In this document: in pieces, positions 1-60,831 of the stretch
Position numbering within the stretch: the first letter of the stretch is position 1
Layout of the letters: each line of letters opens with the position of its first letter
Source of the DNA: a virus
Virus record (IMG/VR): IMGVR_UViG_3300034198_016930
Span: 1-60,831 of that record
DNA length: 60,831 nucleotides
Reading direction: 5' to 3' (one strand)
Program-made: the position numbers and the translations under genes
Notes under the pieces: generated by a model
Database searches by the model: none
Told to the model about the DNA's origin: nothing
What the model saw: only the letters and a program-made list of their open reading frames with translations

Positions 1-129
1 ATCAATCCACAGGTATGCGCTGATTGTGGAAATTACTGGCCGGTGTACTGCAATTGCACACCACGTTCATCACGTGTTGTTCGTACAGCTCCGGATGGAT
101 CAGAGTTTGCAGGTGATCCAATTGTTTAG
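1..129 (+). CDS. 3' end of a small cysteine-containing protein (partial)
   Basis: Frame 1 is open from the window edge to TAG at 127-129 and gives the last 42 residues of a protein that starts outside the window. The visible part has a C-x2-C motif (CADC) followed by CNC, suggesting a zinc-binding knuckle. The tail is hydrophilic. The next gene appears to start inside its last codons, as is usual in this operon. No function can be assigned. Confidence 0.55.
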   Translation: MNPQVCADCGNYWPVYCNCTPRSSRVVRTAPDGSEFAGDPIV

Positions 130-283
130 TGGATCAGTATTCAATGTATGGAAAGATACAGATGGGTGGGCATACAAGCTTGTGAAGAAAGATAATAGTT
201 ATCTATTCAGCACAGGTTTTGGTACACAAGAAGCAGTAATTCAATCACTAGCCGAAGCGGTAGAAATGGAGTACATAAAGTGA
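122..283 (+). CDS. small hypothetical protein, TTG start
   Basis: The protein is about 53 aa and not recognised. It has an aromatic-rich N-terminus (VWKDTDGWAYK) and a predicted amphipathic helix at the C-terminus. A longer in-frame ORF opens at an ATG at 26, but that part overlaps the reading frame of the preceding gene and has poor composition. TTG at 122 is preceded by AGGTG at 112-116 with 5-nt spacing, so it is preferred. The stop overlaps the next gene's GTG. The gene is likely real; the start is uncertain. Confidence 0.5.
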   Translation: MFSGSVFNVWKDTDGWAYKLVKKDNSYLFSTGFGTQEAVIQSLAEAVEMEYIK

Positions 284-579
284 ATAAGACAACATCAATA
301 AATGAGTTCTTTAGCAGAACGTCTATCGGTGATCCGGGAGACACGCTTGCAGTTATTCAGTCTTCGTTTATTGTAAAAGATATGAAAAAACTAAAACAAA
401 AATATTATAAAACAGAAGCAGGTAAGCAAGATTTAAATTCAATAGCCAATGGTGAAGAAGTATTTGAGTTCAATGCCGGGTATGCAATTCTGCATATTTT
501 AACTGATACAAATACTTTAAAGAAGTATGGTTTTGAGTATGACAGTTCTATGGCCGAGCTAGATTCAGAGGTGGTCTAA
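280..579 (+). CDS. hypothetical protein
   Basis: A 99-aa unknown soluble protein with a GTG start that overlaps the upstream stop (GTGA) and a stop that overlaps the next ATG (TAATG). The middle is lysine-rich (KDMKKLKQKYYK) and the C-terminus is acidic. No motif or transmembrane segment is visible. The coupling on both sides supports expression as part of the plus-strand operon. Confidence 0.65.
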   Translation: MNKTTSINEFFSRTSIGDPGDTLAVIQSSFIVKDMKKLKQKYYKTEAGKQDLNSIANGEEVFEFNAGYAILHILTDTNTLKKYGFEYDSSMAELDSEVV

Positions 580-917
580 TGATTGAGGAAGGCTATGAAG
601 GCATGCCTATTGAAAATATCGAAGGCAGCTTTGAGAAGCATGAGCAACCGCAAACTTATTTAGTATTGCGTGAGCCTGACGACGGTACCGGCAAGGAGTT
701 CTACTCCATCAGCCATCCTAATGGTCATAATGACCTAGCTCGAGCTTATACAAAAGATCAGATCAAGGCTCAGCTTGAGGTTACTAAGGCTCGCCTCGAT
801 GAGGCATACAAGCGCCTGCTCAATAATGAGTTTGATGAAATCATCCATGAAGGGCTTGAGCCTATTAATGAGTTTGCTCAACCTGAGTATGTTGAAGCCG
901 AGATTGTTGATGAGTGA
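579..917 (+). CDS. hypothetical acidic protein with a C-terminal helix
   Basis: A 112-aa unknown protein, acidic overall. Residues about 60-90 (KDQIKAQLEVTKARLDEAYK) form a likely amphipathic or coiled-coil helix. The ATG overlaps the previous stop and its own stop overlaps the next gene's start by 8 nt. No enzymatic motif was found. Its place among small early-type genes fits a host-modulating or accessory role, but that is inference only. Confidence 0.65.
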   Translation: MIEEGYEGMPIENIEGSFEKHEQPQTYLVLREPDDGTGKEFYSISHPNGHNDLARAYTKDQIKAQLEVTKARLDEAYKRLLNNEFDEIIHEGLEPINEFAQPEYVEAEIVDE

Positions 918-1287
918 GTATGACTTCCACTTTTTCGATAAAGAAAGCCGGGCGATAACCCAAGAAGCTTGGGCTAAGTTAAACATGGAGAAGGTCTTCT
1001 ACAAGGATCAATATGTAGGTGGCTTACGTGTCCTTACCAAATGGACAGGTGTAGATCAGCCGGAGTACAAATGGCTATGTGATCACTCATTCATTGTTAA
1101 TAAGTGGACGCCTCAAAACAAACCGATGATCTTCGTCTCTTATGTATGGAACGAGGACCAGGAAATAATTAGATCCAAGCGTTATAACCGACTGCAAACC
1201 GCATACGTGGGCCACATGGAAATGCTCGATTGGGCTAAAAAGGAAATTGGTATAGAATTACCTCAGAAAGAAGGAGCACTTATATGA
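910..1287 (+). CDS. hypothetical protein
   Basis: A 125-aa unknown protein. The start was placed at ATG 910, which overlaps the previous gene by 8 nt; the frame extends further upstream, but that part lies inside the preceding gene. It is rich in tryptophan and aromatic residues (KWTGVDQPEYKWLCDH, SYVWNEDQE) and looks like a compact globular domain. The stop overlaps the next ATG (ATGA). No family was recognised. Confidence 0.6.
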   Translation: MSEYDFHFFDKESRAITQEAWAKLNMEKVFYKDQYVGGLRVLTKWTGVDQPEYKWLCDHSFIVNKWTPQNKPMIFVSYVWNEDQEIIRSKRYNRLQTAYVGHMEMLDWAKKEIGIELPQKEGALI

Positions 1288-1676
1288 GAATCGAATTTAA
1301 AGGAACGGCCGAGGGCGACGACGGTACTCGCAACTGGACGTTTACAGTATCTCGGGCGCCTGATAAAAATGGTTCTTGGTTAGCTAACTACACATGCACC
1401 AACCACGCTGATCAGTTAATTGTTGTTGGAGCTGCTGCGTTCAAGCTAGCTGCACCGGCTAAGCGTTGGCTTGAAGCTGCAGTAGCTGGCGAGCGCTTAT
1501 CTTGGATGGGTACAGATGATGGTCGCTATATGCAGGCATCAATTGAAAAGAAAGTTGAAGTAGAAGCTGAAAAGCCGGTAGTTGCACAACTTGTTAATAG
1601 CGAAGACGGATCAGCTGACATTGCTGTTGACGTTGTAGTTAGCGAGGAGGTTGTTGATGAGTTACCTACCGCTTAA
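1284..1676 (+). CDS. hypothetical protein
   Basis: A 130-aa unknown protein. The first ~85 residues look like a mixed alpha/beta domain (FTVSRAPDKNGSWLANYTC); the rest is an acidic, valine-rich and probably disordered tail. It is preceded by a strong AGAAAGGAG ribosome-binding site inside the upstream gene, and its 3' end overlaps the next gene by 20 nt. No function can be given. Confidence 0.6.
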   Translation: MRIEFKGTAEGDDGTRNWTFTVSRAPDKNGSWLANYTCTNHADQLIVVGAAAFKLAAPAKRWLEAAVAGERLSWMGTDDGRYMQASIEKKVEVEAEKPVVAQLVNSEDGSADIAVDVVVSEEVVDELPTA

Positions 1677-1923
1677 AGAAGTCGACGGAACATACACTGT
1701 TGCCTTGATGAAAGGCGAAGACGTTGTAAAGCTTTGGACAGTTCCGGATGGAGCTAGTGCAGCTTTGCTAATTAATTTTCTTAATGGTGGGTCCGGTGGA
1801 CAACCAGTTGCTAATTTCCAAGTTAAGGGTTTTGGTGACGAACGTTGGTATCACGAAACAGAACGTGATCCAAACACCATTGTTGAAGACGCAGAAGTTG
1901 TTGAAGACGGTCCTAGTTTTTAA
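1657..1923 (+). CDS. hypothetical protein, last gene of the plus-strand operon
   Basis: An 88-aa unknown protein. ATG 1657 was chosen because GAGGAGG at 1644-1650 lies 6 nt upstream; two in-frame TTG codons just before it are not needed. It is acidic with a terminal EDAEVVEDGPSF tail resembling the tail of the preceding gene product. It ends 21 nt before a terminator hairpin, which marks the end of the rightward transcript. Confidence 0.6.
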   Translation: MSYLPLKEVDGTYTVALMKGEDVVKLWTVPDGASAALLINFLNGGSGGQPVANFQVKGFGDERWYHETERDPNTIVEDAEVVEDGPSF

Positions 1924-1940
1924 TGTGCTCCATAAAGTAA

Positions 1941-1972
1941 AAAGGCCCCCGATCCTATCCGGGGGCTTTTTT
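1941..1972. terminator. bidirectional intrinsic terminator at the convergence point
   Basis: GCCCCC (1945-1950) pairs with GGGGGC (1961-1966) around a 10-nt loop. A run of A precedes the stem and a run of T follows it, so the element can terminate both the plus-strand operon and the minus-strand transcript that ends at 1971. Confidence 0.85.
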
Positions 1973-2813
1973 ATTTCTGTTCTAAATAAGTATTTAAACA
2001 ATAAGCTGCAATTGATTTACCGATCATAGGCTGAGCGTTTATGTACTCACCTAGCTCAGCCTTAAACTTTGAAAATATATTATCTGTATGCCAACAATGA
2101 ACGTGATAAACATCTGTGTATTTTTTATTTACATCAGAACTATCAGAATCTAATAAATCAGTGGGAACAACTCGGTCTTTAAAATAAGAATTAGCAATAA
2201 TCTCTGTGGCATATAAAGTTGAAATACCTGGATATAAGCTCTCTGTACCCCACTTATTTAATTGATCATAATGGTTGGTGCCTTTAGGAACCAATTTTGC
2301 GTACAAAAACTTACATAAATAATCAGAAGCTTCCATAAGATCTATTACATCTTGAGTTGGACCAATAATTGTTGAGTTTAAGCTTTGTATATGCTCAAAG
2401 TTTTCAAACCCAAAGCTGTTACGAGCAAGATCAGTAAGTGCTGCTCCGGCTAAATAAGAATTTTTACCAAAGTATAAGTTGTTATCAAATATGTGGTTGT
2501 TTAATGAAGGTGTAAAAAATACATCTGTATCTGTTTTAATTAAGTAATCGTAAGCTTTTAAAATATCTTTGTTTGAATGAACAAACTCTAATGATTTAGC
2601 GTAAGGATATTTATCATAATATTCATCGCTGGCAGCTTTATATGGAACAACAATAACGTTATCTCTTTTGACTATTTGATTTACAAGATCAGGATCTATA
2701 AATAATATAAAAGTAAAACTAGAATCAAGAAAGCGACCACTGTAGGTCATAAGATTGGCTTCTCTAATAAACTTAGGAGCCTCACCTACGTCTGCAGTGA
2801 TCGCTATTTTCAT
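1971..2813 (-). CDS. putative glycosyltransferase-like protein (DxD motif)
   Basis: A 280-aa protein. ATG 2813 overlaps the stop of the upstream microgene (TAATG), so the longer in-frame version is rejected. The N-terminal beta-strand (MKIAITADVG) and the segment YDYLIKTDTDVFF (about 88-100), with a DxD triad after a hydrophobic strand, resemble GT-A-type nucleotide-sugar transferases that bind a metal through DxD. There is no signal peptide or membrane segment. It could modify virion proteins or host glycans; the acceptor is unknown. It is the last gene of the minus-strand array. Function rests on the motif alone. Confidence 0.5.
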   Translation of the reverse strand: MKIAITADVGEAPKFIREANLMTYSGRFLDSSFTFILFIDPDLVNQIVKRDNVIVVPYKAASDEYYDKYPYAKSLEFVHSNKDILKAYDYLIKTDTDVFFTPSLNNHIFDNNLYFGKNSYLAGAALTDLARNSFGFENFEHIQSLNSTIIGPTQDVIDLMEASDYLCKFLYAKLVPKGTNHYDQLNKWGTESLYPGISTLYATEIIANSYFKDRVVPTDLLDSDSSDVNKKYTDVYHVHCWHTDNIFSKFKAELGEYINAQPMIGKSIAAYCLNTYLEQK

Positions 2814-2932
2814 TACTTTGAAGTTTCTTTTTCCCGTTCCATACTTGCACACATAGCGCAGAATGGCTGATCTGATTCGTATTCAGCTTCTGTTTCTATT
2901 GGTGTCTTGCAAATAAAACATGTTTGCTTCAT
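2813..2932 (-). CDS. 39-aa zinc-knuckle microprotein
   Basis: A microgene found between the RNR and the glycosyltransferase-like gene. It has two C-x2-C pairs (CFIC at 5-8 and CAMC at 25-28) separated by an acidic linker, typical of a small treble-clef or zinc-ribbon fold. Its ATG overlaps the RNR stop (ATGA) and its TAA overlaps the next ATG, so it is translationally coupled on both sides. The function is unknown; position next to the RNR might point to a linked role, but this is inference. Confidence 0.7.
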   Translation of the reverse strand: MKQTCFICKTPIETEAEYESDQPFCAMCASMEREKETSK

Positions 2933-4959
2933 TTAACATCCTTAATCATCTTAACTTCACAAGCGTCTGTTGTGCAGTACATCTCTCCTACAGCATCAGC
3001 AGCCATACCTTCGTATACTCCCTTTAAATCAATTGGGAATAACTTCATACGACCATCCTCATACTTATCAGCTGTGATCTGAGTATACGGCATCTGTGGG
3101 TAGGTATCATCGGCCATTGGCAAAAACGATACGGTCTTAAGCTGACCATCGAACATGTGTAGCACGGTGCCTACATCTTTAGCTTCATTTTTTTGAAATG
3201 AAACCGTTACTGATACCGAGTTATCAGACCAATGGCGTTGAGCTGTAGCAGCTAGTGCTGCCTTCTCGAAAATTGAAACATCTTGCTCTGATCGCTTAGC
3301 TTCTGATTTGATAGGGAAAAACACAACGCTTGTTGTCTTTGGTGATTCACTAGCCTTCTCAACACGATAGCCAGCCATTTTAAACAACGGCAACATTGGG
3401 TCATCATTACCAAAACGAATAGCACGATCAAAAAACTGACCGCCCGGTGTCCAATGAACTCCCGGTGATTCTCCGGCTAAGATTGAAACTGTTCCTGATG
3501 GTTTAATAGTTGTGGTCTTGATTGACTCACGAATACCCAACCATTCTGAATAGATATCATCGTATGAAGCGATGGTGTTATATCCTCCATCCATCCACTC
3601 ACGAAGCTTTGGTAGGCCGTTGCGATCTGCAAAGTTAGCCACACCCGACATTGAAGTGCCAATGCGACGATTGCGCTGCATGATCGCATTTGTGTCTTCC
3701 CAGTGGGTAGGTAACAAAGTTACGGTTTTTGCGTACAGGTAAGCATACTTAAGTGTGCGCTTATAATCTTCCAAATTATCGTGACGATTAAGGTAAGTTT
3801 CTACTAGCGTACACATTTCATATGACTCTAGTGACTGCTCAGCGCAAGGGTTATACCCAGCTACACGCCAATCTTTATTGTTTGGTGGATCAATCAAACG
3901 ACCATAACTACGACTGATATCCATCCATACAACACCTGGCTCACCGTTGTTAGCAATACGCTCCACAATATGCTGTAGGTCATCGCCAACGTTAGCTTCC
4001 ACTGAGTTGTTTGACATCCATGCCCAGCCCGGTGACTTAGGATCATAGGAGTTACGCTCCGGGAATACGGCTGCATTCTTTAGATCCAGGAATGTTGTGT
4101 CATCCTGTCGACCAATCAATAGCTCTGCTGATCTACGCACATTACCGGACACCACACATACACCAATTTGATTTCCTAGATCGGCAATATCTTTACGGCT
4201 TAATTTTTCACCGGCACGTCCTGCAAAGTTGCTGCGGATCATGTCATGAAGTCTTAGGAGCGGTTCGTGTCCTGCTGCTGTGCCTCCAAAGGTCTTAATC
4301 GGAGCACCTGCCGGTCTGATGATTGAGTAGTCAAATACAGGGCTCTTCGTATCTGGCTTAAGGTAGCTGTTGATGAGTGCTGTAGTTGACTCAACCCAGC
4401 CTTCTCGGGTATCAGGGATGACATAAGTTTCTCCTTCCTTTGGGTCGTAAATTGTAAAATCTTTATCAGCGCCTTTATCGTCAAAGCCAACGCCAACTCC
4501 AAGCATTGAGGCTTCCATAAGGAATCCAAATGGCTTAGCTGGATCGTTCTTGTTCATAGAAGCTGTCGACACAAACGCACAGTTCTGTAGGGCAGCCGAG
4601 TTCTTATGCTCATTAATGAGCGGTGTGCCCATCATCCATAGACCACGTCCTGGCGGTGTCCATTTGAAATTAAACATACGATCAAAAGCTTCTTTAGCTG
4701 AGGCCTGAGCTTTCGCATCATTCCAAGGCAGTCGGTTGGTCTTGCAATGGTCCTTTTGTAGTGAAAACATCCCATTGATAACACGCTCGCAAGTATCAAC
4801 CCAAGTTTCCTTGTGGCCGTTTTCTTTAAGTCGTGAGTATGTGCGTAGGAATGTGATCTCTCCTACCGAGTTACCAGCTGCATCTTGGTACCCCCAAGGT
4901 ACCTTTTTAGCTCTGTACCCATTCACAAATTCATCTGCTAAACGGAATGTTAGGGGCAT
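2929..4959 (-). CDS. nrdJ: adenosylcobalamin-dependent ribonucleoside-triphosphate reductase (class II RNR)
   Basis: A 676-aa monomeric RTPR-type enzyme that reduces ribonucleotides to deoxyribonucleotides with a cobalamin-generated thiyl radical. The NPCAE motif (370-374) supplies the radical cysteine C372 with N370 and E374; C383 lies exactly 11 residues later and pairs with C127 (QNCAF) as the reducing pair, as in the Lactobacillus leichmannii enzyme. TTTIKPSGTVSIL (482-494) is the phosphate-binding loop and C662-x4-C667 at the C-terminus is the shuttle dithiol. All key residues are present, so it should be active if the host supplies B12. A promoter-like sequence lies upstream. Confidence 0.95.
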   Translation of the reverse strand: MPLTFRLADEFVNGYRAKKVPWGYQDAAGNSVGEITFLRTYSRLKENGHKETWVDTCERVINGMFSLQKDHCKTNRLPWNDAKAQASAKEAFDRMFNFKWTPPGRGLWMMGTPLINEHKNSAALQNCAFVSTASMNKNDPAKPFGFLMEASMLGVGVGFDDKGADKDFTIYDPKEGETYVIPDTREGWVESTTALINSYLKPDTKSPVFDYSIIRPAGAPIKTFGGTAAGHEPLLRLHDMIRSNFAGRAGEKLSRKDIADLGNQIGVCVVSGNVRRSAELLIGRQDDTTFLDLKNAAVFPERNSYDPKSPGWAWMSNNSVEANVGDDLQHIVERIANNGEPGVVWMDISRSYGRLIDPPNNKDWRVAGYNPCAEQSLESYEMCTLVETYLNRHDNLEDYKRTLKYAYLYAKTVTLLPTHWEDTNAIMQRNRRIGTSMSGVANFADRNGLPKLREWMDGGYNTIASYDDIYSEWLGIRESIKTTTIKPSGTVSILAGESPGVHWTPGGQFFDRAIRFGNDDPMLPLFKMAGYRVEKASESPKTTSVVFFPIKSEAKRSEQDVSIFEKAALAATAQRHWSDNSVSVTVSFQKNEAKDVGTVLHMFDGQLKTVSFLPMADDTYPQMPYTQITADKYEDGRMKLFPIDLKGVYEGMAADAVGEMYCTTDACEVKMIKDVK

Positions 4960-5004
4960 TTGTCGTCCTGTCTACTTTGGGGGAAATATATTTTATGTAA
5001 TTGA

Positions 5005-5033
5005 ACCTTAGAGTTCAGCGTGCACTTCTGCAA
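5005..5033 (-). promoter_or_regulatory. candidate sigma-70-type promoter for the RNR gene
   Basis: On the minus strand TTGCAG (5033-5028) and TAAGGT (5010-5005) are separated by exactly 17 nt, matching a -35 box and an actinobacterial TANNNT -10 box about 46 nt upstream of the RNR start. This is one of the few intergenic gaps in the minus-strand array. No cobalamin-riboswitch B12 box was seen here. Confidence 0.4.
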
Positions 5034-5053
5034 AATTTGTACTACCCACGTTT

Positions 5054-5087
5054 CACATGATGATATGTGCAACCTATATGATAGGTT
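5054..5087. repeat. two tandem inverted repeats downstream of the TGT-like gene
   Basis: AACCTAT-ATG-ATAGGTT (5071-5087) is a perfect 7-bp inverted repeat that starts immediately after the stop of the upstream gene. CACAT-N6-ATGTG (5054-5069) follows directly. Neither is followed by a T run, so they are more likely an operator or an RNA-processing structure than a classic terminator. Confidence 0.5.
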
Positions 5088-6542
5088 CTAATCTTCGATT
5101 GAGCCTTTAATGATCTGAGTTGTTTGATCTTCGGTCAATCCGCCATTAGGTAATTCGTTTAAATTTTTAGCTTTTTCACCAAAAATTTGGGACAAAACTC
5201 CAGAACTTCCTTGACGTTCTACCGTCATTCTGATGAACTCTCGGCTGTCATCTAGCTCCTTAGTTGTCTTAATAAGTTTGAACAATCTATCCAATTCTTG
5301 TGACAAATTTGGATCAGCGTATCCTCCGGACATTTCTTCTGAAAACCGCATAAATGCTACTCTTTGGCCCTGCATTTCAATCATAGAATTGATCAAACTC
5401 TTAAGTTGATCTTTAGTTTTTACTTCGATTGGAAGCTTGAATGCACATACAGATTGAGGCTTAAAAGCCGGGCAGTTAGCAGCTACAAAACATGTATCGC
5501 ATACCCTAAGACTTACCTGTTGCGATTGAATAACTGGAAGCTCACGAATGGTTCCATCGTCCTCAACTACCTGTTTAGACTCAAATCCAAAGACCGGTAA
5601 ATTGCCCATTTCTGCAGGATCACGGGGCATAATTTTCCGCATCTCTACCCCCGACCTATCACTTAAAGTGGGGTGCAGTTCCGTGTAATCGGCACCTGCT
5701 GGATCTTCGAAGTTATCATATAGGTTGGAGTTATCCATGGACGTTAACCTCGTTTCTAGTTGGTCAAAAGACCAAACTGCCAGCTTGCAAACCTCTTCAT
5801 TATCGTCGGCTAGGATCTTATCAAAGTCCAAACCGGCTTTTTCGTAAATGCCTTTGTAGCGTGGCCTTGCTTGGTCTTTCAGATCCTTGGGATATCTGAC
5901 CAGCTTGCTACCATCCCAGACTATGGTTTCACCACGGATCATGGGGCTAAGCCAAGACTGGGTGCTAGCGGTGCTTACAGGCACCTGTCGCAGGTTATCA
6001 GGGCGGGCGCAGCCCAAAGCATGGAAGCGGGTGCCCTCTTTGCGTATGTAGCTCTGAGCCTGTCCTGCAAGCCATGTGACTCCCTCAATAGCTTCTCCAC
6101 TGACACCAACATCAAGGTATTTAGCCGTCAATTCAGCAAGGCCGTTTTTACCACTGAGCTCATTCCAAACCGGCAAAAACTTAGCCGGAGGCATCTCGGC
6201 CCATACGGTTTCCCGTTGAGCTCTTACAAAGTCAGGGCTGACCTCGGGGTGGTTGATCTCAGTAAAACGATTAACTCTGTCAATGTTATCGACTACGAAC
6301 TCCTCGTAATCAGCTGCAAACTCTTCGAGCTCTGTCCGCCCAATTTTCATATTACGTGGGATTCCTGGGTGCAATAGCACAAAAGTATCTTCATCAAAGT
6401 AATTTTCTATCAAATACTTCTTGGTTTTAGGCAAGCCACGTTTGACTAATCTCCAATAACTGACACCCATAGACGTGGCACCAGCGGTGCCCAAAAGGAT
6501 GCGGTTGCTAGGGACCTCGGCCCCAAGATAAATAATCTTCAC
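5088..6542 (-). CDS. TGT/DpdA-like barrel protein with a C-terminal four-cysteine region
   Basis: A 484-aa protein. The N-terminal ~260 residues look like a TIM barrel of the tRNA-guanine transglycosylase type: alternating strands and helices, KFLPVWNE (121-128), GTRFHALGCARPDNLRQ (170-186) and STASTQSW (190-197), a region comparable to the substrate-binding part of TGT and of DpdA enzymes that insert 7-deazaguanines into DNA. A second part carries C348-x2-C351-x5-C357-x8-C366, which may bind zinc or an Fe-S cluster, then a helical domain. The cysteine spacing is not the standard TGT zinc site and no preQ0 synthesis genes are in the window. It overlaps the next upstream gene by 4 nt. The family call is tentative. 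Confidence 0.4.
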   Translation of the reverse strand: MKIIYLGAEVPSNRILLGTAGATSMGVSYWRLVKRGLPKTKKYLIENYFDEDTFVLLHPGIPRNMKIGRTELEEFAADYEEFVVDNIDRVNRFTEINHPEVSPDFVRAQRETVWAEMPPAKFLPVWNELSGKNGLAELTAKYLDVGVSGEAIEGVTWLAGQAQSYIRKEGTRFHALGCARPDNLRQVPVSTASTQSWLSPMIRGETIVWDGSKLVRYPKDLKDQARPRYKGIYEKAGLDFDKILADDNEEVCKLAVWSFDQLETRLTSMDNSNLYDNFEDPAGADYTELHPTLSDRSGVEMRKIMPRDPAEMGNLPVFGFESKQVVEDDGTIRELPVIQSQQVSLRVCDTCFVAANCPAFKPQSVCAFKLPIEVKTKDQLKSLINSMIEMQGQRVAFMRFSEEMSGGYADPNLSQELDRLFKLIKTTKELDDSREFIRMTVERQGSSGVLSQIFGEKAKNLNELPNGGLTEDQTTQIIKGSIED

Positions 6543-6994
6543 TTGCGCTTATCTTCCAACAACAAATCGGCTTGCGTGTTTAACTCATCTTTAATCTTAT
6601 CCCAAGCTTTCATGCCTTCAAAGCTATCAGGGCGAAACTTATGATCTAAATATGCTGGTTCTAAAAACAATAATACTCGATAACCTTTTTCCAGCAGATC
6701 AGCACTCAGCTTGGGATCGTGGGTAATAACAAAATCGATTGGCCCCTGACTTCTTACGTAATCAGCCAAAGGTATGTGCCACTCAATTATTGGATTAATG
6801 CTGGTTTTATCAATAATGTTATCGATCTTGATTGCTTTGTTTTCACGCAACCAACGGTCTGTGCGTTCTTTATCTTCCGCAATAACAATTACCGCATATT
6901 TTTCTTGAAGTGTGCGGAACAAGGCAAGGCCATCTTTGATAACCATATGTTGGTTATTGTGCAACACGCCTTCGGCGTAAATCAGTACAGCCAC
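6539..6994 (-). CDS. HAD-like fold protein lacking the catalytic aspartates
   Basis: A 151-aa protein with Rossmann-like strand/helix alternation. The N-terminus (MAVLIYAEGVLHNNQ) sits where HAD phosphatases carry the DxDGVL nucleophile motif, but both aspartates are absent. Later elements (ALFRTLQEKYAVIVIAEDKE; DFVITHDPKLSADLLEKGYRVLLFLEP) resemble the HAD T-motif region and the final strand. It may be a non-catalytic binding protein or a different fold. The stop overlaps the following gene's start (ATGA). The assignment is inference from pattern only. Confidence 0.35.
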   Translation of the reverse strand: MAVLIYAEGVLHNNQHMVIKDGLALFRTLQEKYAVIVIAEDKERTDRWLRENKAIKIDNIIDKTSINPIIEWHIPLADYVRSQGPIDFVITHDPKLSADLLEKGYRVLLFLEPAYLDHKFRPDSFEGMKAWDKIKDELNTQADLLLEDKRK

Positions 6995-7018
6995 AGTTAA
7001 TGCTCCGGTTCTTAAAGT

Positions 7019-7948
7019 TTAATAAAGCGTAGCAGCTCGACGTATAAGCGTCGAAACGTCTGGTAACTCTACTCCATATGTAGCTGAAGCAAATTCTCTA
7101 CTAGACATATCTGCAATTTCTTTAAGTTTTGCTAGGGCTTGAACAACTCCAGCCTCTTTGCCTGACTGCCAACGGTAGTTAGCATAGTCAAGGTAACCAG
7201 CACCAGCTTCGCTGAATGCATACTTACGGCCTTCATGAATATCATCAAATAAAGCTGCAGCTTGTTGTACTGCTAGCTTAAGCGCAGATTCTGCGTTAAC
7301 TCGAGCTGCAGGGTTAGTGGAAGCGTGGATCTTTGACAAAGCTGCTGCATATCTTGCGATGATCTCTGCTGCTGCGCCTTTATCCTTTTCGGCTTTTAAA
7401 ACCCAATCAGCTTTATTAGGGGCTTCATCAATAGTGGGCTCAACAACCCAATCGTCATTAGTTAATGAGTAGGCTGCGTATGGTTTGATCTTAGTTATAT
7501 CTGATTGAACATTGACATAAAAAGTTAATTCAAACGAATCCATAAACTCAGCCGTCAATGGCCAAAGATCGGATTTAAATCCTGCATTAAACATGCTTGC
7601 AATTTCTTTGTCACTGAGTCCAACATAGCGGGGATTAGATTGACGAAACTGTATGTAGTTAATTCCTACTAAGCAATCAAGATCACCCGGATCTCGTTTA
7701 GCTGCCCATTGATGGGAAACCCCTGAGCCGGCTAACCAAGCATTGGTCCAATCTTGGGAACCTTGAAATATTTTGTCTAAATACCCAAACAGCATGCTTA
7801 GAACATTTGTTCGAATAGTTGGAATCAGTTTATTGTTTCTAAATAGGCGTGGATCTAGTCCTGGGGAAGCTTTGCTGAAATACGAGGTTTGTGCAGGTTC
7901 GATGCTGACCGGCACTGCTTTTGCAGCCAACGCCTCGTAAAAATCCAT
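7019..7948 (-). CDS. putative nucleotidyltransferase-fold protein
   Basis: A 309-aa protein. Residues 73-93 hold AGSGVS followed after about 10 residues by GDLDCLVG, matching the hG(S/G)...DxD metal-binding signature of the polymerase-beta nucleotidyltransferase superfamily (G74, S75, D89, D91). The C-terminal half is helical and alanine-rich. Such proteins add nucleotides to RNA, proteins or small molecules; the substrate here is unknown. It lies immediately downstream of the Ntn hydrolase (14-nt gap) and may be co-transcribed with it. Confidence 0.5.
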   Translation of the reverse strand: MDFYEALAAKAVPVSIEPAQTSYFSKASPGLDPRLFRNNKLIPTIRTNVLSMLFGYLDKIFQGSQDWTNAWLAGSGVSHQWAAKRDPGDLDCLVGINYIQFRQSNPRYVGLSDKEIASMFNAGFKSDLWPLTAEFMDSFELTFYVNVQSDITKIKPYAAYSLTNDDWVVEPTIDEAPNKADWVLKAEKDKGAAAEIIARYAAALSKIHASTNPAARVNAESALKLAVQQAAALFDDIHEGRKYAFSEAGAGYLDYANYRWQSGKEAGVVQALAKLKEIADMSSREFASATYGVELPDVSTLIRRAATLY

Positions 7949-7962
7949 AGCTATATTCTATG

Positions 7963-8529
7963 CTATGCGTACTGTATTTGGGTGTGTATCTTTCCACCAG
8001 AATAGATATCGTGTTGAATTGCGATGTCTATTGACCGGCGAATTAACTTTTCCACGGCTTCGGGTGATTTGGCTTTTTTATATTCCAAAGCTTCGAGAGC
8101 TCCAAGGGCAACATCGCCACCGCTGCCAGCATAATAAACATTACGAGCCTCACGATCCCAAGAATAATCTTCAAAAATGGGGTACAAAACGCCACGGATG
8201 GACACAATTAAATTGGAATCGTGACCAGCAAAATCGCCGTCATCTTTGGCATCATAGCCAGCTTTAATAAATACTTCACGCATATCTGGGATAAAACGTT
8301 TTGTAATAAAAGAATCTAAATCTTCATTTGCACGAGGTTTTGGCGGTTTCCAACCAAACTGAGTAATGTTTCCACCACGTGAAGCTCCAGACACGGCAAT
8401 AAGAACACCGTTGTTATCAATAATTTTAGGGGTTGCAAGATCCATATAACGGCCACCTTCATCGGATGCACGGCTATCGCAGCCCATAACAGACCAGCCG
8501 TTACCCTGCACCGCAATTAGCGTTGTCAT
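7963..8529 (-). CDS. proteasome beta/HslV-like Ntn hydrolase
   Basis: A 188-aa protein. After removal of Met1 the N-terminus is TTLIAV, and with Thr2 as residue 1 the acidic residue of GCDSRAS falls exactly at position 17, as in HslV and proteasome beta subunits (catalytic Thr1 and Asp17). TPKII supplies the lysine near position 33-34, and AGSGGDVALGALEAL (134-148) matches the conserved Ser-Gly-Gly loop and following helix. The length is close to HslV (~175 aa). There is no propeptide. It should assemble into a ring and hydrolyse peptides. No unfoldase gene is evident in the window, so it may use a host ATPase or act on phage precursors. Confidence 0.75.
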   Translation of the reverse strand: MTTLIAVQGNGWSVMGCDSRASDEGGRYMDLATPKIIDNNGVLIAVSGASRGGNITQFGWKPPKPRANEDLDSFITKRFIPDMREVFIKAGYDAKDDGDFAGHDSNLIVSIRGVLYPIFEDYSWDREARNVYYAGSGGDVALGALEALEYKKAKSPEAVEKLIRRSIDIAIQHDIYSGGKIHTQIQYA

Positions 8530-8544
8530 TACTATCCCCTGTCG

Positions 8545-8826
8545 TTACATGATGTTTCGGTCAGATAAAGCATTCCTTATTTCGGTAGCTCTTTGTGAGC
8601 TATCCGAACTGTTACTTTGTTGAAGTTTGCCAAGCAAGGTGTTTGCTAAGTCATCTTCAATGAGAAAATCTGACACTTCTCTGCTACCCGCTTTAATATC
8701 TGATCGCAAAGCTGCTCTAGAAATAACCATAGCAGCGCTGATATCAGCTGTAGCTGACCATGATCCATCAAACTCTTTTACAACTAAAAAAGCTGTTTCA
8801 GCATCTGGTTTTAATTCATCCGTCAT
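8545..8826 (-). CDS. hypothetical protein
   Basis: A 93-aa unknown protein. The N-terminal half looks like a small beta-rich domain (AFLVVKEFDGSWSATADIS) and the C-terminal half is helical and acidic. The start overlaps the upstream gene's stop (ATGA) and the gene lies just before the Ntn hydrolase, so co-expression with it is likely. No motif was recognised. Confidence 0.6.
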   Translation of the reverse strand: MTDELKPDAETAFLVVKEFDGSWSATADISAAMVISRAALRSDIKAGSREVSDFLIEDDLANTLLGKLQQSNSSDSSQRATEIRNALSDRNIM

Positions 8827-9365
8827 TTGTATAACCCACGCTCTTTGTTATGCTGCATCATGTTAAATGATTTAACTGGGCAAAAATCACATAAATGAAA
8901 ACTTGGTAATTTTTCTCCGGACAAACCGGCTTCACGACGTTCTGCTTTCATAACGTCAATCTTAATTAACTTAGCACCAGATTTATAATCTGGGCATTGA
9001 CCCTCAGGCTTGTTATGTTGTTGAAAACACTTCATGGCGTCAGCTGAATAATTATCTTTAGCTGCATAAACATCTGCACCTAAACCCTGTCCTCCAAGGC
9101 CCTCAAGTACCTGAGCATGGATCTGCTTACGTCCGGTATCGCTTGCCCATACGGCAAAATCAACGTCAAATAACACGCCTTTATGTGGCTGTGGACGTTG
9201 GTGTTTTTCTAAAGCTAACGCTAAATAAGGGTTATTTTCTTGATGTTTAATTGGGTAGCGCTCATCAACTGGAATTTCTTCCATTGTGGAGCACTCTTTA
9301 CATGCAAGAACAAGAATGCGATGTTCATCTTTTTTATTGGCAAGGGTGCCTAGATCAATTACCAT
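8823..9365 (-). CDS. hypothetical cysteine-rich protein
   Basis: A 180-aa protein not assigned to a family. It contains CKEC (22-25), two single cysteines in the middle (C-x10-C) and CDFC near the C-terminus, a spacing that could coordinate one or two zinc ions or an Fe-S cluster. The middle (VLFDVDFAVWASDTGRKQIHAQVLEGLGGQG) looks globular. It heads a short run that also includes the Ntn hydrolase and the nucleotidyltransferase-like gene. Confidence 0.6.
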   Translation of the reverse strand: MVIDLGTLANKKDEHRILVLACKECSTMEEIPVDERYPIKHQENNPYLALALEKHQRPQPHKGVLFDVDFAVWASDTGRKQIHAQVLEGLGGQGLGADVYAAKDNYSADAMKCFQQHNKPEGQCPDYKSGAKLIKIDVMKAERREAGLSGEKLPSFHLCDFCPVKSFNMMQHNKERGLYK

Positions 9366-9412
9366 TCCCCGAGCCTACCCTATTAAGGGCTAAATGCAAA
9401 ATGTCCTATTTG

Positions 9413-9649
9413 TTAGTCTTTTGTACGCTTAACGTTACGGCTAGCCATACCAAAGGTGTTTGGGTGGCTTTCCGGAGTCATAATTTTATCCATTGAAATA
9501 GGGCGAGCGGTTTTATCCCCTGCCAGGAAAGCACGACGATGTTCAACCTCTGATCGGCTATCACGGCCGGACTCTTTAATCAAAGCATCGATCTTAGCTC
9601 TGCGAGCTTCTTTATCTGGATCCGGTAGCTGTGTTGGTTCAGTATTCAT
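9413..9649 (-). CDS. hypothetical small protein
   Basis: A 78-aa hydrophilic protein, highly charged (EARRAKIDALIKESGRDSR). Its ATG overlaps the stop of the upstream 57-aa gene (TAATG). It belongs to a string of small genes from 11533 to 9413 with strongly basic, poorly ordered products. No function can be inferred. Confidence 0.6.
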   Translation of the reverse strand: MNTEPTQLPDPDKEARRAKIDALIKESGRDSRSEVEHRRAFLAGDKTARPISMDKIMTPESHPNTFGMASRNVKRTKD

Positions 9650-9822
9650 TACTTCGCTCTTTTCGCTGCTCGTTCAGCAAGTTTGGCAGGTGAATAACCA
9701 CCAGTACCTTTTTTCTTGCTGCCTTGAACCTTAGGGTTTTTCTTCCACGCTTTACCGTTTGGACGGTCGTCGTTTCTAGATGGGCCTTTGCGAATTCCTC
9801 CGCCACCCTTGCCTGCTGCCAT
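9649..9822 (-). CDS. 57-aa basic glycine-rich protein
   Basis: An ORF found between the longer genes. It is rich in Gly, Lys and Arg (AAGKGGGGIRKGPSRNDD and KGTGGYSPAKLAERAAKR), with predicted pI well above 10. The composition suggests nucleic-acid binding or a disordered virion/host-interaction peptide. The TAA stop overlaps the next ATG. A longer ORF in another frame over the same bases is rejected because this frame is coupled to both neighbours. Confidence 0.65.
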   Translation of the reverse strand: MAAGKGGGGIRKGPSRNDDRPNGKAWKKNPKVQGSKKKGTGGYSPAKLAERAAKRAK

Positions 9823-9831
9823 GTTGTAATC

Positions 9832-9999
9832 CTACTCTGAATGTATTCCAGCGCCAAAACCCTTTACGGTTATTCTTGGGCGCTCTTGATAAGCTTTTGT
9901 TTTAGCGTCGCTATCTGATTTAGTTACAACACCGTTTTGTTGTTCTTCGTAAGATTGACCCTTAAAATCAGGTTTAAACTGTGAAGGGTCAGACTTCAT
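9832..9999 (-). CDS. 55-aa hypothetical protein
   Basis: A small ORF in the gap between two genes, starting at an ATG that overlaps the preceding TAA (TAATG) and ending 9 nt before the next start. It is hydrophilic (DFKGQSYEEQQNGVVTKS) with a short glycine-rich end. Its conserved spacing in the small-gene array supports translation; the function is unknown. Confidence 0.6.
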   Translation of the reverse strand: MKSDPSQFKPDFKGQSYEEQQNGVVTKSDSDAKTKAYQERPRITVKGFGAGIHSE

Positions 10000-10208
10000 T
10001 AGTTACCTGCTGGGTTAACTTGTGAAGTTTCCTCTGAATTAATAAAACCGTAGTTCATATATGGGTGCAATCCTGCACGGTTCTTAACTACGATCTGGTC
10101 ACCCATGCCTGCAGCAACTTCTGTATTCGGACGGCGCTTGCGGTACTTGCCGTCAGTTGTGCCCTCGATGAGTGATGCACTCTCTGAGCGAGCTTTGCGA
10201 ACTGTCAT
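9999..10208 (-). CDS. hypothetical small protein
   Basis: A 69-aa basic protein. The start at ATG 10208 overlaps the upstream stop, so the 16-residue longer version is rejected. It contains an Arg-rich N-terminal third (RKARSES; YRKRRPNTE) and a tail ending PAGN. No motif was recognised. It is part of the coupled small-gene array. Confidence 0.6.
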   Translation of the reverse strand: MTVRKARSESASLIEGTTDGKYRKRRPNTEVAAGMGDQIVVKNRAGLHPYMNYGFINSEETSQVNPAGN

Positions 10209-10441
10209 TATGCCATCCGTCCTTTTACTAGTTTTGCCTGCTTGCGTCGTGTGCAATTAGGGCATGTACCCTTTGAATACAACGCTTCGACTGGGTTCAT
10301 TGATAAACCACATTCGATGCAAGGCTTGGATCCATTATAGTAGGTTTTCTTCAAATCTTGTTGCGTTTCTAGGCTTACATCACTAGCACCGGACATACCT
10401 TCACCGGTTGAATCAGTAAGTAGTCCTGGGTCGCTTTTCAT
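10208..10441 (-). CDS. zinc-ribbon protein
   Basis: A 77-aa protein with a disordered N-terminal half and a C-terminal zinc ribbon: CIECG, then about 17 residues, then CPNC. It ends in a basic tail (RRKQAKLVKG) that could contact nucleic acid. ATG 10441 overlaps the upstream stop (TAATG). Likely a DNA/RNA or protein-binding adaptor. Confidence 0.7.
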   Translation of the reverse strand: MKSDPGLLTDSTGEGMSGASDVSLETQQDLKKTYYNGSKPCIECGLSMNPVEALYSKGTCPNCTRRKQAKLVKGRMA

Positions 10442-10641
10442 TAAACAGCCTTCCAATTTACTTTAGAACCTTTAGCAGGTTTTGCTTCACCGTAATTAGC
10501 TAGGTGCTTACCCACAGCTTTCTTTTTATCTGCTCCCGTAGCAAGGCTAGGAAACCTTTGCTCGGCAGTATCGCCAGATTCCATCTGCCAACTGATAATG
10601 TGGTCTTTACCCTCATCAAAATCTGCGTTATTGCGTCCCAT
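10441..10641 (-). CDS. hypothetical small protein
   Basis: A 66-aa hydrophilic protein, coupled by TAATG overlaps on both sides. The second half is lysine-rich (ADKKKAVGKHLANYGEAKPAK). No motif was recognised. Confidence 0.6.
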   Translation of the reverse strand: MGRNNADFDEGKDHIISWQMESGDTAEQRFPSLATGADKKKAVGKHLANYGEAKPAKGSKVNWKAV

Positions 10642-10997
10642 TAGACGGAACCTCCTAAGGTGTTTCGGCTAGTTGACTCTGTGGTCGTAGGCTCACCAGA
10701 GTAATCGTGACGCTGGTTAGGACGGCCCTTAAGCTCAATAATATCCTTAATTCCATATTCTTCCGTGGTGTAACCATACCGATCGGGAAACATATCAATC
10801 TGAGGAATGTTTGGACGAACAAACTCTTGGATCTCTTCACTGCTCATGTTATGGACAGCCATAGCTTGGCTAACTAAACGCTCTGAGTTGCTTTGAAATG
10901 GTCCAAGGTACTCTTGGGGTGGAAAAGCTGCTTGAACCGGAACGTTTACCTGATCCCAAGCACGGTAGTTGTATTTGCCATCTGAGTGTCTTGTCAT
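10641..10997 (-). CDS. hypothetical protein
   Basis: A 118-aa unknown soluble protein. It is proline- and aromatic-rich at the N-terminus (YNYRAWDQVNVPVQAAFPP), has a central helix (ERLVSQAMAVHNMSSEEIQEF) and a disordered Ser/Thr tail. It could be a structural or scaffold-like phage protein. It is coupled to both neighbours by overlapping start and stop codons. Confidence 0.6.
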   Translation of the reverse strand: MTRHSDGKYNYRAWDQVNVPVQAAFPPQEYLGPFQSNSERLVSQAMAVHNMSSEEIQEFVRPNIPQIDMFPDRYGYTTEEYGIKDIIELKGRPNQRHDYSGEPTTTESTSRNTLGGSV

Positions 10998-11533
10998 TAT
11001 GCCCAGCTTGGTCTCATGCGTGAGTATTGATCTACACGACGCTTGTTAATGACCATAGGCGAATCGCTGCGTACGTTAGGACCAGCTTTGCCATCGTTAG
11101 TTAAGTGTGGCGCTGGTGCTAGCTTTGCAGCTTCTGAATAACGCTTGGTCATAATGACGTTTCCAACTTGCTGACCACGCATCTGGCGCTTAATGCCACG
11201 ATCTGGTGCAAAGCCTTCTGGATAATAATAATCGCTTGGATCAATACGTTCACCACGGTGAACACCACGTTGATAGGAACGTTGTCCTACACGTGTCTTC
11301 ATGCTATCAAGCATGCCCTCAGACTGGCTTTGACGACCACGATCATCACGACGTGTTCGTATAGTTCCTAAGTAACCGTCTGGATATTCAGCTGATGGTT
11401 CTCTACCAACACCAATACGAAGCTGATCTAATTCTGATCTTGCTACAGGAGTACCACCACCGCCGTAAACGGTATTGGTTCCGTACATGCCATTAGCACC
11501 AAGGTTTTGTACGTTTTGATGTGTGTTTGGCAT
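10997..11533 (-). CDS. hypothetical basic protein heading the small-gene array
   Basis: A 178-aa protein rich in Arg, Gly, Tyr and Asn, largely predicted disordered (QNLGANGMYGTNTVYGGGGT; RTRRDDRGRQSQ). It is the first gene after a terminator on the minus strand, so it probably has its own promoter in the 50-nt gap upstream. The composition fits a virion-associated or nucleic-acid-binding protein; no family was recognised. Confidence 0.6.
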   Translation of the reverse strand: MPNTHQNVQNLGANGMYGTNTVYGGGGTPVARSELDQLRIGVGREPSAEYPDGYLGTIRTRRDDRGRQSQSEGMLDSMKTRVGQRSYQRGVHRGERIDPSDYYYPEGFAPDRGIKRQMRGQQVGNVIMTKRYSEAAKLAPAPHLTNDGKAGPNVRSDSPMVINKRRVDQYSRMRPSWA

Positions 11534-11570
11534 TTACCTATTGTACTTTCATTGAAGTCAATATTAATTA

Positions 11571-11626
11571 CTAAAAAAGAAGTGACCCCTCCGGGTGCGC
11601 TTGGTTAACAGAGGCGTGGAGGGGTC
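11571..11626 (-). terminator. intrinsic terminator
   Basis: On the minus strand GACCCCTCC (11626-11618) pairs with GGAGGGGTC (11592-11584) across a 25-nt loop, followed by ACTTCTTTTTT. It lies just after the stop of the gene at 11639-11965 and separates two minus-strand transcription units. Confidence 0.75.
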
Positions 11627-11638
11627 GTGCCTCGCTTC

Positions 11639-11965
11639 TTAGCGGGCCATTTCGCTCATGCCAGCCTTGAAATTAGGCGCTGAGCGTTTTGTCGCTGCTG
11701 GAATAATTTTTCCGTTAGCTTGTGTATGGCCAGCTGCAGGCTCGTGATGAGCAGGCATCTTGGCTTTAATTCCGTAAGAAGCGCCACCTGTAGCTTTAAC
11801 ATGTGAACGATGACCGGTTGTACCGGTTGCGCCACCTGCTGCAGTGTTCTTCTTCTTAACTAGTGTGCCTTTTTCAGGCTTTGGTGCAATAGTCTTTGGA
11901 GCGCTGCCGGCACCTGTTGAGGTAGGGGCAATTGGTGCGCTGTTCTTGAACTCGTTTTTAGTCAT
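11639..11965 (-). CDS. basic Ala/Gly/Lys-rich hypothetical protein
   Basis: A 108-aa low-complexity protein (SAPIAPTSTGAGSAPKTI; KKKNTAAGGATGTTGHRS), with high Lys/His/Ala/Gly content and no hydrophobic core. ATG 11965 was chosen; the upstream part of the open frame runs through the SpoVS-like gene. It resembles histone-tail-like or internal DNA-associated virion proteins in composition only. It is followed by a terminator and lies 50 nt after the SpoVS-like gene. Confidence 0.55.
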   Translation of the reverse strand: MTKNEFKNSAPIAPTSTGAGSAPKTIAPKPEKGTLVKKKNTAAGGATGTTGHRSHVKATGGASYGIKAKMPAHHEPAAGHTQANGKIIPAATKRSAPNFKAGMSEMAR

Positions 11966-12014
11966 TTGTTTCCTTTGGCCGAAGGTATCTACAAGGATAC
12001 GACTTATTGGTTTA

Positions 12015-12293
12015 CTACAATGCCTTAACGTCAAATACCATGGCTGAAATGTCGCCGTCGTGAGATTTAATAGTGGCAAACCCCGGAATACAAACCAAAT
12101 CGATGCCTCTAGGGGCTGTGTAGCCACGGGCAATGGCAATAGCTTTAACTGCTTGGTTAACAGCACCTGCTCCTACAGCTCTGATCTTGCAGCTGCGGGT
12201 GTCATAGACACTGTGAGCAATAGCGGAAGCTACGGATTGTGGGTTTGAGCTGGCTCCTACACGCAGGATGCCGTCAGCTAAATCTTCTGTCAT
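12015..12293 (-). CDS. spoVS: SpoVS-like protein (Alba-like fold)
   Basis: A 92-aa protein that matches the SpoVS family along its whole length: ASSNPQSVASAIAH near the N-terminus, RAVGAGAVNQAVKAIAIARG (38-57) as the family core, then IDLVCIPGF and a final strand. SpoVS is a small single-domain protein needed for sporulation septation in Bacillus and belongs to the Alba-like DNA/RNA-binding fold. In a phage it probably binds nucleic acid or modulates host development. AAGGAG lies 6 nt upstream of the ATG, and the 72-nt gap upstream holds a GTTCTAGAAC palindrome. Confidence 0.85.
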   Translation of the reverse strand: MTEDLADGILRVGASSNPQSVASAIAHSVYDTRSCKIRAVGAGAVNQAVKAIAIARGYTAPRGIDLVCIPGFATIKSHDGDISAMVFDVKAL

Positions 12294-12342
12294 TTTATGC
12301 TCCTTGGGTTACGAATGGTGGTTCTCCCAAAGGAAATTATGC

Positions 12343-12352
12343 GTTCTAGAAC
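12343..12352. repeat. 10-bp palindrome upstream of the SpoVS-like gene
   Basis: GTTCTAGAAC is a perfect palindrome 50 nt upstream of the SpoVS-like ATG, in one of the rare gaps between minus-strand genes. CATAAT just downstream resembles a -10 box, but there is no good -35 box. It may be an operator; the evidence is limited to symmetry and location. Confidence 0.35.
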
Positions 12353-12365
12353 ACAATTAAAAAGG

Positions 12366-12575
12366 CTAAACGTCCTTACGCCAATGTAAATAAGATCGAA
12401 TATACGTGGCTGCATACGCCAAAGAAGCAAATATAAACCCATATTGTTTGGTAGTTATGGCATAAACCATCCATAAACACTCATTAAAGCAAAGGACAAA
12501 CCAACCCCATATGGTCTTACGACCAACAAAATAAATTCCCGTAACTCCAATTACAGCTAATACCCAAGACCACAT
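12366..12575 (-). CDS. small integral membrane protein (three predicted TM segments)
   Basis: A 69-aa protein, mostly hydrophobic, with segments at about 2-16, 22-40 and 44-60 (WSWVLAVIGVTGIYFVG; WGWFVLCFNECLWMVYAI; FGFIFASLAYAAT-like) and a basic C-terminal tail. ATG 12575 overlaps the upstream stop (TAATG). The arrangement recalls small PnuC-like or uncharacterised actinophage membrane proteins. Roles could be superinfection exclusion, transport or lysis support; none is demonstrated. Confidence 0.6.
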   Translation of the reverse strand: MWSWVLAVIGVTGIYFVGRKTIWGWFVLCFNECLWMVYAITTKQYGFIFASLAYAATYIRSYLHWRKDV

Positions 12576-12787
12576 TATGGTCGGTCTAACGGAGTCGGAG
12601 CTGTGGCATAGGTACCACAAATGGCACATTCCATAGGCAAAAGGTATGAAGATATCTCGTAATCGGCAAATGAAACTTTAAGGTTCCAAAGGTTGCTTTC
12701 GCATTTAGGACATTCATGATGGATCTCATGTTCATGATCCATGTTGCCCGTATAGTCGGGCTTTATTTCTCTGACGGATCTAGCCAT
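12575..12787 (-). CDS. zinc-ribbon protein
   Basis: A 70-aa protein with CPKC and, about 24 residues later, CAIC, flanked by a His-rich stretch (DHEHEIHHE). This is a compact zinc ribbon. It overlaps the upstream gene by 25 nt and its stop overlaps the membrane protein start. The function is unknown. Confidence 0.65.
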   Translation of the reverse strand: MARSVREIKPDYTGNMDHEHEIHHECPKCESNLWNLKVSFADYEISSYLLPMECAICGTYATAPTPLDRP

Positions 12788-12990
12788 GCTGCCCTAAAGT
12801 CAACTAGTACGTGATAAGCAATTTCGCAGTAAATCTGCATGTTCATAATAAGATCTTCTGGGTGATGCAATTCATTTTTGCCAGCAGAGCCCCAATTCTT
12901 ATTGATGTACTCTTTCATTCCGGGCAATATGGTTTCAATAAACTCATCAGAAGTCATATAACCAGCTGCACGAAGATCTTTTTTACTCAT
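12763..12990 (-). CDS. hypothetical small helical protein
   Basis: A 75-aa protein. ATG 12990 overlaps the stop of the FmdB-like gene (ATGA), which excludes the slightly longer version. It is mainly helical (DEFIETILPGMKEYINKNW; LIMNMQIYCEIAYHVL) with conserved-looking aromatic residues. No family was recognised. Confidence 0.6.
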   Translation of the reverse strand: MSKKDLRAAGYMTSDEFIETILPGMKEYINKNWGSAGKNELHHPEDLIMNMQIYCEIAYHVLVDFRAAWLDPSEK

Positions 12991-13154
12991 TGTCCGCCCC
13001 ACCCTCCGCCTTTAAAATGCACTGCGGGTGGTGTCCAAACTTTAGTCATAAAACTACCGCACCTATCACATGCTGGTCGGTCAGCTGAATCAACAGATAA
13101 ATGCATTTCAACCGTGCTGTCGCAGGGCAAGCATGTGAAGTCGTATCTAGGCAT
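12987..13154 (-). CDS. FmdB-type zinc-ribbon protein
   Basis: A 55-aa ORF found in an apparent gap. It begins MPRYDFTCLPCD, has a second pair CDRCG, and ends with an FKGGGWGG motif, all in the order seen in the FmdB/CxxC-zinc-ribbon family of short proteins common in Actinobacteria and their phages. It is coupled on both sides (TAATG and ATGA). Probably a regulatory or adaptor protein. Confidence 0.75.
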   Translation of the reverse strand: MPRYDFTCLPCDSTVEMHLSVDSADRPACDRCGSFMTKVWTPPAVHFKGGGWGGQ

Positions 13155-13357
13155 TAATCAGATCCTAACAATTTAATATGAAAATTACATGGATCATGTC
13201 CTTCTGAAAATTCTTCATCTTGATAGTCGCTCAAAGGTCCACCATCATGAGTGCAGCAAAAAGTTTCAGAAACCCAACCACGGGTTACCCCATTTTTTAA
13301 CCAAATTTGGCGTTCCGCTTCTTCCTTCTCAGACAATGTTGGTTCTATTTGTCCCAT
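13154..13357 (-). CDS. hypothetical small protein
   Basis: A 67-aa acidic protein with a helical N-terminus (LSEKEEAERQIWLKNG) and a CC pair plus a later Cys and several His, which could form a metal site. It sits directly downstream of the RuvC-like gene with no gap. The function is unknown. Confidence 0.6.
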   Translation of the reverse strand: MGQIEPTLSEKEEAERQIWLKNGVTRGWVSETFCCTHDGGPLSDYQDEEFSEGHDPCNFHIKLLGSD

Positions 13358-13927
13358 TTATCTCTCCCTATAATCAGCGCCGGACATTTTTTTATAAATA
13401 TCTTGTTCATACTCAGCTTTACCTTTACCGGCAACCAAATGAGCTAAACCAAAAGAGTCTGCTGCGTTGTCGTCGGGGAACTCTACGCCCCACTTTTTGT
13501 ATACCTGTAGCAGTATTTGTGCTTTCTGAACACCAGTACCACGCCCAGTTACATATTTTTTCAATACAGTTGGAGGTACGATCATTGGATACTTACCGTC
13601 ATTTAAAAACTCTAAGTTTCTGAGCTCTACCTTGACGATACCTCCTAGCTCACCAAGCATGTTTGCCATCTGTGATCCAAAAGCGTAGCCCTCAATAGCA
13701 ACGTCTTTAATTGGATTAGTTTCGCTAACATCCAACATAGTTTCTTGAACATGGTCTTTGATTTCAATCAAACGATCTACGCCACGAGTATCAAACCTAG
13801 CCACAGTTGTTGTATAGCTATTGTCTTTGCCTAAAAACGTTATAGCAAATCCACTATATGACTGATCAATGCCTACATATGTATTAAGTCCTGGTGTTAC
13901 GCCCGGACCAAATGACTTTAGTTTCAT
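13358..13927 (-). CDS. RuvC-like Holliday-junction resolvase
   Basis: A 189-aa RNase H-fold nuclease. The first acidic residue is in VGIDQSYSGFAI (D21), the second in AIEGYAFGS (E79), and the last pair in DDNAADSFGLAH (D153 and D157), the D-E-D-D pattern of RuvC/poxvirus-type resolvases. PPTVLKKYVTGRGTGVQK supplies the conserved basic substrate-binding region. It would resolve branched recombination intermediates before packaging, along with the nearby RecA and nucleases. The start overlaps the upstream gene by 4 nt. Confidence 0.85.
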   Translation of the reverse strand: MKLKSFGPGVTPGLNTYVGIDQSYSGFAITFLGKDNSYTTTVARFDTRGVDRLIEIKDHVQETMLDVSETNPIKDVAIEGYAFGSQMANMLGELGGIVKVELRNLEFLNDGKYPMIVPPTVLKKYVTGRGTGVQKAQILLQVYKKWGVEFPDDNAADSFGLAHLVAGKGKAEYEQDIYKKMSGADYRER

Positions 13928-14424
13928 GGAATCATTCGCTGACTGCGTGACATTGCTGTTGCTCCAGCTGTGCGTCGTGTTAGTTCACGGCTAATCAAAA
14001 TTGTGCTCCGCTCTGCATTATTAACCATAACTTCAATTAACTTACGATAAGCATATACAGCGTTGTACCGCTCTTTACAATCACGAACATTTGGATCAAC
14101 CATAGTTCTTGCTTTAAGCATAGCAACAGTTTCTTTTTTATTTAAATCGTTAGCGGCTAAATACACAACGCTTTCAGCACGTTCTAAATCTGTTTCTACA
14201 TTTTTTTCATCTATCTGAGCACAAGCGTATTGAGCCGATAAGAAATTAGAAAATGCGGTTAATTCACTAAACAATTCCATAAGTTCTGAATCGTCAAGAA
14301 TTGTTACATCGCTAGGAACAGATGGTTGAACAATCTCCATGCGGGTTCTAAAATCAAAACCTTGGCCATGAAGTGAATCAATTACTGGTTGGCTTGTTCC
14401 TGCATTAATCGATAATTCGCTCAC
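13924..14424 (-). CDS. hypothetical helical protein in the recombination cluster
   Basis: A 166-aa protein. GTG 14424 was chosen because AGGAG lies 8 nt upstream; the longer frame runs antiparallel-like through the nuclease gene and has poor composition. The body is almost entirely helical (SELMELFSELTAFSNFLSAQ; ERAESVVYLAANDLNKKE; RYNAVYAYRKLIEVMVNN), likely a coiled-coil or helical bundle. It lies between the Cas4-like nuclease and RuvC, so a role in recombination or replication is plausible but unproven. Confidence 0.55.
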   Translation of the reverse strand: MSELSINAGTSQPVIDSLHGQGFDFRTRMEIVQPSVPSDVTILDDSELMELFSELTAFSNFLSAQYACAQIDEKNVETDLERAESVVYLAANDLNKKETVAMLKARTMVDPNVRDCKERYNAVYAYRKLIEVMVNNAERSTILISRELTRRTAGATAMSRSQRMIP

Positions 14425-15268
14425 GAAGAAGCTCCTCTTGATAGTGGTCACACTTCTTACAACCGGCTGAACCGCCGATGTTGCACATAGGAGGAATCTT
14501 AGCGTCAACGGCTTTGAGAATTTCCAAAGCTTGATCAAACAACTCAGTAACTCCGAAGTCGCTCTTTTGTACAAAGAACTCTTTAACTTCGTGTGACCAC
14601 TTAGCTTCGTATATAAATACGATTTCTTGTGGAGCATCTGGAACTTCCATAATTTCTAAAAGTTTCAAATAAATTTGTGCTTGAAGAACGTGCTCAATAA
14701 AGGGGGCTTCTAAGTTTTTCCAAGCCTCTCTGTGATCCCCATTAGCTTTAGCTAATAGATCAGGGGCATACCAACGAAACGACCCTTCCCCAAGTGTTTT
14801 AATTTCAAGAAGTAAATCTCCACCAAAACCGACTAACCAACCATCTGCTTTACCGGCAATACGGTGCATTTCGCTACGTACAGGAACTTCGTGATAAGCA
14901 ACCTCATGACCCGCTTCGTGCTCGCTTCTAATACCTGTCCACTCAAACTTGCAATCTGTACATTTCCAAATTCCTTTTATCTTGTCCATTTCGCCAAACC
15001 ACTCTTGCCAACGTGAATGAGCTGCGTGTCCTGTATCAAATACCAAACGTTTTGCTAATCCATGGTGTTCGTTTTTTGGTTCAAAACCCATTAATAAAAA
15101 ATATTGTTCACGGTGACACCATGTTTTACTTGCCATTGCCGATGGGTGAATAACTAACATATTGCGATCATCTTTAGGGCGGGCCATTAAATATCTATCT
15201 ACCTGTCCTATTACTCTGGTGCCTTTATCTGCGGATAAGAACGCTTTCAATGCACCAGATTTAATCAT
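14405..15268 (-). CDS. Cas4/RecB-like Fe-S PD-(D/E)XK exonuclease
   Basis: A 287-aa protein. The nuclease core is GKADGWLVG followed by DLLLEIKTLG (D142, E155, K157). One cysteine near the N-terminus (C51, KTWCHREQY) and three near the C-terminus (C262, C270, C273) reproduce the Cas4/AddB arrangement that holds a [4Fe-4S] cluster. A CTDC pair at 103-106 may bind a second metal. It likely resects DNA ends for RecA-dependent recombination and replication. It is coupled to the WhiB gene by an ATGA overlap. Confidence 0.85.
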   Translation of the reverse strand: MIKSGALKAFLSADKGTRVIGQVDRYLMARPKDDRNMLVIHPSAMASKTWCHREQYFLLMGFEPKNEHHGLAKRLVFDTGHAAHSRWQEWFGEMDKIKGIWKCTDCKFEWTGIRSEHEAGHEVAYHEVPVRSEMHRIAGKADGWLVGFGGDLLLEIKTLGEGSFRWYAPDLLAKANGDHREAWKNLEAPFIEHVLQAQIYLKLLEIMEVPDAPQEIVFIYEAKWSHEVKEFFVQKSDFGVTELFDQALEILKAVDAKIPPMCNIGGSAGCKKCDHYQEELLRERIID

Positions 15269-15579
15269 TTTTTATGTACCCATTCTTCTAAAGTCATGTG
15301 ATGCTTTGCAGCTTTTCTGCGTAAAGCATTTCTTTCACGGTGACTGAGACCGCCCCAGATACCGTGCTGCTCATCGTTACCTTCTGCATATAGGAGGCAC
15401 TGTAAGCGCACTGGACATTCTGCCTTACCATCTTTGCCAAAGCAAATCGCCTTGGCCTTATCGGCTATGTCTTTGTATTGGTCTTTGTCTCTTGGCGGAA
15501 ACCACAACTCGGTATCTTCGCCACGGCACTTAGCAGCGTAACGCCACTTTTCTAGGCCTTCGTCTTCGTACAAGTGCAC
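15265..15579 (-). CDS. WhiB-family Fe-S transcriptional regulator with an expanded cysteine loop
   Basis: A 104-aa protein with a GTG start. C18, C46, C55 and C61 are the predicted [4Fe-4S] ligands; GIWGGLSHRERNALRRK (73-89) is the WhiB G(I/V)WGG turn and basic DNA-contact region. Usual WhiB proteins have C-x2-C for the second and third ligands, but here eight residues separate C46 and C55. The C-x5-C spacing of the third and fourth is normal. It probably redirects the host sigma factor at promoters. It overlaps the flanking nuclease genes. Confidence 0.9.
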   Translation of the reverse strand: MHLYEDEGLEKWRYAAKCRGEDTELWFPPRDKDQYKDIADKAKAICFGKDGKAECPVRLQCLLYAEGNDEQHGIWGGLSHRERNALRRKAAKHHMTLEEWVHKK

Positions 15580-15893
15580 TCCTGGAGGTTTTGTCGCAGC
15601 TCCAGGAAGTCATCTTCGGTTAACATTACGTAATTCTCACCGTTAAGGTGAAAGCCGAGGACAGGCATTCGACTGTCAAGAATTGCTTCTGTGACAATCT
15701 TTTCTAGAACCGCAGCCTTAATGGATACGGACAGCTTTCCGGTGAACTTATGCTCAACGAGCAAATCGTCAGACCGTACATCGCCTTTGCGACTCCAAAA
15801 CGCTCCGCTTGCAGCTACACGCTGCCCGCCGATCGCTTTAGCTAATCGCTCCTCGTGCTTCCTTGACTCTTTTTGTCCTTTACTCTTCGTCAT
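15552..15893 (-). CDS. PD-(D/E)XK endonuclease, resolvase-like
   Basis: A 113-aa nuclease-type protein. HEERLAKAIGGQRVAASGAF supplies the first acidic residue; GDVRSDDLLVEHKFT carries D38, D42/43 and the E47-x-K49 pair. Length and motif order fit small archaeal/phage Holliday-junction resolvase-like enzymes (Hjc or VRR relatives). ATG 15893 lies inside the 3' end of recA; an in-frame TTG 12 nt earlier is an alternative. Likely works with RecA and the Cas4-like nuclease. Confidence 0.65.
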   Translation of the reverse strand: MTKSKGQKESRKHEERLAKAIGGQRVAASGAFWSRKGDVRSDDLLVEHKFTGKLSVSIKAAVLEKIVTEAILDSRMPVLGFHLNGENYVMLTEDDFLELRQNLQECTCTKTKA

Positions 15894-16947
15894 CTTCCGG
15901 CTCAACTAAAAATTTAGATCCGGCTTTAACTACTTCAAGAACATCCTTCTCCAAGGCATCTCTAAGGTCGGGTTCCTCTTTGATAGATATAAGCATAGCA
16001 TCTGCGCCTTGCCACTGCCTTCCTGCGTACCGGTAATAGGCACCAGCACGTACCACGACATCATTCAAGATACCTAGCGCCACAATTTCCTTGGCAAAAT
16101 CAAACTCACCAGCTGGAACTGTGCCACCATTAGCAAAATAAAAATCAATATGAGCTACCTGTGAAGGTGGGGCTGACTTATTTTTAATGGTCCTAACCTT
16201 AATGGTCTGACCAATACGTTGTTTATTACCGCTGGGGCCGATTTCGATCCAACCATCTCGGTTAATTTCTAAGCGAGTAAAAAAAGCATAGTCTTTGCCT
16301 TTTCCACCGGGGGTAGTTTTAGGGCTGCCATACATAACGCCAACTTTGTCACGCCATTGGTTAATCATAATTCCAATAAAAGGGCGTTCAAGCTCCGTAA
16401 GGGAGCGTTTAGAGGCCATACCAACCTTGCGGAAAAACTTATTAGTTAGGAGCGCTCCTCGTCCGACGGTGAACTCATCCATGTCTTTCTCATCTTCTGC
16501 GCTAGGAACCAAGGCAGGAAGACTATCGACAACAATGCAATCAACAGCTTTGCTTTCGACCATTTGAATAACTGACTCATACGCTTCCTCCATAATGTTG
16601 GTTGAAATTACATATAGGCGTGAGGTATCAACACCAAGTAGCTCTGCATAAGCCGGAACCCATTGCTCGGCTGCAACCCAAACAGTTGTAAATTCTGGAT
16701 CACGTTGCTGATTAGCTGCAATTGTCTTTAGTGCAATACAGGTCTTTCCATTACTAGCTTCCCCAACAATTTCATGCCATTGATTTGTTGGCCATCCTCC
16801 ACCCAATGCCACATCTAAAGATAGTGATCCGGTGGTGATCCGCCCAATAAGGTCATCACGAATATCTGAACCAAGTACAACTGTATTGGCTCCCATTTTT
16901 TTATTAAGTTGCATAATTAATTTATCAAGTACGACGTTTTTAGACAT
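15880..16947 (-). CDS. recA: RecA/UvsX-type recombinase
   Basis: A 355-aa strand-exchange ATPase. Walker A is GEASNGKT (62-69), Walker B is in the strand DCIVVDSLPAL, and MINQWRDKVGVMYG with PGGKGKDYAFFTRLEI form the L1/L2-like and core region of RecA. It lacks the long C-terminal acidic domain but ends in EPEDDEE. It drives recombination-dependent replication and repair. It sits in a cluster with three PD-(D/E)XK enzymes, a RuvC and DNA polymerase. Confidence 0.93.
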   Translation of the reverse strand: MSKNVVLDKLIMQLNKKMGANTVVLGSDIRDDLIGRITTGSLSLDVALGGGWPTNQWHEIVGEASNGKTCIALKTIAANQQRDPEFTTVWVAAEQWVPAYAELLGVDTSRLYVISTNIMEEAYESVIQMVESKAVDCIVVDSLPALVPSAEDEKDMDEFTVGRGALLTNKFFRKVGMASKRSLTELERPFIGIMINQWRDKVGVMYGSPKTTPGGKGKDYAFFTRLEINRDGWIEIGPSGNKQRIGQTIKVRTIKNKSAPPSQVAHIDFYFANGGTVPAGEFDFAKEIVALGILNDVVVRAGAYYRYAGRQWQGADAMLISIKEEPDLRDALEKDVLEVVKAGSKFLVEPEDDEE

Positions 16948-17383
16948 ATAAGGAGTTTACCAGTTCTACTCGTTTGCAATCTTTTACAGGTATTTCTACA
17001 AAAGTATCTTCGGGCATGTTTACCGTATCTTTTATGATACGTTCGCATTCAAGGTATGTAGCACCGCTAACAATAAACGCATGCTTTAGCTCTTCGTTTA
17101 TTACAACAAAGTATTGGTTAGTTGGTTCAGCAAATTTACGTTTACGTTCTGGGATATGTAAACCAGTCCAAGGAAAGTATCTAACCTTCCAACCGGTCTT
17201 TACTTCAACGTCATACTTATGCAAGCTGCCATCAGCGTGTGTAGCTAAAATATCTATCCCATATTTGTTGGGATTTTCTACAGCATCTACATACCCAGTA
17301 TCTTTTAGATATGCAATGAATTTGTTTTTTGCAATCGTGTCGTATTTATCATGCGATTTGGGATCAAACGGCTTTATGTCCAT
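16940..17383 (-). CDS. PD-(D/E)XK-type nuclease
   Basis: A 147-aa protein. YGIDILATH supplies D44 and, after a beta-turn, YDVEVKTGW supplies E60 and K62, the canonical PD...ExK core; the helix with NKFIAYLKDTGY precedes it. The size fits a single-domain endonuclease or resolvase. It overlaps recA by 8 nt and so should be co-translated with it. Possible roles are branched-DNA cleavage or host DNA degradation. Confidence 0.65.
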   Translation of the reverse strand: MDIKPFDPKSHDKYDTIAKNKFIAYLKDTGYVDAVENPNKYGIDILATHADGSLHKYDVEVKTGWKVRYFPWTGLHIPERKRKFAEPTNQYFVVINEELKHAFIVSGATYLECERIIKDTVNMPEDTFVEIPVKDCKRVELVNSLYV

Positions 17384-17400
17384 GCCGTGATCCTATCACG

Positions 17401-17784
17401 CTACAAATGACCGATAATAGTTGTTGGATTCCAACCTCCGGTTGGTACTTGTACAGCAGCTTGGGTAGGTCCTTGTGAAGGAACGCTAACTCCTCGGGCA
17501 CCGCTTCCTTGTTGAATCTTTGGATAACCGCAGTCGTAGCAACGCCATGCGTCAACACTTCCACGATCAGTTACCTGACTTCCAACTTTCATATAATTTC
17601 CACTACGGCATTCTGGGCAACGACCAGTATTGGCCATGCTGCCAAGATTGCGATCCATTTGAGGTGGCTGTGCTTGTGGCGCCATAGTCATGGGGCGTTG
17701 AGAAGGAGCTGTAGGCATGTTAGATGGTCGCTGTTGCTCTACTGGAGCTGCTCCAAGTTTTCCTGCAAACCAGTTAGAGGTCAT
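17401..17784 (-). CDS. zinc-ribbon protein with disordered flanks
   Basis: A 127-aa protein. The central zinc ribbon has CPEC, then about 22 residues, then CYDCG (about 56-85). The N-terminal 50 residues are Pro/Gln/Met-rich (APSQRPMTMAPQAQPPQMDR) and the C-terminus is Gly/Pro/Thr-rich. The layout suggests a linker-type adaptor that binds nucleic acid or another protein. It lies between polA-proximal genes and the nuclease/recA cluster. Confidence 0.65.
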   Translation of the reverse strand: MTSNWFAGKLGAAPVEQQRPSNMPTAPSQRPMTMAPQAQPPQMDRNLGSMANTGRCPECRSGNYMKVGSQVTDRGSVDAWRCYDCGYPKIQQGSGARGVSVPSQGPTQAAVQVPTGGWNPTTIIGHL

Positions 17785-18220
17785 GAGCTATTAATCCTCT
17801 CGTCGCCTTATTCTCAATAAGGTCTAATTCTAGCGCAGCAGCGAAAGCTGTGCGTAATGCTGAAAAACCAATGGCTTTATACACGGCTTCAACATGAGGT
17901 TGTTCGGTATTTAGTACTTCTTCTGGGATCATTCCGTCTTCTTTCATGGATTCAAACTGAAGACCAGAAATAGCCAATGCGTTAATTTCGGCAATTATCT
18001 CTAATAAAGCATAAAGCGATTCAATTTTATCTAAACGGCGATCGCTGTCATTTTCTTCCATACTTTCGCCTTCGGCGCTTGTAGGAAGCATCCCCATTAC
18101 GTGGGAAATTTTATTGGGATCATCAATTCCAGAATCATAAAAAAACCACCGAGCAAGCGTGGTGTAGTTGACGTCAACAATGGTGGTGTTGCGTTTGGGT
18201 TTCCAAAACTTCCATCTCAT
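17774..18220 (-). CDS. hypothetical helical protein downstream of polA
   Basis: A 148-aa unknown protein with a basic N-terminus (MRWKFWKPKRN) and then a helical, acidic body (DKIESLYALLEIIAEINALAI; FSALRTAFAAALELDLIE). ATG 18220 overlaps the polymerase stop (ATGA). Being coupled to polA suggests a replication-related role; no motif supports a specific one. Confidence 0.6.
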   Translation of the reverse strand: MRWKFWKPKRNTTIVDVNYTTLARWFFYDSGIDDPNKISHVMGMLPTSAEGESMEENDSDRRLDKIESLYALLEIIAEINALAISGLQFESMKEDGMIPEEVLNTEQPHVEAVYKAIGFSALRTAFAAALELDLIENKATRGLIAHDL

Positions 18221-20175
18221 TTAGCGTCTCCCCACTTCTCTACAATCTTTACATCGGCAATAAGAGGTACATCTAAAAGCTTTATATCTTCCATAGCTGC
18301 TCTAATTGCTTCTGCGGTCTCCTCGACCAAATGGTCGGGGGTTAGGGTCACAATTTCATCGTGAACCGTAAGAATAAGTTTAGCCCCTTTGGGGATCATC
18401 TTGTGTGCTCGAACCATGGCTAACTTAATAATGTCTGCAGCTGAACCCTGGATCTTTGTATTAAAAGCTTGACGCTCAGCTCCGGACCTTTCCATCTCAT
18501 CGTTAGAGTTCATTTCCGGTAAAAAGCGTTTGCGACCAAGGATGGTCTTAACAAACGGCACCGGTTTAAATTTATTACCGTCTTTTACGGTACCGGTTAA
18601 TACGTGCTGTTTGTACTTAAGAATTGATGGGAATTCTTTAGAAAAACGGTTTAACAAATCAACCGCTTCTTGTTTAGTACAACCAATTTGACGAGAAATC
18701 TTGTTTGGCCCTACTCCATATGACATGGCAAGTACAAGAACTTTACCTGTTGCTCGATCAACACCCATGGTGTCACCAATAGCTACGTAAAGGTCACGAC
18801 CGGTGTTGTAATACTCAAGGGCTAACGGGTCTTTTGAAAATGACGCAATAACTCTTGGTTCAATCTGTGAATAGTCGGCTACAACAAGCTTGTAGCCAGT
18901 GGGCGCTCTAAATAAATCTCGGATGGCTTTACCGTTTTCACTAGCTTTTGGATTCGGTATGTTTTGCAAATTTGGGTTTCTACTCGAGAACCGTCCGGTT
19001 TCAGCTCCGTGTTGAACAAAGTCACAATGGATTCTTCCGTTGATAAGAAGACTGTCTTTTTGCTCACGTTTAGATTTTCCTCCCGTCGTGCGTAATACCT
19101 CACCACCTAGGTAAGGAATGATATAGGTGCTTTGAAGTTTATTTAAATCGGCATAGGCAAGCAAAGCATCTACTAACTCATCTTCACCTCTATAAGACTC
19201 TAAAGCTTGAGCTGATACTGAATCTCCGCCCTTGGCTGTTGTGATCTTAGATTTAAGCCCACGACCGCCTTCGGATTTTTTGCCGTAAAGGATCCGTGCT
19301 TTATCAACATTTGAATTCATATTAAACTGTTGACCGGCAACCCTAAAAACTTGAGCTTTTGCAGCTTCTATTTCAACTTCAATCTTGTCATTAAGTACCT
19401 GTAACCCATCGGTGTCAATAGGTGCCCCAGTAAGTCTCATGTCACACAAAACATTAAGAACGTCCATCTCAAGTTTCATAACGCCTTCTACATCATTTTC
19501 TTTAAGCTTTTTATCTACAGCTTTCCAAAGCAACCATGTGTATTTGGCATCTAAGTATGCATATTTTGCAACATCTGAAAAAGGGTAGGCCTCAACCATA
19601 GCCCCAATGCCCTTGACCATCTCGTAACCAAATTCACGTTTTAAACAATCATCAAGACCAACTTTATTTTTATTTAAATTGCTATATACAAATGAACCAA
19701 CCATTGTGCAAAAGTAAGGGCCGGGTGGGTATTTTCCACCGTAGTACTTAGCTAAGGAAGTTAGATCAAACAAAATGTTGTGGCCGATCTTTAGCTTGTC
19801 GCTAAACATTAGTGGCTCAAGAGCTTTAAAAACTTCAGCTGGATATAACTGAACAGGTGGCTCTGAAAAAACTTTGGTGGCTTTTTTAATATCTCGTGAA
19901 TAATCGCTAGGGCGAGCTGTCAGCCCTTGTTCTACACGCTTCTCACCTTGTCCGGTAAGTGGGTAGTGGATCTCTAGTAAATCTCCATTTGGATGGCCCA
20001 TAGGAATAACATCACAACGACCGTGAGTAGCAAAACTAATCCAGAGTACTTCATTAATTGGAGTATCACCTCTACGATCTCCGACCGTTTCAACGTCGTA
20101 GCAAAACGCATCTTGTTCAAGGTAATACTTAACCATCTCTTTTAATTGGTCTTTTGTTAATACCGTGTTGTACAT
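18217..20175 (-). CDS. polA: DNA polymerase I (family A) with 3'-5' exonuclease domain
   Basis: A 652-aa replicative polymerase. The exonuclease domain has YDVETVGD (D27, E29), GHNILFDL (D137) and YAYLDAKY (Y205, D209), so it is a DEDDy proofreader. The polymerase palm has DYSQIEPRV (D434) and TVHDEIV (D606 region), with RQAFNTKIQGSAADII as the O-helix/fingers neighbourhood. There is no 5'-3' exonuclease domain, as in T7-type phages. ATG 20175 was chosen for AGGGGAT 2-3 nt upstream spacing; the longer frame is rejected. A leader hairpin precedes it. Confidence 0.95.
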   Translation of the reverse strand: MYNTVLTKDQLKEMVKYYLEQDAFCYDVETVGDRRGDTPINEVLWISFATHGRCDVIPMGHPNGDLLEIHYPLTGQGEKRVEQGLTARPSDYSRDIKKATKVFSEPPVQLYPAEVFKALEPLMFSDKLKIGHNILFDLTSLAKYYGGKYPPGPYFCTMVGSFVYSNLNKNKVGLDDCLKREFGYEMVKGIGAMVEAYPFSDVAKYAYLDAKYTWLLWKAVDKKLKENDVEGVMKLEMDVLNVLCDMRLTGAPIDTDGLQVLNDKIEVEIEAAKAQVFRVAGQQFNMNSNVDKARILYGKKSEGGRGLKSKITTAKGGDSVSAQALESYRGEDELVDALLAYADLNKLQSTYIIPYLGGEVLRTTGGKSKREQKDSLLINGRIHCDFVQHGAETGRFSSRNPNLQNIPNPKASENGKAIRDLFRAPTGYKLVVADYSQIEPRVIASFSKDPLALEYYNTGRDLYVAIGDTMGVDRATGKVLVLAMSYGVGPNKISRQIGCTKQEAVDLLNRFSKEFPSILKYKQHVLTGTVKDGNKFKPVPFVKTILGRKRFLPEMNSNDEMERSGAERQAFNTKIQGSAADIIKLAMVRAHKMIPKGAKLILTVHDEIVTLTPDHLVEETAEAIRAAMEDIKLLDVPLIADVKIVEKWGDAK

Positions 20176-20177
20176 AT

Positions 20178-20223
20178 ATCCCCTAAAGCCTAAGGACACC
20201 CGAGGGGATAAGTTCGGGTGTCC
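20178..20223 (-). promoter_or_regulatory. polA leader hairpin with loop complementary to the ribosome-binding site
   Basis: GGACACCCGA (20223-20214 on the minus strand) pairs with TCGGGTGTCC (20203-20194), giving a perfect 10-bp stem with a 10-nt loop. The loop edge ATCCCCT (20209-20203) is the exact complement of AGGGGAT (20184-20178), the polA Shine-Dalgarno region. There is no T run after the stem, so a translational control element or pseudoknot is more likely than a terminator. Confidence 0.55.
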
Positions 20224-20238
20224 CTAGACATCTGTTAG

Positions 20239-20958
20239 TTAAAGAAGTGACTCTGCAACTTCTACCAAGGTTTGGTAACTATCCTGACGGATTGCTTCAA
20301 TACCGTATGGTTGGAATTCAGCAAGTGCTGCTGAGATTTCGGCCTCTGTAATGCCGTAATCTTCTTGCAAATCACGACCCTTAACTGGAACTAAGTTATA
20401 CAGGGTTTGCTGCTTGACGCCGGTACGGTTGATTGACCAATAAACTGGGGTCATTGGCTTTCCGTCTTTGTCAAGCTTGCCATCACGGTTAAGTGGTCCC
20501 TGTGGCGATAGTTCTGCGTTATGTAGGGTTGTAAATAAACGAGGTGTTGCAATAAGCAACTGACGTGTGAACGGCTTTGATGTAAGGTTCACAATTGTGA
20601 ATGCACGCTTTGATTCTGGGCGATCACCAAGTGTGTGGCAAAGTGGGCAATTAGCGCCAAGGCATACATATGAACGGCGACCTTCGGTCTTACCGTTAAG
20701 GAAATGTTGCTTATAAGAAGCAAACGGTGTCTTACCTGGCACATCAATAAACTTGATTAGCTGATAGGACTCTGTGTGCCGAAACTCAGTAGGAAAATCA
20801 CTTACTGGAGTAACAAGCTGTGCTGCAGCATCCCAACCTGAAACGATTGCAGATGATGTAACTGATGAAGCTGCTACTGGGCGATCTTCTACCGAAAACG
20901 CTTCGGTTTCAATAATTGGTGCATACGTAGATGCATCCGGGGTGTTTTGAACTGCCAT
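20239..20958 (-). CDS. probable single-stranded DNA-binding protein
   Basis: A 239-aa protein. ATG 20958 is preceded by AAGGAGAA. After a disordered N-terminus (about 1-55) comes a beta-rich domain with a C-x5-C-x2-C motif (CLGANCPLC, about 118-126) and HTLGDRPESKRAFTIVNL, a pattern like the metal-binding OB-fold SSBs of phages (gp32-like). Its position directly upstream of polA and downstream of a MerR-like regulator supports a replication role. It lacks an obvious acidic tail. The family call is inferred. Confidence 0.5.
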   Translation of the reverse strand: MAVQNTPDASTYAPIIETEAFSVEDRPVAASSVTSSAIVSGWDAAAQLVTPVSDFPTEFRHTESYQLIKFIDVPGKTPFASYKQHFLNGKTEGRRSYVCLGANCPLCHTLGDRPESKRAFTIVNLTSKPFTRQLLIATPRLFTTLHNAELSPQGPLNRDGKLDKDGKPMTPVYWSINRTGVKQQTLYNLVPVKGRDLQEDYGITEAEISAALAEFQPYGIEAIRQDSYQTLVEVAESLL

Positions 20959-20974
20959 CTCATTCTCCTTGTTT

Positions 20975-21445
20975 TCATTTGGCATGTTTGGTATCCATTT
21001 CATCATCAAGAATCTCATTCCAGATCCTTGTGAGCTCTGTAGTGATCTTGCTGTTGTTAACCCAATCTATACGCTTAACGTGCAAAACGCCAAATCGAGT
21101 AAATACTTCTACAGCAGCTTCGATCATTTTTCTACTATATAACCGTTTGCCGTTATGTTCCTTACCGTTTTTGTTTACCGTTGCCGGTAATTGATAAGGA
21201 GATAAAGGCAAGTGGCCTTCCTTCATCCACAACCTTAACGTTATCAGTGGACGATTAATCGCCTCTGCTAATGCTCCAATCGTGAACATCTCTACTACTT
21301 TGCCACTAGGCAAAGTTATATTGCGAGGTTGAAACTCTGAACTTTCTCTAATAGCAGGTTCTTTTGGTTTCGGTTCGCTGCGTTTTTTTTTGCTACCTGG
21401 GTAAAAAACGTCTTCAAAAAGGTTTTCAACAAGATCATCTGTCAT
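20975..21445 (-). CDS. MerR/excisionase-like helix-turn-helix protein
   Basis: A 156-aa protein. After a charged ~45-residue N-terminal arm, FTIGALAEAINRPLITLRLWMKEGHLP (about 54-80) is a winged-helix/MerR-type HTH, followed by a wing with NGKRLYSRKMIEA. The C-terminus is helical. It may regulate the replication operon or act as a recombination directionality or accessory factor. It overlaps its upstream neighbour by 4 nt. Confidence 0.65.
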   Translation of the reverse strand: MTDDLVENLFEDVFYPGSKKKRSEPKPKEPAIRESSEFQPRNITLPSGKVVEMFTIGALAEAINRPLITLRLWMKEGHLPLSPYQLPATVNKNGKEHNGKRLYSRKMIEAAVEVFTRFGVLHVKRIDWVNNSKITTELTRIWNEILDDEMDTKHAK

Positions 21446-21846
21446 AGTAGGAAAGCGTACGTTACCTTTGTTGGGAACATGACAGTCATATCGTCATCAT
21501 TAAGTTGTCCCTGATAGTAAGCTGCAAAGATTTTATCTTCGTCGAGCTGAGGAACCATCTTGATGCATTCGTCTTTAATTCCTTTTTCAGATAACAACTT
21601 TTCTGTTGCATCCATATCAATGCTCTTTGATTCACGGCGTTGATGTTTAACGACAATATCGTCATCAAGTTCAAGGGTTAAGTGACCACGGCCATCCATC
21701 TCGCCGTTATCTTTTAGAACTGACTCTAAACGAGTACGAAGTTCTTTTTGTCGATCGCTAAGAAAAGCAATTTGCTTTTTAAGATCGATGTATTGTTTTG
21801 CTTCAGCTGTAAGTGTTGCTTTATCTAGAACTGCTTTATCTGACAT
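21442..21846 (-). CDS. hypothetical coiled-coil protein
   Basis: A 134-aa protein. Residues 12-45 form a heptad-like helix (AKQYIDLKKQIAFLSDRQKELRT region), followed by a small beta domain and a C-terminal strand. The family is unknown. Its ATG is preceded by GGGAG and by a palindrome at 21868-21884, suggesting regulation of this unit. Confidence 0.55.
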   Translation of the reverse strand: MSDKAVLDKATLTAEAKQYIDLKKQIAFLSDRQKELRTRLESVLKDNGEMDGRGHLTLELDDDIVVKHQRRESKSIDMDATEKLLSEKGIKDECIKMVPQLDEDKIFAAYYQGQLNDDDMTVMFPTKVTYAFLL

Positions 21847-21863
21847 GCTATCTCCCTGTTTAT

Positions 21864-21887
21864 GGGTGATAACTTGAAGTTATCCCC
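21864..21887. promoter_or_regulatory. palindromic operator-like sequence
   Basis: GATAACTT-G-AAGTTATC (21868-21884) is a perfect 8-bp inverted repeat around one base, extended by GGG/CCC on the outside. It lies 22 nt upstream of ATG 21846 and 29 nt after the stop of a ribbon-helix-helix gene, a common place for an autoregulatory operator. As RNA it would form a hairpin near the ribosome-binding site. Confidence 0.45.
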
Positions 21888-21912
21888 TCTGTTGGTAGAT
21901 AACCTACACCCG

Positions 21913-22062
21913 CTATTCCTGGGCTGTCAAGTAGGCTTCCAGGGCCTGGATTATGATGCTGGTCACAGTTACGTCGGCTAGGGCAGCCTTCTTCTGGACA
22001 GCCTGCCAGAGCTCGTCAGATACCCGGATCGTGCGGGTTGGAGTCTTGGGCGCATTAGGCAT
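21913..22062 (-). CDS. ribbon-helix-helix (Arc/MetJ-type) regulator
   Basis: A 49-aa ORF found between the helicase and the coiled-coil gene. TRTIRVSDELWQAVQKKAA forms the beta-strand and first helix and DVTVTSIIIQALEAYL the second helix of an RHH domain, about 40 residues in total, as in Arc-family dimers. It probably binds DNA as a dimer; a palindrome 29 nt downstream of its stop is an obvious candidate site. It starts 9 nt after the helicase stop. Confidence 0.75.
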   Translation of the reverse strand: MPNAPKTPTRTIRVSDELWQAVQKKAALADVTVTSIIIQALEAYLTAQE

Positions 22063-22071
22063 CCGTCAATT

Positions 22072-23670
22072 CTAGACGAATGAGGACAAAAGGAACTGGT
22101 TAAGGCTGGCTAATGTGAAGTCAATACCGCCTTTATCGTTGATTCCTTCGCCATCTACCACAGCTGCTGCAATAGCGTTTTTTTGTTGTAAGGCCTGGTG
22201 TTGGCGTACTTCAATTGAACTATCCACCAAGATATCCTGTACAACAATCGTGGGCCAATTAGAGGACGCTCTCATTATTCGACCGTTTCTTTGGTTTGCT
22301 CCTCCTGAAGTCCATGGGAGGTCGTAGTTGATGAGGAGGTTTGCTGCAGGCAAATCAACTCCGTAACCACCAGCATCGCTAGAGACAAGAATGCGAGTAT
22401 TAGGATCGGTATTAAGGGCAATTTTGTTAGCCTCCTTGGTCTTTGCATCTAATTTACCGGTATAAGTTTTAGCTCCATATGCGGAAAGCTCTTCAGCAAT
22501 TTTTGCTGTCATGTCAACATAAGTAGCAAAAATAACAACTTTATTTTCTTCAGCTTGATCAAGGTGGTCTTTTACATATTGGATTAATGCTTCAAACTTT
22601 TTAGATCCAATAATCCCTTCCATGGCACCGCTCTCTACAAGTTCATTAGCGTATGCAGATCCTTCTGGCGTATTTCCTTGATATTTTTTAGCACTGGTGC
22701 GAATTAAATCGGGGTGGGAACAAAGCATTTTAAGAGCTCCAACCTTAGACATAATGCGACCACGCCATTCGTTCTCCTCATGGCTAGAAGATCCGGACTC
22801 ACCTTGGTACCCATAATGAGAAAATACATTAAAGTTTTTACCAAAGAGCTGTTGAGCTTCCTCTAGATCGGATAATAAGTCTTTGCGAATTAAATTATAA
22901 AGATTAGCGCTTTTACGGTCTAAAGGCACGAGCATTGGATCACGGTGAATTTGATCCGGCATATGCGGCGCTACATCCGGGTCTTTTTGCGATTTACGAA
23001 CGGAAGCTTCCGCCAAACGCTCGTGCAAAACAGGTAAATTTCTATAGCGAGCAACCCCACCAAAATGATTACGAACAATAAAAGCAGAGTCAAAGATATC
23101 AAACCTTCCTAATACTGAATCATCTACAAATTGCATAATGCTGTAAAGCTCTTCGGGCTTACCATTTTCAATCGGAGTTCCGGTAAGCGCAAAACGATAT
23201 GGGGAATTAACAAGTTTTTTAACAGCTTTTGAACGCTTAGACTTAAAAGATTTAATAGCCGTAGCTTCGTCAATAACAACAAAACCACGGGGAAGCTTTT
23301 TAACTAAATCCCAATCATTAACTACTTGTTCATAGTTCATGATTACATAATCAACTTTAGTCTCACGCCAATTCATAGCTTCTGCATATTGTTCTTGACG
23401 TTTTTTTGGTGAACCGTCAATTACCAAAGGTTTAGAAGTTCCAGATGTAAATTTAGTAATTTGGTTATCCCACTGATACTTGAGGCTGGAAAGACAGATA
23501 ACTAAGCCAGGTTCCCGGATAGAGCCGTTGTCCATCAACTTCTCGATAGCAGCAATAGTTAATACAGTTTTTCCAAGCCCAAGATCGTAAGCCACTAAAA
23601 CCTTATTGCGTGCGACCATTTTGTCGACCGCTTCAGGTTGATAGGGCAATAGTGTGCCGGTGAAAGTCAT
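22072..23670 (-). CDS. SNF2-type superfamily 2 DNA helicase/translocase
   Basis: A 532-aa protein. Walker A is DLGLGKT (29-35), Walker B VVIDEAT (131-137) with the following AIKSFKSKRSKA typical of SNF2 proteins, motif III LTGTPIENGKPEELYSI, and C-terminal helicase motifs LVSSDAGGYGVDLPAAN and YDLPWTSGGANQRNGRIMR. It resembles phage UvsW/DEAD-like helicases that remodel forks and R-loops. It overlaps the HNH gene by 4 nt. Confidence 0.9.
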   Translation of the reverse strand: MTFTGTLLPYQPEAVDKMVARNKVLVAYDLGLGKTVLTIAAIEKLMDNGSIREPGLVICLSSLKYQWDNQITKFTSGTSKPLVIDGSPKKRQEQYAEAMNWRETKVDYVIMNYEQVVNDWDLVKKLPRGFVVIDEATAIKSFKSKRSKAVKKLVNSPYRFALTGTPIENGKPEELYSIMQFVDDSVLGRFDIFDSAFIVRNHFGGVARYRNLPVLHERLAEASVRKSQKDPDVAPHMPDQIHRDPMLVPLDRKSANLYNLIRKDLLSDLEEAQQLFGKNFNVFSHYGYQGESGSSSHEENEWRGRIMSKVGALKMLCSHPDLIRTSAKKYQGNTPEGSAYANELVESGAMEGIIGSKKFEALIQYVKDHLDQAEENKVVIFATYVDMTAKIAEELSAYGAKTYTGKLDAKTKEANKIALNTDPNTRILVSSDAGGYGVDLPAANLLINYDLPWTSGGANQRNGRIMRASSNWPTIVVQDILVDSSIEVRQHQALQQKNAIAAAVVDGEGINDKGGIDFTLASLNQFLLSSFV

Positions 23671-24053
23671 ACTAAAAGTTTCTTTTTTGCTCGTTCAAGT
23701 CTGCCTTGAAGTTTTCTAGCACACCTACAGTCATCACATCTACACCCATTGCTATACCTACCCATAGTCCCGTGAGGTTTTAAACGATCTCGTGCTGTCT
23801 TTTTCTTATGACAAACTTTACATAAAACCTGACAATTTTCCAATTCTTTAAATTTTTGTTCATTTTTATCCGATAAAGACCAAAGTTGTCTAGGCTCCAT
23901 AGTTTTTAACTTTGGATCTATATGGTCTACTTCTAAGTCTTTATTTGATTTACATACTTTGCAAGGACCATTGGCAATAATCCAAACAAGACGTCGTTCT
24001 CTCATCCAATTTTTTTGATAGTTTCTTTGTTTATCTGGATCTTTGTAAGTCAT
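23667..24053 (-). CDS. HNH endonuclease
   Basis: A 128-aa protein. CKVC (31-34) and CQVLCKVCHKKKT (74-86) hold the structural zinc; LEVDHIDP (40-47) is the first His of the HNH and CHKKK the last. The N-terminus (KDPDKQRNYQKNWMRERR) is a basic DNA-binding arm and the C-terminus has an extra CRCDDCRC knuckle. Free-standing HNH enzymes in replication operons are often homing nucleases. It is coupled to both neighbours, so if it arrived by transfer it is well integrated. Confidence 0.85.
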   Translation of the reverse strand: MTYKDPDKQRNYQKNWMRERRLVWIIANGPCKVCKSNKDLEVDHIDPKLKTMEPRQLWSLSDKNEQKFKELENCQVLCKVCHKKKTARDRLKPHGTMGRYSNGCRCDDCRCARKLQGRLERAKKKLLV

Positions 24054-24592
24054 TAGATATATGCCCTCATGCGGATACTAATTAAAGTTTTAAGGTCTTC
24101 TAAGCTACCGCTGTTCATAAATATTTGCTCTACTTTTTCTCCATCCATGGCTGTTTCTGAACTATGTTGGTTAACGGGAAGAACCCCGTTACGTCTAATA
24201 CGCCAAACTTGAGCGTTATCATATTTTCTAATTGCTACGGCTTCATTGGGAAACCTAACGTCTGTAAAAACGTAATTTTCTCCACCAAATAATTTAAGGT
24301 CATTTAAAGACTGCTTTATCCAAAAATCATCACCAAAGAGTTCTCTAGCAGCAACGCCAAGTTGTTGTAAAAGATCACGAGCTTCTGGATAATCAACCTT
24401 AACTTTGTCCCAACCATAGGCGTCTACTAAACCTTGGACCCTATAACCCTCTTTAAGCATTGGATTAGTTTTATAAAGTAAATTACGGATAGGGTCGGCA
24501 AAAGCAATTCTGGTGTACCCGTATTGTTCTACAAGTATTTTGGCAACTTCATCTTTGCCGGACTGTGCATACCCCGTTAAACCAATAATCAT
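24053..24592 (-). CDS. deoxynucleoside monophosphate kinase
   Basis: A 179-aa P-loop kinase. GYAQSGKDEVA (7-17) is the Walker A loop; the helix with RIAFADPIRNLLY and the ELFGDDFW motif are typical of the T4 gp1-like dNMP kinases, and VFTDVRFPNEA is the Walker B/LID region. It phosphorylates dNMPs to dNDPs for phage DNA synthesis and complements the RNR. The start overlaps the primase stop. Confidence 0.85.
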   Translation of the reverse strand: MIIGLTGYAQSGKDEVAKILVEQYGYTRIAFADPIRNLLYKTNPMLKEGYRVQGLVDAYGWDKVKVDYPEARDLLQQLGVAARELFGDDFWIKQSLNDLKLFGGENYVFTDVRFPNEAVAIRKYDNAQVWRIRRNGVLPVNQHSSETAMDGEKVEQIFMNSGSLEDLKTLISIRMRAYI

Positions 24593-25518
24593 TGAAAAGC
24601 CTTCTCCCCGTAAATTGAATGCCTAGCATTTGTAAGACCCTGAAGGATCTCCGTTTTGCTCATACCGCCTATATCTTTCACCTCAATGCCGGAATAGTCA
24701 AAAAAGCTAGAAACTATGCCAATCTCTTTAGCTTTGTATAAAAGCTCCTTAGAGGCTAATAGCCCCGCCTCATCGTGATCCATAGCGAACACCACAGAAT
24801 CAGCGCCCTTAATCATGTTCAGCTGGTCTTTTGAAACAGCTGTTCCATAGGTGGCAACTCCGCCCGTAATTCCAACAGCATAAAGCCTGAGAGTATCTAA
24901 AGGCGATTCAACGACAATCATGGAACCGCCGGTGTAGGATTGATAGCCAAATAAAGATTGACTCTTTTTAATTCCAGTGGGGTAGTTTTTAAAATAACGT
25001 CCTGTAACCCCCTTTTCTTGCCAACCCATAAGCTTTCCATGGTGATCACGGATAGGAAGAATCCAGGAGTCTTTACGACGATCCCATAAAACTCCATAAG
25101 CTTTTGCAGCTGCAGGCGTAAGTCCACGATTGCGAAGCATGTTTTCATTTGGTTCTACATATGCAGCAAGGTTTGCCTCAGTTATATCAATAACTTCTTC
25201 TTCTTTTTCAATCTTAGGGGCTAATGCCCGGGCAAGACGTCCGGACAAATCATTTGTCGGATCTTTCATGTAATCGGTAGCACTCTCCATTGGAATGCCT
25301 TTTATGTATGAAACTAAAAACGGCAAGCTACCTTTAAATTGGCATGAAAAACAGTAGTGAGCTCCGGTGTCTGCGTTTATAGACCACGAAGGATTGTGGT
25401 CTTGCTTACCGGTTCTTTCTACATGCCCCGGGCAAAGCCCACGAACTTCAGATCCCCTAGTGCCATAAGTTTCAATACCGAGGTCATGAAGCAAATCTTC
25501 CATGTCCTCTGTGGTCAT
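24589..25518 (-). CDS. DNA primase (CHC2 zinc finger plus TOPRIM)
   Basis: A 309-aa DnaG-type primase. The zinc finger has C29, H32 (CPGH), C56 and C59 (CFSC). The N-terminal RNA-polymerase basket follows, then the TOPRIM domain with MIVVESPLDTLRLY (about 205-218) and VVFAMDHDEAGLLA. It lacks the C-terminal helicase-binding domain of cellular DnaG. It acts with the DnaB-like helicase encoded one gene upstream. It overlaps the dNMP kinase by 4 nt. Confidence 0.92.
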   Translation of the reverse strand: MTTEDMEDLLHDLGIETYGTRGSEVRGLCPGHVERTGKQDHNPSWSINADTGAHYCFSCQFKGSLPFLVSYIKGIPMESATDYMKDPTNDLSGRLARALAPKIEKEEEVIDITEANLAAYVEPNENMLRNRGLTPAAAKAYGVLWDRRKDSWILPIRDHHGKLMGWQEKGVTGRYFKNYPTGIKKSQSLFGYQSYTGGSMIVVESPLDTLRLYAVGITGGVATYGTAVSKDQLNMIKGADSVVFAMDHDEAGLLASKELLYKAKEIGIVSSFFDYSGIEVKDIGGMSKTEILQGLTNARHSIYGEKAFQ

Positions 25519-25625
25519 TTTTTATCTCTGCAATCTTGACAAATTTTTTCAGGAACGCTGTAAACAACAACTGTTTGACAATCATGTGACCAATTACCGC
25601 AGTCACTGCAGTATGCGCTAATCAT
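25515..25625 (-). CDS. 36-aa zinc-finger microprotein between helicase and primase
   Basis: A microgene with C6-x2-C9 and, at the C-terminus, C29-x2-C32 plus an extra H-D-C in the middle, consistent with a zinc ribbon. ATG 25625 overlaps the helicase stop and its TGA overlaps the primase ATG region, giving tight coupling with the two replication enzymes. It could be a helicase/primase accessory, but no homologue is recognised. Confidence 0.7.
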   Translation of the reverse strand: MISAYCSDCGNWSHDCQTVVVYSVPEKICQDCRDKK

Positions 25626-26848
25626 GCGTCATCTCCGATCATTTCACGAAAAGTAGCTTGATCCCATTCCCAGGTCAAGTTAACTTCTCCTGGGCCCGAA
25701 TTACGGCTTGCAAGGATGCGTAGAACACGGGTCTCGTCAATATCACCATCTTGCTTTTCAAGGCCAAATACAACATCTGCATCTTGGAAAAATGAAGATG
25801 AATAACCAATAGAGTTAGCGGTTAGTCGACCTTTTTCTTTCTTCCAATCAAGCGACTGAGTAGTAATAACAATTGGAATATCAAAACGCTGAGCTAAACG
25901 CTTCATTCCACGAGTTAGGTTAGTCAAAGCCTGTGGGGTATTAAACTCACCGCTTTGCTCATCTTGCATCAAATACATACCGTCAATAAATAAAATTTCA
26001 GGACGATGGATCTGCAGTTTAGCTGTAACACCTGAAAGGGTAGAGCCTGAGGAGGAGTCAACAAGAATAAATGATTTTTCATTTCTCATATAACCCAAAG
26101 AAGTTTTTAAACGTAACTCTTCATCTTTGTGCAAAGCTCCGGTGATATATCTTTGAAATGAAACACGAGAACGTAAAGCATCGTAACGATCTTCTTGCTC
26201 ACGATTGCTCATTTCAAATGACCAAAACATTGCAACACGTTGTTGTGATCGATGGATGTTATGCCCTACTTGCAAAGCAAGGGTTGACTTACCGGTCTTA
26301 GGTGTAGCGGTAATAACAATTAGCTGACCACCTTGAAGACCATTAGTAACACGGTCAATGGTTGGAAAACCTGTTGGATAACCAAGCATGCCGTCTGGAA
26401 TTTCTTTACGACGCTCATAACGTTCAATACGCTTATCAACTGTTTTAGTAATATCTACGTCATTGGTTTGACTAAAACCTTGAGAATCAAGGGTGACCAC
26501 ACCACGCTGCATAGCAAGCAAAGCTTCTTCGGGATCATGAGCAATTGCATCAACGGCTTCACGAAGAATATCTGCGGTGGCTGCTTTACGGCGCTCTGAA
26601 GTAACAGCATCTAAAAGATAATCAACAGCATCTGCATTGTTTTCTTCAAGCTTGTAAGATTTAAAGTTATCTTGAAGTACTTCAAGGGTTGGACACTCTC
26701 CATAAGTTGAAAAATGTGATCTAATAAATATCCAAACTTTTTTATCAGATTCGTCAGAAAACCAGTTCTGATTAACGTTGCGTTCAAATAACGGAGCTAG
26801 GTTTCTGTCAGCTATTGCCTTACTAAGTAAGCGCTTCTCGTTATTCAT
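25622..26848 (-). CDS. replicative DNA helicase (DnaB/gp41-like)
   Basis: A 408-aa hexameric helicase. The N-terminal ~130 residues are a helical domain; the RecA-like motor has GLQGGQLIVITATPKTGKSTLA in which TPKTGKST (182-189) is Walker A, EILFIDGMYLM as Walker B (about 280-290) and VVFGLEKQDG with ILASRNSG as later motifs. It would be loaded by the DnaC-like ATPase encoded three genes upstream and primed by the CHC2 primase downstream. Confidence 0.92.
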   Translation of the reverse strand: MNNEKRLLSKAIADRNLAPLFERNVNQNWFSDESDKKVWIFIRSHFSTYGECPTLEVLQDNFKSYKLEENNADAVDYLLDAVTSERRKAATADILREAVDAIAHDPEEALLAMQRGVVTLDSQGFSQTNDVDITKTVDKRIERYERRKEIPDGMLGYPTGFPTIDRVTNGLQGGQLIVITATPKTGKSTLALQVGHNIHRSQQRVAMFWSFEMSNREQEDRYDALRSRVSFQRYITGALHKDEELRLKTSLGYMRNEKSFILVDSSSGSTLSGVTAKLQIHRPEILFIDGMYLMQDEQSGEFNTPQALTNLTRGMKRLAQRFDIPIVITTQSLDWKKEKGRLTANSIGYSSSFFQDADVVFGLEKQDGDIDETRVLRILASRNSGPGEVNLTWEWDQATFREMIGDDA

Positions 26849-27255
26849 AAGTTTGCTATATCCATTCCCCAGTGTCCGTAGCGCAGTAATCTATCAGGTC
26901 GATCTATGACCCCGATCAATTCTGGCCGGTACGGAAGTTCTGATACGAGTTTAGCAACAGACTCGTAGGTAACGCAATATCTGAATGGGTTGGTCCCATA
27001 TTTATCTAAAGTCTCAAAAACCTTTTGAAGCTCTTCTGCGTTTAAAGTAAAAGACGCAAGCTCAATCGTTGTAGGTTGATTTACAGCCCACAAGTAAAGT
27101 CGACTTAGGACTTCTTTTTTAAATGAAACTTTTTTTCTTTTACGTCTTACTATCCCAAACTTTTTGGGAAGTTCTTCGTAATCTAACATTAAGAATAGCT
27201 CGTCTACAACAATGATCCTTTGCGGCACATTGTTGCTGATATCCCCTTTGTACAT
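26845..27255 (-). CDS. hypothetical protein in the replication operon
   Basis: A 136-aa unknown protein. The N-terminus has a beta-strand with RIIVVDELFLMLDYEEL and the middle is basic (RRKRKKVSFKKEVLSRLY). The C-terminus (VIDRPDRLLRYGHWG) looks globular. It overlaps DnaB by 4 nt and follows the SWIM protein. The fold is uncertain and no function is assigned. Confidence 0.55.
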   Translation of the reverse strand: MYKGDISNNVPQRIIVVDELFLMLDYEELPKKFGIVRRKRKKVSFKKEVLSRLYLWAVNQPTTIELASFTLNAEELQKVFETLDKYGTNPFRYCVTYESVAKLVSELPYRPELIGVIDRPDRLLRYGHWGMDIANL

Positions 27256-27560
27256 TAGTAAACTTCTATTTTGCCAAATTTAATAATGAACTCTCGAAAG
27301 CTTTCGGCGTCTTGCTGTGCTTTACCGGCATCCTCCGTGGTCGCCCTATTGGATATCTCTAATGGGTAAGTTCCACCGTTGTTATTAATACGTGCTTGTA
27401 CAAACCGTGTGTGTTTGCAGGTTTCACGAGATCTATAACTAGGGCATGTGCAACTTAAACCATCGTCTCCTGTACAAACTTCAAAAATATTTGGAGCTGC
27501 TGCAGGGCTGAGAAACACCTGTATTAGGCGTGTATCTTCAGACACATTCGGTCTCCTCAT
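27255..27560 (-). CDS. SWIM-type zinc-finger protein
   Basis: A 101-aa protein. CTCPSYRSRETCKH (37-50) matches the C-x-C-x(n)-C-x-H SWIM zinc-finger signature found in DNA-binding and protein-interaction domains. The N-terminus is a short beta region and the C-terminus a helix (DAESFREFIIKFG). Position between helicase loader and helicase suggests a replication accessory. It overlaps the loader by 4 nt. Confidence 0.7.
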   Translation of the reverse strand: MRRPNVSEDTRLIQVFLSPAAAPNIFEVCTGDDGLSCTCPSYRSRETCKHTRFVQARINNNGGTYPLEISNRATTEDAGKAQQDAESFREFIIKFGKIEVY

Positions 27561-28237
27561 TTACGTAGGTCCCCACGGTCTGATTTTAGTGGAATATTGC
27601 GGAAAGCTTCATGGGCAAAGCTAGCTGTAGCTTCCCCATACATATCCCCCCACTTAGCCAGCGGAATATTGGAAGTTACGATAGTAGGAAGTCCGTTAGA
27701 GAAACGAGTTCGTAAAATATGATGAAGCATGCTGCGATTCCAACCCGAAGTGGACACGTGTTCTTTACCAACATCATCGATAATTAAAATCTTTACGTTT
27801 CTAGAATCTTGATCTGATTCACCAAATAAACCTTGATAAAGGGTCTCACGCTCTTCTGTAGTGCCCTCCATAGTCTCGCCTTTAAGGTCAAGCAATGCTG
27901 CGTAGCTTATAAAGTAACAAGGGCGGTTATCGTTTAAAGTAAAAATATCTAAAGGCATGCTTCGCATCATTTCTTGAATAACAGCAACAGCAAAAGTTGT
28001 TTTACCCATACCGGGTTCACCGTAAAAAGCAAGGCCTTTTCCGCAAGTACCGTATTGACCTACAGCATCAATAACTTTTCCGTCAGCAACTTCACTAATC
28101 CAATCTTGAACAACTGCCATAACTGCTGAATTAATTTCCACGCAATCTGAAAGTTCCCAACCAATTAAATGTTTTGGAATACCGGCTGCACGCACCCAAG
28201 TATTTCGGCGAAGCTTTAAATCCCCTAGGTCAAACAT
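27557..28237 (-). CDS. DnaC-like AAA+ helicase loader
   Basis: A 226-aa protein. ATG 28237 overlaps the preceding gene by 8 nt, so the longer frame is rejected. Walker A is YGEPGMGKTT (72-81), Walker B VKILIIDDVGKE (148-159), sensor-1 PTIVTSNIP and a basic arginine-finger region near the end. It would load the DnaB-like helicase onto DNA opened by the DnaD-like initiator. Confidence 0.88.
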   Translation of the reverse strand: MFDLGDLKLRRNTWVRAAGIPKHLIGWELSDCVEINSAVMAVVQDWISEVADGKVIDAVGQYGTCGKGLAFYGEPGMGKTTFAVAVIQEMMRSMPLDIFTLNDNRPCYFISYAALLDLKGETMEGTTEERETLYQGLFGESDQDSRNVKILIIDDVGKEHVSTSGWNRSMLHHILRTRFSNGLPTIVTSNIPLAKWGDMYGEATASFAHEAFRNIPLKSDRGDLRK

Positions 28238-29096
28238 TTGCGTTCTTCTCCCGAATTCTCTTAAGTTCCTTTTCCAACAATGCGTCAGCCTCTGCCTCTG
28301 CCAACGGGTCAGGCATTGCAAGCCTAGCGGTTGGAAGTAACCCTGGAAAACGTTTTACAAACATTCTCCAAAGCATGTCTGGATTACTGTAGTTCTGAAT
28401 CTCAAGTTGTGCAAAAAATAGATCCATAACGGCAAGTTCGTCAATGCCGTTGGTTTGCTGGCGTTTACGAAGGTTGCCCATAGAAACAATAAATTCGCTT
28501 TGGGTTACCTGCCAAGGCTCAATGTGAATATGGCCGGACAAGCGCTCGGCGAACTCGTAGCAAATATCTGAAGGCGACCATTTCTCGTGAGGTTTTGCCA
28601 AACGTACGGCACGTCGGTTAACGGATTTCTTTTTACGCTTTTCCCGATAATCGTCATTTGCCTCAGAGCTCTGCGTGTCTTTAAACAATCCGTCCCAGCT
28701 CATACCCTTAACCTCCAGGTTTACGGTTTGGAAATTTTCATCCGAAATTTTTTCGGATAATTCTTTAGCTGAATTAGCTATAATAGAATTATTACTATTC
28801 TGCATAGACAGTGAATCATTGCGTACGCTTTGTACGCATACAGAATCTACATATCGAGGATTAGCAATCTTAGGAAAAATGTCTTCCCCAAGATCCGTTA
28901 CATAGTTGCCCTTGATAAGTCGGTTATTAATTCTCATGGTTTTTAGCTCCAGCAAACCTGCGTCTCTGAGCTCTTTAAGTATTCGAACAGCCGGACGCTG
29001 GCCTATTTCTAAGCCGGTCATTAAATCTCGATAAGACGGGTTGAGGCCGTTTTTAATCGCTATAAAAGCGTATTTGGCCTCAAGACTTAAGTTCAT
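28230..29096 (-). CDS. DnaD-like winged-helix replication initiator
   Basis: A 288-aa protein. ATG 29096 lies inside the 3' end of the upstream gene (17-nt overlap). The N-terminal ~85 residues are a wHTH (LEAKYAFIAIKNG; PSYRDLMTGLEIGQRPAVRI; LRDAGLLELK) and residues ~170-285 are a helical domain like DnaD/DnaB2, ending in a basic coiled tail. A long Ser/Asn-rich linker separates them. The order initiator, loader, SWIM, helicase, primase fits a complete initiation cassette. Confidence 0.7.
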   Translation of the reverse strand: MNLSLEAKYAFIAIKNGLNPSYRDLMTGLEIGQRPAVRILKELRDAGLLELKTMRINNRLIKGNYVTDLGEDIFPKIANPRYVDSVCVQSVRNDSLSMQNSNNSIIANSAKELSEKISDENFQTVNLEVKGMSWDGLFKDTQSSEANDDYREKRKKKSVNRRAVRLAKPHEKWSPSDICYEFAERLSGHIHIEPWQVTQSEFIVSMGNLRKRQQTNGIDELAVMDLFFAQLEIQNYSNPDMLWRMFVKRFPGLLPTARLAMPDPLAEAEADALLEKELKRIREKNANV

Positions 29097-29676
29097 TAGC
29101 CAAAACCTCCATAACCGCCTTGTAGATCTTTTTTCCCAGCTCATCCATATCCATGGAGGCGGGAGCGGAGTCTACACGAGGTTCTGAAACCGGCTCATGA
29201 GCCGTTTCTAGGGGGGTTTCTGCGGTTGCTTGGGTAGTTACGTCAGTTATGGGCATTCCGCCGTCCTCAAGGGGCAGCAGGCCCATACAAAGGTCATACG
29301 TGCGGATCCCGCCGGTCTCCAAAGTCATCCTGAGGCGAGACGCCTCTAGATCTTCAGAGTTCCATAGCAGGAAGGCTTGAGAGTCTTGATCCAACATACT
29401 CAGCGTGGTGCTGTAGATATCTTGGCCAGCCTCAGGGTTTACCAAGCTGGACTTGGTTATGGTGCCCATAAATACGTTGTCAGGGGCTACAACTACAGTG
29501 TTGACGTTAAACGTCTCAGAGACCCTATGCGCCCATATTTGACCCTGTGTTGGTCCTTGCTGAAATGGGAGCACCAACAAATAATCAACGCCGTTTGCAT
29601 AGTAAAAATCAGTTAAAAGCGCTTCTACGTTAGTTTCGGTTGTTAGGCCGTTTCCTGCTACCACGATGTGTTTCAT
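29080..29676 (-). CDS. hypothetical Rossmann-like protein with a disordered linker
   Basis: A 198-aa protein. The start was placed at ATG 29676; an in-frame GTG 9 nt earlier is possible. Residues 1-125 show strand/helix alternation (MKHIVVAGNGLT; VDYLLVLPFQQGPTQGQIWAHR; NTVVVAPDNVF), a nucleotide-binding-like fold. Residues ~130-175 are Thr/Glu/Pro-rich and disordered, and the end is a helix (GKKIYKAVMEVLANEL). It is the first gene of the replication unit after the tail genes. The function is unknown. Confidence 0.55.
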   Translation of the reverse strand: MKHIVVAGNGLTTETNVEALLTDFYYANGVDYLLVLPFQQGPTQGQIWAHRVSETFNVNTVVVAPDNVFMGTITKSSLVNPEAGQDIYSTTLSMLDQDSQAFLLWNSEDLEASRLRMTLETGGIRTYDLCMGLLPLEDGGMPITDVTTQATAETPLETAHEPVSEPRVDSAPASMDMDELGKKIYKAVMEVLANELKS

Positions 29677-29697
29677 GGCAGACACCCTACACCCTGT

Positions 29698-31974
29698 TTA
29701 TAGAACCCCTGGTTGCGCCACATAAAGGGCAAAGGAAGTACCCAGCATTACGTAGTCTGTAAGCTCGGCCAACACACGGGTCTCAGCTACAACACGGTTC
29801 TTGTAGTAGTGGCTTCGGCTAAAGCCCGTAGCGCCTTCCCATACAAGATCTGTAGATGTAGAGAAACCACCATTTCCGTCAAAGTAAGGTCCAACTGCAT
29901 TAGCTTTTTCAAATACTATGGAGTCAAACCAAAGGCTTGAAGCATCACCTGCGGTGGTTGTTGGATTAGTCCAAGCAAAACCAGGTTTAGAAAAAGCTGC
30001 ATTGGCTGGTGATAGAGCCGAGTACGAAAAGTTAGAAAAAGTTTTATCAGTAGATTGAATTAATTCAGCATCTTCTGACGTTACATTTATTGTTGCAAAT
30101 GATGGAGCTGATGTTGCAACTTGAAAATATTCATAGGTTGCTGAAACGAGAGTGTAAACTCCATCCAAATTATTTTGGAAATTAACCAAACGAATTGTTG
30201 ATCCAACGGTTAAATCATTTGGCACGTTGATAGTTAAAAGACCACCATCGCATTTATAAGAAATTGGAGTGTAGTACTCGGTCAAAGGTTCTACATCTTG
30301 ATTACTAGTAGATATTAAAGTGTTTGATGAGTCATACCATTCCATAAATAAATAACCAGTTTTGTCTCCAGCAAAAGGACCAGAGTAAGCGGAACGAATA
30401 TAATTAGAAAGTGAATAATAATATCCTGGCAAAATTGGTACAAAACTATCGTACTTAACTTTTGCCGTTGATGTTCCCGTGGCTGTTAACTTCAAAGAGT
30501 TGCTACTTAGGGTTGTGTAATTTTCGTGTTGAGTTGGATCTAATGAAAGAGTTCCACCTGAAGCTGCCCAAGGCGTGATTGTTCCATACTCAAAACTTGG
30601 GTTACTAATTTCATTTACACGGCTAGCTTTTAAAACAATATTTACGTTTCGTGAATCATCAAATACTGAAGCTGTCGACCCTTGTTCAAATTGAAATGCG
30701 TCAAAGTAATAGCTTTCATTTGGGCTCATGTTTTTAATAGTAAAAACTGGAACAGCAAAAAATGTTCCAATGGGAGAAGTTGCTGTGTGTGTTTGGCGCA
30801 ACCAACTGTTACTGGTACTTAAGTTTGCTGAAGTTTCAGTGCTTGAAGATATTAAAACACCTTGCCTGTTATACCAATAAATTTTAAGACCGCAAGATCT
30901 AGCCACAGAATTTGTAGAGCTATAAATTGACCACGTGTATGGAAGGTTTTCTGAAACGGGGATACCCAAAGTCATTGGTGCTAAATCGCCACATCTAAAC
31001 TCTTTACTTCCAGCAGCATTTGAGGTTATTTTCATTACCGCATTTACTCTATTTGGAGAAAGTATTGGCCTAGTTGATTCAGCATATGGAACAACGGTAG
31101 GAAGTTGTAAGTAATTATACTGCAACATTGACGGCGCAGTAATTGTTGTATCAGTACATTTCCAATTACCAAGAGATTCTTCAAAAGAAGAGTCATTGTA
31201 TGTAAGAATTAAATTTTTACCAACAGTAATAATTGGTTCGTAACCGGTAAATGCTTTAATAAAATTAGATATACCTAATCTTGATCCTTTATATTTAGAT
31301 ATTTCGGTAGCATTTGTTAAAAGCGATCTTGATCTTTGAACACCTAATTGAGGTTCATATTTAAGACCAAATTGGTGCATCATTGTTGGAATTACCGAAG
31401 CATACGTTCTTTGAATATCATAAGAATATCTAACAAGTTGAGCGTAATTTTTAATTACATCTTCAGAAAAATCAAATATACTTAAAAATTGTTCGAGTTC
31501 TGGGTTAGTCGTACTTGAATCTGTTATAGACGCAAAATTTTCTGATTTAAAAATGGATGGTAGTGCATCATAAAAGCTGTATCCAGGAAAAGCTTCAACC
31601 GCTAATCCAAGAGCATGTCCAGCCAATGCCCAAGAATTGCTAGATGTTAAAACAAATAAGCTATAGTGATAGCTATATCCACTTTGTAAACCTGCGTTTT
31701 GAGGAGTCTGTCCTTTGTCAATGTATGAAGTTCTAGCAAAAGTTTTTGGGTCAGTAAAAAGCAAATCTCCGTCATCAATAGAGATTGGAAAACCAAAACG
31801 GTTTCGCACTAACTTTAAGGTTGTCCAAGAACCTGTAGGAACAACCCAATTTAAAGTTATTGTTTTATAGTCTGTAGATGCGGCCGTAAAAGGGGAGGCA
31901 TCATTATCAATATATGAAGTTCCGGCAGCGCCGTATTTACCTATACCGTAATAATCTAACCCGTAACGTGCCAT
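29698..31974 (-). CDS. tail protein I-like baseplate protein with carbohydrate-binding-like repeats
   Basis: A 758-aa protein. The region ~135-250 (LPSIFKSENFA; LEQFLSIFDFSEDVIKNYAQL; YEPQLGVQRSRSLLTNA; KYKGSRLGISNFIKAFTGYE) resembles P2 gpI/baseplate wedge proteins. Two later segments start NDSSFEESLGNWK and NPSFEYGTITPWAASGG, the typical opening of CBM-type jelly-roll domains, and may bind cell-wall sugars. It closes the baseplate series after baseplate J. It probably links the baseplate to the receptor-binding fibres. Confidence 0.65.
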   Translation of the reverse strand: MARYGLDYYGIGKYGAAGTSYIDNDASPFTAASTDYKTITLNWVVPTGSWTTLKLVRNRFGFPISIDDGDLLFTDPKTFARTSYIDKGQTPQNAGLQSGYSYHYSLFVLTSSNSWALAGHALGLAVEAFPGYSFYDALPSIFKSENFASITDSSTTNPELEQFLSIFDFSEDVIKNYAQLVRYSYDIQRTYASVIPTMMHQFGLKYEPQLGVQRSRSLLTNATEISKYKGSRLGISNFIKAFTGYEPIITVGKNLILTYNDSSFEESLGNWKCTDTTITAPSMLQYNYLQLPTVVPYAESTRPILSPNRVNAVMKITSNAAGSKEFRCGDLAPMTLGIPVSENLPYTWSIYSSTNSVARSCGLKIYWYNRQGVLISSSTETSANLSTSNSWLRQTHTATSPIGTFFAVPVFTIKNMSPNESYYFDAFQFEQGSTASVFDDSRNVNIVLKASRVNEISNPSFEYGTITPWAASGGTLSLDPTQHENYTTLSSNSLKLTATGTSTAKVKYDSFVPILPGYYYSLSNYIRSAYSGPFAGDKTGYLFMEWYDSSNTLISTSNQDVEPLTEYYTPISYKCDGGLLTINVPNDLTVGSTIRLVNFQNNLDGVYTLVSATYEYFQVATSAPSFATINVTSEDAELIQSTDKTFSNFSYSALSPANAAFSKPGFAWTNPTTTAGDASSLWFDSIVFEKANAVGPYFDGNGGFSTSTDLVWEGATGFSRSHYYKNRVVAETRVLAELTDYVMLGTSFALYVAQPGVL

Positions 31975-31977
31975 TTA

Positions 31978-32451
31978 TCATGAACCCCAAATAGAAACAA
32001 CTGTTAAGTTATTTGTATCCGGAACATTAAGTGCGCTTGCTGTAATTTTTCCAGTACCAGACACGCTTGCTAAAACGTTTCCAGTTGTATCTTTCCACTC
32101 CATTAAATTCACACCTTGGTTTACTGCACCTTGAACAGTTAAAGCCACGGTCGCACCCGATGCGTTAACAATTAATTCACCGCCCGTTCTGCGAATATAT
32201 TGAGTATGGGAATCTGAAACAATTCCTTGTTCAATGTTTGCTAAACGATCATTAAGCGTTGTCCATTGGTTACTTGTTCTTACAAACGTTCCGGTAGACA
32301 AAGGTGATGTTGAAAGCGAAGGATTTAATCCAATAGCTCCTTGAATTGCCAATACTTCATTTTGTATTGTGTTTGGATCAGCTGCGTCAACTACATCAAA
32401 CACATTTCGGTGTGTTGTGAAATTAACAAATGCTTGTGGATAACTAGCCAT
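31978..32451 (-). CDS. virion/tail fibre protein
   Basis: A 157-aa protein. The N-terminus (MASYPQAFVNFTTHRNVFDV) and LRANIEQG-type helix followed by beta-rich ASGATVALTVQGAVNQGVNL and a final beta-strand resemble short trimeric phage fibre proteins. It lies 3 nt from the gpI-like gene and just after baseplate J. The receptor role is inferred from location only. Confidence 0.55.
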   Translation of the reverse strand: MASYPQAFVNFTTHRNVFDVVDAADPNTIQNEVLAIQGAIGLNPSLSTSPLSTGTFVRTSNQWTTLNDRLANIEQGIVSDSHTQYIRRTGGELIVNASGATVALTVQGAVNQGVNLMEWKDTTGNVLASVSGTGKITASALNVPDTNNLTVVSIWGS

Positions 32452-32460
32452 TTATTTCTC

Positions 32461-33936
32461 CTATCCGACAATTCCGCCGGTTACTGCTACGGTAACAGTC
32501 CCGGCTTGAGGAATTTCATTGAATGCAAATTGCAGATCAGTTACCCCTGTTTGGTTTACAGAATCAGCTCTTGCCAAAAGGCTTAACTGTGAGTAGTTAA
32601 CCCCAGTTACTCCGGCAACTATTGACATAATGTCGTGTAATCCAATTCGATCTGCAAAACTTACGTTGTCAAAAGCCAACAATTCGTTAATAGCTTTAGT
32701 TACCCCAACTTGTACAGTTGACTGCTTATATTGTGGTAAAGCTGTTACTGTAATTTGTATATTTACCCCAACAAACGTTGGGGGTAAAAATGTAAGACTT
32801 ACGCTTGGAGGAGCTTTATCAAGAAAAAAAGTGTTTAATTTTGCGGCAATTGTTTTAAAAATTGTACTTAGGTTTCCAGCGTTATCTACACCAGTATCTC
32901 CAAATGGAGCAATGTAAAGATTTACATTTGTAAAAACAGTTGCTTGAGCTGATGCTTTAGCAACACCTGTTACTTGGGTAGATAACGAAGCATAATCTTT
33001 AAGTGAAACAGCTCTACTTGCAGTAGATACGCTTAAAGGAGCATTTACACGGATAGAATCTGTTGTTTCAGCATCAGCTCCGCCAGATGCTGCACTTTGA
33101 TTAAATACGGTTAATCCTGAATGTTGATTTGTAAGAATTGATGTAATTGTTCCGGCATTTACGTTTCCCGAAACCCCTCCACCAGTTCTATAAGTTGCAT
33201 AAATAATTGCGTTTGATGGAGGAATTCTTCCGGCAACACCGTCTCCAAAAGTTACCGAGGTAATACCATCAGCATCTGTATTTGATGTAAATACGGGATC
33301 AGTTCCGGAAGATTCAATTAAATAAGTTACGTGGTTATAAGAAGTGCCATTAATAACTAAACCAATGCTGTCTTGAATTACTGGTTGTTGTGCTAATGTA
33401 AAATATTGATTTGCCGTCCCATCCGAAGCGGGTTGAAGTTGTTCAACAATAGTTTCGCCTTGAATAGCAGTTACTGTTGCTGTACCGGAAATTCCACCTA
33501 CTTTTGCTGGAACTAAAGCATCGGAAGATGTTTCAAAAATAATTTGAACATTTTGAGCATTTACAACATTTGTTCCAGATACTTGGGTTCCGGCAGGAAC
33601 TGTGATTACGCTAGTTGTTGAGTTTACAAACGTTAACGTTACGGAAGCTGGGGTTGTGTCTGTAGGAACATACCCAAGCATTTGAGCAATTTTTAATACG
33701 CTATCTCTTTGGCTTGCCGTAGAAAGAAAAGCTTCATTTGCTGCACGATCTACATAGTAATTAAGCATGTCACCCATATGGGCAAAAATTTCAAGAATAG
33801 CAATTCCAAGGTCTGCCGGATCACGGGTTGTCCATTCAGGGGCAAACAGCGGAATAAGGTTATAAAGGTCATCTCTAATAGATGCGTAATCACGAGATGT
33901 GTAATCTATTTGAGGAACATAATTGCTATCAGCCAT
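32461..33936 (-). CDS. baseplate J-like wedge protein
   Basis: A 491-aa protein. YVPQIDYTSRDYASIRDDL and DPADLGIAILEIFAHMGDMLNYYVDRAANEAFL (first ~70 residues) are the hallmark of baseplate J/gp6-type proteins; the central part is beta-rich and the end (RIGLHDIMSIVAGVTGVNY) matches the C-terminal wedge-joining region. It forms the main baseplate wedge with gp25 and gpI-like partners encoded alongside. It overlaps the gp25 gene by 8 nt. Confidence 0.9.
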   Translation of the reverse strand: MADSNYVPQIDYTSRDYASIRDDLYNLIPLFAPEWTTRDPADLGIAILEIFAHMGDMLNYYVDRAANEAFLSTASQRDSVLKIAQMLGYVPTDTTPASVTLTFVNSTTSVITVPAGTQVSGTNVVNAQNVQIIFETSSDALVPAKVGGISGTATVTAIQGETIVEQLQPASDGTANQYFTLAQQPVIQDSIGLVINGTSYNHVTYLIESSGTDPVFTSNTDADGITSVTFGDGVAGRIPPSNAIIYATYRTGGGVSGNVNAGTITSILTNQHSGLTVFNQSAASGGADAETTDSIRVNAPLSVSTASRAVSLKDYASLSTQVTGVAKASAQATVFTNVNLYIAPFGDTGVDNAGNLSTIFKTIAAKLNTFFLDKAPPSVSLTFLPPTFVGVNIQITVTALPQYKQSTVQVGVTKAINELLAFDNVSFADRIGLHDIMSIVAGVTGVNYSQLSLLARADSVNQTGVTDLQFAFNEIPQAGTVTVAVTGGIVG

Positions 33937-34342
33937 GGTTTATCTCCTCAATAAGTGTTCCGCTACGGTTAAAGTCTCCCACCTTCACCGTAACTACATC
34001 TGTCTGATTATTTGGTAACTTGTATTCTACCGTTACATTAAGAACCGTGTCCCCTATGCTCGATTCAGAAGTTTTAACTTTTACATCTAAAAGCCTAAGA
34101 TCTTGAAGCCATAAGTTGAAAGCAGCGGTTACTTCACGAACAGCTGCTTGAGATGCGTCTTTTTCATTTTCAAATAACAGCTCTCCAACCCTGCTTCCAA
34201 AAGTAGGTCTATTAACCCTTTCACCGGGGCGTGTTGCTATAACCGATAAAACTCGGTCTTGCCAAAGCTTATTTAGGTTAGAAGTTTCGGAAATACCTCC
34301 GGATTCAGAAAATCTAAATGGAAGCGAAAAACTTTTACTCAT
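33929..34342 (-). CDS. gp25-like baseplate wedge protein
   Basis: A 137-aa protein with the GPW/gp25 domain: FSESGGISETSNLNKLWQDRVLSVIATRPGERVNRPTFGSRV, then ENEKDASQAAVREVTAAF and a C-terminal beta-sheet. In T4 this protein initiates sheath assembly on the baseplate. It is directly followed by baseplate J, as in most contractile phages. Confidence 0.9.
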   Translation of the reverse strand: MSKSFSLPFRFSESGGISETSNLNKLWQDRVLSVIATRPGERVNRPTFGSRVGELLFENEKDASQAAVREVTAAFNLWLQDLRLLDVKVKTSESSIGDTVLNVTVEYKLPNNQTDVVTVKVGDFNRSGTLIEEINHG

Positions 34343-34842
34343 TAAAATACCCCTAACCAGACTGGAAAGTTTGGATCCCCGCCCTCAAACATGACCCAAA
34401 CACCTTGACCCTCATTTGGAACCGCACGGTGATATGTATGTTCAGCTGCAGTATTTCCATCTTCAGATCCGTCTTTTTCAAGAGGATCCGTAGAAGGTTC
34501 GTGATCGTGATTTAGTTGAGTTCCGGCTTTTCCTGTGTGCGTGATGGTTTCTGGAAAGTTAACCGAATGGGTGTGGTTAGGCGATCCACCACTTCCGGTA
34601 ACACCAGAAACGTTAAATGTGTGGTTGTTAAACAAAGCAGCTACCTCTGCTGCAAGATGTGGCAAATGATCTAAATGATTAGCGTTGTCTGTAACCGGAG
34701 TTACAGGCCAAGCCCAATCCGTAATTGCTTCCCCTAAAACTTGAGGTACCTGTAGCTTAATGCGGTTCTTTTTATCAGGATCAGCATTATCGGCCACAAT
34801 GCCCCTATAGATTCCGCAAAAAGTGTGGTTAGTTGAGTGCAC
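34342..34842 (-). CDS. gp5/VgrG-like spike protein
   Basis: A 166-aa protein with a GTG start. The N-terminal OB-fold reads GIYRGIVADNADPDKKNRIKL and WAWPVTPV, as in phage base V/gp5 proteins. The centre is His-rich (PNHTHSVNFPETITHT; LNHDHEP), possibly binding a metal at the spike. The C-terminal GQGVWVMFEGGDPNFPVWLG closes the OB domain. There is no lysozyme domain. It overlaps the hub gene by 14 nt. Confidence 0.85.
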   Translation of the reverse strand: MHSTNHTFCGIYRGIVADNADPDKKNRIKLQVPQVLGEAITDWAWPVTPVTDNANHLDHLPHLAAEVAALFNNHTFNVSGVTGSGGSPNHTHSVNFPETITHTGKAGTQLNHDHEPSTDPLEKDGSEDGNTAAEHTYHRAVPNEGQGVWVMFEGGDPNFPVWLGVF

Positions 34843-36175
34843 CTTTGCTCCTTAATCTATTTACAACAGCAGGTGATCTGCCAGGTGTTTTGGACACAGT
34901 TTTTAAATTTCCAGATGGACTTGCCCAAGTTTTTGCAACAACAACTTTGTTTGCCACTAAAGGTTTTTTTCTGTTATTAATTTTACCAAATCCAACTATA
35001 CCTTTGTTTTTTGACCCAGTTTTAATTCCAGGTTTAAGTAAGTTTACTGCTTTTTTATTGGTTTGACGAACACCGGGAACAATTATTCTTTGTGGCGTAT
35101 TTGAAGGTTCCGAGACGTAAGCTGACCCCGGAGAATTTGCAGCTCTTCCTAAAGAGTCGGTGCCTAAATGCAAAATAGTTGTGTAAACCTGAGTGCTATA
35201 TGCTGTTGAAATTACCTTATGTTCAGTTTTTAAAACAGTCCAGTACCCATGGTAATCTTCATTTAAACCATCTAAAAACACGGGATGATCGGGCTCAATA
35301 TGTGCGGTACCTAACACTTCAGCCGTTGCACGGTATGCAAATTTTGTTCTTTCATCTGCAGCTTGTGCTTCATATTTAGCTGTTTGAGGATCACTTGCTA
35401 CAGCAATACTGTGAAAACGATCAAAATACTCTGGTTCAAATTTTTGTTTGGTGGAATTTGGTCTTTTTTGATTAGTTACTTGAATTAACTCTCCGCTTAT
35501 TCTGTCAACGCCAGATATAGCTGTAGCAGCTTTGTGCTCACCTTCTTGATCCATGCTTTCACCAATATGAGGTTTAAAAGAATAAATAGTTGATCCCAAT
35601 GGGTGGCTAGCGTCACGCAAAATAAATTTTTCAGCCGATTGTTTTAACTCATTAAATGCCGAAAGAACAGATTTAAAATGGATTTCAGAGTTAACCATTT
35701 TTAACGTGTATCCACATTGTTTAGCCAATTTATGCATTAACTCCACGTCTGACATACCAGCCTGAGAAACTTGCGGAAAAACTCTAGGGTGGGGCTCACA
35801 GTGGTACGCAAAGTTATTGCGTTTTGCAATTTCAGTAACAATTTGATCAGCCGTTTTATTTATATAAACTTGTTGAGATTGATTTTTTAACTGGTACGAC
35901 GCACCTATTAAGTGCACTTCAGTAACGTGCTGTCCTGGGGTTATGTGAGGAGCAACGTGGTGAATATAGCCAACAAAATCTCTTGAAGTATAATCTCCAG
36001 ACAAAGTAAATTTGACCGGGGTTCCAGGTCGAATATCGCTGTACTGCATATCCCAATCTCTGAACTTGGCTACAGCATATTCATGCTTGTACCGTTCTTG
36101 ATGTAAATAAAGTTCGGCAATCATGGCAGGTTGTTTATCTGCATTTGGAAACTCTAATTGTAAGATATTAGGCAT
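34829..36175 (-). CDS. baseplate hub protein (gpD/gp27/VgrG N-terminal type)
   Basis: A 448-aa protein. The N-terminal ~320 residues have the late-control gene D/gp27 layout: beta-rich tube-like domains (TPVKFTLSGDYTSRDFVGYI; TEVHLIGASYQLKNQSQQVYI), TADQIVTEIAKRNNF and SDVELMHKLAKQCGY. The last ~110 residues are basic and probably extended (RKKPLVANKVVVAKTWA). It forms the trimeric hub under the spike. Confidence 0.85.
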   Translation of the reverse strand: MPNILQLEFPNADKQPAMIAELYLHQERYKHEYAVAKFRDWDMQYSDIRPGTPVKFTLSGDYTSRDFVGYIHHVAPHITPGQHVTEVHLIGASYQLKNQSQQVYINKTADQIVTEIAKRNNFAYHCEPHPRVFPQVSQAGMSDVELMHKLAKQCGYTLKMVNSEIHFKSVLSAFNELKQSAEKFILRDASHPLGSTIYSFKPHIGESMDQEGEHKAATAISGVDRISGELIQVTNQKRPNSTKQKFEPEYFDRFHSIAVASDPQTAKYEAQAADERTKFAYRATAEVLGTAHIEPDHPVFLDGLNEDYHGYWTVLKTEHKVISTAYSTQVYTTILHLGTDSLGRAANSPGSAYVSEPSNTPQRIIVPGVRQTNKKAVNLLKPGIKTGSKNKGIVGFGKINNRKKPLVANKVVVAKTWASPSGNLKTVSKTPGRSPAVVNRLRSKGALN

Positions 36176-36449
36176 TTGGAATTCTCAAAATTGTTCCAGG
36201 AATAATTGATTTTGGATCAACTATTTCAGGGTTGGCGTCAAGTATTAGCCACCACCAGCCAGGTTGGCCATAAAAGTTATAAGCTACAGAATCAAGTCGA
36301 TCGCCATCAACCCATACGTATTCTTTATAAGCAATAATTCCAGGTGTAGCCAAATCGTAAAAAACTACAGGATTTTCGTTACCATCTGGAACAACTGAAA
36401 TAAAATCAACAACAGAGTATTCGTATCTAGAACCTTGATAAATTGTCAT
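36168..36449 (-). CDS. LysM/gpX-like tail tube-baseplate connector
   Basis: A 93-aa protein. The C-terminal part WVDGDRLDSVAYNFYGQPGWWWLILDANP...PGTILRIP matches the LysM-like fold of P2 gpX/T4 gp53 baseplate proteins; here it clamps baseplate parts rather than peptidoglycan. It lies between the tube-initiator-like and hub genes, in the usual order. Confidence 0.8.
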   Translation of the reverse strand: MTIYQGSRYEYSVVDFISVVPDGNENPVVFYDLATPGIIAYKEYVWVDGDRLDSVAYNFYGQPGWWWLILDANPEIVDPKSIIPGTILRIPNA

Positions 36450-36457
36450 TTTAACTC

Positions 36458-37528
36458 CTAATGATTTCCTGCAGGGTTAGTTGACTCAAGAGTTTTATTT
36501 ACAGCTAGTCCCGCAGATGCCATGGTATTAATAGATATTTGAACATCTGTTCGAATAGGTGTCATATCTTGACTAAATCCTGTGTGGTTAATAGATAAAG
36601 AGTTAATATATCCAACATAAGAAGCTGGTCCAATATCAATTCTGATCATTGTTACTTTTAAAAACCCAATGTCTGAAGATAGTCGACCACTAACATTGTG
36701 CCAACCTTCACCATTAACCATTTTATATATATATTCAAGGTCAGAAATTGTTCCAAGAGTTAAAAGGTCTTTAATCTTGGCAGCCATTTGCGTGGCCCCC
36801 TCTTGAGAAAAGTTTCCCGATTTTGTGTAAAACTGAGCTAGTTGTTCGTAATCTGCGTTTGTAGTTGCTGTATTTAAAAGATTTTTTGCACACATAAAAT
36901 CGTTTGTTCTATCTAAACGAAGAGTAAATGAAATTGTAGCTCCGCTAGGAAATGCAGCAGCAACGGCTGATCCACGATCCGCAGGCGATGGAGTAACGTC
37001 AGTGTTTAATTGAACGTTTGTACTGTAATTATCCGGATTCCAAATAAATTGAAAACCAAATTTGTGTGCTTCTGGAGCATTTGCCCCTTGTTCAGTACTT
37101 GGGGTAGCAGAACTGCCTCTGAAGTCTTGATCTGCGGTTGCATACCAAAAGAAACGTCCACGTCGATAACGATCTAATTGAACCGAGTCTCCTTCGTTAA
37201 TTATGTTTTCATTTGGAGCTACGTTGACCATGTCTCTTGCTTTTATAGGCGTGCTCCAAAGATGAGGGGGCAAATTCCATTTGTAGTCAGCACCTGGCTC
37301 GGCAGGTTTTTTGTGGATTTCTTTAACAAGTTTTGATGTTGGTTTTTTATGCGCTTTTGCGTATGCAACCGTTGCAGATTTTTTTCTAGCAGCAGCTTCT
37401 TTTTGTTTTTTTGCAGCAGCAGTTTGAGCAGCTGCGTTGTTTCTATTAGTAGATGCGGTAGCTAAAGCAGCTGTTCTAAATTTAACTCCACGATTATCTG
37501 TAAATACTAATCCGGCTATAGCTGGCAT
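36458..37528 (-). CDS. tube initiator/CIS tube-like baseplate protein
   Basis: A 356-aa protein. The first ~75 residues are Ala/Lys-rich (AAAQTAAAKKQKEAAARKK) and extended. From ~160 on, KFGFQFIWNPDNYSTNV and ISFTLRLDRTNDFM resemble the contractile-injection-system tube/tube-initiator fold, with VGYINSLSINHTGFSQDM near the end. Together with the LysM-like gene it corresponds to the Afp7-type protein of contractile systems, here split into two genes. It connects the tube to the hub. Confidence 0.65.
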   Translation of the reverse strand: MPAIAGLVFTDNRGVKFRTAALATASTNRNNAAAQTAAAKKQKEAAARKKSATVAYAKAHKKPTSKLVKEIHKKPAEPGADYKWNLPPHLWSTPIKARDMVNVAPNENIINEGDSVQLDRYRRGRFFWYATADQDFRGSSATPSTEQGANAPEAHKFGFQFIWNPDNYSTNVQLNTDVTPSPADRGSAVAAAFPSGATISFTLRLDRTNDFMCAKNLLNTATTNADYEQLAQFYTKSGNFSQEGATQMAAKIKDLLTLGTISDLEYIYKMVNGEGWHNVSGRLSSDIGFLKVTMIRIDIGPASYVGYINSLSINHTGFSQDMTPIRTDVQISINTMASAGLAVNKTLESTNPAGNH

Positions 37529-39846
37529 TAAAAGCTGACCGCCTTTTCTCTAATTTTATCTTGTTCTAATGAATGTTTTACGACTCTTGCGATCTCATTT
37601 GCATCATACTTTCCTTCAGGAAGGTTAATTGTCACATGAACACCGCCGTAATTAATACCGTGGGCTTCATGACCGCCACGGCCTTTATTCATAGGTTGAG
37701 TTGCTGAAACTAAGCCCTCTCCACCAGTTCCGCCTTTTCTAGGCATGATTGAACCGCTAAGATTTGTAATACCAGTAATATCACCGTGAATTGGGGAAGC
37801 AGAATCTCCACCAGCTGCAGCTCCTGCGCCTTTTAGGTAAATATCCGGATCAATTTTTTGACCGCTTTTGCGAACTTCAAAGTGAAGGTGAGGACCTGTT
37901 GAATTTCCGCTGTTTCCAGAGTATCCAACCAGATCGCCAGCTTTTACTTTAGTACCGCCTGAAACAGCCTTAGAAGTCATATGTCCGTAATAGGCCTCAT
38001 AGCCATCGGCATCATTAATCATCACATAATTACCAAAACCACTTGAATCATAAGGGGTATCGCCAACAACGCCGTCAGTTACGGCATAAAGAGGTGTTCC
38101 TTCACCAACACCGTAGTCAATGCCACCGTGAGGTTTTCCATAAGAAGCGCTTTTACCGCTTGCCGTTTGTACAAATCTAACAATTCCAAAAGGAGAGGTA
38201 ATTGGAGGATTTCCAGATAAAGGTTTTCCATAAGTTGTTGTTGGTTTAGTTAAATCGTCTTGCCCACCAGTACCGTAAGGCTTACCGGTTTTAGGATCAA
38301 TCTTGTTTCCTTTTGAGTCATAGAAGAAATTACCAATTTTTTTAATTCCGGCTCTTAGGTCTTTTCCATGACGCATTGTTTCAGCAATCGTTCCAGCAGC
38401 TAACGCTGTTGTTAAAACAAGGCTAGCGCCCCCTGTAAATGGAGCCATAGCTGTACCAGCAGCTTCTTCAACAGCAACTTCACCAACGGCAAGGGCTTCT
38501 GGAGCAACTTCTTCCGCTAAGGTTACTCCTTCTTCAGCAACCGTTTCCGCTGCTCTAATTCCAGATTTACCCCATTTAAAAATGTTTTTACCAAAACCAA
38601 ATGCTTTTTTAGCAAGGAACCCACCAGCATGTCCAAGCACTCCGCCAAGCAACCCCATAGCTCCAGCACCAGCACCATTACCGCCTGTTGCCATTGTGTC
38701 TAAGAAACCCTTACCTTCAAGGATCTTTTGCAAAGCTTTAGAGTGACCAATAAGATCAGAAAATCTGTTGTTAAGCTCAATAAGGGCTTTGTTAGCCTCT
38801 TCCATGCCCTTAAGTTCAAATGGGGCAGCTGCTCCAATAGCCTTTGATGCAGCAGCGTTTCTAGCACCAACACCGTTTTTACCGGAAAGCGCTTCTGTTG
38901 TTACGCCAATACCAATTAAGGATTCTTTGCTTAAATCTGATCCCGCAGCTTTTGCAAGCAAAGCGCTTACTACAGACGAACGAACTAGTGGGTCTGGCCC
39001 AAGATACTGATTAATAATTGAGTCTAAAGAGTTACCAGGTTGAAGCATGATTGCAAGGTCTTTTTTAGACAATGCTCTTGTGCCAGTTTTTTGGCTATTT
39101 ATAATTTTCCAAAGCTGATCAGCAATATCTTTAAAGCTATTCATCATTCCGTCAGCACCACGAATATTGATACCAAACATTTTGGCCATATTTACGTTAC
39201 GTGCTTGGTTCATGGAATTCATGACTTGCATACCGCCCTGAAGCCCAACTCCAGGAACAAGGTTAGAGATCATTGCAGCGCTTGAGCCTGCATTTTTATT
39301 AACACCCGGCATCAAGCCGTTCATTGTGCCGTTCATAGCAGCACGAGAGGCATCCATCGGATCTGTGGCTGTTCCAGCAGAAGCCATGCCGTTAATTATG
39401 TTATTAGCACCGCCATATCCGGCACCACTAAAGAAACCTACACGAGAAGCAGATGCATCTCGCTCCAATACTTGTTGCATTGTAGGCATTGCTTGCAACC
39501 CAAGACCAGCAACTTTTGCTCCACCGCTAAGAAGGCCTTTTGCAATTCCAGCCCAGTTAACCTTACTGCCACCAGTGCTACCAGAACCGTCACCGGTCCC
39601 ATCTGTGGTGCTAGCGTCTTTTGTTCCAGAAGAACCGCCCATAGAACCGCTAAGAAGGTTATTACCCCCACCAGGTTTTGAGCTCCCAAGGTTTTTAGCA
39701 ATAGCATCAGAAAGGTCTTTAGTTTTCTGTAGCTCTTGGTTTAAAGTTTTAAAAGCAGAAGTAAGGTCGGCAACAAGCTCGGACTTGCGGTTAAATAAAC
39801 CGCCCGAGCCACCGATGCCCATTGACGTGCCGGGATCTTGCGCCAC
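37528..39846 (-). CDS. tape measure protein with M23 peptidase domain
   Basis: A 772-aa protein with a GTG start. The N-terminal helix (LVADLTSAFKTLNQELQKTK) and long Gly/Ala/Ser helical centre with hydrophobic stretches (GGASLVLTTALAAGTIAET) fit a tape measure. Residues ~548-658 are a LytM/M23 zinc endopeptidase: HGGIDYG (H573, D577) and GPHLHFEV (H653, H655). The domain could cut host peptidoglycan cross-links during DNA injection. The start is 3 nt from the frameshifted chaperone stop. Confidence 0.85.
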   Translation of the reverse strand: MAQDPGTSMGIGGSGGLFNRKSELVADLTSAFKTLNQELQKTKDLSDAIAKNLGSSKPGGGNNLLSGSMGGSSGTKDASTTDGTGDGSGSTGGSKVNWAGIAKGLLSGGAKVAGLGLQAMPTMQQVLERDASASRVGFFSGAGYGGANNIINGMASAGTATDPMDASRAAMNGTMNGLMPGVNKNAGSSAAMISNLVPGVGLQGGMQVMNSMNQARNVNMAKMFGINIRGADGMMNSFKDIADQLWKIINSQKTGTRALSKKDLAIMLQPGNSLDSIINQYLGPDPLVRSSVVSALLAKAAGSDLSKESLIGIGVTTEALSGKNGVGARNAAASKAIGAAAPFELKGMEEANKALIELNNRFSDLIGHSKALQKILEGKGFLDTMATGGNGAGAGAMGLLGGVLGHAGGFLAKKAFGFGKNIFKWGKSGIRAAETVAEEGVTLAEEVAPEALAVGEVAVEEAAGTAMAPFTGGASLVLTTALAAGTIAETMRHGKDLRAGIKKIGNFFYDSKGNKIDPKTGKPYGTGGQDDLTKPTTTYGKPLSGNPPITSPFGIVRFVQTASGKSASYGKPHGGIDYGVGEGTPLYAVTDGVVGDTPYDSSGFGNYVMINDADGYEAYYGHMTSKAVSGGTKVKAGDLVGYSGNSGNSTGPHLHFEVRKSGQKIDPDIYLKGAGAAAGGDSASPIHGDITGITNLSGSIMPRKGGTGGEGLVSATQPMNKGRGGHEAHGINYGGVHVTINLPEGKYDANEIARVVKHSLEQDKIREKAVSF

Positions 39847-39848
39847 AG

Positions 39849-40001
39849 CTAACTCCTACTTCTTCCAGCTGCACGCTGGATCCAATTTTTGCGCTCTCTA
39901 AAAGATAACGAGCGGATATCGCTCAGAGTCCATCCTTCAAATGCACGAGTTAGTATTTCAAATTGGTCCAGTAAGTTTACGTAATCTTCGGGTCTATACT
40001 C
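39849..40001 (-). CDS. T-domain of the tail assembly chaperone, reached by +1 frameshift
   Basis: A 50-codon frame (EYRPEDYVNLLDQFEILT at its start, FRERKNWIQRAAGRS near its end) that is clearly coding but has no ATG, GTG or TTG start. In-frame TGA and TAG stops lie just upstream, so it can only be reached from the preceding frame. A +1 shift at UUU-CGA (40005-40000) fuses it to residue 263 of the upstream protein, giving about 313 aa. The arrangement before the tape measure is the classic tail chaperone G/GT organisation. Confidence 0.75.
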   Translation of the reverse strand, partial: EYRPEDYVNLLDQFEILTRAFEGWTLSDIRSLSFRERKNWIQRAAGRSRS

Positions 40002-40791
40002 GAAACAACGAAGCTAGAGTCAGTGGCATAGGAAATTCCTCACCACATGCCTCGCAGCTCTTCTTCACCTCCCCAAGGCGTGGGCCTGGGTTACGGGTCA
40101 AGATTTCGTCTACAAGTAGTTCACGATCTTTCCAGCTTAATTTAAGTACAGTAGATGCTCCCATAGAAGGGTTTCCATTTACAGACTCAACGCAGCCAGA
40201 CAATAAAATTGTATTCATTTCTGAAGCCGTTTTTTCAGAATTTTCAAGCAACCTTCTTTGAGTTAAACCTGTTGGAAGATTTACTACTACAGGTCCAAGC
40301 TTAGATTCATAAATAAATTGTCGATCCGAAATCGGGTCTTCAAGAGATTTAACCGGGATATCTTCTGACAAATTAACTGTAATTGGTCGTTGTTCGCCAC
40401 AATGTGGGCATGTAGCTGTAAATTCAATATTTGGACCAAAGGTTGCTTTTCTTACTCCGATTAAGATTGCGTCACGGTCTCCAGAAAGCAAAGTATCAAG
40501 ATCTTCTTTTGAAGTTGTATCCATACCTAGGTTTACAAGACCACGTTGAAGCATGATGTTTAGTGCACGGCCAGTGCTTCCAGCTCTAGCAATTGTCTCT
40601 TCATCAGTTCCGTTTAGTTCACGAACTTCAGCATATTTAACTAAGGCTCCCTCCCGGTTGATAAATCCGCCGGGAAGGATGACCTCAGTATCTGAAGGAG
40701 CTTGGGTTTTTACTTCAACTTTAGGCTCTTCAGCAAATGCTTGTGCAGCTTGTGCTATGAGTCGTGGATCGGTGAGATTAGTCTCTGTCAC
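39994..40791 (-). CDS. tail assembly chaperone/gp26-like protein with zinc site
   Basis: A 265-aa protein with a GTG start. After a disordered N-terminus there is a helical region (GRALNIMLQRGLVNLGMD) and a zinc site from CPHCGEQ (about 151-154) and CEACGEE (about 251-254), as in T4 gp26/gp51-type hub assembly proteins of contractile phages. It lies between the tube and the tape measure. Its 3' end carries UUU-CGA-GUA-UAG, the probable +1 slip site. Both short and fused products are expected. Confidence 0.75.
   Translation of the reverse strand: MTETNLTDPRLIAQAAQAFAEEPKVEVKTQAPSDTEVILPGGFINREGALVKYAEVRELNGTDEETIARAGSTGRALNIMLQRGLVNLGMDTTSKEDLDTLLSGDRDAILIGVRKATFGPNIEFTATCPHCGEQRPITVNLSEDIPVKSLEDPISDRQFIYESKLGPVVVNLPTGLTQRRLLENSEKTASEMNTILLSGCVESVNGNPSMGASTVLKLSWKDRELLVDEILTRNPGPRLGEVKKSCEACGEEFPMPLTLASLFRV
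40000..40005 (-). promoter_or_regulatory. +1 programmed frameshift site UUU-CGA
   Basis: The zero-frame codons TTT (40005-40003) and CGA (40002-40000) come two codons before TAG. tRNA-Phe on UUU can re-pair with UUC after slipping one base, while CGA is a likely slow Arg codon. The +1 frame is then open for 50 codons. Confidence 0.65.
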
Positions 40792-40816
40792 GTTTTATGC
40801 TCCTTGTTTGTGTTGG

Positions 40817-41419
40817 TTAAGCTACAGCAATTGGGTTGAAGTTTTCATCTGTATAAAATACAGACAAACCTTCATGTACAAGACCAATGGTTTCAACCAT
40901 AATGTTGTTTCCGCCCGCATCTAGGTCTGAATAGTTCAGAGTAGAAATCCAAGCATTGTGGATGTGGAAACCCATTTTTGGCTTGTTAGCACCTTGAGTT
41001 GCTGTTGCGCTTGTGGCAGCTCCAGCATTTGGGTGATCCAAGATGTAAACTTTAACATCACAACGGAAATCGTTGCTTCCAAGGGCAATACCGTCTCCAG
41101 CTGCTGCAGCAAAAAGCTGACGCATCCAGTAGATAGCCTGGTCATTGCCATAGATAACTCCACGGTTTAATGAAACCGGGTTAAATGTAGTCATGCCAGG
41201 GATCTGGTGGATAGTGGTATTGAATCCACCTTCACGGTAAGCAATTGACTGGGTATTGATACCCAAACCAGTGATATTTACAAAGCCACCGCTAAAGCTG
41301 GTGATCTTTGGAGCAATCTTGCTTCCTTGTTGTGGTGGTAGGAATTCTGCGTAGAACCGAAACGAGCGTAATGGATCTGTTGCTACGCTTGAAAAGCGAT
41401 TAAGTACTGATTCTGCCAT
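40817..41419 (-). CDS. tail tube protein (gp19-like)
   Basis: A 200-aa protein with the beta-barrel tube fold of contractile phages: RSFRFYAEFLPPQ, NITGLGINTQSIAYREGG, TTFNPVSLNRGVIYGNDQAIYWM and NAWISTLNYSDLDAGGNNIMVETIGLVHEGL. It follows the sheath gene with a 14-nt gap and precedes the chaperone, the standard order. Confidence 0.93.
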   Translation of the reverse strand: MAESVLNRFSSVATDPLRSFRFYAEFLPPQQGSKIAPKITSFSGGFVNITGLGINTQSIAYREGGFNTTIHQIPGMTTFNPVSLNRGVIYGNDQAIYWMRQLFAAAAGDGIALGSNDFRCDVKVYILDHPNAGAATSATATQGANKPKMGFHIHNAWISTLNYSDLDAGGNNIMVETIGLVHEGLSVFYTDENFNPIAVA

Positions 41420-41433
41420 TTTTTATTTCTCCT

Positions 41434-42927
41434 TTACGCCGAAGTAACGGTGGATCCACCGTCATACTGGCTGATCTTGATTACTACGAATTCAGCTGGA
41501 CGCTGAAGTGATACGCCAACTTGAATGTTAACAATTCCGTTGTCAATACCGCTTTGTGGGTTTAGCTCACCATCGCACTTTACAAAGAAAGCTTGAGCAG
41601 GAGTTGTTCCACGAAGACCGCCTTGACGCCAGAAATCATTAAGAAAACCTTGTGCAGTTGCGGTCATCTTGCGCCACAACTTTTCGTCATTTGGCTCAAA
41701 TACCGCAAACTGAGTAAGCTCTTTAAGTGACTTCTCTAAATAAATAAGCGTACGACGAACAGGTACGTATTTATCTACATAACCAGCTTTAAGAGTACGA
41801 GAACCCATAACAACAATTCCGGAACCGGGAACATAACGAATAGCATTTACCGCAGGGCTTGAGCTATTAAGAGTGTCTAGATCAGCATTAGAAATTGCAG
41901 GAACCGATACTGCACCGGCAACTCTTGTTGTTAAACCAGCTGGTGCTTTAAATACTCCACGAGATGCATCAGTGCTCATCATGATTCCAACAATTGCTCC
42001 ACCAGGGTTTGCCTGAACGGTTGCAGTAGATACCGTGCTTGTTGGATTCTTGATGGTCAATTGTGGGTAATAAACAGCGCCATAAGACGTTGAGGTATAG
42101 CCCTGAGCACGAGTGATTTGGTTAGAAACGCTACCAGAAAGTGCGTCTACAACAACAAACACATCCTGACGGTTTTGAGCATAGCTCAAAATAACGTTTG
42201 CAGATGCTGTGTCTGTAACACCCGGGGCGTTAAGAACCAGTGAGTTATTGACCAAGTCAAACGAAGTTACAGCAGCTGCAATATCTGAATTTGCTGGAAC
42301 TGATGCTCCGTCAGATCCTGAAACTAAATACTGTGTTGTAGCTACAACCGGTAGGTCTGTAATGCCTGTTGAAGTTGCTCCCAAGTCTGTTGCTGTAATG
42401 AACTTAGACTGACTGTTAATAACGCCAGGAAGGTAGCGAACGTCGGTAGCTCCCAGTGTAAGGTCAGTAAATTTTTCAACAATATAATCAGCCGTAGTTC
42501 CACCGTAATAAATGGTAAGGTCAACAGAAGTTAACGAGTTGTTGTTAGAAATAGTTACAGCAATTTGATTTCCCCACGCCCCCGGATTTGCGGCATTTAA
42601 TTGAAGGGTAGGTTGAGGGCTTACTTCACGATCATTAAAAGAACGAGAAGCTGTTGCAGATGTTTGGTTAACTACACGCTGTACGTAAGTTTGGCTTCCA
42701 CCATTTGAAAAGAATAGAAGAACTGCAGTATGCAATGTGCTATTTACAGTCCATCCGCCATACAAGCTGATGTAGTTGCTCCACGAAGTAACTAAAGTTG
42801 GTGTTGTTGGACCACGGTCTGCATAACCAATGAAGGCAGCCACAGACTGTGAGTTAGGCCCAGCAACGGGAGCAATAGCGTTGAGTGATTCCTCAACGTA
42901 TACTCCAGGCCGTAGATAAGTGGCCAT
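41434..42927 (-). CDS. contractile tail sheath protein
   Basis: A 497-aa protein. The N-terminus (ATYLRPGVYVEE and SVAAFIGYADRGP) and C-terminal domain (VPVRRTLIYLEKSLKEL; FVKCDGELNPQSGIDNGIVN; VSLQRPAEFVVIKISQ) are diagnostic of phage sheath proteins. The middle insertion domain is Ser/Thr-rich and surface exposed. Presence of sheath defines the phage as a myovirus. Confidence 0.97.
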   Translation of the reverse strand: MATYLRPGVYVEESLNAIAPVAGPNSQSVAAFIGYADRGPTTPTLVTSWSNYISLYGGWTVNSTLHTAVLLFFSNGGSQTYVQRVVNQTSATASRSFNDREVSPQPTLQLNAANPGAWGNQIAVTISNNNSLTSVDLTIYYGGTTADYIVEKFTDLTLGATDVRYLPGVINSQSKFITATDLGATSTGITDLPVVATTQYLVSGSDGASVPANSDIAAAVTSFDLVNNSLVLNAPGVTDTASANVILSYAQNRQDVFVVVDALSGSVSNQITRAQGYTSTSYGAVYYPQLTIKNPTSTVSTATVQANPGGAIVGIMMSTDASRGVFKAPAGLTTRVAGAVSVPAISNADLDTLNSSSPAVNAIRYVPGSGIVVMGSRTLKAGYVDKYVPVRRTLIYLEKSLKELTQFAVFEPNDEKLWRKMTATAQGFLNDFWRQGGLRGTTPAQAFFVKCDGELNPQSGIDNGIVNIQVGVSLQRPAEFVVIKISQYDGGSTVTSA

Positions 42928-42956
42928 AATTTAATCTCCTTTGTTTTAGTTTGGTT

Positions 42957-43601
42957 TTAGCTTGAGACCGGTGTGTAATCCTTTGGGATATTTATATTAA
43001 GACGAGTATTAACGGTTTGAACTGCTTTTACGCCAGTAAGTGCTTGAGCGGGAGTCATCTCGCTAAGTACTCTGACGCTGAAGACATTGCGAAGCAAACG
43101 CCTTCCATCCTCAATGGTATCCCTTTTAACGAATCCCTCGAGAAACATGTGTCGAGCTACGACCTTACCGCTGCCGTTAGCGTCTGGGACAACTAGGTGT
43201 CCGTATTTTCCTGGTAGCTTTTGATTTAACATTTGGTACATAATTGCACGATCGTGTCGTGGGTTACGTGAGTAGCTTGTTACTTGATACATAAGATCCC
43301 AAACAATTGGGGCATAGTAATCATAAGTTAAACCTTCTTGAGGAAGCACTGTTCCACGATTGGTGTTATCTGTCCAAAATCCAGAGCTTTGACGATCGTT
43401 AGCTGCTTGAATGTCATACAGTTCAATAACCAAATATGGGTATTCTTGCTGACGAATTTCAACATCTGGGTAGCCAAACCAGACTTTAACTGGGCGAGAT
43501 GTTTGGTTTAGATCGTTAACAATCATTCCTTTAAGAAGATTTTTTAATGCGTTATCTTCTTGAAAAATAAACGCTTCTTCCAGATTAGGCATTTGACTCA
43601 T
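42957..43601 (-). CDS. tail terminator/neck protein
   Basis: A 214-aa protein located immediately before the sheath. VWFGYPDVEIRQQEYPYLVIELYD and YAPIVWDLMYQVTSYSRNPRHDRAIMYQML have the layout of tail-terminator/completion proteins (alpha/beta, hexameric ring). It likely caps the sheath and tube and joins the neck. The family call is by position and pattern. Confidence 0.6.
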   Translation of the reverse strand: MSQMPNLEEAFIFQEDNALKNLLKGMIVNDLNQTSRPVKVWFGYPDVEIRQQEYPYLVIELYDIQAANDRQSSGFWTDNTNRGTVLPQEGLTYDYYAPIVWDLMYQVTSYSRNPRHDRAIMYQMLNQKLPGKYGHLVVPDANGSGKVVARHMFLEGFVKRDTIEDGRRLLRNVFSVRVLSEMTPAQALTGVKAVQTVNTRLNINIPKDYTPVSS

Positions 43602-43909
43602 GGCAAAATTCCCTCAGCAAACAAAAAATCAAGTGCCTCGGATTGTATAGCTTCCGATATTACTTTTGCAGAACTTTCAATAAAAGGACGAATTACAGCA
43701 CTTGGTGACTGATTGACTGATCCGTATTCTGTGTCAAAAATTCCGTCTTCGTGTTCTTCAAAATAAACAATATTAATTTTGCCTTTACTGGCTTGAACTT
43801 CCATAGGATGTTCCCACTCAGCAACAGCTATATCGTGTTGTAGGGTGTCATCTAAAGCTGGCGCAAGGCGCTTAGCTAGGGGAGTGGCTCTTTTAGAAAA
43901 ATCGCTCAC
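43598..43909 (-). CDS. neck or head-tail joining protein
   Basis: A 103-aa protein with a GTG start overlapping the upstream stop. The N-terminus is helical (RATPLAKRLAPALDDTLQHD), the middle has beta strands (INIVYFEEHEDGIFDTEYG), and the C-terminus is a helix (SAKVISEAIQSEALDFLF), similar in layout to HK97 gp10-like proteins. The position between head and tail genes supports a neck role. Confidence 0.45.
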   Translation of the reverse strand: MSDFSKRATPLAKRLAPALDDTLQHDIAVAEWEHPMEVQASKGKINIVYFEEHEDGIFDTEYGSVNQSPSAVIRPFIESSAKVISEAIQSEALDFLFAEGILP

Positions 43910-44058
43910 TTCTTTTTCTTCTTACCCTTATATAACAAATAGCCTGCAACGATTCCTGCGTACCCTAATGCTGTTCTTTCTGCGTCTGGCGCATGATCCG
44001 TGATACCACGGAGGAAGTCAGCTGGCTGAGCTTTATCTAGCCAAGGCTTATCAGACAT
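43906..44058 (-). CDS. 50-aa small protein with one membrane-like segment
   Basis: A microgene after an AGGAG site (7-8 nt spacing). It has an acidic N-terminus (PWLDKAQPADFL), a hydrophobic segment (ALGYAGIVAGYLLY, about 30-43) and a basic KGKKKKK tail, so it may be a small membrane or membrane-associated protein. The stop overlaps the next GTG. The function is unknown. Confidence 0.65.
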   Translation of the reverse strand: MSDKPWLDKAQPADFLRGITDHAPDAERTALGYAGIVAGYLLYKGKKKKK

Positions 44059-44105
44059 CGCAAAATCTCCTATCGGAGTAGCAGAACTACTAGCAAGGGT
44101 AAGTC

Positions 44106-44124
44106 AGTTCCCCGCATGGGAACT
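44106..44124. repeat. inverted repeat upstream of the 50-aa gene
   Basis: AGTTCCC (44106-44112) and GGGAACT (44118-44124) form a 7-bp stem with a 5-nt loop in the gap between the terminator and the tail operon. It might mark a promoter or operator for the sheath/tube transcript or an mRNA 5' hairpin. A short second repeat, AGTAG-N5-CTACT, follows. Confidence 0.4.
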
Positions 44125-44137
44125 TCTATAAGTATAA

Positions 44138-44163
44138 AGAAAAAGCCCTTCTAAAGAAGGGCT
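44138..44163 (-). terminator. intrinsic terminator after the microgene cluster
   Basis: AGCCCTTC (44163-44156 on the minus strand) pairs with GAAGGGCT (44151-44144) around a 4-nt loop and is followed by TTTTTCTTT. It separates the cysteine/lysine microgene cluster from the tail operon. Confidence 0.8.
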
Positions 44164-44179
44164 AATTCATTAAACGTAG

Positions 44180-44386
44180 TTACTTCTTTTTGATCTTCTT
44201 AGCTAAAGCTGCATCTTTCTTAGCGTCTGTAGCCTTAGACATTGGCTTCTTGTCCATCTTTTCATCAGCTTTTTTGAAAGCCGATTTCTGCTTATTGGAC
44301 ATGCCTGCCATAAATTTCTTGTCTGACTTGGCATCTGCTTTCTTAGACATTGGGCCCTTTTTACCGCATCCACATGTTGCACACAT
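44180..44386 (-). CDS. lysine-rich protein with an N-terminal cysteine knuckle
   Basis: A 68-aa protein. It starts MCATCGCG (three Cys in six residues) and continues as a Lys/Ala/Asp/Met-rich tail with three approximate repeats containing MSKKADAK, FKKADEK and MSKATDAK. The Cys start closely resembles that of the nearby 34-aa protein (MCAKCGCG). Metal binding by the head and nucleic-acid binding by the tail are plausible. It is followed by a terminator. Confidence 0.7.
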   Translation of the reverse strand: MCATCGCGKKGPMSKKADAKSDKKFMAGMSNKQKSAFKKADEKMDKKPMSKATDAKKDAALAKKIKKK

Positions 44387-44388
44387 AG

Positions 44389-44532
44389 TTACATACCCTT
44401 CTTACGATTCATGGCTGGCTTAACCGCCTTACCCTTAGTTGCTGGCTTCTTTCCACGCAAAAGGGGGAAATCCTTAGCGTCAATTTTGCCATTTTTATTA
44501 GCATCAAGCTTTTTTTGATTACCCTTAAGCAT
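44389..44532 (-). CDS. 47-aa protein with an EF-hand-like calcium loop
   Basis: A microgene coupled to its upstream neighbour (TAATG). Residues 10-21, DANKNGKIDAKD, match the canonical EF-hand/dockerin loop D-x-N-x-N-G-x-I-D-x-x-D with F22 next, so it may bind Ca2+. The remainder is Lys/Arg-rich (RGKKPATKGKAVKPAMNRKK). It is coexpressed with two cysteine-knuckle microproteins. A single loop needs a partner, so dimerisation is possible. Confidence 0.7.
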   Translation of the reverse strand: MLKGNQKKLDANKNGKIDAKDFPLLRGKKPATKGKAVKPAMNRKKGM

Positions 44533-44636
44533 TATTTGCCTTTCTTAACACGAGCAGCTTTGCAAGTTGCACAAGTGCATTTGCAACCTTTAGCTGGCTT
44601 ACCTGGCTTGCAGCCACATCCGCATTTAGCGCACAT
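44532..44636 (-). CDS. 34-aa metallothionein-like cysteine-rich peptide
   Basis: A microgene with eight cysteines in 34 residues, arranged C-x2-C-x-C-x-C (2-9) and C-x-C-x-C-x2-C (18-25), the CxC/CxxC pattern of metallothioneins, plus Lys/Gly linkers. ATG 44636 overlaps the stop of the acidic upstream gene. It is likely to bind Zn, Cu or Fe. No known family assignment can be made from sequence alone. Confidence 0.7.
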   Translation of the reverse strand: MCAKCGCGCKPGKPAKGCKCTCATCKAARVKKGK

Positions 44637-44983
44637 TATTCTGCATCCTCTTCTTCAGTGTCTTCAGGCTCATCGTCTGACTCTTCATCAGCCTCTTCAG
44701 GTTCTTCGGCGATTAATTCACCGGTTTCCCAATCAATTCCAGCATCTGGAGCTGCAGCTTTTCCAGCTTCGATTGAGTCTGCAACTTCTGCTGCAAGAAC
44801 TTCTGCAGCAGCTAGCTGATCTACACGAGCAGCTTCAAGCTCAGCATCTGGACCGGAGGTCACATCAACGTGTGCCTGAGCATCATCAGTATGAGCTGTT
44901 GTTTCTCCCTCAACAGGGAGTTCGACCGTTGGGTCTACAGGCGCTTCAACAGCGTCTGTTACGGCAGTTGTATCTTCTGTCAT
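44636..44983 (-). CDS. very acidic hypothetical protein
   Basis: A 115-aa protein with a strongly acidic, Ala/Glu/Asp-rich composition, a central helix (ELEAARVDQLAAAEVLAAEVAD) and an Asp/Glu tail (EEADEESDDEPEDTEEEDAE). It could be a disordered chaperone-like or scaffold protein that pairs with the very basic microproteins encoded next to it. It is coupled by overlap to both neighbours. Confidence 0.6.
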   Translation of the reverse strand: MTEDTTAVTDAVEAPVDPTVELPVEGETTAHTDDAQAHVDVTSGPDAELEAARVDQLAAAEVLAAEVADSIEAGKAAAPDAGIDWETGELIAEEPEEADEESDDEPEDTEEEDAE

Positions 44984-45067
44984 TTATTCTTCTTTCGTTT
45001 AGGGCGCTGATCCGCTGCCTTTATTTTAGCAGGAAGCTTCTTTCCCTCAGGGGTGTGCTCCTGCCAT
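44980..45067 (-). CDS. small basic ORF interrupted by CCC-UGA, candidate +1 frameshift
   Basis: ATG 45067 follows a strong TAGGAGAAAA site, but the frame stops after six codons at UGA (45049-45047). One base shift at CCC-UGA (45052-45047) opens a 28-aa product, MAGAHPEGKKLPAKIKAA then DQRPKRKKNK, whose stop overlaps the next gene by ATGA. The site resembles the CCC-U +1 slip reported for Listeria phage PSA and antizyme-like UCC-UGA. A one-base error in the C4 run would also explain it. Confidence 0.4.
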
Positions 45068-45074
45068 TTTTCTC

Positions 45075-45674
45075 CTACTGTTGCGGTTCTATGATTGGAT
45101 ATGCGGGGTCAATTGTCCCTACATGTGGATTTAAAGTGCGAGATGGTATTGCTGGAGCGTCAAATCTACCAGCCCATCTTTGAAAGTCTGGGTCGTTGAT
45201 AAGTTCATCATTCATTACTTCGATGGCGTCAACAACTACCAATGAAAATCTATTTTTTACAATTCCTCTTTGCTGAACCTTCATAGGTCTAAAGATTTCA
45301 CCAAGCCATAAAATGCGACCACGGTTTTGAAGATCTGGATTACCTATAACACCAGGAACAACCTTTTCAATTTCTTCGGCATTAATAGTTAAATGTAAAG
45401 TATCGCCATTGTAATAACCACGCTCATCTAATGGAACTGAGCCCTGGTCGAGAACAGCACGAAGGACGGGAAGTTCGTATGGGCCACGATATTTACGGCC
45501 ACCGAGGTCTGAGCCTACGTCATAGACGGGGTCTACAACAGTATTGACAGGATCATATATCCACCACAGGACAGAGCTTCCAGCAGGGCTCTGAAGGTCT
45601 GCATTAGCCCCTTCTAGAAGAGAGTCGACTTCAAAGTCGGAGTCAAAACGACCACCGGGATTAAACGCTCTCAT
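45075..45674 (-). CDS. head completion/neck structural protein
   Basis: A 199-aa protein. Segments such as SVLWWIYDPVNTVVDPVYDVG, GPYELPVLRAVLDQG and RILWLGEIFRPMKVQQRGIV are beta-rich and typical of phage virion adaptor proteins, and its position before the tail terminator suggests a head-to-tail connector. There is no catalytic motif. It starts 7 nt after the glycosyltransferase stop. Confidence 0.5.
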   Translation of the reverse strand: MRAFNPGGRFDSDFEVDSLLEGANADLQSPAGSSVLWWIYDPVNTVVDPVYDVGSDLGGRKYRGPYELPVLRAVLDQGSVPLDERGYYNGDTLHLTINAEEIEKVVPGVIGNPDLQNRGRILWLGEIFRPMKVQQRGIVKNRFSLVVVDAIEVMNDELINDPDFQRWAGRFDAPAIPSRTLNPHVGTIDPAYPIIEPQQ

Positions 45675-45681
45675 TGGTCTC

Positions 45682-46731
45682 CTAAAGGCTGTAGAACACC
45701 ATATTACGCTGTAATCGCTCGTCTGTCGGGCTCAGCTCTACAGCCTTCTGGCCGTACTCTAGAGCTGATTTATTGTCCCCCAAATTGTGGCTAGCAAGTG
45801 CTGCTAGATCATATGGCTCTGATCCCCAGGCGTATGGTTCATTAAAATATTCCATATTCTTTTCTTTAATTTGCAACGCCATTTTTGCCCACAACAAACA
45901 ATTTTCCCAATCAACTTTTTGATAATAGTATCTGGCTTTAAGCACGTATGGCTCTCTGCGATCTGGGCATTCAATAATTGATTTATCAAACCATTCAATA
46001 GCGTTCTCTGTATCCATCTGTCCCAGATAGTTCATAGCCCCAGCACGTTCTGGCTTCCACCAAGCTGAAGGCAAAGATAAGTGGCGCTTAAACTCAGCAA
46101 TTGATTCAGCCCACATTCCATGAAAGTAAAGCTCTCTGGCATAGTAGAAAGCATTACGATCGCTAGCTGGGTCTTCCTCTGTAGCCATCTTAAGCAGTGG
46201 CAAGTATTGTCCTCTGGACTTTGTTTGATCTGGGTGATGCTCAATCCTAAACCCTGTAAAGTACTGCGCCTTCTCTGGGATGCCGTAAGGCACGGGTAGT
46301 TCGTGGATTGGATAGCGCCAACGCCAGCCTTGGCGTGAGTGAATTCTAAAACCAGCAAACTCCATGCCCGGCTCACCTTCGGAAGTCCATGAAGTAATAA
46401 AGCGGTAAGTAGGTCTATTAATTCCTTGTGCTAGCGCTTTCTCTAGCTCTCCTCGCAGATCACCAACAATAGTCTCATCTAGATCTAAGGCTATACAGTA
46501 ATCAATATCTTCCGGCAATAACGCCAAGCTGGCGTTGCGAGCATCGTCAAAACGCCAAGGTTTGACGCTAATTGTGTGGCACACAATTCCAAGCTCCTTA
46601 GCCACGGCCACAGTATTATCGGTAGAGCCGGTATCGGCTATGAGCAGGTAGTCAGCGTCTTTAGCTGATTCCGCCCAACGTTTGACAAAATGCTCTTCAT
46701 TTTTGGCAATGGCATATACGGCAATTTTCAT
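45682..46731 (-). CDS. family 2 glycosyltransferase with TPR-like C-terminus
   Basis: A 349-aa protein. ATG 46731 was chosen over the longer frame. IADTGSTDNT (31-40) and ALDLDET (81-87, DxD at 83-85) are the nucleotide-sugar and metal-binding motifs of GT2. The C-terminal ~130 residues are TPR-like repeats (NYLGQMDTENAIEWFDKSI; ALASHNLGDNKSALEYGQKAVEL). It probably glycosylates virion proteins such as the adjacent fibres, or host surface glycans. A terminator precedes it. Confidence 0.85.
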   Translation of the reverse strand: MKIAVYAIAKNEEHFVKRWAESAKDADYLLIADTGSTDNTVAVAKELGIVCHTISVKPWRFDDARNASLALLPEDIDYCIALDLDETIVGDLRGELEKALAQGINRPTYRFITSWTSEGEPGMEFAGFRIHSRQGWRWRYPIHELPVPYGIPEKAQYFTGFRIEHHPDQTKSRGQYLPLLKMATEEDPASDRNAFYYARELYFHGMWAESIAEFKRHLSLPSAWWKPERAGAMNYLGQMDTENAIEWFDKSIIECPDRREPYVLKARYYYQKVDWENCLLWAKMALQIKEKNMEYFNEPYAWGSEPYDLAALASHNLGDNKSALEYGQKAVELSPTDERLQRNMVFYSL

Positions 46732-46744
46732 ATACGGAGTATAA

Positions 46745-46779
46745 AGCAAAAACCCCACCAGTCTCGAAAGACGGTGGGG
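46745..46779 (-). terminator. intrinsic terminator after the fibre block
   Basis: CCCCACC with GTCT (46779-46769 side) folds on the minus strand with AGAC and GGTGGGG (46764-46753 side) around a CGAA-type tetraloop with one bulged base, followed by TTTTTGCTTT. It ends the fibre transcript at 46798 and precedes the glycosyltransferase. Confidence 0.8.
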
Positions 46780-46797
46780 AATTACTTTTGATAAAAC

Positions 46798-47718
46798 CTA
46801 TAGGCCAGAAAGACCTGTCATGATCTGACGACCATAGATAGTTGTACCAGCATCTGGTGTGTAGAACTGGTAGATGCTACGGCCAGCTAATGCTTGAGTT
46901 GGTGCAGTTCCGCTAGGCCAGTTGATTGAGCCACCAAATGTCATAACAGCACGTGAGGCGTAAGCGGTGCTTACCGTGTAGCTAGAAGCTAAAGAGCTGT
47001 TAAGCAAATAAAGGTTCGAAGAACCAGTTACCGGTGTTGTATTAACTAGCAATGAGTTGCTAGATCCTAGAGGGATAGCGGTACCGTTGGTAGAAACAAC
47101 AGGGGCTGTAAGGAATGGTAGGTAAGAGCCTGAATACAAGGTTTGACCTGTACCAAAGTTAAATACCAAAGGTTGGTTAGATAGCAATGGGCTTGGAAGA
47201 GCTGTTGCAAGTGTTAGTACGCCTGTAACTGTGTTGATACCTGTAACAGTCTGCAGAGAAGGGGCTGATACTGAGTTAGAAGGGTTTACAGTACCTTCTA
47301 CTGTGAAGTTATAGACACCGCCGGTGTTGTTGTACACAAGAGCAAGTGCAGCTGCAAAAGGTTGAGAAACTGTAATAGATGTACCAGAACCGCTGTATGT
47401 TCCAGGTGCTCCCACGATAGATGGTGCAACCGTAAGAGTCTGGGTTGTGTAAGGATTCAAAACCTCAGCGTAAAACATGTTGCCCTGGCTAGACAATAAG
47501 CTTGATGCGCTTACTGTAAGTGTGGTGTCATTTTGAAGAGTGATCTTTGTATAACCGCTGCCTACAGTTTGAGCTCCAACAGTGTTTGCCTGAGGAGATG
47601 TAAGAGTTGTTGCACCAGAAACTGTTGTGCTTAGAACTTTACCGTAGTAAGTGGTTCCAGCATTGATGTACATGGTGTTATTTTTTTTCGTAACTTCTGG
47701 GTAAGTTGTAATAGCCAT
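46798..47718 (-). CDS. fibre/adhesin paralogue 3 (two-domain)
   Basis: A 306-aa protein with Ser/Thr/Gly-rich beta structure and no helices of note. The start MAITTYPEVTKKNNTMYINA and the end FGGSINWPSGTAPTQALAG, RSIYQFYTPDAGTTIYG match the N- and C-terminal modules of the two preceding genes, but it is about twice as long, so a middle domain has been added. It overlaps its neighbour by 1 nt. Probably a trimeric surface fibre or decoration. Confidence 0.65.
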   Translation of the reverse strand: MAITTYPEVTKKNNTMYINAGTTYYGKVLSTTVSGATTLTSPQANTVGAQTVGSGYTKITLQNDTTLTVSASSLLSSQGNMFYAEVLNPYTTQTLTVAPSIVGAPGTYSGSGTSITVSQPFAAALALVYNNTGGVYNFTVEGTVNPSNSVSAPSLQTVTGINTVTGVLTLATALPSPLLSNQPLVFNFGTGQTLYSGSYLPFLTAPVVSTNGTAIPLGSSNSLLVNTTPVTGSSNLYLLNSSLASSYTVSTAYASRAVMTFGGSINWPSGTAPTQALAGRSIYQFYTPDAGTTIYGRQIMTGLSGL

Positions 47719-48179
47719 TAGTTTTGCACCAAAGCCCTTCCTTTAACATTGATTCCGTCTAGTGTGTAGAACTGGAATACGTTGTAGTTATTAGACCAGG
47801 TAGGCGCTCCGCCATCCCAAGTTACGGTGCCTGTTCCTCCGCCAAAAGCGTTAGATACAGAAAAAGTTAACTGTTGAGCAGCTGTATATGTTCCAAAGAT
47901 TAAAGAGTTGGGAATGAACTCTACAAGCCACATGTTTGCCGATCCAGCTGATGTCTGACCGTTTGGATATGTAACGGGGCCTGAATAACTCGTTACCAAA
48001 TTAAACTGGCAAGCAATTGCGGTTGTTGGGTTAGAAATTTTAATTACAGGATAAAGAACTGGATCAACTGTTTGGTTGCCTGATGGCGCTGCAATAGCAA
48101 GTTTTAGAGAATTTGAGCTTGCGTTTGTGTAAGCAAGTGTTGCCGGATTTAGTAAATCCGGAAAAGATGTTAGTGGCAC
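47718..48179 (-). CDS. fibre/adhesin paralogue 2
   Basis: A 153-aa beta-rich protein. The start (PLTSFPDLLNPATLAYTNA) and end (TVTWDGGAPTWSNNYNVFQ then FYTLDGINVKGRALV) share with its neighbours the pattern W-x-G-G-x-x-P and F-x-x-x-D-G-x-x-I/V-x-G. It likely forms part of a multi-protein fibre or capsid decoration. Confidence 0.65.
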   Translation of the reverse strand: MPLTSFPDLLNPATLAYTNASSNSLKLAIAAPSGNQTVDPVLYPVIKISNPTTAIACQFNLVTSYSGPVTYPNGQTSAGSANMWLVEFIPNSLIFGTYTAAQQLTFSVSNAFGGGTGTVTWDGGAPTWSNNYNVFQFYTLDGINVKGRALVQN

Positions 48180-48187
48180 GATTCTCC

Positions 48188-48604
48188 TTAAGAAGCTAGG
48201 TTAGAGTAGGCAACCGCTCCGTTAATTGTTGTACCGTCAAAGCTGGTAAACATTAATGTAGTTTTGCCTGTGGATGTTGATACTAAAGTAGGGGTCGTTC
48301 CACCGCTCCAAGTAATATTGTTAAAAGTTACCTTGTAGGTAGTTCCTTGGTTAACTTCAACATACCAAACTGTTGGCTGATATGCAGTAGCACCGTAAAC
48401 ATCTGTAAATGATCCAGGAATTCCTGTAAATGAAACAACTACGTTGTTTGAAGTGTTTCCAATTCGGCTAAACATTCCGTCTGTTGGATTAATTGTAAGG
48501 GTTGGTGGTGCAGCATTAAATGTCTGAACACGTGAATTATAGGCAGCATGAGTAAAAAGATCATTAGATTGTTCTAAAATCTGAGGATACGAGGTAACTG
48601 CCAT
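48188..48604 (-). CDS. fibre/adhesin paralogue 1
   Basis: A 138-aa beta-rich protein (AVTSYPQILEQSNDLFTHA at the start; ITWSGGTTPTLVSTSTGKTT, MFTSFDGTTINGAVA at the end). It shares N- and C-terminal modules with the next two genes, indicating tandem duplication. It lies between the chaperone-like small gene and the other paralogues. Confidence 0.65.
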   Translation of the reverse strand: MAVTSYPQILEQSNDLFTHAAYNSRVQTFNAAPPTLTINPTDGMFSRIGNTSNNVVVSFTGIPGSFTDVYGATAYQPTVWYVEVNQGTTYKVTFNNITWSGGTTPTLVSTSTGKTTLMFTSFDGTTINGAVAYSNLAS

Positions 48605-48622
48605 TTTGTTTTATCCTTTAAA

Positions 48623-48910
48623 TTACTTAGGCGACTTTTTAGTTTCTTTAGCTGATGCCTTTACTGGCGTCTCAACTTCCTTAATTTCTGTTTCTTTAAA
48701 ACCCGTTCCATGCCAAAGATCTGCAACGGCGCCAACATTTGGAACAAACACGTCACCTTTTAAGGCCCAGCCTGTTGAAGGCTGGACCTCAAGGTGATCA
48801 ATGCTTACTGCATCATGGAGTACTGCATACGGACCTAGATCCGCCTCAGAGTCTGCAATAACAATCTGCTCAACAATCTTTGAGCTGTTAATTAGTGCAA
48901 ATTTAGCCAT
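48623..48910 (-). CDS. small fibre-associated protein
   Basis: A 95-aa protein. MAKFALINSSKIVEQIVIA resembles the start of short phage tail-fibre-associated proteins, with beta strands and a GWALKGDVFVPN segment, and a Lys/Glu C-terminal tail. It follows the largest fibre gene by 15 nt, so it may help fold or bind it. Confidence 0.55.
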   Translation of the reverse strand: MAKFALINSSKIVEQIVIADSEADLGPYAVLHDAVSIDHLEVQPSTGWALKGDVFVPNVGAVADLWHGTGFKETEIKEVETPVKASAKETKKSPK

Positions 48911-48925
48911 GTGTCATATTCCTTT

Positions 48926-51900
48926 TTAGAATGTTGCCTTATCGAACCAACGAACTACTGCGTAACCGTCTGCACCGTTACCGCCGTTGGAAATGTAAGG
49001 GAAGTAGTTTACCTGAGCAAAGTCTACGTCAACTTGGTCGCCAGCATCAAAGTACAAGCACTCCCATGTTACGTCGAAGTAAGCTGCGTTTACAGGAGAC
49101 TGCAGTGTCTGCCATGCACCTGTTGTAGAACCTGTTGGTCCAAGGTAAGTTACTGTAGCAGTTGCTGAGAAGACGATATCGTAAGCTGGACGATCCTCAC
49201 GGATGATCTGCATATCGTGAGTCTTCCAACGAACTGTTGGACGTACACGCTTTGGTAGACCTGGGAACTGTGTTGAAGTCACACCTGCTGGAGCAGTTGT
49301 AAGACGAGCAGCCACGTTTGTGAAGTCAAGCGATGTGCGTGGAAGGATTGGGAAGGCTGAGACACCTGTCTGTACCTTTGCGTTACCGACATCCTGGATA
49401 GTGATAGCCAGGTAGTTGGTTGCAATAACTGCAGATGTTGCAATGATTGCAGTTGTGCAGTTAAACGCTGGGTTCCAGAGGTACTGGTTAGCGTTAGCTG
49501 TATCGTAAATAAGAGCAGCTGAAGCTAGGTGAGCAGCACCAAGTGTAGGAGCGTTGTTCTGGTTAGAAGCACCACCGCCACCACCTGAACCGGTGTTAGC
49601 AACAGCGTCAATACCACGAGCGTAGTAGTTATTAAGACCTGTGTTAGATACGAGCCAGTTACCGCCACCCTTACCACCGCCGGCGTTTCCACGACCAGGC
49701 ATGTTAGAGTTTTGAGTAGCTGCTGTAGTCCAACCAGCTCCACCGCCACCACCGGCAATTGAGATTCCAAGAGGTGAACCTGAGTTCAAACCTGAAAGAA
49801 CTGTACCGAGGCCACCGTCTCCGCCGTATGCTGGAATAGAGTTAGAAGTGATGTTACCTGAGTGGTAAACAGACATTCCGCCAAGGTGCCCACGAAGTGG
49901 GAAGGTCTGCAGTGCAGATCCACCTGAAGAGTTGAAACCAGCTGCATAGTTGAATGATGTAGAACCAGTTGTTGCTGGTGCGTACATCAATGCGTTACCG
50001 CCGGCCTGAGTTGATCCAGCACCACCACCTGCAAGAGTTGGCTGTGTGTAAGAACCGTTAGCGGCGTGACCGCCGTTATTAGCTCCTTCAAGACCATACT
50101 GCCACATTGGGAAAGCAGAGTTATAAGTACCTCCACCACCGCCACCTTCAGCAGTTACTGTTGCACCGATAACCACCTGAGAGTTACCGTATTCACCAGC
50201 GAAGGTATAGGTACCATCGTTTGCACGGTGGAAGATTGTTGCTGTAAGAGCAGCTTCCAACTGAGGTGCGAAGAGTAGGTATTCAATGGCTGATGTTGCC
50301 TGAGCTGCTTGATAAGCAGTGAAACCTAGACGAACATAAGCAGTACCTGCTGGAGCTGTTACACCAACACCTAGACGAACTGGGTGAGTTACTGCAGCTA
50401 TAGAGTTTGTCTGTGTAGCTGTTGCTACTCCAGTTACTGGTAGCGCATACTGTGTACCTGCGGTACGGCTTAGTGAGTTGTAATCTGCGTCAAAGAATTC
50501 AAGATAAGCAGATACTGGACGGTAAGCTGTAGCTGTACCGTTAGCAAGAGCATAGAATGAACCGTAGTAGTTAGTTCCTGCTGTTGCACGAGTAAAGCGG
50601 TGAGCTGCTTCAACGTTACCTGTTGAGGTTGAGTTTGAAGTCATCAACGCTGCGATTTCATTGTTATAAAGTGGTGGTAACCATGATGTTGTGTTTGAAC
50701 CAGCTTCAAGCTGAATGTTATCTACGAAGATGTTAGAAGAAGCTTGCTCGAATACAATTACTGGGTATACGAACTGTGGTGTTGAACCATAACCGTATGT
50801 ACCGTTAGCAGTACCGCCGATATTACCGGTAGCAAATGCTGGTGTAGTAAATGTTGCTGAGATACGGCGCCATCCAGTTTGACCAACAGTTACGTTAGAT
50901 CCGAGGATCTGAACACCTGAAGGGTTTGTGAATGTAAGAGTTGTTGAGCTCAATACTGCGTTTGTAGCAAGTGATATACCTACGCTTGTACCTGAGATGG
51001 TTGTAATAACGGTGTTTGTTTGGATACCAGAACCAGTAATTGACATACCAGTCAAAAGGTTAGCTGAGTTATCCACAGTAATTGTTGTAGCACCATTAGA
51101 TGCTGTTGCATTAGCTGTAACAGAACCGCCGTAACCTGGGAGAACAGCAGGTGTTGCCTGACGAACAAAGAATCCGTTAGTTGTACCAGCATCGATTGAA
51201 GATGTTGTACCTGAGTTTGTTCCACCAAGGTAGTTCTGGTTGTTTTGTGCCATGTAAGAAGCACCAACAGAACGTAGCTGGAAGAGGATTGGTGTAGCTG
51301 TAGAAATGTTAACGTTTGAAGATACATAAGCTGACATTGTGTATGTCTGGCCTGGCATGTAAGGAATAGCCTGGTATCCGGAAGATACTGTAGTACCTGT
51401 TACGTTAGTTGTGTTGGCGGTTGTTGAAAGCTGGATCCATGAAGGAGCAGCAGCTGACACACCAGAGCCGGTCTGGCAAAGAAGTGCATACTGACCAACA
51501 GTTGCTTCATATGAGAAGTTAACAGTACCTGAAGTAATAGCACCTGTTGTAGCTGAGCTAAGGCTGATTACTAAACCAGTTACCGCAAGAACTGTTGTAC
51601 CAGATGCGATGTTTGTACCAGATACATACATACCATTAACGATGTTTGTTGCATCAGTTACTGTAAGTGTTGTAGCACCGTTAAGCGCTGTGCCAGTCTT
51701 TACAATTGGCGCAACCATTTCAGCAAGCTTGCCCGGAAGACCAGCGTTAGTGATAGAAAGCGTTGCAAACGCAGTACCGTATTGGCGAATGTAGTTTGAA
51801 GAAACAAGTGTTGGATCTTCAAGCTGTGACAAACGAGGTGCAATAAGGTTGTTTGAAAGGTTTGTTTGATAAGGAGATGCTGGCAAACCAACAGCCTGTG

Positions 51901-52600
51901 TATTAGCAGTTACTGTTGATGAAGATACAGCATTGTATACAACGTTAGCCTGTGAAAATAGCGTATCGTTGATATCAAATGTAACCATACCATTAACAGT
52001 GTTGTTCAAAGACTGGTTAATAGTAAGAATGTTACCCGAGATAGCTGTGATATATGTACCAGCTTGAATACCCGTGATAGCCTGAACAGCCATACCAATT
52101 GCAAGACCGTTAGCATTAGGGAACACTGTAAGAGTTGAGTTAGTGTTAACACCGGTTACCTGACGGTAAATAAGGTTCTGATCCCAAGCAACTGCGCCGT
52201 ATTCAAAGAAAGCGTTAGTAAGAAGGTTAGCTAATGTGATCGCACCAAATGTTGAGGCACCACCATTAGATCCTGGAAGAGTGTTAACAACGTCAGTTGC
52301 TGAAACCTGAGCACCTTGTCCACCCTGACCGCCAGCACCAACTGTGATCTGGTAAGTAGTTCCTGGTGTAACGTTAATGTTCTTAACGACTACAGCACCA
52401 GCACCACCACCGCCACCAGCGACGTCACGAGATCCGCCACCGCCACCGCCACCAGCACCAACAAGAATTACTTGTGCGCTAGCAACACCGGTTGGAACAG
52501 TCCAGGTACCGCTAGCAGTAAATGCCTGCTCATTTACGTAGACTCGAGACGAGTTATCGTTCGGAAATACTACGAAATCTTTATATGAGGAAATTGCCAT
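48926..52600 (-). CDS. giant glycine-rich receptor-binding fibre
   Basis: A 1224-aa protein. Residues ~27-120 and ~830-1040 are glycine-rich beta modules (ASGTWTVPTG; AQVILVGAGGGGGGG; YQITVGAGGQGGQG) known from phage fibre tips with poly-Gly-II lattices. Three beta modules of ~56 aa (153-208, 305-364, 500-558) share GM-x-V-x-G-x-x-I-x-x-G/N-T, and jelly-roll/CBM-like segments (FFVRQATPAVLPG; GSNTTSWLPP) lie between. The C-terminus is another beta domain. Probably the main receptor-binding protein. Confidence 0.7.
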   Translation of the reverse strand: MAISSYKDFVVFPNDNSSRVYVNEQAFTASGTWTVPTGVASAQVILVGAGGGGGGGSRDVAGGGGGAGAVVVKNINVTPGTTYQITVGAGGQGGQGAQVSATDVVNTLPGSNGGASTFGAITLANLLTNAFFEYGAVAWDQNLIYRQVTGVNTNSTLTVFPNANGLAIGMAVQAITGIQAGTYITAISGNILTINQSLNNTVNGMVTFDINDTLFSQANVVYNAVSSSTVTANTQAVGLPASPYQTNLSNNLIAPRLSQLEDPTLVSSNYIRQYGTAFATLSITNAGLPGKLAEMVAPIVKTGTALNGATTLTVTDATNIVNGMYVSGTNIASGTTVLAVTGLVISLSSATTGAITSGTVNFSYEATVGQYALLCQTGSGVSAAAPSWIQLSTTANTTNVTGTTVSSGYQAIPYMPGQTYTMSAYVSSNVNISTATPILFQLRSVGASYMAQNNQNYLGGTNSGTTSSIDAGTTNGFFVRQATPAVLPGYGGSVTANATASNGATTITVDNSANLLTGMSITGSGIQTNTVITTISGTSVGISLATNAVLSSTTLTFTNPSGVQILGSNVTVGQTGWRRISATFTTPAFATGNIGGTANGTYGYGSTPQFVYPVIVFEQASSNIFVDNIQLEAGSNTTSWLPPLYNNEIAALMTSNSTSTGNVEAAHRFTRATAGTNYYGSFYALANGTATAYRPVSAYLEFFDADYNSLSRTAGTQYALPVTGVATATQTNSIAAVTHPVRLGVGVTAPAGTAYVRLGFTAYQAAQATSAIEYLLFAPQLEAALTATIFHRANDGTYTFAGEYGNSQVVIGATVTAEGGGGGGTYNSAFPMWQYGLEGANNGGHAANGSYTQPTLAGGGAGSTQAGGNALMYAPATTGSTSFNYAAGFNSSGGSALQTFPLRGHLGGMSVYHSGNITSNSIPAYGGDGGLGTVLSGLNSGSPLGISIAGGGGGAGWTTAATQNSNMPGRGNAGGGKGGGNWLVSNTGLNNYYARGIDAVANTGSGGGGGASNQNNAPTLGAAHLASAALIYDTANANQYLWNPAFNCTTAIIATSAVIATNYLAITIQDVGNAKVQTGVSAFPILPRTSLDFTNVAARLTTAPAGVTSTQFPGLPKRVRPTVRWKTHDMQIIREDRPAYDIVFSATATVTYLGPTGSTTGAWQTLQSPVNAAYFDVTWECLYFDAGDQVDVDFAQVNYFPYISNGGNGADGYAVVRWFDKATF

Positions 52601-52624
52601 TTATATATACCTGTCCTTTATTGG

Positions 52625-52930
52625 TTAGGAGACGAGAACGCCGGATACGATGAAGTCAACCGCTGCTGCAGCATCTGCAACGATGGTTAATGTTTCTGTA
52701 GCGTTAAGTACAGAACGGGCATCGAAGTTGACTGTTCCGTTACCAGGAACCTGAAGTGATGTACAGAATGAATAACCAGCAAATGTGATAGTCACATAGC
52801 GAGTATTTGCCGTCTTGTTAGACAGAATGATATTTGTAACAATTGCGGTTGTGCTACCGGCAACTGTATAAGGTGAAGCGTCTGATGTACCGGCTGTGCC
52901 GATACGTAAGCGAGATACTGTAGTTGCCAT
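52625..52930 (-). CDS. small beta-rich virion protein
   Basis: A 101-aa protein of beta strands without Cys clusters (TAIVTNIILSNKTANTRYVT; LQVPGNGTVNFDARSVLN), similar in style to small fibre-tip or decoration proteins. It overlaps the repeat protein upstream by one base and precedes the giant fibre by 24 nt. Confidence 0.6.
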   Translation of the reverse strand: MATTVSRLRIGTAGTSDASPYTVAGSTTAIVTNIILSNKTANTRYVTITFAGYSFCTSLQVPGNGTVNFDARSVLNATETLTIVADAAAAVDFIVSGVLVS

Positions 52931-53268
52931 TATGCTAGAACTCCCATGTAGGCGTAGAGGGTTAGGTTAGATGCTGTTGAATTTACGGCAGCCACCTGAG
53001 TGGTTCCAGCCGAGTTTACTGCTGCTACTTGTGTAGTACCAGCAGAGTTGACTAGACCAAGTTGAGTTGTTCCAGTCGAAGTGATTGAAGAAACCTGGGC
53101 AGCAGCTGCAGCAACAACGTCGTTGACGCCAAGCATTGTTCCCAAGGTTGACAGTGCATTTGCGTAATATGCATAGTCTTGAGATGTATATGTTCCACCG
53201 GTGAGGCTAGTGGTCATATCGGTTGTCAACTGAGTGATTTGAGTACTCAGCGAGGCGTATGATGGCAT
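52930..53268 (-). CDS. small fibre-shaft protein with tandem repeats
   Basis: A 112-aa protein. An N-terminal helix (LSTQITQLTTDMTTSL) is followed by a helix with VVAAAAAQVSSI and then tandem 11-residue units (QLGLVNSAGTT, QVAAVNSAGTT, QVAAVNSTAS), likely an extended trimeric coiled coil or beta helix. The DNA repeats mean the array could vary by recombination. Confidence 0.6.
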   Translation of the reverse strand: MPSYASLSTQITQLTTDMTTSLTGGTYTSQDYAYYANALSTLGTMLGVNDVVAAAAAQVSSITSTGTTQLGLVNSAGTTQVAAVNSAGTTQVAAVNSTASNLTLYAYMGVLA

Positions 53269-53325
53269 TGCTTCCTACCTTTCGAGGTTGTTACAAGTGT
53301 AGCCTTTAGGCCACAGTTTTGGTTA

Positions 53326-56300
53326 TTAAGCTTGAGCTTCTGTCCACGAAATACGTGATGAGATCTGCGATGCAGCTACACCAATGTTGGTAGCTACAAT
53401 CGCTAGAAGGTCAGGACCAGCTGGGAAACCTGGCGTAGCAACGCTACCGTTTCCAGACTGCTGGGAATTACCCATATCCTTGATACCCGATAGATCATAT
53501 ACAGAAGAGTTGTAGTTTGAAGCACCGCCACCGTTTTCGGTGAAGAAGGAGAAGATTGAATCTCCACCTTGTAGATAACCGGAAGCTGGTTGAACGGTTC
53601 CTTGTCCTGGGCCAGAGTTATCTAAATATATAACTTGAGCGAGGGATGAGTTACCAATTGGGTCACGTTGCCAGTCATTTGGAATACCTACGTAACCGGA
53701 CTGTGGAACAAGGGTAATTGTTGTTGGAGCAGTTCCTGATACAGCAGCTGACATAACAATTTGAGCGCCATTAACTGCTGTGATAATAGTTCCAGCAGGA
53801 ATGTTTGTACCAGTAACACCCATACCGGCTGTAATACCTGTCATACCTGAGGTATTAGCTGAACCAGTATCCTTGATGGTAATTGTGTTTGAGCCGTTTG
53901 TAGCTGTGATATTGCTACGAGTAACGTTCAAAGCTGTGTTTAAATAGTTAGAGTAATAAACGTATGCTGGGTTTAGAACTACGTCAATACGAAAAGCTCC
54001 GTTAGTTTGAATACCAATTGCTTTCATGTTCATAGCCATGCGGTTAATAACGTCACGTTGCCCAAAGTTTTTAGCAACTGCATTATCTACAGAAGGAGCT
54101 AAACGAAGTAGCATTAATGGGCGAGCAACACCAGCTTCAACTGTTGAGTACTTTGTCATACCTCCAGTAAAGATAGGTAGCAAGTCAGCGTTGTACCCAC
54201 CGTCTTCAATAACAGACGATCCCCAGTGCTGAACAATCGGAGAACATTGCATCAAGATTTGCTGGATACCTACCTGAGCAGATCCTCCTGAGCCTGAAAT
54301 TGTAGAATCTGGTGTAAATGTCACAGGGACTGATCCACCAGCAAGTGTTTGGAATCCCGTTGGGAACCAAAGATTTGTGGTTTGACGACGCTGAATGGTT
54401 AGTGGATATGCCTTCATAGTTGAGTTATAGGCACCGATGTTAGAGTATGTAAGGAGCTCAGTGTTAACGTCATCCTTCATCCACAATACGCCCTGTGCTG
54501 GCCAGTCATGTACGTTTTCAACCCACATATTTGTATCGTTAGGTCCAAGCACGGATCCACGAACAGCTGTTGAACCACCAATTAAACGGGTGTTGTAGTT
54601 GTAGCTAGGTTCTGTAGAAACTTCATAACGAGCAGGCAAGTTACCAGAGCGCTGGTAAGCAACTGCATTATTGTTGTTATTTGAAACACGGTGTAGCCAA
54701 GCAATCTTTCCGCTGTGGGTACGAAGTCCCCAACGAATTGTTCCTGCTCCGTACCAGGTGTAGTCAATGTAAAGCATCTGCATTTTTGTTGTATCAACTA
54801 TGTAACCTGTTGGACCGGTTCCGTCTACGTTATCCCAATTCCATTGGTCATTTCCATAACGTTCAACCTGAACGATTGCTCCACGAATACCTGTAACGGA
54901 TGGTCCACGGTAAGCCGGTGAAACGTTTACAGATGTATCTGATGAGATAGAGATGATCTTATAAGTAGATCCACGAAGAACAATTTCTTGGTTAACAAGT
55001 AGCTGACGACGGAACTGAGTTCCAATGCCAGTAATAATGTTAGAACCAAAATTTGCATTTAGGCGACCTTGGACAAGTTTTTCTGCGTGCTTGCGAACAG
55101 CGTAAAGTTCTTGACCGTCGTACTCAAAATAAAAACCGTTTTGATCATCAAATAAACCTGCTTTAGATGAAGCTCCGTACCACTTAGCAGCGTGAACATA
55201 GATGTTCAAACCAGTAGTTAACTGATCAGCTGGTTGTACAGTTTGAACTAAAGGCATATTTATTGTAAATGTATTTGAATCAACAATTGCTGTAACGGTA
55301 AAGTAACCGTTATAAGGGTTGTATGACTGTGAAGTATCAGCGCCTTCAATAAGAATAACCGCTCCAGCTTGAAGACCGTGATCTTCAATTGTTGCAATGG
55401 TACATACTTGAGTTGTTCCGGCAGTACCTGCAGGGATAGTCATTGAGTCAATTGTGTAAACAGGAGTTAGTTTTGCACCTGTTGAGAACTGAATTGCCTT
55501 ACCAGCCTGATAACGGAAGTAACGGCGAGTCTGACGAATTGTCTGTAGGCCAGGTACTGGGTTATAAGCAGTTAGAGCTACGCCAGCGGTCCAAGGGCGG
55601 TGAATTACGTAACCATCAGATTTAGCAATGATACGAGCAGTTGATGGGATAGATATCGAAGTAATGTTTGAATACGCAGTAAACACGATAGTACGTGCAT
55701 TTGGAACGGATGTTACATAATAGTCACCATCAATAACACCCGTATTTTGAACTGATATAGCTGTTCCTGGGAACAATCCGTGAACGTTGGTAAATGTTAC
55801 CGTAATGTTAGAAAGAGGAGCTGCGTTATCCGATGTTGCAATCCATGCGTTCATGGTGTTTGTAGCACCTGGGATTGCTCCAAGTCCTGGGTATGCGCCA
55901 CCCGGAATGTGAGCATGTTCGTAAACGTCACCTAGGTATACAACTGAAAGTGAGCCCCAAGAAATATCTCCAGAGTTAACTGGTCCCTTAGCTTTGTAAG
56001 TAAAACTTGTTGTGCTAGGAACAGCAAGAATTGTGTAAGTACCCTCAGCACGCTGTGCTTGAGTTTCTTGAACAGACGCAATACTTCCTACAACACCACC
56101 GTGTGGCTGCACACAGTTAACAGTGATGTTTGAACGAGGAGACACTCCATCAGAGATAATGGAAACAACCTGGATTGCGTTACCGCCGTTAGGCTTAGCA
56201 AAAAATGATGGGTACTTCTGTGAAAGAAATACTGCTTCCCATTTAGAAGGTTGAACTGAATACTCAAAGTCAGTATCAATAAGTGACTGAGGTAAGCCAA

Positions 56301-56709
56301 CACGCAGACGCTGAGCGCCGTCAACCATTGTGTCATCAAATTGAACTGTTTCTGCATACTCGTCGATCATAACCATGATGTTGTCTGTAGATGACATTCC
56401 AGCACAGTTGTATGCAAGAGTAATTATTGTTCCGTAATTGTTACGGGTATCGTTATTTCCAGCACCATTGCTATTTACTGGGTAATAAACAGGAGAACCG
56501 ATTGGGTTAGGAAGTGCTGCAGAAGATGTTGATGTAACAGATGTGTAACCCTTTGTTGGATCAGAGAAGTTGTACAGAGTGATGTTACGTGTTGTATTAA
56601 CAATGAGCATTAAACGCTCAGGACGAACCCACTTATCAGGAATAATAATTTGGTTACTTCCAGGAACAAATGTAACCATATTTGACTGAGTTATAACTTT
56701 TCTTGCCAT
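53326..56709 (-). CDS. large virion/fibre protein with beta modules
   Basis: A 1127-aa protein with no enzyme motif. Its start (MARKVITQSNMVTFVPGSN) leads to beta-rich domains. At least three segments share SNITV...HG-x-x-x-G-x-x-I/A and a following NG/DGxYxV...F motif (around 200-265, 290-350 and 420-485), and one segment near the C-terminus (53704-53925) matches the GM-x-V-x-G module of the giant fibre. It probably forms a long side fibre or appendage. Confidence 0.65.
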   Translation of the reverse strand: MARKVITQSNMVTFVPGSNQIIIPDKWVRPERLMLIVNTTRNITLYNFSDPTKGYTSVTSTSSAALPNPIGSPVYYPVNSNGAGNNDTRNNYGTIITLAYNCAGMSSTDNIMVMIDEYAETVQFDDTMVDGAQRLRVGLPQSLIDTDFEYSVQPSKWEAVFLSQKYPSFFAKPNGGNAIQVVSIISDGVSPRSNITVNCVQPHGGVVGSIASVQETQAQRAEGTYTILAVPSTTSFTYKAKGPVNSGDISWGSLSVVYLGDVYEHAHIPGGAYPGLGAIPGATNTMNAWIATSDNAAPLSNITVTFTNVHGLFPGTAISVQNTGVIDGDYYVTSVPNARTIVFTAYSNITSISIPSTARIIAKSDGYVIHRPWTAGVALTAYNPVPGLQTIRQTRRYFRYQAGKAIQFSTGAKLTPVYTIDSMTIPAGTAGTTQVCTIATIEDHGLQAGAVILIEGADTSQSYNPYNGYFTVTAIVDSNTFTINMPLVQTVQPADQLTTGLNIYVHAAKWYGASSKAGLFDDQNGFYFEYDGQELYAVRKHAEKLVQGRLNANFGSNIITGIGTQFRRQLLVNQEIVLRGSTYKIISISSDTSVNVSPAYRGPSVTGIRGAIVQVERYGNDQWNWDNVDGTGPTGYIVDTTKMQMLYIDYTWYGAGTIRWGLRTHSGKIAWLHRVSNNNNNAVAYQRSGNLPARYEVSTEPSYNYNTRLIGGSTAVRGSVLGPNDTNMWVENVHDWPAQGVLWMKDDVNTELLTYSNIGAYNSTMKAYPLTIQRRQTTNLWFPTGFQTLAGGSVPVTFTPDSTISGSGGSAQVGIQQILMQCSPIVQHWGSSVIEDGGYNADLLPIFTGGMTKYSTVEAGVARPLMLLRLAPSVDNAVAKNFGQRDVINRMAMNMKAIGIQTNGAFRIDVVLNPAYVYYSNYLNTALNVTRSNITATNGSNTITIKDTGSANTSGMTGITAGMGVTGTNIPAGTIITAVNGAQIVMSAAVSGTAPTTITLVPQSGYVGIPNDWQRDPIGNSSLAQVIYLDNSGPGQGTVQPASGYLQGGDSIFSFFTENGGGASNYNSSVYDLSGIKDMGNSQQSGNGSVATPGFPAGPDLLAIVATNIGVAASQISSRISWTEAQA

Positions 56710-56723
56710 TTACAGGGCCTTCC

Positions 56724-57124
56724 TTAGATCAAACTAATCGGTGAGATAACGGTTGTTGTAGCAGTAATTGAATATGTAGATGCTTTAGGAAAAAACATTC
56801 CTAATTGAAACTTAGCGTCTGCAAGCAATGCTGCCCCTACGCCACCGTCTCCGGCAACGCCTTGTGCGCCTACTGGTCCTTGAGCACCCGTTGGTCCAGC
56901 TGGACCAGTTGCTCCATTAACTCCAATAGTTCCAGCGGTTCCTGTTGCTCCTTGCGGACCTGTTGCGCCAGATGCATATGATAGCGAATTCCAGCCTAAG
57001 CTGCCGTTACCAATCTTAAATTTGTTTGTGTCGGATTCTAAACCAAGCTCTCCTGCAGCAAGAACAGTGTTTGCACTTGTCCACTCAGAAGATGTACCAC
57101 GTCTAAATTGAAATTGGACTGCCA

Positions 57125-57125
<1 letters not shown>
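56724..57125 (-). CDS. Mtd-N-like short fibre protein with collagen-like segment
   Basis: A 133-aa protein. The N-terminal ~45 residues (FQFRRGTSSEWTSANTVLA, GELGLESDTNKFKIGNG) match the N-terminal domain of major tropism determinant-type fibres, which binds the virion. Then about 15 Gly-X-Y repeats follow and a short C-terminal beta region. The domain is a docking module and the partner fibre is unknown. It overlaps the collagen-like gene by one base. Confidence 0.7.
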
Positions 57126-59131
<2,006 letters not shown>

Positions 59132-59133
59132 GG

Positions 59134-60195
59134 TTAGTCCATTGTAATCTGTTGAGTAGCGAATATTTGACCTTTACGCACAGTCTGTTCATAAGATGCG
59201 TCAAGAGGATCCGTGATTTGAAGGTCCCAGAATGTACGTACAGGGAGATTTACGGTGTCATTTTTATTTAATAGCAAAGTTATCTTTCCTGTCGTTGCGT
59301 CAAAAACGGTGTAAGCAAAAGTTGCGTACACAGTTGGCGAGTTTGGATAGCTTCTGATTTGTGCTTTTACGGTAAGACCCGTGATATTAAATCCAAGATA
59401 GATATTTACAGCAAAGCTATCTCCTTGGTAAATACGAAGATCGTGCACTGGAACAGCTGATGGAACGGGTTCACGACCGGTTAAATCATTAACAATATAA
59501 ACACGCTCTGGCTTGCTGCTATTGTCAATTTCTTGTGATACATAAATTGGTACAAGTTTATTAGTTGTTCGGCTAACACGACGCAGTGTTCCCATCTCAA
59601 TACGAAATAAACCAATGTTAAGCTGAGCACATAGTTGTTTATACTGATCCCAACGCTTTCCAATAAGATCGGTTATTTGTTGATAACGTTGACCACGTGG
59701 AATAGAAACACCGTCCGGTGCTTGAATATCAATATCAAATGAAGAGTCTGTAGCAAGAGCCCATAATGCTTCAATTACAGCCAAAATTGTTACTGGGTAT
59801 ACCTCTACTAGGTCAATGCTACGAAGGTTGTATTTTTCGCCAAACTCGTTAGTTCGGTTGTGGGTATGTTGAGTAACAGCAATGCCTACAAAATTAATAA
59901 TTTCTTCTTCTGTAAAATAACGCCAATGCCAACCAGTTACTTCAACAATGTCTGAAACTAATGGTGGGTTAATAAAATGAACTATCCCTTTTCCAGCCTC
60001 TAAATTAAATTCATCCGGCTGAGTATAAGGCTCACCATTAACGTAAACTTGCACGTTATACCTATCAAGAGGTTTTACATTTAAATCAAAGTCAGCTCGA
60101 ACACCATCTACAGTATCAATTGTTTTAGAAAAGTATTTTGGAGTATCTGCAAGTTCTGTGCGAACACGATCAATAAGATCGGAAAGTCTTGCCAT
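59134..60195 (-). CDS. BppU-like adaptor/virion protein
   Basis: A 353-aa protein. Residues ~1-240 are a mixed domain ([39 protein letters not shown]) and residues ~255-353 ([45 protein letters not shown]) resemble the beta domain of BppU-type baseplate upper proteins that attach receptor-binding fibres. It precedes the collagen-like fibre by 2 nt, so it may be its anchor. Confidence 0.6.
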
Positions 60196-60254
60196 GACTG
60201 CTCCTTTTCACCAGCTTTAGGGTCTCTTACAACCTTTTAAAAATTTCTTTAAAC

Positions 60255-60283
60255 AAAGAAGCGCCCCAGCTCAGCTGGGACGC
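60255..60283 (-). terminator. intrinsic terminator
   Basis: On the minus strand GCG-x-CCCAGC pairs with GCTGGG-x-CGC (60261-60283) around a 3-nt loop, followed by TTCTTTGTTT. It lies just after the gene at 60301 and before the BppU-like gene, so the fibre operon likely has its own promoter in the gap 60196-60260. Confidence 0.65.
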
Positions 60284-60300
60284 TGCTAAGTTAATTATCT

Positions 60301-60666
60301 TTAGATAACTCCGGCTAGGTAACCTTTTTCATTTAGGTGACGAGCGACGTCTTTTGTTACGTCGTACTTCTGGCCTGCCTTAAATGAATAGGTATTTCCT
60401 GCTCCGTAGGTCATTGCTTCGATATCAGCAATAACTCGAATTGTTACTCGATCATCTGACTGATCTCCAACTCTTACAACTGAATCTACGATTACAGTTG
60501 GTCGACCTGGAACTGTTGCATCGATGACTTCTTCAGTCAACTTGCGTTCAGCTTCTGCTGTTGCCAAAGACATTTCTTCAGCTCTAGCTTGGATCTCTTC
60601 TACATGCTTAGCAGCATTTTCGTCACGCTTGCGACCGGTGACGTCGGTTGGGTTTTTTGTAGCCAC
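60301..60666 (-). CDS. small virion protein next to the capsid gene
   Basis: A 121-aa protein. GTG 60666 follows GGAGAA with suitable spacing; the longer in-frame version runs through the hairpin and is rejected. It has a basic N-terminus (KNPTDVTGRKRDENAAKH), a helical middle (EIQARAEEMSLATAEAERK) and a beta/helix C-terminus (NTYSFKAGQKYDVTKDVARHL). Likely a capsid-associated or head completion protein. It is flanked by two terminators. Confidence 0.55.
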   Translation of the reverse strand: MATKNPTDVTGRKRDENAAKHVEEIQARAEEMSLATAEAERKLTEEVIDATVPGRPTVIVDSVVRVGDQSDDRVTIRVIADIEAMTYGAGNTYSFKAGQKYDVTKDVARHLNEKGYLAGVI

Positions 60667-60703
60667 TTTGATTCTCCAATGTATTGACTGAAAGGGAACT
60701 GAT

Positions 60704-60721
60704 GGGGGGCTTTCGCCCCCC
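60704..60721 (-). terminator. strong hairpin after the capsid gene
   Basis: GGGGGGC (60704-60710) and GCCCCCC (60715-60721) give a 7-bp GC stem that on the minus strand has a GAAA tetraloop. No long T run follows (TCAGTTCCCTTT). It is likely a terminator or an mRNA-stabilising hairpin after the capsid gene. Confidence 0.65.
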
Positions 60722-60746
60722 AATCAGGCAATGCTATTTAGTTGTA

Positions 60747-60830
60747 TTAGTTGGTTTCTGCAATGATTACAGACTGGTCAGTGATTAGACCAAGACCGAA
60801 GATTGAGTACCAAGCAAGTGCGTGCTCACG
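60747..60830 (-). CDS. C-terminus of the probable major capsid protein (partial)
   Basis: The last 27 codons of a gene entering from the right edge: REHALAWYSIFGLGLITD, then QSVIIAETN and TAA. The aromatic W-Y-S-I-F pattern and final beta strand resemble the C-terminus of HK97-fold capsid proteins, and a strong hairpin follows. The identity as capsid is inferred from the ending and from location before the virion genes. Confidence 0.5.
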   Translation of the reverse strand, partial: REHALAWYSIFGLGLITDQSVIIAETN

Positions 60831-60831
60831 A

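Follow-up and report, generated by a model that had tools for sequence, protein, structure and literature searches.

An actinophage clade encodes a predicted proteasome-like threonine peptidase with an acidic pore loop

Phage-encoded homologues of the proteasome, PPH and AAH, were described in 2021 by Fuchs, Alva and Lupas (PMC8665760), in a survey that found no Actinobacteria-specific phage with an AAH. It is the one paper on phage proteasome homologues that our literature search returned; no functional study was found, and in the literature searched phage proteasome-like peptidases are known only from sequence and have no demonstrated function. PPH, AAH, CPH and the family phrog_1040 share with the peptidase analysed here a phage origin, the lack of a propeptide, Thr1, Asp17 and Lys33, and a compact subunit that has no C-terminal extension and no known AAA+ partner. 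The wider proteasome-like family also includes connectase, a monomeric ligase (PMC8665760). Among relatives of known structure, BPH combines a long acidic pore loop with the absence of an unfoldase, and HslV has a short linker (PMC5777263).

We analysed a stretch of viral DNA of 60,831 nucleotides (the window; IMG/VR record IMGVR_UViG_3300034198_016930) that encodes a peptidase of this kind (Table 1). An earlier note on this DNA had proposed a proteasome/HslV-like Ntn hydrolase that looks active and is not a pseudo-subunit. HslV and proteasome beta subunits use Thr1, Asp17 and Lys33 for catalysis. With numbering from Thr2, the GCDSRAS motif has its acidic residue, Asp17, where the note had it, and the SGG loop that it had pointed to is in place, with GSGG at residues 135–138 and YSGG at 176–179. 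By the same numbering the lysine is residue 34, and it aligns with Lys33 of HslV and the proteasome through a one-residue insertion. The reading frame has 193 codons from the preceding stop, and the five codons ahead of the ATG contain no start codon, which excludes residues before Thr2; the shifted start that the note had raised as a danger to its claim was therefore not found. Met-Thr occurs at the same start point in 80 first-pass relatives (ATG, sometimes TTG), GTG starts also occur in a second set, and almost every relative begins with Met-Thr. In the homologue of Moorella phage MTATph1 (L097:6001-6555), the annotated start lies 42 bases too late and the catalytic N terminus is lost.

Across 103 distinct viral sequences, the Asp17 and Lys33 equivalents are invariant, and the position of proteasome Ser169 is Ser or Thr in 98 (the other catalytic positions are given in Table 1). 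Median dN/dS among close relatives was 0.106 (505 usable pairs, 50 sequences). Because the catalytic residues are kept and dN/dS is low, the peptidase is, judged from its sequences, an enzyme maintained by selection and not a pseudo-subunit, in agreement with the earlier note.

Table 1. Features of the window discussed in the text.
Feature	Position	Strand	Basis and remarks
Proteasome-like (Ntn) threonine peptidase gene, 188 aa, ATG start	7963..8529	(-)	ORF, Pfam, phrog_1040, AlphaFold and Foldseek
Shine-Dalgarno-like AGGGGA ahead of the peptidase ATG	8535..8540	(-)	Sequence; G-rich motifs equally placed in relatives
Codon of nucleophile Thr2 (Thr1 once Met is removed)	8524..8526	(-)	Thr in 102/103 distinct viral sequences, Ser in 1
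Codon of Asp18 (Asp17)	8476..8478	(-)	Invariant Asp (viral sequences 103/103, bacterial 18/18)
Codon of Lys35, aligned with Lys33	8425..8427	(-)	Invariant Lys (viral sequences 103/103, bacterial 18/18); also Lys in E. coli HslV
Acidic loop AGYDAKDDGDFAGHD, residues 90-104, at the pore-loop site between helix H2 and the next strand	8218..8262	(-)	15 residues, net charge -4
Codon of Ser136 (proteasome Ser129), in GSGG	8122..8124	(-)	Ser in 100/103 viral sequences
Codons of Asp174-Ser177 (proteasome Asp166...Ser169)	7999..8010	(-)	Asp174 in 98/103; residue 177 Ser in 69, Thr in 29, Val in 5
93-aa gene directly upstream of the peptidase	8545..8826	(-)	Conserved neighbour in placement C
309-aa nucleotidyltransferase-like gene (by motif), next downstream of the peptidase	7019..7948	(-)	Weak DUF6932 match, E 0.003; GS...DxDxL by eye; conserved in placement C
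151-aa gene, HAD-like by eye	6539..6994	(-)	No family match
DpdA-like/queuine tRNA-ribosyltransferase family gene	5088..6542	(-)	phrog_887, E 1.8e-52
WhiB-family gene, marker of actinobacterial hosts	15265..15579	(-)	PF02467, E 2.9e-19

The proposed proteasome-type Ntn fold was borne out by sequence families and by structure, at levels far above chance. The protein matched Pfam Proteasome (PF00227) at 29.4 bits against a gathering score of 22.4 (E 7.8e-7) and the phrog_1040 'peptidase HslV family' over its full length (residues 1–183, E 9.4e-22), and a profile of 24 sequences retrieved HslV as its top match in the PDB (E 5e-15), with BPH at 6e-11. The structural comparison that the earlier note had suggested was run on an AlphaFold model (pLDDT 92.2, pTM 0.88): Foldseek placed BPH on top (E 1.6e-11), followed by HslV and 20S beta subunits. 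There were 1056 PDB structure matches at E<=0.001, the best 50 of which were all BPH, HslV or 20S, and 34 viral models in BFVD matched at the same threshold. VIA-align gave a Z of 19.8 for BPH and 18–19.8 for 20S subunits. TM-scores to BPH from Foldseek were 0.72–0.74, at which a shared ring interface is not to be assumed.

The label given in the earlier note holds for the fold and not for membership of either named family. The peptidase scored 17.4–17.9 bits against the HslV equivalog models (cut-offs 137 and 157.75 bits) and has no linked HslU, which rules out HslV proper. It scored 25.1 bits against the 20S beta equivalog TIGR03634 (cut-off 224), which rules out a 20S beta subunit; no alpha-subunit partner was found, each phage contig having one Proteasome-family ORF. 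Like E. coli HslV, it begins with Met-Thr without a long propeptide and has Thr1, Asp17, Lys33 and the GSGG serine; unlike it, the peptidase has no 6-residue linker, and E. coli HslV has Cys and Thr at the Asp166 and Ser169 positions. With 20S beta subunits of archaea and bacteria it shares the fold and the Ser129/Asp166/Ser169 set. BPH (PDB 5ovs, 5ovt and 5ovu), although only 16–20% identical, is the closest solved structure; the window's member, by contrast, is a phage gene. The peptidase is a branch of the described group of phage and bacterial proteasome homologues, and the kind is already known, from the 2021 description and from records annotated 'peptidase HslV family'. At about 188 aa, it is too long for a typical PPH (about 140 aa).

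The nearest annotated phage protein is the 'ATP-dependent protease subunit' of Actinomycetia phage DSL-LC01 (OQ999401), 38% identical over the full length. In that phage WhiB adjoins the peptidase and terminase lies about 6 kb downstream, but the protein has a longer, Lys/Arg-rich C-terminal tail and the genome belongs to another lineage. The window's peptidase, DSL-LC01 and their kin form an MTT clade (96/82), separate from an MTCI clade in which actinobacterial copies from chromosomes stand with some further phages; the deep part of this tree is weakened by long branches. Of 395 genomes of the actinobacterial class scanned with an HMM, 35 contain a full-length homologue. The bacterial homologues examined belong to the separate MTCI clade and were rejected as the source of the phage gene, and a scan of bacterial contigs with narrow sequence patterns found no relatives. 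An MTCI-type chromosomal locus recurs (L155-L174), where aldo-keto reductase and Spo0M-like genes are frequent neighbours and an FdhD-like gene also occurs, all judged by eye; no AAA+ neighbour was evident at the loci examined.

Relatives of the peptidase were found in 19 phage records and in at least 535 matching stretches in IMG/VR, on genomes or contigs of 40–136 kb. The middle of the window had no Megablast match among phage records. WhiB was present in all 26 peptidase-bearing contigs searched, and Corynebacterium alone matched among the control genomes; from these sequences, the hosts are almost certainly actinobacteria, and the window's virus probably infects freshwater actinobacteria. 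The presence of the peptidase in WhiB-bearing phages also differs from the 2021 paper's finding of no Actinobacteria-specific phage with an AAH. As far as the literature searched extends, a widespread actinophage clade with an acidic loop and a link to packaging genes has not been described.

The loop at the pore-loop site resembles that of BPH, which likewise has an extended acidic loop and no dedicated unfoldase. Viral medians are 15 residues and a charge of -4, compared with 6 residues in E. coli HslV; the loop is the least confident block of the AlphaFold model. The earlier note had seen no unfoldase in the window, and this was confirmed: the only AAA matches there are a DnaC-like protein and a DnaB helicase, with no HslU/ClpX-type AAA_2 at all, and none passed the cut-off in 19 phage contigs. 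The 100-kb relatives have a recurring AAA+ ORF of 470–500 aa, 8–11 kb from the peptidase, which is an AAA_5 protein with DEVNF and ATMNP motifs, CobS/MoxR-like. It lies on the strand opposite the peptidase (L082:11712-13121, L193:13535-15469), with a VWA protein adjoining in G007. As the search of the 40-kb members G013–G016 yielded no such ORF, we rejected this CobS/MoxR-like neighbour of a VWA gene as an obligatory partner unfoldase. On the host side, 201 genomes were scanned from a single order of freshwater actinobacteria, which was reached from a freshwater MAG, has genomes mostly of about 1–1.5 Mb and may not be the host's; Mpa/ARC passed the cut-off in 5 of them. Table 1 of PMC8665760 gives no HslV for Actinobacteria. 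Given no dedicated unfoldase, a 15-residue acidic loop and scarce Mpa/ARC, the sequences suggest that the peptidase probably acts motor-free, in the manner of BPH.

Among related actinophages the gene occupies four genome placements (A–D), as a single copy on each contig checked. In placement A (100-kb phages), Hsp20 and/or KTSC-like genes are followed by the peptidase, decoration-like genes and then head genes, with terminase, portal, a scaffold-like gene and the major capsid protein (MCP) gene about 8–15 kb beyond the peptidase; contig G007 runs from peptidase to terminase, portal, scaffold and MCP. In placement B (40-kb phages), portal is directly upstream in 28 loci, with the peptidase 14 bases after portal in L061, and a scaffold-like protein and MCP follow further down the same strand (in G013, terminase, portal and peptidase, then scaffold and MCP). 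Placement D (130-kb phages) has the order peptidase, phosphatase, histone-deacetylase-like gene, terminase, the third of these with E 3.9e-53 in L137, where it was scanned. At 54 loci the sequence extends at least 7 kb to either side of the gene; in 32 of these, terminase or portal lay in the flank on the peptidase's strand, and in none on the opposite strand. The terminases tested of placement A align neither with those of D nor with those of B, so unrelated phages carry peptidases that are 63–85% identical in comparable places, within a few kb of terminase or portal in three unrelated lineages.

Placement C comprises the window and nine further contigs (10 loci). Here the peptidase sits, with tight gene spacing, between the 93-aa gene and nucleotidyltransferase-like, HAD-like, DpdA-like and ribonucleotide reductase genes, with no virion genes adjoining; the same gene run is present in G007 without the peptidase. 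Because the nine further contigs have the window's gene order too, again tightly spaced, an assembly chimera was ruled out as its origin, and recombination of the gene was set aside as the origin of placement C, a one-clade origin not being rejected (p-AU 0.43). The window is a fragment. Its right end (60750-60831) lies inside the MCP gene, so portal, scaffold and terminase are probably just outside. In more distant phages the peptidase stands beside thymidylate/DHFR, tRNA or HNH genes.

We lean, with slightly more confidence than doubt, towards an active proteasome-like threonine peptidase that forms a closed ring barrel, has no dedicated unfoldase and acts late on phage proteins. Removal of Met before Thr is the established specificity of methionine aminopeptidase, and the host's enzyme would strip Met1 and expose Thr1 with no propeptide involved. 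Subunits with this fold would form a closed ring barrel around the active sites, where the residues present predict peptide-bond cleavage by the Thr1/Asp17/Lys33 mechanism. With no dedicated unfoldase, unfolded or flexible substrates would enter past the acidic pore loop, as in BPH. Later in infection the substrates would be phage-made proteins, for example scaffold and misfolded or flexible virion precursors, which may be cleared or trimmed, as the gene position in relatives suggests. Placements A, B and D make a late role on phage-made proteins the most economical reading, whereas the neighbours in placement C argue against a late virion role. Processing of phage precursors, one of three options in the earlier note, gains from the gene position in relatives, but not from the window's own gene order.

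A more specific form of virion role, a capsid-maturation (prohead) protease co-expressed with portal and scaffold that degrades scaffold or trims head proteins before packaging, is unlikely in our estimate. It would account for the gene order of the 40-kb relatives, and no S78, S14 or S49 protease passed the cut-off in 21 peptidase-bearing contigs; however, weak S78-like matches below the cut-off occurred in two 130-kb contigs, and the S77 search had no positive control. The gene is also not adjacent to portal or MCP in the 100-kb and 130-kb relatives, in the window's lineage it is not part of the head module, and phages that have a separate scaffold can often do without a protease. That proteasome-fold peptidases serve as head-assembly proteases, removing scaffold or trimming precursors, in several unrelated actinophage lineages seems rather doubtful; we know of no case of the fold in that role.

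Host-directed roles stay in play because of placement C and the varied gene contexts of distant phages. The phosphatase and histone-deacetylase-like neighbours in the 130-kb members fit host takeover equally well, accessory or nucleotide-metabolism regions house many of the distant homologues, and the gene is mobile among placements, all of which would suit a protease for host takeover or counter-defence with particular host proteins as its targets. So narrow an anti-host weapon would less typically be strongly conserved over hundreds of phages and lie close to packaging genes, and we hold this role to be quite improbable. Recruitment of a host AAA+ unfoldase (Mpa/ARC, ClpX, ClpC or similar), redirecting host degradation, draws on the fold shared with HslV and proteasome beta subunits, both of which have AAA+ partners, and on hosts from a phylum with Pup-proteasome systems. 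The few Mpa/ARC genomes, the absence of HslV from the actinobacterial listing and the long acidic loop, as in unfoldase-less BPH, tell against it; it is the least supported of the earlier note's three options, and its probability is small. A specialised amidase or ligase would have a precedent in connectase, yet the model's secondary structure shows no helical insertion of the connectase type between S3 and S4, and the Ser129, Asp166 and Ser169 equivalents are kept, which makes this very improbable.

The clade, widespread in freshwater virus collections, combines a conserved active site with actinobacterial hosts and no dedicated unfoldase, and raises the question of a proteasome-type barrel working without a motor during phage assembly. 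If such a barrel does work in this way, the retention of these genes by phages would be accounted for, and virion assembly would gain a new type of enzyme.

Several other genes in these regions deserve mention. At L007:6547-6996 and elsewhere in placement A, a small heat shock gene of the Hsp20 family often precedes the peptidase by about 1–2 kb, a possible chaperone–protease pairing. In placement D, genes resembling a dual-specificity phosphatase and a histone deacetylase come after the peptidase, just before terminase (L137:8638-10075, L108:8821-10282). Long Lys/Arg-rich proteins are encoded near terminase or portal (L007:12537-16028, L194:2657-5590, L061:4895-6247); those scanned, in L194 and L061, had no family matches, and they are possibly internal head proteins. 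In the window itself, a B12-dependent (class II) ribonucleotide reductase is encoded at 2929-4959, and the DpdA-like gene may point to 7-deazaguanine modification of DNA in this phage.
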